DNA from: Alphaproteobacteria bacterium
GTDB lineage: Bacteria; Pseudomonadota; Alphaproteobacteria; Rickettsiales; UBA3002
Reading direction: 5' to 3'
Assembly: GCA_022841525.1 (NCBI GenBank)
Contig: JALHRI010000017.1
Coordinates: 1-36,257, forward strand
Length of the DNA stretch: 36,257 nucleotides
Both the position numbers and the translations under genes were made by a program. The notes below the pieces were generated by a model that searched no databases, had not been told where the DNA came from, and saw only the letters and a list, made by a program, of their open reading frames with translations. The number at the start of each line of letters is the position of its first letter. Position 1 is the first letter of the stretch. Positions 1 to 36,257 of the stretch are shown one piece after another.

Positions 1-1
1 C

Positions 2-388
2 GGCATTCCGATCAATTTCGGTATCACCATTACGCTGGGATTTATCATCGGCACTGTGATTGCAGGACAAACCTTTTTCATGTTTGTCATCGAAAACTTG
101 AAGCAGTTTGGCGCACTGAAAGCCATTGGTGTTACCAACGGCCAGATTCTAGGCATGGTGCTGCTGCAGGCTGCTGTGGTAACGTTTATTGGCTTCGGCA
201 TTGGCATTGGACTGACCACGGCGTTTTTTGAATCCACCAAAGACGTCACTGCGTTGCGCGGCTTTGGCATGCCCTGGCAAGTCGCGGTAGGCACCGCGAT
301 GACGATGGTGGTGATTATTTTTATCGCCTCACTGGCGAGCATTCGTAAAGTGCTCAAACTCGATCCTGCCATTGTGTTTCGGAGCTAA
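2..388 (+). CDS. ABC transporter permease, DevC/FtsX type (3' part only)
   Basis: The gene enters from outside the window and about 128 residues are visible. They contain three hydrophobic stretches: one near the visible start (ITITLGFIIGTVIAG), one around LLQAAVVTFIGFGIGIG, and one around AMTMVVIIFIASLASI. The pattern of a membrane helix, a short loop with LKAIGVTNGQI, and two final helices is the usual C-terminus of FtsX/MacB/DevC permeases, where the loop contacts the ATPase. The ATPase gene starts 3 nt after the stop, followed by adaptor and outer-membrane genes, so this is the membrane component of a tripartite exporter. DevC is preferred to LolC/FtsX because of the gene order permease-ATPase-adaptor-TolC. 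The substrate cannot be read from sequence. Confidence 0.85.
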   Translation, partial: GIPINFGITITLGFIIGTVIAGQTFFMFVIENLKQFGALKAIGVTNGQILGMVLLQAAVVTFIGFGIGIGLTTAFFESTKDVTALRGFGMPWQVAVGTAMTMVVIIFIASLASIRKVLKLDPAIVFRS

Positions 389-391
389 CGT

Positions 392-1084
392 ATGCAGGCG
401 ATTTCTATCCGAAATATCATCAAAGATTTCCGCGCTGGCGATGAAAATCTACGTGTGCTGCACGGCATCAGCACCGCGATTGATGCCGGAGAACTCACCA
501 TGCTGGTGGGTCCCAGCGGCTGCGGCAAAACCACGCTGCTCTCGATTATCACCGGTATTTTAACGCCCACTTCCGGCGAGGTGGATGTGCTTGGCGAGCG
601 CATCACCGCGATGCGTGGCCGCGCCAAAGTAGAATTCAGGCGCCGCATGCTCGGCTTTATTTTTCAGCAATACCATTTGCTCCCAGCACTGACGGCGGCG
701 GAAAATGCCGCTGTCACACTGTTGGCCGCCGGAGAATCCTTTACTTGTGCAATGGATAAAAGCAGAGCACTGCTCGCGCATCTTGGCTTAGAGGCGCATA
801 GCGAAAAATTGCCGCGCCAGCTTTCCGGTGGTCAGCAGCAACGCGTGGCGATTGCCCGCGCGCTGGTGCATGCGCCGCGGGTGATCGTGTGCGATGAGCC
901 CACCGCCGCACTGGATGCGCAGGCAGGCTTGCAGGTGATGCAGATGCTGCGCGAGGCAGCGTTGCAGCCTGATCGCGCGGTGTTGGTGGTGACGCATGAC
1001 AGCCGCATTTATTCCTACGCCGACCGTATTATTACCATGAATGATGGCGCGATTATTTCCGATGAGAGGACTGCCCATGCCTAA
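392..1084 (+). CDS. ABC exporter ATP-binding subunit, DevA/LolD/MacB class
   Basis: A 230-residue nucleotide-binding domain with all expected motifs: Walker A GPSGCGKT (40-47), Q-loop in FIFQQY (91-95), signature LSGGQQQR (145-152), Walker B VIVCDE (165-170) and the H-loop histidine in VVTHD (H203). The length fits a stand-alone NBD of the DevA/LolD family, which powers the FtsX-type permease encoded immediately upstream. The start lies 3 nt after the permease stop, and the gene overlaps the adaptor start by 8 nt, so translation is probably coupled. Assignment as ABC ATPase is certain; the DevA subfamily is inferred from context. Confidence 0.95.
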   Translation: MQAISIRNIIKDFRAGDENLRVLHGISTAIDAGELTMLVGPSGCGKTTLLSIITGILTPTSGEVDVLGERITAMRGRAKVEFRRRMLGFIFQQYHLLPALTAAENAAVTLLAAGESFTCAMDKSRALLAHLGLEAHSEKLPRQLSGGQQQRVAIARALVHAPRVIVCDEPTAALDAQAGLQVMQMLREAALQPDRAVLVVTHDSRIYSYADRIITMNDGAIISDERTAHA

Positions 1085-1988
1085 ATTTTTATTTTCCACA
1101 CGTGCGATGTTACCGCTGATTGCATGCGCGCTGATTGGCTTTGCCCTCTATTCGCAGCTGGCAAAAAAACCAGCACCCATCAAGGAACCACTTGCCGCAC
1201 CGGTAATCTCAACCTACGCCGCGCAAGTCGCTGGTACCGGCATTACGGAACCGGCCAGCGAAGTCATCGCCATCGGCACGCCGCTTTCGGGTATTGTGGC
1301 TCGTGTCCATGTCCAGGCAGGCGATCAGGTAAAGCAAGGTACTCCGCTATTTACCCTCGATCAGCGCGATGCACGCGCCCGTAAAGCGCAAGCCAACGCG
1401 CAGTTGGCCGTGCGTCAGGCAAGCGCCGCAGACGCCGCGCAGAAATATTTTCGTGCGGCGAATATCCGCGACAAACGTGCGATCAGCACCGAGGAGCTGA
1501 CCACCCGTAAACACGCACATGCCATGGCGCAGGCGGAACTGCAACAGGCGCGCGCCGCCCTTGCTACGGTGGAAACTGAGCTGGAACGCCTGATCGTACG
1601 TGCACCAATCGCCGGAGAAATTCTGCGCGTCGATATTCGCGCGGGCGAGTTCGCGCAGGCAGGGGCCAATGCCACCCCACTGATGCGCATGGGCGATCTT
1701 TCACGCGTGCATGTGCGGGTACAGCTTGATGAAGCCGACATCAGCCGTTACCGCAGCGATGCTGCAGCCTATGCCACCTTGCGCAGCGATGCGACCAAAC
1801 GCATCGCACTCAGCTTCGTGCGCGAAGAACCGTTTGCGGTGCCAAAACGCAATTTAAGCGGCGATGTCAACGAGCGTGTCGATACGCGCGTGAAAGAAGT
1901 GATTTACGCACTGCCCTCTGAGCCGCGTATTCCCATCGGCGTGCAGATGGATGTGATGATTGACGCTGCACATAATGAGGCACGCTAA
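1077..1988 (+). CDS. Periplasmic adaptor (membrane fusion protein), HlyD/DevB-like
   Basis: A 303-residue protein with one N-terminal membrane anchor (about residues 10-27, LPLIACALIGFALYSQL). Then comes half a lipoyl domain (GTPLSGIVARVHVQAGDQVKQGTPLF), a helical hairpin rich in Ala/Gln/Arg, the second lipoyl half (LIVRAPIAGEILRVDIRAGEF) and a beta-barrel domain (VHVRVQLDEADISRY). This is the layout of HlyD/RND-type adaptors. The ATG at 1077 was preferred to one 36 nt upstream because GAGAGGA lies at Shine-Dalgarno distance and the upstream start would extend the ATPase overlap. It probably bridges the inner-membrane ABC complex and the outer-membrane channel encoded next. Confidence 0.9.
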   Translation: MPKFLFSTRAMLPLIACALIGFALYSQLAKKPAPIKEPLAAPVISTYAAQVAGTGITEPASEVIAIGTPLSGIVARVHVQAGDQVKQGTPLFTLDQRDARARKAQANAQLAVRQASAADAAQKYFRAANIRDKRAISTEELTTRKHAHAMAQAELQQARAALATVETELERLIVRAPIAGEILRVDIRAGEFAQAGANATPLMRMGDLSRVHVRVQLDEADISRYRSDAAAYATLRSDATKRIALSFVREEPFAVPKRNLSGDVNERVDTRVKEVIYALPSEPRIPIGVQMDVMIDAAHNEAR

Positions 1989-3358
1989 TGCGTTTTTTCT
2001 CGACCCTTGCCCTGTTGATATTATCGGCATGCAGTAGCGCGAGTGATTTTTCGCTGCCCACCATCACCCTGCCCGAAATATTTAGCCATGCGCCTAAAAC
2101 GCACGAAGCGCAGCCGCCCCAAACAGCTGCCTCGGTCGATGGCCTGTGGCAAGGTTACGGCGATGCGACACTGCAAGCGCTGATGAAGCATGCGCTGACG
2201 CATAATGATTCCATCGCCGAAGCGCGTGCGCGCATCCTCGAGGCGCGCAGCCTCGCGCGCGAGGCATACACTGCGCTACTACCATCGCTGGATGCTGCCG
2301 GCAAAGCAGGCACCGGCTCGCGCGATAACCCGTTTGGTGAGGACGCACTGGATAGTTTCGAAGCCGGCGTCAGCGCCAGTTTTGAGGCCGATCTGTTTGG
2401 CAAAAACCGCGCCGCTCGGGATGCCCAGCGCGCAAAAATCCGTCAGCAGCGCGCTAGTCTCGCTGATATCCAGCGCATATTGCTCTCCGATCTGGCGCAT
2501 GCGTATCTGCAACTGCGTCACGCGCAGGCACGTATCACCACACAAAAGCAAGCGATTGCTCAGGCACGCACCCAGCGCCGGCTGAGCCAAACGCGTGAGC
2601 AGGCTGGCCTTACCAGCCAGATTGATACGCTGGTAAGCTCGCGCGAGCTCTCGCAGCGTCGCGCAGAACTTCCTGCACTACGCAGCCTGCGCGATGAAGC
2701 GCTCAGCCGCATTGCCCTACTCGCGCCGAATCTGCCAGAAGCGCAGCAACAGGCCCTGCGCACCGCAGCACCGATGCCAGCATTGCCGGTAATTGCGGTG
2801 CTCAACACGCCCGCCGCCTTGCTCTATGCACGACCGGATGTGCGCGCGGCGCATGCCGAGCTCGCCAGTACGCATCATGCCTGGGCGCAGGCAGTGGCTG
2901 CGCAATATCCCACGATCTCGCTGGCGGCGTTTTTTGGTTGGCGCGATAACGGCATCGCGCCGCAAGGCGATGTCTGGTCGTTGGGAACGAATTTGGCGGC
3001 GCCGATTTTCAATTTCGGCCGCATTCAAAGCCAGATCGATGCGGCGGATGCCCGCAGCCAGCAAGCCGCCGCGCGCTATCAGCGCACAGTGCGCACTGCG
3101 CTCAGCGATGTCGAACGCGCGCTGATTGCCTGGCGTGATCAGGGCAGCAGTCTGCGCAAACGCGAGCAAACCTTGGCGCTGGCGGCGCAAAGCCGAAATC
3201 TCGCTCAGGCGCGCTACGACAAGGGGTTGAGCAGTTATCTGGAAGTGATCAGCGCCCAGCTCGCCTGGCTGGATGCACAGGCCGCCACGCTTGCCGCCAA
3301 CCACGAGGCCCTGCGCGCTGCTACCGACCTCTACCGCGCGCTGGGCGAGCCCAAATAA
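1988..3358 (+). CDS. Outer-membrane efflux lipoprotein, NodT/TolC family
   Basis: A 456-residue outer-membrane efflux protein. The N-terminus is a lipoprotein signal with lipobox LSAC (residues 12-15, Cys15 lipidated). The body holds the two homologous helical repeats of the OEP family, with typical phrases such as LWQGYGDATLQALMKHAL, SFEADLFGKNRAARDAQ, YARPDVRAAHAEL and APIFNFGRIQSQIDAADA. The start codon shares one base with the adaptor stop (TAATG). It would provide the exit duct for the exporter. NodT-type lipoproteins usually serve RND pumps; pairing with an ABC system is known for DevBCA-like and MacAB-like exporters. Confidence 0.92.
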   Translation: MRFFSTLALLILSACSSASDFSLPTITLPEIFSHAPKTHEAQPPQTAASVDGLWQGYGDATLQALMKHALTHNDSIAEARARILEARSLAREAYTALLPSLDAAGKAGTGSRDNPFGEDALDSFEAGVSASFEADLFGKNRAARDAQRAKIRQQRASLADIQRILLSDLAHAYLQLRHAQARITTQKQAIAQARTQRRLSQTREQAGLTSQIDTLVSSRELSQRRAELPALRSLRDEALSRIALLAPNLPEAQQQALRTAAPMPALPVIAVLNTPAALLYARPDVRAAHAELASTHHAWAQAVAAQYPTISLAAFFGWRDNGIAPQGDVWSLGTNLAAPIFNFGRIQSQIDAADARSQQAAARYQRTVRTALSDVERALIAWRDQGSSLRKREQTLALAAQSRNLAQARYDKGLSSYLEVISAQLAWLDAQAATLAANHEALRAATDLYRALGEPK

Positions 3359-3432
3359 CACATTGAAATATAATATTAAATAAAATAAGGCACGTTCATC
3401 ATATTGTAACATAGCGCATTTACAATCATGGG

Positions 3433-4155
3433 ATGAGCTCAACCCCATCAGAAAAAGACCTTTTTCGCTTAACGGTACTTAGCGAAGCCGAAACTATGTT
3501 TCGTGAGCTTTTGGCTAGTGAGAAAGTAGTCGATCTGAAAGCGTTAAATCCATCAGAACTCACTGCTCTTATCGATACTCTTGGCAAGGATGATGAGCTT
3601 GCTGTAGGTCGGCATTTACTCCAAAATATTCTGAAGACTAATGGCCGTAGCGGGTTACAGAGTTTTGTCGATCGTTGCTCTGAGACGATGCAAAAACAAG
3701 GCTTCTTAAAAGCATCAGATTTGCATGAATCAGAGATATCACTTCTTAAGGCTGCACCATCAAGACTCATTACACAAAAACTGGCTGCAGGAGCATTGGG
3801 CACCGGTATTGTGGGTGTAACGCTGGGTTCGATTGGTCTAGCAAAAAAAATTGGCGATCTGTGGACAGACCGTGTTCAGCATAAGCATCCGGAACTGCCC
3901 AAGACCAAATCGCATCCAGAGACCACTGAACCAAGTACTGCGCCACCATCACAATCAGGATTTGGGGCAACTCTTAGCTCTTTGAAAGAATGGCTTGAAC
4001 CTGCCATGAGCATGGGAGTTGGGGTTGCTGCATTAGCATTAGCTCATCGTGAATACCATGCAGCCCGTATGTTACAAGTTGCCAAAGCAGTTTCTGGCCT
4101 AAGATCGAACGTACAGCAAATCCACCAAGGTCGAGGCAGAATACATACCATGTAA
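3433..4155 (+). CDS. Hypothetical protein with two hydrophobic segments
   Basis: A 240-residue protein I do not recognise. Residues 1-110 are charged and probably helical. A Gly/Leu-rich hydrophobic segment spans about 117-136, then a Pro/Thr/Ser-rich linker at about 153-175, then a second hydrophobic patch at about 191-204 and a basic tail. It could be a small inner-membrane protein. Codon use is noticeably more AT-rich than the exporter genes upstream, and 74 AT-rich bases separate it from them. The start shown lacks a Shine-Dalgarno sequence, but a TACAAT hexamer sits exactly 6 nt upstream of the ATG, so a leaderless transcript is possible. No function is assigned. Confidence 0.6.
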   Translation: MSSTPSEKDLFRLTVLSEAETMFRELLASEKVVDLKALNPSELTALIDTLGKDDELAVGRHLLQNILKTNGRSGLQSFVDRCSETMQKQGFLKASDLHESEISLLKAAPSRLITQKLAAGALGTGIVGVTLGSIGLAKKIGDLWTDRVQHKHPELPKTKSHPETTEPSTAPPSQSGFGATLSSLKEWLEPAMSMGVGVAALALAHREYHAARMLQVAKAVSGLRSNVQQIHQGRGRIHTM

Positions 4156-4205
4156 GAGGCTAATAACCCCTTGCATCGCCAAATCATCCCCCTTCGGGCC
4201 CGCGC

Positions 4206-4280
4206 ATGACTGATATTTCCAAGATCCGCAATTTCTAGATTATCGCCCATATTGAGCATGGAAAATCAACACTGGCTGAC
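4206..4280 (+). pseudogene. Decayed duplicate of the lepA 5' end
   Basis: These 75 nt reproduce the first 25 codons of lepA (5883 onward) with about 87% identity. The conceptual peptide is MTDISKIRNF, stop, [14 protein letters not shown], against [25 protein letters not shown] in the real gene. Identity ends abruptly at 4281. Upstream, 14 nt (AATAACCCCTTGCA, 4162-4175) also match the lepA upstream region (5837-5850) at nearly the same distance from ATG, so part of the promoter was copied too, although the -10 is not conserved. Most differences are synonymous or conservative (R/K, D/E) plus one nonsense change. That looks more like a diverged lepA than a copy drifting neutrally since duplication. 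Confidence 0.85.
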
Positions 4281-4361
4281 CATCGACATCGATGTCACCC
4301 ACCGCCTGCCAGCAAGAAGCTACCGCACGTATGGAATGAGGAAGCCCCCTCTCCCCACAAG

Positions 4362-5747
4362 CTAGCGCGGGATGGCGGGAGCGCTTTTGTTATGGGCAGA
4401 GGCAGTGACTGACAAATCGCTTCTGGCCGGGTTATTGTCAGCATTCGCAATGATTTCACCGGCCTCAAGCGCGGGTTGCAAACTTCTATGCAAATGCAGC
4501 TGCAAGCCGCTTTGATGGCCTTGAGGGATTCCTGAGATGATGTAGTGGCCATCTTCGTTTCTTGTAATCTGAATGTTGGGACATTGGCCTGCATCTGTTC
4601 GACGACAGTAGTGTTCCGTGAGCTGCTGAAGTAGCGAAGGCACAATTTCCGGATGATCACGGCCGCCCAGTCCAAACACTTTGAGGGTGCCATCTTCTTC
4701 CACGATGGTCTGGCTGTAAGCATCACCACCACTGGAAGCACCTGATGCAGTGTTTCCGGAAGCATGGGCACCGTGCTGCAGGCCTGTTTTTTTAGCGGTA
4801 TTCCCTGCGGCTAACTCGGCTGCTTCTTTTGCATCCATGTAGGGCTTGAGTCGGCAGAGTGCAGCTAAGGCTTCACTCTCTTGTTCCGGTGAGGCGTTTG
4901 GATCTATCGCTGCAGAAGGATCCGCAGCCAACCGCTCTATATCTCCAAGCGCCGACAATAATCTATCGGATCGCCTTGCAATAGCTTCAATTTCTCTATT
5001 CGCGTTATCCAGATATACGCGATATTTTTCCTCCATAGAAACAGGAGGCTTATAGCCATTAATACCGTAAAGTACTATTCTGTCTCCTAACATTGATCGG
5101 TTGATTAGTGTAATGGCGAGTGGGTATAAGTGACCCACAAGTCGAATGTTTTCTGGGTTTGTATCACGAATTAATGTTTCTATTTCTTCTCTGGTGGAAA
5201 GAATGCGCGCGCTAAGACTTTTAATCTTTTCTCTTATATCGCCGCGATCTCCTGTAGGTATGTTAAATACTGACTTCCCTATTTTATATCCGATGACTGC
5301 TTGTAATAAATCATTACTTTCGCGGATGCCCGAAGGTGTCGATAGAGCTTCTTGCTGAAGCTGATATAGTGTGTCTTCTTCATTCTGGGATTCTGTACTC
5401 TCCTCGCGCACATCTTGAACCTGCTTAGACGCATTAGGGCGTTCCTTACTACAATCTTCTGCAGGATTTTCTGCGAGTTTATTAAGCTGCATTTCAATGA
5501 TCGCGTCCAGCTGCTTGTTGATATCCAACAATAGCGCACGTTCGTACTGTAGGAGTTGGCTTTCTAATGATTCAAAATGCGGCCTCAGAGCTTCCAATTC
5601 TGAAGCTGTAAACACAGGGTCACGCGTCAAATTCCTGCCCTCATGAAATTCTCCTATACGCCAATATTCTATGGCCAGACGCACAAGCGATCGTTGTGCG
5701 CTGTCAAAATGCAGATTGGCGTTGGCAGAGTGATTGCTGGGCAGCAT
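4362..5747 (-). CDS. Hypothetical protein, charged and largely helical
   Basis: A 461-residue protein of unknown family. It has no signal peptide or membrane segment. The first two-thirds is charged and heptad-like (for example LESQLLQYERALLLDINKQLDAIIEMQL), then a flexible Gly/Ser/Ala linker (HGAHASGNTASGASSGGDA), then a short C-terminal part with a beta-like motif (NIQITRNEDGHYIISGIPQ). The start is supported by AAGGAG 8 nt upstream and a TATA-rich stretch before it (near 5765-5775). The gene lies between the degraded lepA 5' copy and the real lepA, in opposite orientation, and is more AT-rich than lepA, so it is probably acquired cargo. Cytosolic or exported-effector roles are both possible; nothing visible decides. 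Confidence 0.65.
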   Translation of the reverse strand: MLPSNHSANANLHFDSAQRSLVRLAIEYWRIGEFHEGRNLTRDPVFTASELEALRPHFESLESQLLQYERALLLDINKQLDAIIEMQLNKLAENPAEDCSKERPNASKQVQDVREESTESQNEEDTLYQLQQEALSTPSGIRESNDLLQAVIGYKIGKSVFNIPTGDRGDIREKIKSLSARILSTREEIETLIRDTNPENIRLVGHLYPLAITLINRSMLGDRIVLYGINGYKPPVSMEEKYRVYLDNANREIEAIARRSDRLLSALGDIERLAADPSAAIDPNASPEQESEALAALCRLKPYMDAKEAAELAAGNTAKKTGLQHGAHASGNTASGASSGGDAYSQTIVEEDGTLKVFGLGGRDHPEIVPSLLQQLTEHYCRRTDAGQCPNIQITRNEDGHYIISGIPQGHQSGLQLHLHRSLQPALEAGEIIANADNNPARSDLSVTASAHNKSAPAIPR

Positions 5748-5845
5748 TGCGTGTGCTCCTTGCTTTTATACTATATCCAAAAACTTAAGTTTTACTTAAA
5801 AAAATAGGCAACCGGCAGCGATACGCCACACTCCCCAATAACCCC

Positions 5846-5874
5846 TTGCACAATTTAGGCTTTCACCCTACAAG
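5846..5874 (+). promoter_or_regulatory. Putative lepA promoter
   Basis: TTGCAC (5846-5851) and TACAAG (5869-5874) are separated by 17 nt. The -10 ends 8 nt before the lepA ATG and no Shine-Dalgarno sequence is present, so the mRNA would have a leader of only about 1-2 nt. The same layout (TTGCGA, 17 nt, TAGAAG, 8 nt, ATG) precedes glyQ. Confidence 0.5.
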
Positions 5875-5882
5875 CCCGCCCT

Positions 5883-7688
5883 ATGACTGATATTTCCCGC
5901 ATTCGCAATTTCTCGATTATCGCCCATATTGACCACGGAAAATCGACCTTGGCTGACCGGTTAATCCAGGCCTGCAACGCCGTGGAACAGCGCGAAATGC
6001 AGGATCAGATGCTCGATTCGATGGATATTGAGCGCGAGCGCGGCATCACCATCAAATCGCAAACCGTGCGGCTAAAATATACCGCCCGCGACGGCACCGA
6101 TTATGTGCTCAACCTGATGGATACGCCCGGCCACGTCGATTTTGCCTATGAAGTCAGCCGCTGTTTGGCCGCGTGCGAGGGCAGTCTGCTGGTGGTGGAT
6201 GCCTCACAGGGTGTGGAAGCGCAAACGCTGGCCAATGTCTATCAGGCGATTGATAACAACAACGAGCTGGTGCCGGTGCTCAATAAAATTGATCTACCCG
6301 CCGCCGAGCCAGAACGCGTGCAGCAGCAGATCGAAGATATGATCGGCATCGACACCACCGATGCGCTGATGGTGTCTGCCAAATCCGGCATCGGCATTCC
6401 CGATTTACTGGAGGCGATTGTGGCGCATATTCCAGCTCCCAAGGGCGATGCCAACGCGCCGCTCAAAGCGCTGCTGGTCGATAGTTGGTACGATACCTAT
6501 TTAGGCGTGATTATTCTGGTGCGGGTGATGGAAGGGACGCTAAGGCGCGGCCAGAAAATCCGCATGATGAATGCAGGCGTCAGCCAAACGGTAGAACAAG
6601 TCGGCGTGTTTACGCCGAAAAAAGTGAATCTGGAAGCGCTGGGCCCAGGCGAAGTCGGCTTTATTGTCACCGGTATTAAGCAAGTAGCCGATTGCAATGT
6701 TGGCGATACCATAACGGACGAAAAAATCCGTGCGGATGCGCCGCTGCCAGGCTTTAAGCCGGTGCAACCGGTGGTGTTTTGCGGGCTATATCCCACCGAA
6801 TCGGCGGACTTTGAAAATCTGAAAGATTCCCTCGCCAAGCTACGCCTGAACGACGCCAGCTTTCAGTTTGAAACCGAGAGTTCATCGGCGCTGGGTTTTG
6901 GCTTTCGCTGCGGGTTTTTGGGTCTGCTGCATCTGGAAATTATTCAAGAACGCCTCGAGCGCGAGTTCAACCTTGATCTGATTACCACCGCGCCGAGTGT
7001 AGTGTATAAACTGATCATGAATAACGGCGATCATGTGGAACTGCACAACCCCGCCGATTATCCCGACCCCACGCGCATTCGCGAAACGCACGAACCGTGG
7101 ATTCACGCCACCATCTTCGTACCCGATGAGCATTTGGGTAACGTGCTGGCGCTGTGCACCGAAAAACGCGGCGAGCAAGTGAACCTCACCTATGTTGGCA
7201 GCCGCGCGATGGTGGAATATAAATTGCCGCTCAACGAAGTGGTGTTCGATTTTTATGACCGGCTAAAATCCGGCACACGCGGTTACGCCAGCTTTGAATA
7301 TAAAATGGACAGCTACCGCGAGGGCGATCTGGTGAAAGTATCCATTCTGGTCAACGCCGAGCCGGTGGATGCGCTGGCGATGCTGGTGCACCGCTCGCAG
7401 GCGGAATATCGTGGCCGCGCGCTGTGCAAACGCCTCAAAGACCTGATCCCGAAACATTTGTTTGTGATTCCGGTGCAGGCGGCGATTGGGGGCAAAATCA
7501 TTGCGCGCGAAACCATTTCCGCGATGCGTAAAGACGTCACCGCCAAATGTTACGGCGGCGATATTTCACGCAAACGCAAACTGCTCGATAAGCAGAAAAA
7601 AGGTAAAAAACGCATGCGCCAGATTGGTAACGTCGAAATCCCGCAAGGGGCGTTTATTGCCGCCTTAAAACTTGGGGATGATGGCTAA
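5883..7688 (+). CDS. lepA: Elongation factor 4 (LepA), translational GTPase
   Basis: A 601-residue protein of normal length for LepA/EF4, the GTPase that back-translocates or remodels stalled ribosomes. G1 is AHIDHGKS (14-21), the switch I region has RERGITI, G3 is DTPGH (80-84) and G4 is NKID (134-137). Domain II follows, then EF-G-like domains III and V ([39 protein letters not shown]) and the LepA-specific basic C-terminus ([21 protein letters not shown]). The gene stands alone: upstream is a divergent orphan gene, and the last 35 nt overlap the 3' end of a convergent gene. A truncated copy of its 5' end lies 1.7 kb upstream. Confidence 0.99.
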
Positions 7689-8208
7689 CGTAACGTTGCC
7701 CACCCACCTCGTGTATTCTTTCGTAAGTATACAGGCGCGAACTATGATGTATTTTCTGATGAAATGCTTGCGAGGCTGCATCTACGGCCCTAAATTCATC
7801 AGTATCTCTACCAATCCCCGTATAGCCCAGCCAACAATCAATATTGGCGCGCGCAACGCCCATACTATTCTCATTCACTAAAATTCTATTGGTAAGAGGA
7901 TTGAGAGGTTTCAGAGCACGCTGTGCCCATGTTAACTTCGGCGCATTTGCAGCCGCATCAACTTGCCGCTGCGGCTGTAAAAAAATATTTTTCCAGTTAA
8001 TCCAATAATCATCCAGTTTCTTCTTTGCTTCTGCGTCCTTGTCATAAACAGGCGTAAGCACATCATCAATATAGCGCTCCGTTGCATCTAACAACGCATC
8101 AAACTCTGCATTACGCCCCTTGGCCAACTGCTGCCATCCCTGCACATAGGCGCGAAAACCCTCCACGGGGTTCATGCCTTGCTCTTGCGATGTCGTTTCA
8201 TCCGCCAT
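7654..8208 (-). CDS. Hypothetical protein
   Basis: A soluble protein of about 184 residues that I do not recognise. Features seen are an acidic helical N-terminal half ([37 protein letters not shown]) and a C-terminal half with conserved-looking aromatic and glycine positions ([17 protein letters not shown]). There is no signal peptide or membrane helix. The ATG at 8208 has a weak AAGG just upstream; an ATG at 8250 would add 14 residues with no ribosome-binding site. Its 3' end overlaps lepA by 35 nt on the opposite strand, which is unusual for an old neighbour and fits later arrival or extension. It is probably co-transcribed with the gene at 8269-8847. Confidence 0.55.
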
Positions 8209-8268
8209 GCACCTTGTCTTAGCGCAAGACGAAGTAAAAAAGTGTGACATTATGATGAAATCAGGACT

Positions 8269-8847
8269 CTAGCGGTTTAGAGTAGCGGTTTTGGGGCCGA
8301 CTACCGTTACATTAGTTACAACACCGTCTGAACTATGCCTTGAGAAGGCGTGTTGAATCATTGGTTCACGCATGGCTTTTAGACCAAGCTCCAATGCCGT
8401 GTTATTACGCTCTTGTTCTGGTATCTCTTGTTTTAGTATCTCTTGTTTTGCTATCTCTTGTTTTGCTATCTTTTCTAATTTGGAATCCACGAACCTTAAG
8501 ACAGCGTGTAAGGTATGCGCTAAATTCATGGATAAGGTTCGACTGCATGATCCAGAGTTATTGAGGATTCTTTGGTTATGCTTCAAACGTTCGTCTAAGA
8601 ACCGAGAATAGTCTTTCAGGACTTCATCTTGGGGATTGCTATGCAGCAACCCGCTCAAGCCGTTTTGTATGGCAATACTGGCGTCTCTGCATGCCTGTTG
8701 CTGCGCCGGTGATAGGGGGTTTTCTTCCGTTTCACAGGCGTCAAAAAAGCGCTCTACCATCTGATGATGCGTCTCCATGAACTCATGAATGCGCTCTTTC
8801 AGTGAAGCTCTATCACTTGCGGTATGAGAAGGTACATTATCCTGCAT
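8269..8847 (-). CDS. Hypothetical protein with KQEI pentapeptide repeats
   Basis: A soluble, helical protein of 192 residues with no recognised domain. The N-terminal half is charged (LKERIHEFMETHHQMVERFFDACETEENPLS). A short tandem array, roughly I-A/L/P-K/E-Q-E in four copies, lies before a C-terminal tail. The repeat comes from an in-frame 15-bp DNA duplication (8411-8470). A GTG at 8853 is an alternative start; the ATG at 8847 is preferred. It sits about 60 nt upstream of the gene ending at 7654, in the same direction, and probably shares its mRNA. Confidence 0.55.
   Translation of the reverse strand: MQDNVPSHTASDRASLKERIHEFMETHHQMVERFFDACETEENPLSPAQQQACRDASIAIQNGLSGLLHSNPQDEVLKDYSRFLDERLKHNQRILNNSGSCSRTLSMNLAHTLHAVLRFVDSKLEKIAKQEIAKQEILKQEIPEQERNNTALELGLKAMREPMIQHAFSRHSSDGVVTNVTVVGPKTATLNR
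8411..8470. repeat. Four tandem copies of a 15-bp coding repeat
   Basis: The unit TCTTGTTTTGCTATC occurs four times head to tail, the last two identical and the first two with 2-3 substitutions. It lies in frame within the minus-strand gene at 8269-8847 and encodes a repeated pentapeptide (AKQEI-like). As a multiple of three, copy-number change would keep the frame. Confidence 0.9.
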
Positions 8848-9038
8848 CGCCACAATATACGGGCAAAATACGTCAGTTTGATGACAATCTTGCTACCCGT
8901 TACAGCGATTATCGCATGACTTGCGGCGGAAGGAGTAAAAAAGACAATCGATGATTCCTCTGGCCGGACATGCTTACGGAAAAAGTTCGAACCGCATTTG
9001 GGAGTTTATCGAGTCAATTCAGAATTGGAAACTGCCTT

Positions 9039-9482
9039 CTAAACGGCTCGAAGCGGCTTAAGCATTTTGATGTTTGGAACGGTGGCTTCGACAAATTCTT
9101 CACCTTCCGTCACGTAACCCAATTTCTCATAAAAACCTTGAGCAAATTTTCTGGCATGCATTTCCATTGTCTTGAACCCGCGAGCGGCTGCTAGTTCTTC
9201 TGCGTACTTTACCAGCTTAGCGCCAACGCCTTGCCCTTGGCAGGCATCAGACACGGCCATTTGGCGCAATTTAATAGTATCTGCACTAATAGGCCGAAGC
9301 AATACGCATCCTACGGCATTTCCATTCTCAAACGCTGCGATATGAAATTCCTTACCATCCGTTGCAACATCCTTATCGCTTAATTTAAGCCCGAGCGGTT
9401 TGCGGAGTATTTCAAAACGGAGCTTTAAGAGCGCTTTGTATTCCTCGCTTCCAAATGCAACTTCTTCGATTTTGATTGCCAT
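9039..9482 (-). CDS. GNAT-family N-acetyltransferase
   Basis: A 147-residue, single-domain acetyltransferase that would move an acetyl group from acetyl-CoA to an unknown amine. The central beta strand LRQMAVSDACQGQGVGAKLV carries the acetyl-CoA pyrophosphate loop (Q-G-Q-G-V-G). The ending FAQGFYEKLGYVTEGEEF is typical of the family's last helix and strand. The substrate cannot be predicted. It is a monocistronic minus-strand gene between two intergenic stretches that each carry a CTGGyCGGACATGCT element (8960-8974 and 9612-9626), so it may have arrived as cargo. No clear Shine-Dalgarno sequence precedes the ATG. Confidence 0.9.
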   Translation of the reverse strand: MAIKIEEVAFGSEEYKALLKLRFEILRKPLGLKLSDKDVATDGKEFHIAAFENGNAVGCVLLRPISADTIKLRQMAVSDACQGQGVGAKLVKYAEELAAARGFKTMEMHARKFAQGFYEKLGYVTEGEEFVEATVPNIKMLKPLRAV

Positions 9483-9607
9483 GGTTAGAACCGCTCATCT
9501 GTTTGATTTGGCTAATTTCTATCCGAATCCATGCAAATTGGGTATTGAAAACTTAGAACCAGAGCCAAGTCTTTGATTGAAGTGCACTCGAACCCCTGAA
9601 ATACGAA

Positions 9608-9621
9608 GCCCCTGGTCGGAC
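9608..9621. repeat. att-like direct repeat of the tRNA-Leu 3' end
   Basis: GCCCCTGGTCGGAC is identical to 10902-10915, which lies inside tRNA-Leu(CAA) and covers the 3' acceptor strand and the start of the T arm. The two copies are in the same orientation and bracket 1.3 kb containing the nucleotidyltransferase gene. The intact tRNA lies on the side expected for integration into a tRNA 3' end. There is no integrase in the interval. Confidence 0.5.
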
Positions 9622-9723
9622 ATGCTCGCTGCGCCGCTGCGCGGCTTGCTCCTCGCCAACGCTAAGCTCACTACGTTCGCTAAGCTTATGGTCGAACCAG
9701 TTGGTTCTCGTGCCCACAACATA

Positions 9724-9759
9724 CCAATAAAAAGCCAGCTAAAGCTGGCGTTTTATTGG
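9724..9759. terminator. Bidirectional rho-independent terminator
   Basis: A near-perfect 36-bp palindrome with core stem GCCAGC, loop TAAA, stem GCTGGC, flanked by A-rich and T-rich arms (AATAAAA / TTTTATT). It works best in the minus direction, where the stem is followed by TTTTTATT, and would end the nucleotidyltransferase transcript coming from 10669. Confidence 0.8.
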
Positions 9760-9931
9760 TGCTCCCCCGCGGACTAAACTCGAACCGGGTTGAGCAATTA
9801 CAGGTGGTTATAAAAGACTGGGTGGAGATTTACAAGTCCCCACCGCAACTGGATGGCAAAACCTTCGAGTGGAAACCGCTGTTGGGGCCGCACACCTAAA
9901 TCTTTTTGCATATTTGGTGAATTACGAGGTT

Positions 9932-10669
9932 TCAGGTTTTGAATTTTTTCTTCCACCTTTTTGGGGCTTCTGTCCGCCAACCCTCCCAATAAAATCCACC
10001 TAATGGCTCTAAAATTTCCTCTGACAGTTTTATTAGCTTATTTGTGCGCTGCTCTGCAAAAACAGCATTAAAAGCAACATCAAATTTTTTTGCAATTTTA
10101 GGATCAGCAACTTTTAATTCTCGTGGAATCCATTTGCCATGAGCAAGCCATCGGCCTGAGTTCCTAAGAACCGCTTCTGCAAGCAAAGGGTACAATTTAA
10201 CTGCACAGGCGATCTTTTCCTGTTGAGGGCGATCATCACGCAAATCATCAACTAGGTCAGTTATTGAATAGCGTAATTTAAGGAGCGATTCCTTGGAAAT
10301 GGTATCTGGACCCGTTTTTAGAACAGAATCTACATAGTTTAGCATCTCTTTAGATAACGCGGTTGGTTTTGGAATTATTCTTCCAGTGCTCATCATATGT
10401 GCAAGATAAGCTCCGCCATTCTTCTTTTCATCATCCACAAACCAATGAACAGTTTCTGGATCATGAATAAATGCCTCAATGGGCATTGATTCGTAAATAA
10501 AAGATTCACGAAACGCATTAGGGATTTTCGGAAATAATATAACAATGTCCAAGTCCGAATGTTTCGACCCTTCGCCGCGAACGAGTGAGCCAGAAACAAA
10601 GGCGGAGTCAGCCTTAGGGAATTTGTCTTTCAAAAACCGTTCGGCAATTTGGATATGTTTTTTGCTCAT
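9932..10669 (-). CDS. Nucleotidyltransferase-domain protein (pol beta superfamily)
   Basis: A 245-residue protein whose N-terminal domain shows the nucleotidyltransferase signature: GSLVRGEGSKHSDLDIVI supplies the GS motif and the two metal-binding aspartates (DLD). A helical C-terminal domain follows (LLKLRYSITDLVDDLRDD; LYPLLAEAVLRNSGRWLAHGKW). This resembles stand-alone pol-beta-like transferases such as small-molecule or antibiotic adenylyltransferases; the acceptor is unknown. The ATG at 10669 is preferred to an upstream TTG. The gene is clearly AT-rich and sits between tRNA-Leu and an att-like copy of the tRNA end, so horizontal acquisition is likely. No HEPN partner gene is adjacent, which argues against an MntA-HepT toxin pair. 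Confidence 0.8.
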   Translation of the reverse strand: MSKKHIQIAERFLKDKFPKADSAFVSGSLVRGEGSKHSDLDIVILFPKIPNAFRESFIYESMPIEAFIHDPETVHWFVDDEKKNGGAYLAHMMSTGRIIPKPTALSKEMLNYVDSVLKTGPDTISKESLLKLRYSITDLVDDLRDDRPQQEKIACAVKLYPLLAEAVLRNSGRWLAHGKWIPRELKVADPKIAKKFDVAFNAVFAEQRTNKLIKLSEEILEPLGGFYWEGWRTEAPKRWKKKFKT

Positions 10670-10897
10670 GACTACACATAACTGATTTAGCAGCAATTTT
10701 ATAACAAAAATCGATTAAAAGGATAGTCTTATGCAAACACCACTAGTCGGATGAGCCGCCTTATATTTTACAGTCTACGGAAAATCACGATACCCGCACG
10801 GAACTAGAACCCGTACTCCAGGAAAACAGCCATCATCCAACCCACAGTTTCTGCTGGGAAATTTGTGCGAACAATTAAACGTAGGTTTTTCAAGATA

Positions 10898-10982
10898 TGG
10901 TGCCCCTGGTCGGACTCGAACCAACACACCTTGCGGTACTCGATTTTGAGTCGAGCGCGTCTACCAATTCCACCACAGGGGC
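10898..10982 (-). tRNA. tRNA-Leu (anticodon CAA)
   Basis: The reverse complement folds as an 85-nt class II tRNA: acceptor GCCCCTG/CAGGGGC, anticodon stem CTCGA/TCGAG with loop CTCAAAA (anticodon CAA, codon UUG), a long variable arm around TACCGCAAGGTGTG, T arm GTTGG-TTCGAGT-CCGAC, discriminator A and encoded CCA. Its 3' end faces the accessory minus-strand region and a 14-bp copy of that end lies at 9608-9621. Confidence 0.95.
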
Positions 10983-11068
10983 ACGTGCGGGGGCACTATA
11001 GCGGTGAAATTGCCCCCGTCAATGCCGGCGGCTTGAGCTTTGTACAGTAATGTGGTTTGCTGCACGCC

Positions 11069-11539
11069 ATGCGCCATGCCGTTTTACTCCTTCTTGCCGC
11101 GACCGCCCCACTGATGGGAGCACTGGCCTCGCAATATCTATGGCATTACGCGCCGTGTACCTTGTGCCTCTGGCAGCGTGTGCCGTATGCGATCATCGTT
11201 GCACTGGCGCTTATCCTCGCGTTTCTACCGCGCCACGCGGCGCCTATTCTTGTACTGAGCGTGCTGCTCATGCTGGCGGATGCCGGCCTGGCGCTGTTTC
11301 ACACCGGTGTGGAAGCCGGCTGGTGGAAGTTTGAAAGCGCCTGCACGGCAGGCCTTGATACACAGTCACTCTCCGCGCTGAAAGAAAGCTTACATGCAGC
11401 GCCACTCGTCAGTTGCGATCAGGCGATGTTGTATGTGCTGGGCTTGTCGATGGCGGCGTGGAACGTACTCTACGCACTTGCGGCGGCAGCGTTTTTTGCG
11501 TATGTTTTTTGGCATGAACGCACGCACACTTCCCGGTGA
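11069..11539 (+). CDS. dsbB: Disulfide bond formation protein B (DsbB)
   Basis: A 156-residue inner-membrane protein with four hydrophobic segments that reoxidises DsbA and passes electrons to quinone. The first periplasmic loop has the redox pair C30-T-L-C33 in APCTLCLWQRVPY, a hallmark of DsbB. The second loop carries C92 (ESACTAG) and C116 (VSCDQ), the shuttle pair. The ATG at 11069 is chosen over an upstream TTG because it starts directly at the signal-anchor. The 3' end overlaps the coq7 start by 26 nt, so the two genes are coupled. DsbB depends on ubiquinone, which makes pairing with a ubiquinone-synthesis gene sensible. Confidence 0.93.
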   Translation: MRHAVLLLLAATAPLMGALASQYLWHYAPCTLCLWQRVPYAIIVALALILAFLPRHAAPILVLSVLLMLADAGLALFHTGVEAGWWKFESACTAGLDTQSLSALKESLHAAPLVSCDQAMLYVLGLSMAAWNVLYALAAAAFFAYVFWHERTHTSR

Positions 11540-12050
11540 TTTTACGCCAGACCTGTCCGCCATGCTGCGCGTGGATCACGCGGGTGAATACGGCGCGCAG
11601 CGTATTTATGCCGGTCAGCTTGCGGTGCTGAAGCATCGCGAGTGCGCCCGCGAAATTGAACACATGGCCAGGCAGGAACAAGTACATCTGGATGCATTTA
11701 ACGCACTGCTGCCCAAACATCGCGCCCGCCCAAGCGCGCTGCTACCGTTCTGGCACGTTGCCGGATGGGCGCTGGGCGCAGGCTCAGCGCTGCTTGGAAC
11801 GCGTGCGGCGATGGCCTGCACGGTAGCCGTAGAAACCGTCATTACAGACCATTACGATGCGCAAATCGAGGCACTGGGCGACGCTAACGCTGAGATTAAA
11901 ACCACCTTGCAGCAATTTCGTGACGAAGAAATGGAGCATCACGCGATTGGCCTTGAGCACGGCGCAGAAGATGCTCCCGCCTACGGCCTGCTCAGCACCG
12001 CGATTCAGCGCGCCTGCCGCATGGCCATTCGTATTGCTGAGCGTATCTGA
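11514..12050 (+). CDS. coq7: Demethoxyubiquinone hydroxylase (Coq7/UbiF-type di-iron)
   Basis: A 178-residue ferritin-like di-iron monooxygenase of the Coq7 family, which performs a late ring hydroxylation in ubiquinone synthesis at the inner membrane. The visible iron ligands are in MLRVDHAGEYGAQRIY, the ExxH of QEQVHLDAF, the central VETVITDHYDAQI, and the second ExxH in EEMEHHAIG. Length matches the short alphaproteobacterial form. The start MNARTLPGDF follows the usual N-terminus; earlier in-frame ATGs lie deep within dsbB. It shares an mRNA with dsbB. Confidence 0.95.
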   Translation: MNARTLPGDFTPDLSAMLRVDHAGEYGAQRIYAGQLAVLKHRECAREIEHMARQEQVHLDAFNALLPKHRARPSALLPFWHVAGWALGAGSALLGTRAAMACTVAVETVITDHYDAQIEALGDANAEIKTTLQQFRDEEMEHHAIGLEHGAEDAPAYGLLSTAIQRACRMAIRIAERI

Positions 12051-12151
12051 TCCAACGGGGTCTGTGGATAAGTTTGCACTGCACACCTATGTTGCGCCTG
12101 CGAAGTAAGTTTCGTTTTCCTATTCATGAAAATTGTGTTATGCATCGTCTC

Positions 12152-12346
12152 ATGACACACGAAAAACACATCGAAGCGCTAAGCAGACTGGGGTATGAAC
12201 CAAGTGTGCATGAGTTGCTGGCGGATCCTATGGTCAAAGCCCTGATGGCGCGCGATGGTGTGGAAGAGCGCGCGGTGAACGTGCAGCTGGAACGCTTAGC
12301 GCGTGCAGTAGCAGCCGCAAAGTTACTAAAAGCGCGCGCGCACTAG
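12152..12346 (+). CDS. Small conserved-looking hypothetical protein
   Basis: A 64-residue soluble protein (from MTHEKH; an in-frame ATG at 12140 would add four residues). Features are a helix-turn-like SRLGYEPSVHELLADPMVKALMARDGV followed by a basic amphipathic helix ending KLLKARAH. Coding character and composition match the neighbouring core genes, and it follows coq7 by about 100 nt. The 'DPMVKALMARDGV' phrase feels like a conserved small-protein motif, but I cannot name the family. Confidence 0.55.
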   Translation: MTHEKHIEALSRLGYEPSVHELLADPMVKALMARDGVEERAVNVQLERLARAVAAAKLLKARAH

Positions 12347-12382
12347 CTAAGCTGTAAGTTCCCGCCGCAAGTTTCATCAAAT

Positions 12383-12416
12383 TGTCATATTTCAACCCCT
12401 CGTTTTTTGGTACTAT
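12383..12416 (+). promoter_or_regulatory. Promoter region shared in design with the gene at 25783
   Basis: TGTCAnATTTCAnCCC (12383-12398) lies 12 nt before TACTAT (12411-12416), which is exactly 6 nt from the ATG at 12423. The same 16-bp element (14 of 16 bases identical) lies 11 nt before TATAAT ahead of 25783, again 6 nt from ATG. Confidence 0.4.
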
Positions 12417-12422
12417 GAGGGC

Positions 12423-12725
12423 ATGAAACATCGCACATTTCGTACATTCACTGTCCTCTTGATTGCGCTAGGCGTTGCCTCATGCCGCCCCCCTTCTTTG
12501 TATATGGTCGAGCCTGCAGGGCCGAAAGAATATAAACTCGGATGGGAAGATGGCTGCGATACGGGTGTATCGTCGGTTTCAGCGGGGATTTTCAAGTCCG
12601 CGTTTGGCTTTCGCAAGCGACCAGAGTTTCTCGACAATCAACTCTATAATACCGGTTGGAACGAGGGTTTTGGTTACTGCCGCTTCGCGATGGATGATGT
12701 GAACAAGGGCTCGATCTTCAAGTAA
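12423..12725 (+). CDS. Small secreted lipoprotein, unknown function
   Basis: A 100-residue protein with a lipoprotein signal: basic MKHRTFR, a hydrophobic core, and lipobox VASC with lipidated Cys21. The mature part has two matching half-motifs, YKLGWEDGCDTG and YNTGWNEGFGYCRFA, each a G-W-x-[DE]-G phrase with a cysteine, so a structural disulfide is likely and DsbB is encoded nearby. It is probably anchored in the outer membrane facing the periplasm. No enzymatic motif is seen. The ATG lacks a Shine-Dalgarno sequence and lies 6 nt from a -10-like TACTAT. Confidence 0.75.
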   Translation: MKHRTFRTFTVLLIALGVASCRPPSLYMVEPAGPKEYKLGWEDGCDTGVSSVSAGIFKSAFGFRKRPEFLDNQLYNTGWNEGFGYCRFAMDDVNKGSIFK

Positions 12726-12792
12726 GTTCAGCTTACGCTTGAGTTTCACACGATTTCTTTTACATGCTGATAGCGCGTAATTTCGACGCTTT

Positions 12793-13045
12793 GGGGGGAT
12801 AGCTCAGTGGCCAGCCTTGTGGCGCTTGAGCCAATACTCTAACCGCTGATGACTGCGGGATAAAAATCGTCATGCTGGGGGGATAGCTCAGTGGCCAGCC
12901 TTATGGCGCTTGAGCCAATGCTCTAACCGCTGATGACTGCGGGAAAAAAAATCGTCATGCTGGGGGGATAGCTCAGCGGCCAGCCTTGTGGCGCTTGAGC
13001 CAATACTCTAACCGCTGATGACTGCGGGATAAAAATCGTCATGCT
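12793..13045 (+). repeat. Three tandem 84/85-bp tRNA-derived repeats
   Basis: Units start at 12793, 12877 and 12962 and run without gaps into the tRNA-Ile2 gene at 13046. Each unit opens with the first 18 nt of that tRNA (GGGGGGATAGCTCAGyGG). About 25 unrelated nt follow, then an inverted copy of the tRNA D arm ([AG]CTCTAACCGCTGA), then a tail with the inverted pair ATGAC/GTCAT. Units 1 and 3 differ at one base. The D-arm start and its inverted copy can pair (TCAGCGG/CCGCTGA), so each unit forms a hairpin. No unit can fold as a complete tRNA. Confidence 0.92.
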
Positions 13046-13121
13046 GGGGGGATAGCTCAGCGGTTAGAGCAGGGCGCTCATAACGCCTTGGTCGTGGGTT
13101 CAAATCCCTCTCCCCCCACCA
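13046..13121 (+). tRNA. tRNA-Ile2 (anticodon CAU, lysidine type)
   Basis: A 76-nt tRNA: acceptor GGGGGGA/TCCCCCC, D arm GCTC-AGCGGTTA-GAGC, anticodon stem GGGCG/CGCCT with loop CTCATAA (anticodon CAU), T arm GTGGG-TTCAAAT-CCCTC, A discriminator, encoded CCA. The GAGCAGG...CTCATAA...CCTTGGTCG pattern matches the minor isoleucine tRNA whose C34 is changed to lysidine by TilS, not initiator or elongator Met. A hairpin CCACCC/GGGTGG follows at 13122-13142. Confidence 0.9.
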
Positions 13122-13192
13122 CCACCCTTCGGCTTCGGGTGGCTTACACCATCCGAACCAAGCATAGGCTTCATCGTGCGCGTTTTGTTTAT

Positions 13193-13217
13193 AAGACGGC
13201 GGCGCTAGCCGCCTCTT
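13193..13217 (-). terminator. Hairpin terminator after the DEAD-box helicase gene
   Basis: The stem is GGCGGC/GCCGCC with loop GCTA (13198-13213), extended by AAGA/TCTT around a bulged C. It lies 12 nt beyond the helicase stop in the minus direction and is followed there by GTCTTAT, a weak U-tract. Confidence 0.5.
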
Positions 13218-13228
13218 CTCGTATACAC

Positions 13229-14452
13229 TTACGCGGCGGATTTTTTGGCACCACGCGCCGCGTGACCGCGCGGCAGGCTGCCGAAGCTGCGTCTGCCATA
13301 ACGGTTTTTGCGCGAAAACGCCGCCATCGCCGGATTCACCGCTGGCTCGCGCTTAGCGTCCGGGTTTAGCAGCACATCAATCGCGTGCCATTTTTTCTGA
13401 TCTTGCGGCGTGATCAAATTTACCGCCTCACCTTCGGCACCGTTACGCGCCGTGCGGCCAATACGGTGGATGTAATCTTCCGGCGCTTGCGGCAGATCGT
13501 AATTAATCACGTGTTCGATATGCGGAATATCCAGCCCGCGCGCGGCAATATCGGTGGCGACTAAAATGCGGGTCTGGTAATTTCTGAAACTGCGAATCAC
13601 GCGGTCACGCTGGTTTTGACGCAGATCGCCGTGAATGGTATCGGCTGAGTGTTTCAGCGCCTTTAGTTTCTTCGCCATTTTTTCTGCACCGTGTTTGGTT
13701 TTCACAAACACAATGATGGAACCCTGGCGTTGATCCAGCTGCGCAAGCAACTGCGTGTATTTTTCGCTGTCAGACACTTTGATATTTTCCTGCTTCACGC
13801 GTGCGGCCGGGGCGTTGGTTTCCCCCGTAGCAATACGCAGCGGCGAGCGCAGATATTTACCAGAAAGTTTGAGAATATTCGCAGGCAGCGTTGCCGAAAA
13901 CAGTAAGGTCTGGCGATCTTTCGGAATGTGCGCGAGAATTTTATCGATCTGCACGCCAAAGCCCATATCGAGCATACGGTCGGTTTCATCGAGCACCAGA
14001 AAGCGGGTCGATCCCAGCTTCACGCTACGGCGTGCGAGGTGATCGTTGATACGCCCGGGCGTGCCGACAATCAACCGCGGGCTGCGGCGCAATTGCTCAA
14101 GCTGAGTACCCATCGATGCGCCACCAATCAGTAGTGCGGTGGAAATTTTTGACTGGTTGCCCAGCAATTTCTGCATCATGTCGAGTACTTGGGTGGCAAG
14201 TTCGCGCGTGGGCGTCATCACCAGCGCAGTGTCGTGCGGATGATTCAGAAGGCGGGTAATGAGCGGAATACCAAACGCGGCGGTTTTTCCTGTACCGGTT
14301 TGCGCAGTCCCCATGATGTCGTGACCTTCCAGTGCCGCCGGAATGGCCGCCGCCTGAATCGGTGTAGGTGTAGTAAATTTCAGCGCTTTGAGCGCGGTTA
14401 AAAGCTCTGGCCTTAAGCCAAGTTCAGCAAAATGTTGCATAAAAAAATCCAT
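13229..14452 (-). CDS. DEAD-box ATP-dependent RNA helicase (RhlE-like)
   Basis: A 407-residue helicase with the full motif set: Q motif (FTTPTPIQAAAIP), motif I AQTGTGKT, Ia PTRELA, Ib TPGR, II DETD (in place of the usual DEAD), III SAT, the IV region IIVFVKTK, V TDIAARGLDIP and VI HRIGRTAR. A short basic tail (FSRKNRYGRRSFG...) follows, typical of RhlE-type RNA chaperones. It would unwind or remodel rRNA and mRNA structures. The ATG at 14452 is preferred to an upstream GTG at 14479. The cold-shock gene lies about 290 nt upstream on the same strand; both classes often act in cold adaptation. Confidence 0.95.
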   Translation of the reverse strand: MDFFMQHFAELGLRPELLTALKALKFTTPTPIQAAAIPAALEGHDIMGTAQTGTGKTAAFGIPLITRLLNHPHDTALVMTPTRELATQVLDMMQKLLGNQSKISTALLIGGASMGTQLEQLRRSPRLIVGTPGRINDHLARRSVKLGSTRFLVLDETDRMLDMGFGVQIDKILAHIPKDRQTLLFSATLPANILKLSGKYLRSPLRIATGETNAPAARVKQENIKVSDSEKYTQLLAQLDQRQGSIIVFVKTKHGAEKMAKKLKALKHSADTIHGDLRQNQRDRVIRSFRNYQTRILVATDIAARGLDIPHIEHVINYDLPQAPEDYIHRIGRTARNGAEGEAVNLITPQDQKKWHAIDVLLNPDAKREPAVNPAMAAFSRKNRYGRRSFGSLPRGHAARGAKKSAA

Positions 14453-14743
14453 ACGCGGGCTGCGCCTTGAGAGTATCACTCAAGACGCACCGGCTTTCTA
14501 TTGTTATTGTTATTTGAAATTAACTAGTTAGCGTCATCCACTTCGCTAGGGCGTAGCGCACATGCAGCGTGAGTAAGCGCGAGGCTATGCTCATAGCCCA
14601 ACACCACAAGCGCGTGCCTTCACTTTCTGAACGCAAGCGTTAGGCACAGCTAACCAGTGCACACATGTACGTTTAGGCACATGCGCAGCGGGCGCCTACA
14701 CGTCTGGATTTGCATCCAGCCCTAGCAGAATTTGAGGTGCTAT

Positions 14744-14950
14744 CTAGGCAGCGACTTGCAGATTCGTAGCTGAAGTCTTACCCTTTTCGGTGGTCAGCTC
14801 GTAGCTTACTTTCTGACCTTCGTTCAGGCTGCGCAGACCTGCGCGCTCAACAGCGGAAATGTGCACAAACACATCCGAGCTGCCCTGATCGGGTTGAATG
14901 AAGCCAAAACCTTTGGTGGGGTTAAACCATTTTACAGTACCAGTTGCCAT
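14744..14950 (-). CDS. Cold-shock protein (CspA family)
   Basis: A 68-residue cold-shock domain RNA chaperone. It starts [18 protein letters not shown], with RNP1 (KGFGFI) and RNP2 (VFVHI) aromatic surfaces and a normal C-terminus. A strong Shine-Dalgarno AAAGGAG lies 6 nt before the ATG. A long untranslated region probably precedes it, containing a stem-loop CCCGAA/TTCGGG (15010-15024). Structured leaders are typical of temperature-controlled csp mRNAs, but this one is only inferred. Downstream in the minus direction, a small hairpin CTGGAT/ATCCAG (about 14704-14719) lacks a U-tract. The 290-base stretch between this gene and the helicase holds no credible gene. Confidence 0.96.
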
Positions 14951-15173
14951 ATTCGTCTCCTTTAGACGTTAGCGTGATTGCTGTGTTCATACACAGCATG
15001 AGCCTTATTCCCGAACCATTCGGGCAACTCTCAATCAAACGCTGACAATCAGTTTTTAGGAGATCGTAATTGTACCAGCAAGGTACGCTGCCTTAGCAGC
15101 CAACACATGGGTGAGAAGCAAAACTCGAGTGCGCTTATATAGGTTTTCCACCTACAGTCAAGCTTATTCGCAC

Positions 15174-15202
15174 TTGCGAAGGCAGGCTTAGCGCGCTAGA
15201 AG
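15174..15202 (+). promoter_or_regulatory. Putative glyQ promoter
   Basis: TTGCGA (15174-15179) and TAGAAG (15197-15202) are separated by 17 nt; the -10 ends 8 nt before the glyQ ATG. No Shine-Dalgarno sequence is present. The geometry is identical to that upstream of lepA. Confidence 0.45.
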
Positions 15203-15210
15203 CTTCAGCC

Positions 15211-16110
15211 ATGCTAAAAAAACCTTACGCTTTTCAGGATATCATCCTCACCTTGCAACGCTTCTGGGCAGAGCAAGGCTGCATGATTTTACAGCCCTAC
15301 GACGTGGAAATGGGTGCCGGCACATTTCATCCCGCAACCACGCTGCGCGCGCTTGGCCCCAAGCCGTGGAACTGCGCGTTCGTGCAGCCCTCGCGTCGCC
15401 CGAAAGATGGCCGCTACGGCGAAAATCCCAACCGGCTGCAGCATTATTATCAGTTTCAGGTGATCTTGAAACCATCCCCCGATAATCTGCAAGCGCTTTA
15501 CTTAGATAGTCTGCGCGCACTCGGTATGGACCCGCTGCAGCACGACATCCGCTTCGTGGAAGATGACTGGGAAAGCCCCACGCTCGGCGCCTGGGGGCTC
15601 GGCTGGGAAGTCTGGTGTGATGGCATGGAAGTCACGCAGTTTACGTATTTTCAGCAGGTCGGCGGCATCCCCTGCAACCCCATTTCCGGCGAGCTGACCT
15701 ACGGGCTTGAGCGCTTGGCGATGTATATTCAGGGCAAAGATAATGTCTATGATTTGGTGTGGAATGAAGCCACAGACCACGCGCCCAGCTTTACCTACGG
15801 CGACGTGTTTAAGCGTAACGAGTTTGAGTTCACCCATTTTAATCTGAACGAAGCAACGACGGAAATTCTCTTTCGCCATTTTGAAGATGCGGAAGCTGAG
15901 TGCCAGCATTTACTTGCAAAAAACTTACCCCTGCCCGCGTATGATCAGTGCATCAAAGCCAGCCACAATTTCAACCTGCTCGATGCACGCGGAGTCATTG
16001 GCGTGACTGAGCGCGCCAGCTACATCGCCCGTGTGCGCGCACTGGCGAAAGTCTGCTGCGAATCGTGGGTGGCGTATGAAGAATCTCTCACTGTAAAAAA
16101 GGCCGCCTGA
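15211..16110 (+). CDS. glyQ: Glycyl-tRNA synthetase alpha subunit
   Basis: A 299-residue catalytic class II subunit of the bacterial alpha2beta2 glycyl-tRNA synthetase, which activates glycine and charges tRNA-Gly. Highly conserved stretches are visible: [54 protein letters not shown] and [15 protein letters not shown] (motif 3 region). Length is normal. The beta subunit gene glyS follows 0.5 kb later, separated by panD and a 34-codon gene, all in the same direction and tightly spaced. The panD ATG begins 1 nt after the glyQ stop codon. Confidence 0.99.
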
Positions 16111-16111
16111 T

Positions 16112-16477
16112 ATGATGCTTTCCATGCTTAAGAGCAAACTGCACCGCGCTACCGTGACTGCGGCGGAGCTACAATATGAAGGCTCCATCGGCATTCCGCG
16201 CGATTTGATGGATGCTGCAGGCCTGCTCGCTAACGAACAGGTCGATGTGCTCAACGTGAATAACGGCGAGCGCTTTACGACCTACATCATCGAACTGGCC
16301 GCCGGTTGCCGCGAGATTGTGATTAACGGTCCCGCCGCGCGCAAAGCGCAGGTCGGCGATTTGGTGATTGTGTGCGCCTATGCGCATATGGAAGAAGCAT
16401 TAGCCAGGAAACACACACCCACCGTGGTGTTGCTTGGTGCTGGCAATACCGTTCAAACCATTAGTAAGGCAGCGTAG
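16112..16477 (+). CDS. panD: Aspartate 1-decarboxylase (PanD)
   Basis: A 121-residue pyruvoyl enzyme that makes beta-alanine from aspartate for pantothenate and CoA synthesis. The self-cleavage site is Gly24-Ser25 in LQYEGSIGI, and Ser25 becomes the pyruvoyl cofactor; the numbering equals that of the E. coli enzyme, which supports the start at 16112. Other family marks are [27 protein letters not shown] and [21 protein letters not shown]. It lies between glyQ and glyS, so beta-alanine synthesis is tied to tRNA charging by transcription. Proteobacterial panD is more often grouped with panB and panC, so this placement is unusual. Confidence 0.97.
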
Positions 16478-16479
16478 CA

Positions 16480-16584
16480 ATGACATTCGATCCCAAAAAA
16501 TCTCAGCAGAACCAAGGCACCATGATCGCCATTGTGGTGCTCGTCATGCTGCTACTCATGGCACCTGTTTTTGCACTGCTGTAG
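16480..16584 (+). CDS. 34-residue single-pass membrane peptide
   Basis: Two nt after panD a short reading frame starts ATGACATTC and encodes 34 residues: a polar head with FDPKKSQQNQG, then one strongly hydrophobic helix (about 15-34, IAIVVLVMLLLMAPVFALL). A weak AGG precedes the start, and the glyS ATG follows its stop by 3 nt. The tight packing between panD and glyS, with no spare bases, favours real translation. It could be an inner-membrane small protein or a translational-coupling peptide; function unknown. Confidence 0.55.
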   Translation: MTFDPKKSQQNQGTMIAIVVLVMLLLMAPVFALL

Positions 16585-16587
16585 TCT

Positions 16588-18570
16588 ATGCCAAGTTTTT
16601 TGCTGGAATGTTTTTCGGAAGAAATCCCCTCGCGGATGCAGCGCAGCGCAGCCGAGCAATTAGCGCGCGCGTTTACCACCGAGCTTGAAACATTGGGGAT
16701 CAGTTTTTCTGCTATTCACAGCTTCGCCGCGCCACGCCATTTAGCGGTGCAGATCAAAGGTCTGCCGCAGGTGCAGCCAGACCGCACGGAAGAGAAAAAA
16801 GGCCCCAAAACCACTGCGCCGCAAGCTGCGCTGGATGGGTTTGCGCAAAGCATCGGCAAAAAACTTAGCGAGTGCGAAACGCGTAAAGTCGGCAAAGATG
16901 ACGTGTATTTCGCGACCATCACCACCAAAGGCAAGCCTAGTGCTCAGGCGCTAACGGAAATCGCAACACGTGTTTTAGCTCAGTTTACCTGGCCAAAATC
17001 GATGCGCTGGGGTGCGCATGAGGCGGTGTGGGTTCGCCCGCTGCATGCGATTACCGCATTGTTTGATGATCAGGTGCTGCCCGTCACATTCGCACATCTG
17101 ACTGCCCGTAACATCAGCTACGGACACCGCTTTTTAGCACCGGATGCCATCACCATTGCTCACGCCGATGCCTATGAAGAAGCGCTTAGAAACGCAAAGG
17201 TGATCGTCGATTTTGCGGCGCGTAAAGAAGCCATCCGCGCGCAGATTGCCGATGTTGCTGCAAGCCACAAGCTCAGTGTGGTGGAAGATGATGCGCTGCT
17301 GGGTGAAATCACCGGACTGATTGAGTGGCCAAATACCTATCTCGGCACGTTTGATGAAAGTTTCCTGAAGCTGCCGCGCGAAGTGCTCATTAGCGAAATG
17401 AAACATCACCAGCGCTACGTCGCGCTCACCGATGGATCCGGTGCGCTAAGCAATCATTTTATCGTCGTCTCCAACATGGAGTTTGCAGATGGTGGCAAGG
17501 TGGTAGTGGAAGGTAACGCCCGCGTACTGCGCGCACGCCTGTCCGACGGTGCATTTTATTACGATACCGACAAAGCCACTGCGCTTGAAAGCTGGGCTGA
17601 AAAACTGCGCGACGTGGTGTTTCATGCCAAAGTCGGGATGATGAGCGACAAGGTAGCACGCATCGAAGCGTTGGCGCTAAAGGTCGCAGAAGCGGTGAAT
17701 TACAGCAAAGACAAAGCGCTTCTCTCGCGCGCAGCCAGGCTCTGCAAAGCCGATTTAACCTCTGGTATGGTCGGTGAATTTCCTGATCTGCAAGGGATCA
17801 TGGGGCGCTATTACGCCACCGCTCAGGGTGAGCCTGAGTCCCTCTCGCAGGCGATCTACGAACATTACAAACCGCAAGGCGCCGGTGATGATTTACCTGC
17901 TAGCGACGAAGGGGCGATTCTCTCCATCGCCGATAAGTTAGACAGCATCCTCAGCCTATGGGCGGCGGGTGAAAAACCTACGGGCAGCAAAGACCCCCTC
18001 GCCCTGCGCCGCGCGGCGATTGGTGTGTTGCGTATCCTGCTGGCGCGCGGCTGGCCGCTGAATTTAGAGACAGTGTTTCCGTCCACCTACGCCGCAGAGC
18101 TTCGCGATTTTTTCACCGACCGCATGCGCCAAATGCTGAAAGACGACGGCGTGCGGCACGATATTATTGAAGCAGCGCTCGGGGTGCCCGAGCCATTAAC
18201 GCCGCTGACATTCTTTGCCCGCGCTAAAGAACTGCAAGCTTACGTCACTGGCCAGCAAGCCTCGCTGGCAGCGATTAAGCGCGCGCTGAATATCTTATCG
18301 GCGGAAGAGAAAAAAGCTAAAACCAGCTACCGTTTTGCTGGCACAAGCTCTGCGAGTTTGCAGAAGCCTGCGGAACAAAAACTCCATCAGGCGCTGAAAG
18401 AACAAGTGGTCTCACTGGCGGCGCTCTCATCGCTCACCGCACCGATCAACCAGTTTTTCGATGATGTGCTGGTGACGGAAGAAGGCTTCAAGGATACACG
18501 GCTTTCTTTACTCGCAGGCGTGCGCGAAACCACTCTGGCACTCGCCGATTTTTCAAAAATTGAAGGCTAG
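16588..18570 (+). CDS. glyS: Glycyl-tRNA synthetase beta subunit
   Basis: A 660-residue tRNA-binding partner of GlyQ. It opens MPSFLLECFSEEIPSRMQ and includes the HD-like and central blocks (LPREVLISEMKHHQRYVAL; FYDTDKATALESWAEKL; QGIMGRYYATAQGE; ADKLDSILSLWAAGEKPTGSKDPLALRRAA) and a C-terminal anticodon-binding helical region. Length is within the usual range. It is the last gene of the glyQ-panD-small peptide-glyS unit and ends 1 nt before the convergent gene at 18572. Confidence 0.98.
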   Translation: MPSFLLECFSEEIPSRMQRSAAEQLARAFTTELETLGISFSAIHSFAAPRHLAVQIKGLPQVQPDRTEEKKGPKTTAPQAALDGFAQSIGKKLSECETRKVGKDDVYFATITTKGKPSAQALTEIATRVLAQFTWPKSMRWGAHEAVWVRPLHAITALFDDQVLPVTFAHLTARNISYGHRFLAPDAITIAHADAYEEALRNAKVIVDFAARKEAIRAQIADVAASHKLSVVEDDALLGEITGLIEWPNTYLGTFDESFLKLPREVLISEMKHHQRYVALTDGSGALSNHFIVVSNMEFADGGKVVVEGNARVLRARLSDGAFYYDTDKATALESWAEKLRDVVFHAKVGMMSDKVARIEALALKVAEAVNYSKDKALLSRAARLCKADLTSGMVGEFPDLQGIMGRYYATAQGEPESLSQAIYEHYKPQGAGDDLPASDEGAILSIADKLDSILSLWAAGEKPTGSKDPLALRRAAIGVLRILLARGWPLNLETVFPSTYAAELRDFFTDRMRQMLKDDGVRHDIIEAALGVPEPLTPLTFFARAKELQAYVTGQQASLAAIKRALNILSAEEKKAKTSYRFAGTSSASLQKPAEQKLHQALKEQVVSLAALSSLTAPINQFFDDVLVTEEGFKDTRLSLLAGVRETTLALADFSKIEG

Positions 18571-18571
18571 A

Positions 18572-19456
18572 TTATAAACCTAACGACTGAGCCTCACCAG
18601 ACGTTTCTTTTACTACTGCTTCCCAACCTCGCCTACCATAACGGCCCTCGAATAAGTCACAGTCATTCAGCGCACCAGTGTAATCATTTTTGCCAATTTT
18701 ACCCATGCCAAGCTCACGACTATTATACCTCAGAATAATTTCGTCTAATACATCACTTAAAGGTACGTTGGTTTTTCCATTAAAATTTTCTAAATATCCG
18801 GTTTCTTTCGCACGGCTAATGATAACCTTTTTTTCTATTGGAGTTCCTAATAAAATAGCAGAATTTCGTTGCGAGAAAAGTCCGTACCTGAATCCGATAG
18901 CTACTTGTTTAAAAAATGGTTGCTCAGAAACTCTTCTGAAATCAGCATGTGCTTTGTGTTGAAGTTGTGCCTCACTAACATTGATGTCGTCAGCTAATTC
19001 ATTTGCAGCATCAAAATTTCTACCCAACATATACGCGGCGATGGCAGGAATGTTAACATAATTGGCTTTATTTTGCTTGATACCATGAGCAAGCATGGAA
19101 CCTAATAAAAACAGTTCCATTAATGCTTGTGGAGCCAATGATTGTTTGTTTTCAAAACGCTTACAAAAACTTGGCCATGTAATAAGCAGCACATCCCTGT
19201 CTTTATGAGGTAAATAATATATGCTGTACTCTGATGGCATGAGGGAAGGGTCTTTGTCTACGATACGAATCTCAGGAATTTTTATAGCACCTGCCATGCG
19301 TAACGCTGTTTCAAAGGGCTCAACACATTCGCGCTCGAATGCTTTTAATAACTCATCGCTGCACCCACCAAAAAACGTGTTATACCCGACAGATTGAGTT
19401 TCTAAATGTTTAATTTCATTTAAAGGAACTTGTTGAACCAGTTTTTTAACGCTCAT
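18572..19456 (-). CDS. Hypothetical protein
   Basis: A 294-residue soluble protein I do not recognise. There is no signal peptide; one moderately hydrophobic helix (ALMELFLLGSMLAHGI) lies mid-protein. The pattern LMELFLLGSMLAHGIKQNK ... NFDAANELADDINVSEAQLQHKAHADF superficially recalls the helical core of zinc peptidases of the M48 type, but no HExxH is present, so a peptidase call is not supported. It is AT-rich relative to glyS and ppdK. AAGGA precedes the start at a usable distance. It converges with glyS and diverges from ppdK, which looks like an insertion between two core operons. Confidence 0.65.
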   Translation of the reverse strand: MSVKKLVQQVPLNEIKHLETQSVGYNTFFGGCSDELLKAFERECVEPFETALRMAGAIKIPEIRIVDKDPSLMPSEYSIYYLPHKDRDVLLITWPSFCKRFENKQSLAPQALMELFLLGSMLAHGIKQNKANYVNIPAIAAYMLGRNFDAANELADDINVSEAQLQHKAHADFRRVSEQPFFKQVAIGFRYGLFSQRNSAILLGTPIEKKVIISRAKETGYLENFNGKTNVPLSDVLDEIILRYNSRELGMGKIGKNDYTGALNDCDLFEGRYGRRGWEAVVKETSGEAQSLGL

Positions 19457-19483
19457 GATTTGATCCTTAGATTTTCTGATTTA

Positions 19484-19492
19484 TGCTATAAT
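19484..19492 (+). promoter_or_regulatory. Extended -10 promoter for ppdK
   Basis: TGCTATAAT is a perfect extended -10 (TGn-TATAAT), with no clear -35. Transcription would start near 19499 and give a leader of about 140 nt before the ppdK ATG. Confidence 0.5.
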
Positions 19493-19546
19493 GCTTTTGT
19501 TACAGCTTCATGACAGTGCACTAAAAGAAATGGGACAGAAAACCAC

Positions 19547-19598
19547 TTTCTGCGGCATATCCTCATGCCACCTATCCTGGGCTTGTCAGGCGCAGAAA
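19547..19598 (+). other. Putative three-way-junction RNA in the ppdK leader
   Basis: An outer stem TTTCTGCG/CGCAGAAA (19547-19554 with 19591-19598) encloses two hairpins: GCAT/ATGC (19555-19568) and CCTG/CAGG (19576-19590). The element ends about 30 nt before the ppdK Shine-Dalgarno sequence. It matches no riboswitch I can name; judged by eye only. Confidence 0.3.
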
Positions 19599-19639
19599 AG
19601 CTAGATATAGAGTAAAAAAAACGTGAAGGAGAGCCGCTC

Positions 19640-22339
<2,700 letters not shown>

Positions 22340-22342
22340 CTA

Positions 22343-22723
22343 CTAAAACGATGAACCACCGGCAGCGCGTTGGCGCATTTGAAACATCAGCCTCCCATCC
22401 GGCCAGATCATGAACACATCCCCGTCGCGCGCGGGAATTCTGCTGGTGCGTGTATTGGCCGTCAGATCACCTAGTGCGCTGCTCAAACGTCCAGGAATGG
22501 CATCGGTGGCTTTGATGGTTTGCTTGGCTACATCGATGGCCAAAAACCCATCCGAGCCGATGAAATAGCTGGTTTCACCCACAGCCAGCGTTTTTGCCTG
22601 ATCGTGCCCGGCAAAGGTAAAATACACCGTCTGAGCTTCTGCGGAATTATTGATGATACGAATCGCCGCGTGCGCCGATCCCGCAAAAAAAAGTGCCGCC
22701 GCAAAAACAAATAGTGAACGCAT
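22343..22723 (-). CDS. Small periplasmic protein of unknown function
   Basis: A 126-residue protein with a clear Sec signal peptide (MRSLFVFAAALFFAGSAHA, cleavage after AHA). The mature part looks all-beta, with repeated short strands (IRIINNSAEAQTVYFTFAG; FIWP-like DVFMIWPDGRLMF) and no cysteines. AAAGGAG lies within the last codons of rnhA, so translation is coupled to it: this is the third gene of a thrB-rnhA-this unit. It converges with ppdK, leaving only 3 nt. No named family is recognised. Confidence 0.7.
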   Translation of the reverse strand: MRSLFVFAAALFFAGSAHAAIRIINNSAEAQTVYFTFAGHDQAKTLAVGETSYFIGSDGFLAIDVAKQTIKATDAIPGRLSSALGDLTANTRTSRIPARDGDVFMIWPDGRLMFQMRQRAAGGSSF

Positions 22724-22726
22724 AAA

Positions 22727-23173
22727 CTACTCCTTTAATTTTTGAATGGCACCTCGCGCGAGGGCATCGACCCGCTCGTTTTCAATGTGGCCGCTATGGC
22801 CTTTGACCCATTGCCACGCCACCTGATGTAACGCGCAGAGTCTATCAAGTTCCTGCCATAAATCCACGTTTTTTACGGGCTTGTTATCCGCCGTTTTCCA
22901 ACCGCGTTTTTTCCAGCCTGCCATCCACTCGCTCATGCCTTGCAGCACGTATTTACTATCGGTGAACACGGTTACGGCACAAGGCTTGCTGAGGGCGGAT
23001 AAGCCAGCGATCACGGCCATCATCTCCATGCGGTTATTGGTGGTGTTTGCTGCTGCGCCGGATAGTTCTTTTTCATGTGCCCCAAAGCGCAGTAACGCGC
23101 CCCAGCCTCCCGGCCCCGGATTGCCGCTGCACGCCCCGTCAGTGTAAAGCTCTACGTCCGTTGGGGCACTCAT
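22727..23173 (-). CDS. rnhA: Ribonuclease HI
   Basis: A 148-residue RNase HI that degrades the RNA strand of RNA-DNA hybrids (Okazaki primers, R-loops). Catalytic carboxylates are seen in order: Asp in [15 protein letters not shown], Glu in [13 protein letters not shown], Asp in VFTDSKYV and Asp in NERVDALAR; the handle region [15 protein letters not shown] is intact. The ATG at 23173 overlaps the thrB stop as ATGA, a classic coupled pair, so the longer start at 23185 is rejected. The thrB-rnhA pairing is a known alphaproteobacterial arrangement. Confidence 0.97.
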
Positions 23174-24153
23174 GCAATACTCCAATCGGCGCTGGAAAGC
23201 GTGTCAAAAAACGCCAGTTTTTTTGCGTATTCCAGCGGGTCTTTGGTGAGGTGGCGCGTGCCTTCGGGCGCATGCAACCGATCATGCGCGCGGGTGAGCA
23301 AAAAGCGCAGCGCGGCGCCCTGCCCAAGCAGAGGCAGCACTTGCTTTTCCGCATCTGAGAGCGGGCGCATACGCTGATACGCCGTAAAAAATGCTGATGA
23401 TTTTTGCGGGTTGAATGCATGGTTCTCGCTGTCAAAACACCAGGCATTATGCGCGATCATCAGATCGTAGGCGAGCAGGTCATGACAGGCGAAATAAAAA
23501 TCAATCACCCCGCTGCACGCCCCTGCCTCATCGAAAAATACGTTATCGGGAAAAATATCGGCATGCACAATGCCTGCGGGTAGATGGTGCGGCCACTGAT
23601 CTTCAAGCGTGGCAAGCGCGTCCATCACCTGTGATTGCAGGCCATCTTGCAGCGTGTTTAGCCGCGCTCCAAGCCCCTGAGCAAGCGTTCGCCAGTGTTT
23701 AATGCCAACATTATTCGCACGCTGAAGCTTCGCATCTACGGTGGCGCGGTGAAGCGTTGCTACCATACTTCCCACCTCGGCACAGTGATGCGGCGTGATG
23801 ATGCTCACCGATGTACCAGATAGAAAGCTGACCAGCGTAAACGCTTTTGATTGAATCATCCCTGTGAGCGCACCGCTACGCATGACCACCGGCTGCGGGC
23901 ACGCAATGCCGCGTGCGGATAGATGCGCCATCAACTCCATAAAAAACGGCAGTTCTTCAGGCTTCACACGCTTTTCAAACAAGGTGAGAATATAGTGGAT
24001 TTCCTGTCCCGCATGACCGCGCAGTGAAATCAGAAAATTGCTGTTTTCGACCCCCTGCGCGATGCCCAGCGCGAACATAAATTCGCCCAGATCGTAATGG
24101 GTGGAAAGCAGTGTGCGAATCTCTTCGTTGCTCAGTGGAGTATAGACAGCCAT
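23170..24153 (-). CDS. thrB: Homoserine kinase (aminoglycoside phosphotransferase fold)
   Basis: A 327-residue kinase that phosphorylates homoserine in threonine synthesis. It is the APH-fold type common in alphaproteobacteria, not the GHMP type. Family marks are the start [45 protein letters not shown], the catalytic loop [14 protein letters not shown] (HxDxxxxN) and the metal-binding [16 protein letters not shown]. The start at 24153 reproduces the usual N-terminus; longer reading upstream is not homologous-looking. The stop overlaps the rnhA start. It is divergent from the bactofilin gene across 161 bp. Confidence 0.95.
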
Positions 24154-24314
24154 ACGTAAAAAATACTCAGCAAACGCGGCTTGCGCCAGCATGAAAAAAA
24201 CCCTGTGTGCAACTGATTTTTTGCTGGTACGGCTCAAAAACATTGCTATGGTGTGTGTGATGGTTTTTGCCACGTTTTGCCCATTCTCACGCCCTCGTTT
24301 TTAGGAGATGTTTT

Positions 24315-24986
24315 ATGTTTCGCCGCAAAGAAGACGGTACCGAAATTTTGGATGAATTTGATGATTCCGTAACCCCACTTGGCGCCGCTTCAGAAAGCAG
24401 CACAGGGTTTGGTTCGGCGGGTCTGTCGCAAGCCGCGGCAGCTTCGGCTCCCAGCGCGTCACCTGCGGCGCCTAGCGCGGCAAGTGCTCCGGCGGCTCCG
24501 CTCTTTCGTCCGGCTGCTCCTGCTGCGGCAATGGCTGCACGTGCACCGCAAGCCCCTGCTGCTGCGGTCAGCGCGCCACAAACCAGCGCCCCAGCACTGG
24601 GCGGACTTGCCTCTGCGCCGAAATCGTCTAAGCGCGTGCTGACGGTTGGGCCGGATATTCAAATGAAGGGTGAAATCACCACCTGCGACCGCGTGGTGAT
24701 TGAAGGCGCGGTGGATGCTACCTTGCGTGATGTGCATACGGTAGAACTCGCCCAAAGCGGTACGCTGAAAGGTACGGCGGAAGTGGAAGATGCCGAAATC
24801 AGCGGTGCCTTTGAGGGAGATCTTCTGGTGCGTGGCCGCCTGATTATTTATTCTACGGGTGTCATTCGCGGCAACGTTACCTACGGCGAAATTGAGATTG
24901 AGCGTGGTGGCCAGGTTTCTGGCAACGTGCGCAATGTCGATGAAGCAAGCGGCACGAAGGGATCAGATAAACGCCGCGCCGCCTAA
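24315..24986 (+). CDS. Bactofilin
   Basis: A 223-residue polymer-forming cytoskeletal protein. The N-terminal tail is disordered and Ala/Pro/Ser-rich (about residues 20-100). The bactofilin beta-helix core begins at LTVGPDIQMKGEITTCDRVVIEGAVDATL and repeats turns such as GTLKGTAEVEDAEISGAFEGDLLVRGRLIIYSTGVIRGNVTYGEIEIERGGQVSGNV. A short basic tail ends the protein. TTAGGAGA precedes the ATG. Bactofilins scaffold cell-wall or polysaccharide machinery at membranes. The long Ala/Pro linker is the main peculiarity. A strong terminator follows. Confidence 0.95.
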   Translation: MFRRKEDGTEILDEFDDSVTPLGAASESSTGFGSAGLSQAAAASAPSASPAAPSAASAPAAPLFRPAAPAAAMAARAPQAPAAAVSAPQTSAPALGGLASAPKSSKRVLTVGPDIQMKGEITTCDRVVIEGAVDATLRDVHTVELAQSGTLKGTAEVEDAEISGAFEGDLLVRGRLIIYSTGVIRGNVTYGEIEIERGGQVSGNVRNVDEASGTKGSDKRRAA

Positions 24987-25005
24987 GCTTGAAGTACGAA
25001 AGATG

Positions 25006-25034
25006 AAAGGCCGCGCTTCGTCGCGGCCTTTTTT
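25006..25034. terminator. Rho-independent terminator, bactofilin/nth convergent
   Basis: The stem is GGCCGCG/CGCGGCC with loop CTTCGT (25009-25028), followed by TTTTTT; an A-run on the other side lets it act in both directions. It ends the bactofilin transcript, and the nth stop codon lies in its T-run. Confidence 0.9.
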
Positions 25035-25692
25035 ATGGCGTTTTATTCTTAAAACCACACAGCGTGCGCACGCTACACGTACCGCATGCGGGGCTACGCG
25101 CTTTGCAAACGTAGCGGCCATGCAAAATCAACCAGTGATGCGCATGCTGAAGGTAAGCCTGCGGAATCACTTTCTCGAGCGCCAGCTCGACGCCAAGCGG
25201 CGTCTTTTCCTGACACAGCCCCAAGCGGTTCGCGACGCGAAACACATGCGTATCCACCGCAATCGTCGGATGTCCCAGCACGCAGTTCAGCCAGACATTC
25301 GCCGTTTTACGTCCCACGCCGGGCAGTGTCGCAAGCTGGTCGCGGTCTTCAGGAATCTTCCCGTCAAAATCCGTCAGCAACATGCGGCTAAGGGCGATCA
25401 CATTTTTAGCTTTGGTATTAAACAGGCCGATGGTTTTGATATGCTGTTTGAGCTTGGCCTCGCCCAGTGTAACCTTTTGCTTTGGCGTTTTTATGGTAGC
25501 AAACAATTCTTTGGTGGCTTTGTCGACGGTGATGTCCGTAGCCTGCGCGGAAAGCACCACCGCCACCAGCAGGCAGTAAGGATTAGGCGCCACCAGCTCG
25601 GTCACCGGATGGGGGTTCTGCGCCGCAAAACATGCAAAAATATCGCTGATTTGCTGGCGGTTGCGGCGGGTCGCACGAAGAGAGGAATCCAT
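25033..25692 (-). CDS. nth: Endonuclease III (DNA glycosylase/AP lyase)
   Basis: A 219-residue base-excision repair enzyme removing oxidised pyrimidines. It has the helix-hairpin-helix LPGVGRKTANV with the catalytic Lys, the catalytic Asp in AVDTHVFRVANRLGL, and the C-terminal iron-sulfur loop with spacing C-x6-C-x2-C-x5-C (CKARSPACGTCSVRTLC). The ATG at 25692 is preferred to an upstream TTG. It is convergent with bactofilin and divergent from the gene at 25783. Confidence 0.97.
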   Translation of the reverse strand: MDSSLRATRRNRQQISDIFACFAAQNPHPVTELVAPNPYCLLVAVVLSAQATDITVDKATKELFATIKTPKQKVTLGEAKLKQHIKTIGLFNTKAKNVIALSRMLLTDFDGKIPEDRDQLATLPGVGRKTANVWLNCVLGHPTIAVDTHVFRVANRLGLCQEKTPLGVELALEKVIPQAYLQHAHHWLILHGRYVCKARSPACGTCSVRTLCGFKNKTP

Positions 25693-25743
25693 GGCTATTG
25701 CGCTAATGCAAAATAGCGTCAATCGCCAGTAATTTCACAAAAC

Positions 25744-25776
25744 TGTCACATTTCAGCCCGGCAAATCCGCTATAAT
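25744..25776 (+). promoter_or_regulatory. Promoter with TGTCAnATTTCAnCCC element
   Basis: The 16-bp element (25744-25759) matches the one at 12383-12398 in 14 positions. It is followed after 11 nt by a perfect TATAAT (25771-25776), which stands 6 nt before the ATG at 25783, so the mRNA is probably leaderless. Confidence 0.45.
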
Positions 25777-25782
25777 GAACCT

Positions 25783-26325
25783 ATGGAATCAGAAACAAAG
25801 ACCAGCCGTGTACTGCGCGGATTATTTAGCGGGCTTAAAACTGGCCTGCTGGTGATGGGCATTTTTGCGCTGGTATCGGCATCCGCGGCGGCATTTTTTC
25901 CTGCTGCGGCAGTAGCTACCGCTCCGTCTTTCTTCACCGCTTTGACCGCTATGGAGGTGATTAAGCCCGCCATCATTGGTACGATTGTATCGAGCTTGTT
26001 TGGCGCAGCGAATCAACTATTTTCCGGCGAGCCTGAATCTTTGAAACACGCACCTCACCTGCGCATGCACGATGCACGTATTCAGCAAGCCTCGCAAACG
26101 GTGGTGCCGCTTTTAGTACCAGGTCAGTCGGCAGCGCAGAGCGCTGAGCGTAGTCATGAAACTACTCCACCTCAGGAACTTCGCAATAATTGGCGCGATA
26201 CGGTGCAGCGCAGTGATTCGCGCATGCACGCCATTTTAAATAACGGCGAGCTTAGCGGCAAATCGCGCGCCGCAGCGATTTTAGCCGAGCGCGAACGTAC
26301 AGCAAACGCGCAGCACAGCGTTTAA
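25783..26325 (+). CDS. Hypothetical membrane protein
   Basis: A 180-residue protein with two hydrophobic segments in its first half (about 18-46 and 57-80, both Ala/Val-rich with small residues) and a polar, charged C-terminal half (RSHETTPPQELRNNWRDTVQRSDSRMHAILN...). It would sit in the inner membrane with a soluble tail. No family is recognised. No Shine-Dalgarno sequence precedes it, but TATAAT lies 6 nt from the ATG. The stop overlaps the convergent nitroreductase stop by 4 nt. It resembles the unknown at 3433 in plan (hydrophobic pair plus polar half), but I see no sequence similarity. Confidence 0.65.
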   Translation: MESETKTSRVLRGLFSGLKTGLLVMGIFALVSASAAAFFPAAAVATAPSFFTALTAMEVIKPAIIGTIVSSLFGAANQLFSGEPESLKHAPHLRMHDARIQQASQTVVPLLVPGQSAAQSAERSHETTPPQELRNNWRDTVQRSDSRMHAILNNGELSGKSRAAAILAERERTANAQHSV

Positions 26326-26882
26326 TCCAACACACGCACTATATCATGAAGCTCAGGGCGGGGCCGCTCATCGGGCTTGGCCGTGGCGGTGCCAATATAG
26401 ATAAAGCCTGCGATGTGATCCCCATCGGCGCCACCAAGCGCGCGTAAAATTTCTGTATCAAACGCTGGCCATTCGGTCAGCCAGTTCGCGCCAAAACCAA
26501 GTGCCTGCGCGGCGTAGAGCGCATTCAAGCACACGCATCCGACAGAGAGTTGCTGCTCCCACACCGGGATTTTTCCGAGCTTCGGCGTTGATAGAACCGC
26601 AAGCACCAGCGGCGCGCGCATGAAGCGTGTACGCTCAAACTCGATTTGCGCGGGCGTGGCGTCTGGGTGTGCGGAGGTAAAAATTTCTGCGGCCAGATCG
26701 CCGAGTGTTTTCTGCCCCGCTTCGCGCATCACGATGATGCGCCACGGCGCTAATTTTCCGTGATCGGGCACACGGGTCGCCACGCGCAAAATATCTTCCA
26801 GCTGCCCATCATCAGGGGCGGGCGTGCTGAGCAGTCTAACTGAGGTAGAGCGGCGCGTGATAAGGTGCTGGTAGAGGGTCAT
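26322..26882 (-). CDS. Nitroreductase-family flavoprotein (YdjA-like)
   Basis: A 186-residue FMN-dependent oxidoreductase. N-terminal LITRRSTSVRLL supplies the Arg-rich FMN phosphate site. ATRVPDHGKLAPWRIIVM is the short-form nitroreductase signature, and the C-terminal half has VGCVCLNALYAAQALGFGANWLTEW and a closing IAGFIYIGTATAKPDERPRP strand. Length and the PDHGKLAPWR phrase fit the YdjA-like minimal subgroup. The physiological substrate is unknown. It is monocistronic and convergent with the gene at 25783. No ribosome-binding site is seen. Confidence 0.9.
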   Translation of the reverse strand: MTLYQHLITRRSTSVRLLSTPAPDDGQLEDILRVATRVPDHGKLAPWRIIVMREAGQKTLGDLAAEIFTSAHPDATPAQIEFERTRFMRAPLVLAVLSTPKLGKIPVWEQQLSVGCVCLNALYAAQALGFGANWLTEWPAFDTEILRALGGADGDHIAGFIYIGTATAKPDERPRPELHDIVRVLD

Positions 26883-26935
26883 GTACGTAGTGGGTGGTGA
26901 GTGGTGGGTGGTGTTAGCGGCGCTGACGCTGACTT

Positions 26936-26977
26936 AAGGGGACATAATAAACGCGGTAGCGTTTAATGTGTACCCTT
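26936..26977. repeat. Imperfect 42-bp palindrome
   Basis: The core TAAACGC-GGTA-GCGTTTA (26948-26965) is perfect. The outer arms AAGGGGACA and TGTACCCTT pair with one interruption. It lies between the divergent nitroreductase and phosphatase genes. It could be a REP-like element or an operator. Confidence 0.55.
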
Positions 26978-27012
26978 TGCATCGTCATCGCCATGTCAGT
27001 TTTCTTTTTGTT

Positions 27013-27073
27013 ATTCCTGGATGAGCAGGAATCTTGTTTTTTCTCACTGGATGCCCACTTTGGCAGGTATGAC
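27013..27073. repeat. Two small inverted repeats (degenerate intergenic palindromes)
   Basis: ATTCCTG-GATGAG-CAGGAAT (27013-27032) is a perfect stem-loop followed by CTTGTTTTTT, terminator-like but with no plus-strand gene ahead of it. CTGGATGCCC...GGTATGAC (27048-27073) resembles a worn version of the dispersed proteobacterial palindrome that starts GGATTCCCG and ends GGGAATGAC. Confidence 0.4.
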
Positions 27074-27086
27074 AAGCAAAATTGTT

Positions 27087-27114
27087 AGAAAATTCCAAAA
27101 TTTTCTGCTACACT
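27087..27114 (+). promoter_or_regulatory. Operator-like inverted repeat and -10 of the phosphatase gene
   Basis: AGAAAATT-CCAA-AATTTTCT (27087-27106) is a perfect inverted repeat lying just before TACACT (27109-27114), which is 7 nt from the ATG at 27122. The position overlaps where polymerase would bind, so a dimeric repressor could act here. No Shine-Dalgarno sequence is present. Confidence 0.4.
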
Positions 27115-27121
27115 GACTTTA

Positions 27122-27613
27122 ATGAACAATAAAAAATCCCCCTCGCCGACATCGTTTCTTTTTGTGTGTACCGGAAACATTTGCCGCTCCCCCACCGCCG
27201 AAGGTCTGTTTGAACGCGCGCTGGCTGAGCGTGGCATCACGCAGATTACCCATGATTCTGCCGGCGTGAATTCAGGGCTTGTCGGCCACCCGCCCGATCC
27301 GCGCAGCCAAGCCACCGCTGCTGCGCACGGCACGCCGCTGCATCATTTGCGCGCGCGCAATGTGCGACCTTCGGACTTCACCGAGTTTGATGTGATTTTA
27401 GCGATGGATGAAACACACTTAAACGCCCTGAAGCGCATGCAGCCTGCAAACTCTACCGCCCTAATCAGCCTGCATTTGGCCTATTGCAACATCAGCGAAC
27501 GCCCCGACGTGCCCGACCCTTACTTCGGCACGCAGGCCGATTTTGACTATGTGTATGATGTGCTCGAGCGGGCGAATGAAAACTTAGTGGAAAGGTTACA
27601 GGTTAAAGGTTAA
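27122..27613 (+). CDS. Low-molecular-weight protein tyrosine phosphatase
   Basis: A 163-residue cytosolic phosphatase. The P-loop FVCTGNICRSPTAEG gives the catalytic C-x5-R-S signature, and the general-acid loop is DVPDPYFG (DPY). Residues 1-11 form a polar extension before the core. In polysaccharide loci this family (Wzb/Etp) dephosphorylates tyrosine kinases that control export. Here it precedes a sugar epimerase by 42 nt in the same direction, and a pel operon follows, so a role in exopolysaccharide control is a fair guess. No cognate tyrosine kinase is in the window. Confidence 0.93.
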   Translation: MNNKKSPSPTSFLFVCTGNICRSPTAEGLFERALAERGITQITHDSAGVNSGLVGHPPDPRSQATAAAHGTPLHHLRARNVRPSDFTEFDVILAMDETHLNALKRMQPANSTALISLHLAYCNISERPDVPDPYFGTQADFDYVYDVLERANENLVERLQVKG

Positions 27614-27630
27614 AGCTAAAACCTGTAACC
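27594..27630 (+). other. Stem-loop across the phosphatase stop codon
   Basis: GGTTACAGGTT (27594-27604) and AACCTGTAACC (27620-27630) form a perfect 11-bp stem with a 15-nt loop that contains the TAA stop. No U-tract follows, so it is more likely an mRNA-stability or coupling element than a terminator. Confidence 0.5.
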
Positions 27631-27655
27631 TATCACCTAAAACCTAGACCTCATC

Positions 27656-28567
27656 ATGCACATACTCATCACTGGCGGCGCGGGATTTATTGGTAGCCAC
27701 GTGGCGGACGCGCTGATCGCGCGCGGCGACAGCGTGCATATTCTCGATAATCTCTCCACCGGCAAACGCGAAAACCTACCCGCTAGCGCCAGCTTCACTG
27801 AAGGTGACGTGGCGGATGATGCACTGGTGGCAACACTTGCCGAAAGCGCCGATGCGGTGATTCACTTAGCCGCCATTGCCTCCGTGCCAGCGTGTGAAGC
27901 CAACTGGATGCAGGCGCACCGCACCAATGCTTACGGCACGGTGAGTGTGCTGAATGCGGCGGCGAAGTCAGCGAAAAAGCCGCGAGTGGTCTATGCCTCT
28001 TCAGCAGCCGTGTACGGCGATAACGATGCGCTGCCGCTGAGGGAAACCGAACCCCCGCGCCCGATTTCGGTTTATGGCATGGATAAATATGTCAGCGAGC
28101 GCGAGGCGGAAATTGTCCATGCGCGCTTTGGCGTTCACTCGGTGGGCTTGCGGTTTTTCAATGTGTACGGTCCCAGGCAAGACCCCAAAAGCCCCTATTC
28201 TGGCGTGATCAGCATTTTTGCCGATGCCGCGCGTAGTCATAAAGCCATCACGTTTTTTGGCGATGGGTCGCAAACTCGCGATTTTATTTACGTGGGCGAT
28301 ATTGTGCGGCTTATCATCGCAGCGCTGAGTGCGCCGGAAGGTGCGCACCGGGTGAACGGTTGCACGGGGCGCGCCACTAGCCTGCTTACGCTGGCACAAA
28401 CGCTGCGCGAGATCACAGGGGCACCACTGCCCGCAACCCACGAAGCTGCCCGCACCGGCGACATCACGCATAGCCTGGGCGATGCATCGTATAGCGCAGA
28501 ATTGCTTGGGTTTCGTGCCAGCACCGCACTGCATGATGGCTTGCGGCAATTACTCGCCGCACATTAA
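27656..28567 (+). CDS. NAD-dependent sugar-nucleotide 4-epimerase (PelX/WbpP-like)
   Basis: A 303-residue extended short-chain dehydrogenase. The Rossmann loop is GGAGFIGSH (7-15), followed by ILDNLSTGKREN, the active-site serine region YASSAAVYGD and the catalytic Tyr140-x3-Lys144 (YGMDK). The substrate half has LRFFNVYGPRQDP and TRDFIYVGDIVRLI. These are marks of UDP-hexose/UDP-HexNAc 4-epimerases. Pel contains GalNAc, and some Pseudomonas pel loci carry pelX, a UDP-GlcNAc 4-epimerase; the position just before pelB makes this gene a good PelX candidate. Specificity is inferred from context only. It is probably co-transcribed with the phosphatase. Confidence 0.85.
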   Translation: MHILITGGAGFIGSHVADALIARGDSVHILDNLSTGKRENLPASASFTEGDVADDALVATLAESADAVIHLAAIASVPACEANWMQAHRTNAYGTVSVLNAAAKSAKKPRVVYASSAAVYGDNDALPLRETEPPRPISVYGMDKYVSEREAEIVHARFGVHSVGLRFFNVYGPRQDPKSPYSGVISIFADAARSHKAITFFGDGSQTRDFIYVGDIVRLIIAALSAPEGAHRVNGCTGRATSLLTLAQTLREITGAPLPATHEAARTGDITHSLGDASYSAELLGFRASTALHDGLRQLLAAH

Positions 28568-29013
28568 TCACTTCCAAAGATTATAAAGTCTTTATTTAGA
28601 TTAGTTAAGAAATCAGTCCACTGCGGGCTAAATATAAACATCATTTTATCAATAGCTTGCCGGATAATTAAGTCCAGCGACGCGCTTTACTTGCATTTTT
28701 TATAATGATTACGATTGACTTTTAGCCCATCCATTTATACATAGTTTATCCACAATAATGTCCTTAAGTTTTTTGTGAGCTTTCTGCAACAAGATGCTTA
28801 AATACATTTAATATTTGGCACTAAAAAGCCGGAATAGTGGAAGATGCATGATGTCGCTGGCATCGTGCAATCATAAAAACAAGGTGGGCTGATTTATCCT
28901 AAATCTATCCACATGAAATATGGGCACAATCCCAGTTTCATGTTGAATTAGATGATAAATATAGACCTCGCCACTCGCTCGCATGCAAGGAATCAGTTTC
29001 TGGCGGAGTCCGC
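28568..29013. other. AT-rich 446-bp gap before pelB with DnaA-box-like pairs
   Basis: There is no credible gene. The gap is strikingly AT-rich. It contains TTATACATA (28735-28743) and a perfect DnaA box TTATCCACA (28746-28754) with starts 11 bp apart, then TTATCCTAA (28894-28902) and CTATCCACA (28905-28913), again 11 bp apart. A TATAAT without a convincing -35 lies at 28701-28706. It is probably the pel operon's control region; an origin-like role cannot be excluded. Confidence 0.45.
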
Positions 29014-32000
29014 ATGCGTAAATATATTATTGTTGCTGTCATTCTGGTGGTGCTTGGCGTGGGCGTCAGCTTTTTGCTGATTCCAAGCGAAGGCGAAATT
29101 TCCCAGCTGCAAGCGCGCGATGCAACGCAAGTCGATTTAGGCAATGTCGATATTGAAGCCGAATATGCGCAAGGCCGTCGCGGCTTTGTGATTATCAACG
29201 CGCTGGTCGATAAGCGTATCAATGAAGGCAACCGCCCTGGTGCCATTACCATTTTAGAAGAATATGTTGCCGCCAACCCTAACGATATTAATGGCCGCAA
29301 GCGCATGGCCGAGCAATACCAGCTTGCCGGTGATTATGTGAAGTACAATCAGCAACTTGAAGCCATTGCCGCGGCCGAGCCGACCGAGGCGAACCTGAAA
29401 ATCCTCTCGGATATTTATAATGCCGAGAAAAGCTACCCCAAGCAGATTGAGATTTTGAAAAAGATCATTGAAGTGACGGATGGTAAAAATCCGGTGTATT
29501 ACTCTGATTTAGCGACCATTCAAATGGTCGAGGCGCAAACCGAAGAAGCGCTGATAACCATTGAGCAGCTGCGCGCAAAGCATCCTGACTACAACACCTA
29601 CGCCACCACGCGCATTTACGTGAGCGCGCTGGCCACCAAAGGCGAGCTTGACCGCGCGGTGGAAGCCACCAATCAGTGGATCAATCTGAACCCCGCGCCG
29701 GAGCAACTGGCGGATTTTGTCAATATCATTCACTATACTGGTAAAGATGCACTGCGCGCGATCGGCCTCGTCGAGCCACGCATGGACATGCTCACCAAAG
29801 ATGCAACACTGGTACTGGCTTACGTCAATGCTAACATCACCGCCGGACGCGATCAACACGCCTACGAAGTGCTGCTGAAGGTGGATGAAACCGGCACCAT
29901 GCCCGCTTCGCTCTACGCCGCGTATCTTGAGCTTGCGCTCAAGCGTGAGGATTATGCGAATGCTGAGAAAATCGTCGCCAAGCTCGATCCGAAAGAATTT
30001 ACCGAAGAACAGGCGCTGAATATCATCGAGCTGGCGCGCGCGATGGGCGCGACGGGCACGCTCTCTGGCCTTACCACGCGCTTTCAGGAACCAGGTATTT
30101 TGGATAGCCGCCCTGTACTGGCATCGGTGATTGCCATTATTACCAAAGCCAAAGATCAGGATGATAAAATCGCCACCGCGCTATCGCTTGATTTGAGCGC
30201 GACGCAGCGTTTGCGCCTCGCAGAAGCCTGCGCGCGTGCGGGGAAAAACAAATGTTTTGATGAGCTGGTGAAAAAATTCCCGCCGATGGAAATGATGACC
30301 CCCGCGCAAGTGGCCGAGTATGCGCAGCTGCATATTGTCGCCAACCGCGCGAGCGATATTGTAGATAGCGTGGGCGCGAAAGCCAAAACCAACCCCGTCT
30401 ATGAAATTAATCATGCCTACCTTAGACTGGCTGCGGCGTCTGGCCGTAAAGATATTTTCGATATCTGGCTGGAGCCGAATGCGCAAACAGCGGCACTCTC
30501 CCAGCTTCAGGAGTATTTCTACCTCGCCAATGACCGTGGGCACGGCGAGATTGCAGGGCGCATCGCGCGTATTCTCTATGACCGTGACCCCTCACCCACC
30601 AACCGCGATATTATGATTGCAGCTTTCATCAAAGCCGGAAATCACAAAGAAGCCGTGGCGCTGCTGCGTCAGGTGATTAAGGAAGATGGCGCGGGCGACG
30701 CGCTGTATGTCAGCACGCTGAGCAAGCTGGCGCGGCGTGACAAAGATGCACGCGCCGAACTGATTGATTATGCCACCGTGCGCCTGCGTAATAATGAAGG
30801 TACACGCGCACAGCAGCTCAATTACGCCTACGCGCTGATCAATCATGGCCAGCGCAATACTGTCCTTCCCATTGTACGCGATAAAGCCAAAGCCGAAGGC
30901 GGCGAGTGGCGCAAAATGCTCGCACAACTTACCCCGGCAAGGGGCGGCAAAGGTGCGCCTTCCAAACCGTTGACCCGCGAGCAATATCTCGCCATGGCGA
31001 AGCAGCCAAACATTAGTGCTGCAAACAAGCGCCAAATCGCCTTTAACCTGATGAAAATGGGTCATCAGGCCGATGCGGCGACCTTATTTGAACAGCTGGC
31101 GGAAGGTAAGTCGCCCACCTCGCAGGAAGTGAAAGACCTGCTGTATATTTGGGGCGGGAAACTCGATGAGCGTCAGTTTAGCTGGCTGACATCGCGCGCC
31201 ACCGCTGCCAATGCTTACGATAAGCAAGGCTGGCAAAATCTGGTGAATCAATATGGATCCGATGCGCAGGTGATGCGCTATGTTGGCAAGGATCCTGAAG
31301 CGCTGTATAACAGCAATCTGCGTCAGAAATATTTCCGACTACTTGCGCTCAATGAGTCTGCCGCCGTCTTCGACACCGGCATGAGCGGCTGGATTTCTCA
31401 GACCACCGATGTCGCAGCTTTGCGCGATTACGCACTCATCGCCTCTGCTTACGGCTATAGCGATGCGGCCAATCGCACCTACGCACGCATTGCAGAAATA
31501 TCGCCTTCGGACAAAGACGCCCTCACCCGCCTGGGCGCTGCGTATGCGACGAAGGGGCAGTTCTCGAAGGCGCGCCCGATGGTGGATCGTGCACTCGCCG
31601 TTCCTACCAAAACTCTCGAAGATCAGGGCAATGATGCGCAGGCCTATTTTTACCGCGCCGAACTGCTCAAGCGCGATGGTCAGAAAGAAGCCGCGCAGCG
31701 TGAATACGCGCAGGTCGTAGCGCTGGAGAGCGCACGCGCCGAGCGTGAAGGCAGTCTGCCGCTGGATTCTGCAACCCGCCTCAATGCAGCGCTTTTCCAT
31801 CTTGGTCGCCAGCAAGAGTCCCGCGCGGGCTTTGAGCGCTTGCTGCAGGAAAACCCAAGCAACAAAGGCCTGCTCGCTGATTATATGGGGCTGCTTTTAG
31901 AATATGACTACCCACAAGATGCGATGCGCATCGCCAATCAGTATGACGGTAATTCGCTGCTGCGCCGTAAAGAATCGCGCATCAAAGGCAACTCGCCGCA

Positions 32001-33411
32001 TATCAGCAAAGTACAGACTTCTTCAGATGGTCGCACGCTGACGCTATCGTTCAACAAGCCGGTGGATGGTACGTCGCCGCTGAAGTTGGGCAAAGGCAAG
32101 CCAGCCTGGATGGAAAGCGCGCACACCGATTACGATACCATGACTATTTCCGCCAAGCATGGCTATGAGCTGCGCTTTGTACCAACCTCCAGCGATACGT
32201 TTGAGATTGTTTCTGCGCCGCAACTCACCGCGCAAGAGCGCATGGAGCGCGATCAGATGCTGCGTCTGCAGCTACTGTATGCACGTCTGGAACATCAGAT
32301 GGATCAGCCGGAAAAAGCCCGCGAGCGCTTAGCGGCGGTAGAAAAATACTACCCACGTGAGCCGCAAATTGCCGCCGCACGTGCTGCCATTGAAAGCGCG
32401 GAAGGCAACCCCTACGAAGCGCTGGATCTGATTCGTGGCGCGCAAACGTTATCGCCAGAAAACGAAGATTATATTCGTCAGATCGAAGCCTTCAAACGTG
32501 CGGGCGGCACCCCTAATTATCTGCGCGCCGATCATGAATATCGTAGTTTCGGCAAAAATGATGAGCAGATCACCACCCTCTCAGGTGTCGCACGTGTGAC
32601 AGACAGGGTGGAAATCGGCACACATCTGCGTAATAACTTTATGGATACTCAGGGAATCCGCCAAGGTGATACCGGCCGTATCGGCGACTACACCACTACC
32701 CGCCAGCAAGCGGAAATCTTCATGGCGTACTACCTTGATGGCGGAGACCGCGCACAAGTTTCGCTGTTTACCAATAACGACGCACAGGGTGTGGGGCTAT
32801 ATTACGGCTTCCGCAACCCTTACGGCCAAAGCGAACTGATTGCTGAATATCACCGCCCCTACTGGGATATTCCTGAAGCCGTGTTTGAAGATGCAACGCG
32901 CGACCGCGTGGGCCTTCGCCATGTGGCGCAGCTTTCGTCAAAAACGTCGTTTGGTCTTGAAACATCCATCAACCGCTACAATACCCGCGTGGCGGATAAT
33001 GTGCTCAATACCGGCCTCATCCGTGCTAACCTCGTGCATACGCTGCGTGATTCGGGTCCTTATTTCGGCATTGGTTACGGGCTGGATGCGGAATATCTTT
33101 TCGGCAACCGTGAAAGCCGCCGCGCACAAGACAGCAATGAGCTGTATTATCTCTTGCCGCTCATCAGCCGCGAAGTGCATGCCATTACTGGTATTGTCCG
33201 CGAAGACTTTACGCCGACCACACAAGGCTTACTCATTGCAGGCTACGCCTATGACCGCTTCACCGCTGGCGGGCCGCTGGTGGAAGCGCGCCTGACCGAA
33301 GATGTGACCGAGAATGTCGAAGCCGGTGTGCGCGCACGCTACGGTCTGCAAACCAATGATGCGAACAACAATGCCGTCAATGTTGGCGCGCACCTACAGT
33401 ATAATTTCTAA
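29014..33411 (+). CDS. pelB: PelB-like TPR scaffold and outer-membrane export barrel
   Basis: A 1465-residue protein. One N-terminal anchor (about 4-23, YIIVAVILVVLGVGVSFLLI) is followed by roughly 950 residues of tetratricopeptide-like helices (for example NRPGAITILEEYVAANPNDINGR). A compact non-TPR segment rich in beta and Gly/Pro follows (about 995-1070), then two or three more TPRs, and from about 1170 a C-terminal beta-barrel with alternating strands ending NVGAHLQYNF. This is the plan of PelB, which guides deacetylated Pel across the periplasm and out of the cell. It is longer than the roughly 1200-residue Pseudomonas protein. GGCGGAG precedes the ATG. pelD follows after 15 nt. Confidence 0.85.
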   Translation: MRKYIIVAVILVVLGVGVSFLLIPSEGEISQLQARDATQVDLGNVDIEAEYAQGRRGFVIINALVDKRINEGNRPGAITILEEYVAANPNDINGRKRMAEQYQLAGDYVKYNQQLEAIAAAEPTEANLKILSDIYNAEKSYPKQIEILKKIIEVTDGKNPVYYSDLATIQMVEAQTEEALITIEQLRAKHPDYNTYATTRIYVSALATKGELDRAVEATNQWINLNPAPEQLADFVNIIHYTGKDALRAIGLVEPRMDMLTKDATLVLAYVNANITAGRDQHAYEVLLKVDETGTMPASLYAAYLELALKREDYANAEKIVAKLDPKEFTEEQALNIIELARAMGATGTLSGLTTRFQEPGILDSRPVLASVIAIITKAKDQDDKIATALSLDLSATQRLRLAEACARAGKNKCFDELVKKFPPMEMMTPAQVAEYAQLHIVANRASDIVDSVGAKAKTNPVYEINHAYLRLAAASGRKDIFDIWLEPNAQTAALSQLQEYFYLANDRGHGEIAGRIARILYDRDPSPTNRDIMIAAFIKAGNHKEAVALLRQVIKEDGAGDALYVSTLSKLARRDKDARAELIDYATVRLRNNEGTRAQQLNYAYALINHGQRNTVLPIVRDKAKAEGGEWRKMLAQLTPARGGKGAPSKPLTREQYLAMAKQPNISAANKRQIAFNLMKMGHQADAATLFEQLAEGKSPTSQEVKDLLYIWGGKLDERQFSWLTSRATAANAYDKQGWQNLVNQYGSDAQVMRYVGKDPEALYNSNLRQKYFRLLALNESAAVFDTGMSGWISQTTDVAALRDYALIASAYGYSDAANRTYARIAEISPSDKDALTRLGAAYATKGQFSKARPMVDRALAVPTKTLEDQGNDAQAYFYRAELLKRDGQKEAAQREYAQVVALESARAEREGSLPLDSATRLNAALFHLGRQQESRAGFERLLQENPSNKGLLADYMGLLLEYDYPQDAMRIANQYDGNSLLRRKESRIKGNSPHISKVQTSSDGRTLTLSFNKPVDGTSPLKLGKGKPAWMESAHTDYDTMTISAKHGYELRFVPTSSDTFEIVSAPQLTAQERMERDQMLRLQLLYARLEHQMDQPEKARERLAAVEKYYPREPQIAAARAAIESAEGNPYEALDLIRGAQTLSPENEDYIRQIEAFKRAGGTPNYLRADHEYRSFGKNDEQITTLSGVARVTDRVEIGTHLRNNFMDTQGIRQGDTGRIGDYTTTRQQAEIFMAYYLDGGDRAQVSLFTNNDAQGVGLYYGFRNPYGQSELIAEYHRPYWDIPEAVFEDATRDRVGLRHVAQLSSKTSFGLETSINRYNTRVADNVLNTGLIRANLVHTLRDSGPYFGIGYGLDAEYLFGNRESRRAQDSNELYYLLPLISREVHAITGIVREDFTPTTQGLLIAGYAYDRFTAGGPLVEARLTEDVTENVEAGVRARYGLQTNDANNNAVNVGAHLQYNF

Positions 33412-33426
33412 CGCTCGGGGAATGAT

Positions 33427-34755
33427 ATGAACCAACCACGTATTTTAGGCATTCGCACATCAGCGATCATTGAGGGGCTGGCGATTACTGCCATTCTGGC
33501 GCTCATCGGCATTTTTGTGTTTGGTGAGGAGAAATTACATACGCTCAACCCCCACCCGTTCTGGGCGGTGGTACTGGTGCTTGCCTGCCAATACGGTACG
33601 GCAGAAGGTATTTTCGCTGCGTTTATCGCCACCATTGCCTACATGCTAATTGGCACGCCCGATGCGGCCGAAGGCGTGGATCGTTTTGATCATCTCTACC
33701 AGGTTTTCATCAACCCGATTTTGTGGTTCTTTGCCGGTTGGGGGCTGGGTGAACTGCGCCAGCGTCACGTGCGCGAGCGCAACCACCTCACGCAGGAATT
33801 AAACGCCGCACACGAGCGCGAGCAGCTTATTTCCAATTCCTATAATTTCGTTAAAAGCCGCAAAGAAAATTTAGAGGTGCAAATTGCTGGCCAGCTGACC
33901 TCGACCATTCAGGCGTACCGCGCGGCTAAATCGGCAGAATCGCTTGATCCCAAATCGGTGATGGTGGGTGTAGAAAAACTGATTCAATCGGTGATGTCGC
34001 CGCAGAAATTCTCGCTGTATCTGCTCAATGACAATAAATTCCAGGCCGCCATTTTGCATGGCTGGCAATCGGGCGAGGCGCTGCAACAAACGATTGAGAA
34101 TTTCAGCCCACTCTATCAGGCGGTTGTGGGTCAGCAGCAAGTGCTGGTTGCCGCAAACTCTGATCACGAGCGCGCGCTCGATGGTCAGGGGCTGATCGCA
34201 GGTCCGATTCTTGATCCTACCACCCGTCAGGTGATTGGGATGCTGAAAATCGAGCAGATGAATTTCGCATCGCTTGGCTTGCAAACTGTGGAAAGCTTCA
34301 AAGCGCTTTCAGAGTGGGTGGGCGCAGCACTGATGAATGCGCGTCAATATCAAAGCGCTAAGAGCGAAGCCATTATCAACCCTGAACGCGGCCTGCTCAC
34401 CTACGGCTATTTCCGCCGTCAGAGCGATTATATGAGCAAACTGGCCAAGCGTATTGGCTTTAACCTCTCGGTGCTGATTATTAAAATGAATGCTGCCGAA
34501 TCGCTGGATGAAGGCACGCGCATCCGCGTTGCGCGCCAGATTGGTGAATCGGTACGCAAAACCCTGCGCGGGATTGACCTTGCGTTTGACTACCAAACCG
34601 ATGGTAGCGAGTTTTCGATTCTGCTGCCCGCCACACCGGTAGCGGGTGCGAATATTGTGCGCGATAAAATTGCACGCGATATCGAACGTCATCTGCGCGA
34701 TGCGGGTGGTGCTAACTTCAGCTATATTGTGCAGGCACTCCATGAAGCTGCTTAA
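33427..34755 (+). CDS. pelD: PelD-like c-di-GMP receptor of the Pel synthase complex
   Basis: A 442-residue inner-membrane protein. Four hydrophobic helices (about 14-32, 44-56, 60-76, 91-108) are followed by a coiled linker (RHVRERNHLTQELNAAHEREQL), a GAF domain (about 165-315) and a degenerate GGDEF domain (about 325-435). The cyclase site is ruined (GSEF at 393-396 with two extra residues before it), but the inhibitory-site motif RxxD is kept as R381-G-I-D384. PelD uses exactly this I-site to bind c-di-GMP and switch on Pel synthesis. It overlaps pelE by 14 nt. Identification is firm given the order pelB-D-E-F. Confidence 0.92.
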   Translation: MNQPRILGIRTSAIIEGLAITAILALIGIFVFGEEKLHTLNPHPFWAVVLVLACQYGTAEGIFAAFIATIAYMLIGTPDAAEGVDRFDHLYQVFINPILWFFAGWGLGELRQRHVRERNHLTQELNAAHEREQLISNSYNFVKSRKENLEVQIAGQLTSTIQAYRAAKSAESLDPKSVMVGVEKLIQSVMSPQKFSLYLLNDNKFQAAILHGWQSGEALQQTIENFSPLYQAVVGQQQVLVAANSDHERALDGQGLIAGPILDPTTRQVIGMLKIEQMNFASLGLQTVESFKALSEWVGAALMNARQYQSAKSEAIINPERGLLTYGYFRRQSDYMSKLAKRIGFNLSVLIIKMNAAESLDEGTRIRVARQIGESVRKTLRGIDLAFDYQTDGSEFSILLPATPVAGANIVRDKIARDIERHLRDAGGANFSYIVQALHEAA

Positions 34756-35866
34756 CTCACCCGTCTACGATTACGTCGATGACATTCTGCGCGAAGACGA
34801 CGTGCATGATGTTCAGCGCATACCGCTTTCCACGCCTGGCAATGCCTCGTTTGTCGTGTTTGCGGTTCTGCTCACGCTGGTTCACGGCTTTATTTTATAC
34901 CTGCTACTGGGCACCGATATCTGGCCAGCGATTCCGATTCTGCTGCACATCATTGTTGCAGGCATTACGGTGATGATTACCTACGGCCAGTATCGCCGTG
35001 GACTGGATGTGCAGCATCTGGGCGCGCTCGCCATCGTCAGTGCGACGACGGGTATTTTCGGTACCTTAGGTGCGCTGGTCGGCTTTATCGCCTACATTAT
35101 TTTCCGGCAAAAAAATCAGCATTTCGCCGATTGGTATGAGAGCATCTTCCCCACCGATCATGTCAGCCAGTCGCAACAGATTTACGATGACATTTTAGAA
35201 GGTCTCGATGAACATCCGACCATGTATAACGTCATGTCGTTTAACGATGTGATGCGCCTTGGCTCGGAAGATCAGAAGCGCCGCGCACTTACACGCATGA
35301 CCACGCGCTTTCACCCCCGCCTGTCGAGCGCATTTAAGATCGCGCTGAAAGACCCAAGCAACGCGATTCGCGTACAAGCAGCCACGGCGATTGCGAAAAT
35401 TGAGCGGCACTTCATGCAGGTTAATGAGCGCATTGTAGAAGCCCGCGCGCGCGATACGCACAACAGCAAACTTCTCTACGCACAGGCACGCTTTTACGAT
35501 GATTATGCCTTCACAGGGATTTTGGATAGCGAGCTTGAAAAGCAAAACCGCAAACGCGCGCTGGATAGTTACAGAGCGTACCTGCAGCAAGACCCCAACC
35601 ACGCCGAAACCTGGGCAGCGGTCGGGCGCATTCTGCAGCGCAGCGGTGACTTTAGCGGCGCCACGGAATGGCTGCAACAAGCCATCGCCCGCGGGGTGAA
35701 TATGAAAACCATGTATCTGTGGTATTTTGAAGGCTTGTTTGCGCAGAAAAAATTCGACGAACTGCGTCAGGCGGCCGCCCGCCACGGACGCGAAGCCCTT
35801 GCCAATGATGAACTGCCCCAACCGCTGCGCGATGCCATCGCGTTGTGGATGCACCAAGCCGCCTAG
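34742..35866 (+). CDS. pelE: PelE-like inner-membrane protein with TPR domain
   Basis: A 374-residue protein. Hydrophobic helices (about 36-56, 62-80, 94-120) lie near the N-terminus. Next come a HEAT/ARM-like helical block (VMRLGSEDQKRRALTRMTTRFHPRLSSAFKIALKDPSNAIRVQAATAIAKIE) and TPRs (RALDSYRAYLQQDPNHAETWAAVGRILQRSGDFSGATEWL). PelE forms the synthase complex with PelD, PelF and PelG. The ATG at 34742 overlaps pelD by 14 nt and gives a protein somewhat longer than the Pseudomonas PelE; a longer upstream start would lie deep within pelD. Sequence identity to known PelE cannot be judged here, so the name rests mainly on position and architecture. Confidence 0.82.
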   Translation: MKLLNSPVYDYVDDILREDDVHDVQRIPLSTPGNASFVVFAVLLTLVHGFILYLLLGTDIWPAIPILLHIIVAGITVMITYGQYRRGLDVQHLGALAIVSATTGIFGTLGALVGFIAYIIFRQKNQHFADWYESIFPTDHVSQSQQIYDDILEGLDEHPTMYNVMSFNDVMRLGSEDQKRRALTRMTTRFHPRLSSAFKIALKDPSNAIRVQAATAIAKIERHFMQVNERIVEARARDTHNSKLLYAQARFYDDYAFTGILDSELEKQNRKRALDSYRAYLQQDPNHAETWAAVGRILQRSGDFSGATEWLQQAIARGVNMKTMYLWYFEGLFAQKKFDELRQAAARHGREALANDELPQPLRDAIALWMHQAA

Positions 35867-35878
35867 AGGAGAAGCCAC

Positions 35879-36257
35879 GTGCGTAGTCAGAAAGCCGATG
35901 TCTGCTTGATTCTTGAAGGCACCTATCCGTATGTCACCGGCGGTGTTTCCGGTTGGTGTCACACCTTGCTGCAGGAGCAAAGCCATTTGAGCTTTCACCT
36001 CTGCGCGATTGTACCCAAAGATGCCGAGCTGGAACTAAAATATAATCTACCAAGCAACGTGGTAGGCCTGACCACCATCGCGCTTAATGATATGCCCAAA
36101 GGCGCAAGCTTAAGCGGTATTAGCGCCACGCGCCTGCACCAAAAATTACGCGCACCAGTGGCCACACTGACCAGCCCACGACCGATGGAACTGGAAGAAC
36201 TCAAAACGCTGATTGATGCGCTGGGCAATCAGAAAAGCATTCTCGGTTCGGAAGTAC
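35879..36257 (+). CDS. pelF: PelF glycosyltransferase (5' part, GTG start)
   Basis: The gene runs off the window end; 126 codons are visible. The start is GTG at 35879, with AGGAGA 7 nt upstream and 12 nt after the pelE stop. The peptide opens with ADVCLILEGTYPYVTGGVSGWCHTLLQ (residues 6-32, broken by no stop), the characteristic N-terminal loop of PelF, a GT4-type cytosolic glycosyltransferase that uses UDP-sugars to polymerise Pel. Residues 21-26 (GGVSGW) form the nucleotide-sugar loop typical of GT-B enzymes. No in-frame ATG is as well placed. pelG is expected downstream, beyond the window. Confidence 0.93.
   Translation, partial: MRSQKADVCLILEGTYPYVTGGVSGWCHTLLQEQSHLSFHLCAIVPKDAELELKYNLPSNVVGLTTIALNDMPKGASLSGISATRLHQKLRAPVATLTSPRPMELEELKTLIDALGNQKSILGSEV

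Follow-up and report, generated by a model that had tools for sequence, protein, structure and literature searches.

Tandem partial copies of a tRNA beside the functional gene occur in the chloroplast trnF and trnI pseudogene arrays, which are simple partial duplications. MITEs are short, non-coding elements found at many loci and apparently rely on an enzyme acting in trans. REP and REPIN sequences, the CGTC- and GTAG-tagged repeats and the Rickettsia palindromic elements are likewise small non-coding hairpins that encode no protein of their own and occur both dispersed and in tandem; CGTC repeats are reported to be common in alphaproteobacteria, without a dedicated transposase (PMC3116915, PMC3733652). 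The genomic islands mapped by Islander at tRNA genes show an intact tRNA with a displaced 5′ fragment, in the same orientation, upstream of it; such islands are kilobases long and carry an integrase (PMC4383910).

The locus analysed here, in front of the tRNA-Ile2 gene of an alphaproteobacterium of the order Rickettsiales, shares its layout with the Islander islands, its small non-coding hairpins with the REP-type repeats and its short non-coding form with MITEs, but departs from each of them. Unlike islands, its units and their relatives measure 45–105 bp between the tRNA copies, have no integrase gene in the window (by which we mean the whole stretch of DNA analysed, 36,257 nucleotides) and contain an inverted D-arm copy and a conserved hairpin core. 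In contrast to REP-type repeats, the tRNA-associated units lie almost only at tRNA D-loops and combine a copy of the local tRNA's 5′ end with an inverted copy of its D-arm; their core showed neither a GTAG nor a CGTC tag, and they are not associated with Y1 transposases. No terminal inverted repeats like those of MITEs were recognised in them, and their direct copies are bounded by the tRNA 5′ end rather than fixed in length. The units have antisense copies specific to the host tRNA, which ordinary MITEs and REPs lack; and each unit in the window, unlike those of the chloroplast arrays, carries a foreign core and an antisense arm.

Tandem Repeats Finder reports an array with a period of 84, 3.2 copies, 95% matches and a score of 501 at 12792–13060. 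It consists of three head-to-tail units of 84, 85 and 84 bp at 12793–13045, and its end abuts the start of tRNA-Ile2(CAU) exactly, so that the description given by an earlier sequence-only reading, three units running directly into the real tRNA, is accurate. Within each unit, nucleotides 1–18 of the tRNA in the sense orientation are followed by a 20-nt core (CCAGCC-TTRT-GGCGCTTGAG), 6 or 4 letters, the antisense D-arm and a tail of 27–28 nt:

12423–12725, plus strand: upstream ORF of 100 aa with a lipoprotein-like start
12726–12792, plus strand: spacer before the array, probable site of the original tRNA promoter
12793–12876, plus strand: unit 1 (84 bp), with sense nt 1–18 at 12793–12810, core at 12811–12830, antisense D-arm at 12837–12849 (13 nt) and tail at 12850–12876
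12877–12961, plus strand: unit 2 (85 bp), with sense copy at 12877–12894, core at 12895–12914, antisense D-arm at 12919–12933 (15 nt) and tail at 12934–12961
12962–13045, plus strand: unit 3 (84 bp), with sense copy at 12962–12979, core at 12980–12999, antisense D-arm at 13006–13018 (13 nt) and tail at 13019–13045
13046–13121, plus strand: intact tRNA-Ile2(CAU) with encoded CCA, 70.3 bits to RF00005

ARAGORN labels the gene at 13046–13121 ‘Met (cat)’; its anticodon loop, CTCATAA, fits Ile2, which we take to be its identity. The spacer probably holds the original tRNA promoter, judging from where the corresponding spacer lies in relatives; a search of 12726–12792 for the sigma-70 consensus gave no match.

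The sole difference between units 1 and 3 is at unit position 16 (T/C), which makes them the pair already noticed as differing by one base. The sense copy of unit 3 is identical to the tRNA at 18 of 18 positions, and those of units 1 and 2 have one T/C change. The inverted D-arm copies (13, 15 and 13 nt in units 1, 2 and 3) are 100% complementary to the tRNA, and the antisense similarity between unit tail and tRNA was matched by only 0–1 of 1000 dinucleotide shuffles. The proposed hairpin TCAGCGG/CCGCTGA is present literally in unit 3 alone; the sequence in units 1 and 2 is TCAGTGG. Other pairings are favoured in the minimum-energy fold. The view that the array goes beyond a tRNA duplication, and joins sense and antisense pieces in one module, was borne out. 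A degraded full tRNA copy was rejected as the origin of the tail, because in the sense orientation the tail aligned to tRNA nt 19–76 no better than shuffles did; a colinear antisense extension into the anticodon arm was weak (shuffle p 0.01–0.08) and was likewise set aside.

With the array plus tRNA as a query, we found one match in the organism's own genome and no other Ile2 unit there, and tRNA-Ile2 therefore looks to be single copy. This genome is a draft of 274 contigs with a contamination estimate of 5%, so the real copy number of the array could exceed three. Elsewhere in the window, a 15-bp tandem repeat (4.1 copies, 8410–8471) lies in a minus-strand ORF at 8269–8853 and encodes KQEI repeats.

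A search with the unit tail of 344 genomes of the order returned a first homologue, one unit before tRNA-Ile2 in a genome of another family (G258). Its 5′ end is that genome's own (GGGGGCATAGCTCAGCGG), and its core and antisense arm are the same as those in the window. We then searched the 344 genomes for the core, allowing at most one mismatch, and obtained 14 places in nine genomes. In 13 of these a tRNA 5′ copy precedes the core, and the tRNA concerned follows downstream on the same strand, except that in one case the contig ends before the tRNA; the remaining place lies in a coding region. A sequence model built from 12 of the core places found 12 new places outside the training set, at E-values up to about 1e-4, plus one tandem neighbour. 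Ten of the new places immediately precede a tRNA gene, one (G342) is at a contig end after a tRNA-Ser 5′ copy, and one (G256) is away from any tRNA. The family of units has a constant order, namely the 5′ end of the local tRNA, the core GCCAGCC-N4/5-GGCGCTTGAG and an antisense copy of the D-arm of that tRNA, followed by the intact tRNA. The host tRNAs are Ile2, Val(GAC), Ser(UGA), Ser(GGA), Ser(CGA) and Ser(GCU), and units are present in six families of the order (f1, f24, f5, f19, f21 and f23). The own genome (G000) has further loci before tRNA-Ser(UGA) on contig C33 and tRNA-Ser(CGA) on contig C23, which gives five tRNA-associated core copies and no others. Occurrence in relatives was thus looked for and found, which argues against a neutral slippage product without relatives.

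Tandem copies are common, and elsewhere there are two each at Ile2 of G259 (identical), Ser(GCU) of G259, Ser(GCU) of G003 and Ser(UGA) of G334, and decayed copies at Ser of G262 and G263 and at Val of G262. Four genomes of the same family as the window's (G001, G003, G004 and G007; loci L009, L058, L059 and L060) have the same upstream gene followed by tRNA-Ile2, without the array, which means that the array either arose in a locus that is otherwise stable, between the presumed promoter and the tRNA, or has disappeared from all four. Among 385 genomes of the class outside the order there was one good case, at a contig end in G362, which is likely a family member in another order. In this genome the core also occurs three times (L153, L155 and L157) within an apparent IS30-type transposase coding sequence. 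We also scanned 84,980 species genomes with exact patterns, one for two Ile2 5′ ends 68–98 bp apart and one for a sense plus an antisense D-arm; apart from the window, which served as the positive control, there were no matches, and both patterns were too strict for the family. Contigs in drafts of this group tend to end at units (G259:C101, G342:C89, G362:C161), and the units can be mistaken there for pseudo-tRNAs or assembly errors.

We compared the anatomy of 24 units. As a rule, the sense copy runs from the mature tRNA 5′ end, or a few letters from it, into the D-loop, where it stops after a G; its length varies (16–21 nt), and the core adjoins it without a gap. In G263, G341 and G054 the sense copy seems to reach 5–10 letters into the leader. 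The antisense piece, about 25–36 letters past the core start, has 8–15 exact letters covering about nt 13–26 of the D-arm. In 22 of the 24 units it fits the unit's own tRNA beyond shuffles (p at most 0.017), the exceptions being the decayed Val unit and one Ser(GCU) unit of G259, and for most units tRNAs for other amino acids gave a poorer antisense match. The element body, of about 60–73 bp, comprises the core, a short linker, the inverted copy of the host-tRNA D-arm and a variable tail; the distance between tRNA copies stays within the range given above in all units except two composite ones. The antisense piece often makes up the 5′ side of a hairpin. On average, the region after the core folds into a structure of greater stability than its shuffles do (mean z −1.68, with 12 of 20 values below −1); in several units the core itself forms a short hairpin.

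The Ser(UGA) units of G000 and G258 have bodies that are 92% identical, in contrast to 77% for the tRNAs and 69% for the sense copies. This fits a body that moved and took up its sense copy from the local tRNA; alternatively, the whole locus may have been transferred and the tRNA then replaced. Between G258 and G259, the sense copy (17/17), core (20/21) and antisense arm (12/12) are kept, whereas the tail and both flanks have diverged, as would be seen after separate insertions of one element or under selection on the parts kept. Clustering of bodies by locality or by host tRNA gave no clear signal (mean identity 0.62 versus 0.63).

Partial tRNA copies of other kinds were noted in the same group. 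At tRNA-Ser(UGA) there is a second unit type, made of the tRNA 5′ half (nt 1 to about 41, to the anticodon loop) and a conserved tail GGGTGAAGGTTGGA..GTTTTA..GTCGCCGAAAGGCAAATTTT, which stands directly before the tRNA at L013 (G000:C33), L066 (G258, minus strand), L087 (G263) and L124 (G342); in G000 and G258 the D-loop unit lies at −171 and the 5′-half unit at −89. Just downstream of tRNA-Ser(UGA), TGGGACAnTTCTGGGACAGTT is conserved in L013, L066 and L087 and recalls integrase arm sites. Mirror-image 3′ units, in which AACCCCC complementary to the T-arm and a hairpin precede a sense copy from the T-loop to CCA, lie 80–126 nt downstream of tRNA-Ile2 at L055 (G002), L059 (G004) and L061 (G005). 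At tRNA-Thr of G000 (L027) only a 3′ copy was noted.

A core-like hairpin repeat is dispersed away from tRNAs in four genomes, with 5–9 matches per genome where at most 0.1 is expected from the E-value limit. It is an intergenic, longer form, GGA(C)GAG..GAGGACTAGCGACCAAG.GGGAGCGCAGCC-N5-GGCGCTTGAGCG, found at the following loci:

G016: L112, L129, L133–L137
G023: L114, L128, L130–L132
G334: L111, L138–L143
G011: L110, L144–L146

A five-copy tandem array of this repeat, of about 66 bp, is present on G011:C80. At L129 and L137 of G016 the core sits between two copies of a 23–29 bp palindrome, once in the opposite orientation; these duplicated palindromes look like paired CGTC-type REPs.

Rfam gave only tRNA matches in the window, and none to the units or the dispersed element. 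Plasmid and phage records held no match to the unit, the phage matches of the Ser query being tRNA-Ser genes, and our literature search found no description of such units. An origin from viruses was rejected: core matches in viral contigs are not near tRNAs and their number is about that expected by chance, by our estimate; a tandem Ile2-like match (L065) proved to be two real tRNAs, and a stricter Ser-type pattern gave 0 matches.

The reading we favour, to which we give an even chance, is that a miniature hairpin element, non-coding and non-autonomous, inserted at the D-loop of tRNA-Ile2 and is present in the array in three tandem copies. The element body would enter the tRNA D-loop; nt 1 to about 18 of the tRNA would be duplicated during insertion, one D-arm copy ending up inverted, and the duplication would leave the tRNA intact, with only an upstream piece gained. 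Two features count against this reading: at many loci the copies begin at or near the mature tRNA 5′ end and vary in length, for which a simple target-site duplication of fixed length gives no account, and antisense copies specific to the host are foreign to ordinary MITEs and REPs. That the copies start at this end may reflect selection for an intact tRNA, because a shorter duplication would have broken it. Three copies could later have come about through slippage, through unequal crossing-over or through further insertions into that site. Replication slippage, proposed earlier, accounts for the copy number but not for the unit, the core of which is common to different tRNAs and families. The element might be moved by a D-loop-specific recombinase acting in trans or by a hairpin-recognising transposase. 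No transposase or recombinase gene lies near the array in the window, where the neighbours are housekeeping genes, and Y1_Tnp is not associated with carriage (3 of 17 carriers, 3 of 23 other genomes). In its effect on the host the element is probably close to neutral, and the tRNA may be driven by its original promoter upstream of unit 1 or by a substitute in the last tail.

The units are invariably upstream of, and on the same strand as, the tRNA they copy, which would also suit a cis-acting RNA leader. Such a leader would be transcribed with the tRNA and regulate its maturation, the 5′ copy competing for pairing with the 3′ acceptor strand and the antisense arm for pairing with the D-arm. 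In folding tests, which were thermodynamic only, with no co-transcriptional model, the predicted acceptor-stem probability fell from 0.97 to a mean of 0.32 in the presence of the unit, and to 0.00 for unit 3 of the window plus the tRNA. The stable hairpin after the core speaks for a leader as well, as do the parts kept between G258 and G259, which could also mean selection and in that case count against the mobile reading. On average, however, the interference was due to the sense copy: the acceptor stem had a mean probability of 0.23 with the body shuffled, and still just 0.54 with all of the unit shuffled. Since on average the core and the antisense arm, conserved as they are, interfere no more than a shuffled body does, the role as an RNA decoy, antisense control or processing leader put forward in the sequence-only reading is unsupported. 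At four loci the tRNA folds at a probability of at least 0.95 despite the unit, and patchy presence, the decayed Ser copies of G262 and G263 and the absence of units from relatives all disfavour an essential regulator. We consider a regulatory leader unlikely.

The units could also be scars of tyrosine recombinases, left by deleted islands or by attP-only mini-elements: integration of an island in the 5′ half of a tRNA displaces a 5′ fragment, and the D-arm would hold the inverted core-binding sites. Islander accepts a 5′ fragment upstream of an intact tRNA for real islands (PMC4383910), partial tRNA copies are a known outcome of integration (PMC9897764), the inverted D-loop copies resemble recombinase core sites, and 3′ and anticodon-loop partial copies exist at other tRNAs of the group. 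Yet no island-sized version of these short units was seen, the units of the window contain no gene, the window has no integrase gene, and independent deletions would not be expected to give a uniform small size with a conserved core, so scars seem to us unlikely. Local template switching, in which replication at a tRNA hairpin jumps strand and back, independently at each locus, with slippage thereafter, predicts the sense–antisense–sense order around the D-loop and copies that always adjoin the tRNA they resemble. It leaves unexplained the 20-nt core conserved across different tRNAs, families and dispersed sites, and the bodies that are more alike than their host tRNAs; disfavoured already by the shared core, it is in our judgement very unlikely. 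The fragmented draft and its contamination estimate would allow an assembly artefact or a private neutral duplication, but the several differences between units and the equivalent arrays in independent genomes make this hardly credible.

Returning to the miniature element, a variant that we judge unlikely is a target-complementary element, the antisense D-arm of which, as RNA or single-stranded DNA, would guide it to a matching tRNA D-loop and be rewritten in each host, while the 5′ duplication spares the tRNA; such an element may also tune tRNA maturation. Taken together, the data point to a family of miniature elements, so far undescribed, whose insertion at tRNA genes leaves the genes intact. 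If the family is as described, it raises the questions of which enzyme moves the units, whether the antisense arm is an insertion guide, and how an essential single-copy tRNA is expressed behind a self-complementary leader of 250 bp. In that case tRNA D-loops would offer an insertion niche to elements some 65 bp long, rebuilt with an inverted copy of each new target, and this target-matched complementarity would be a property absent from REPs, MITEs and ordinary island scars.
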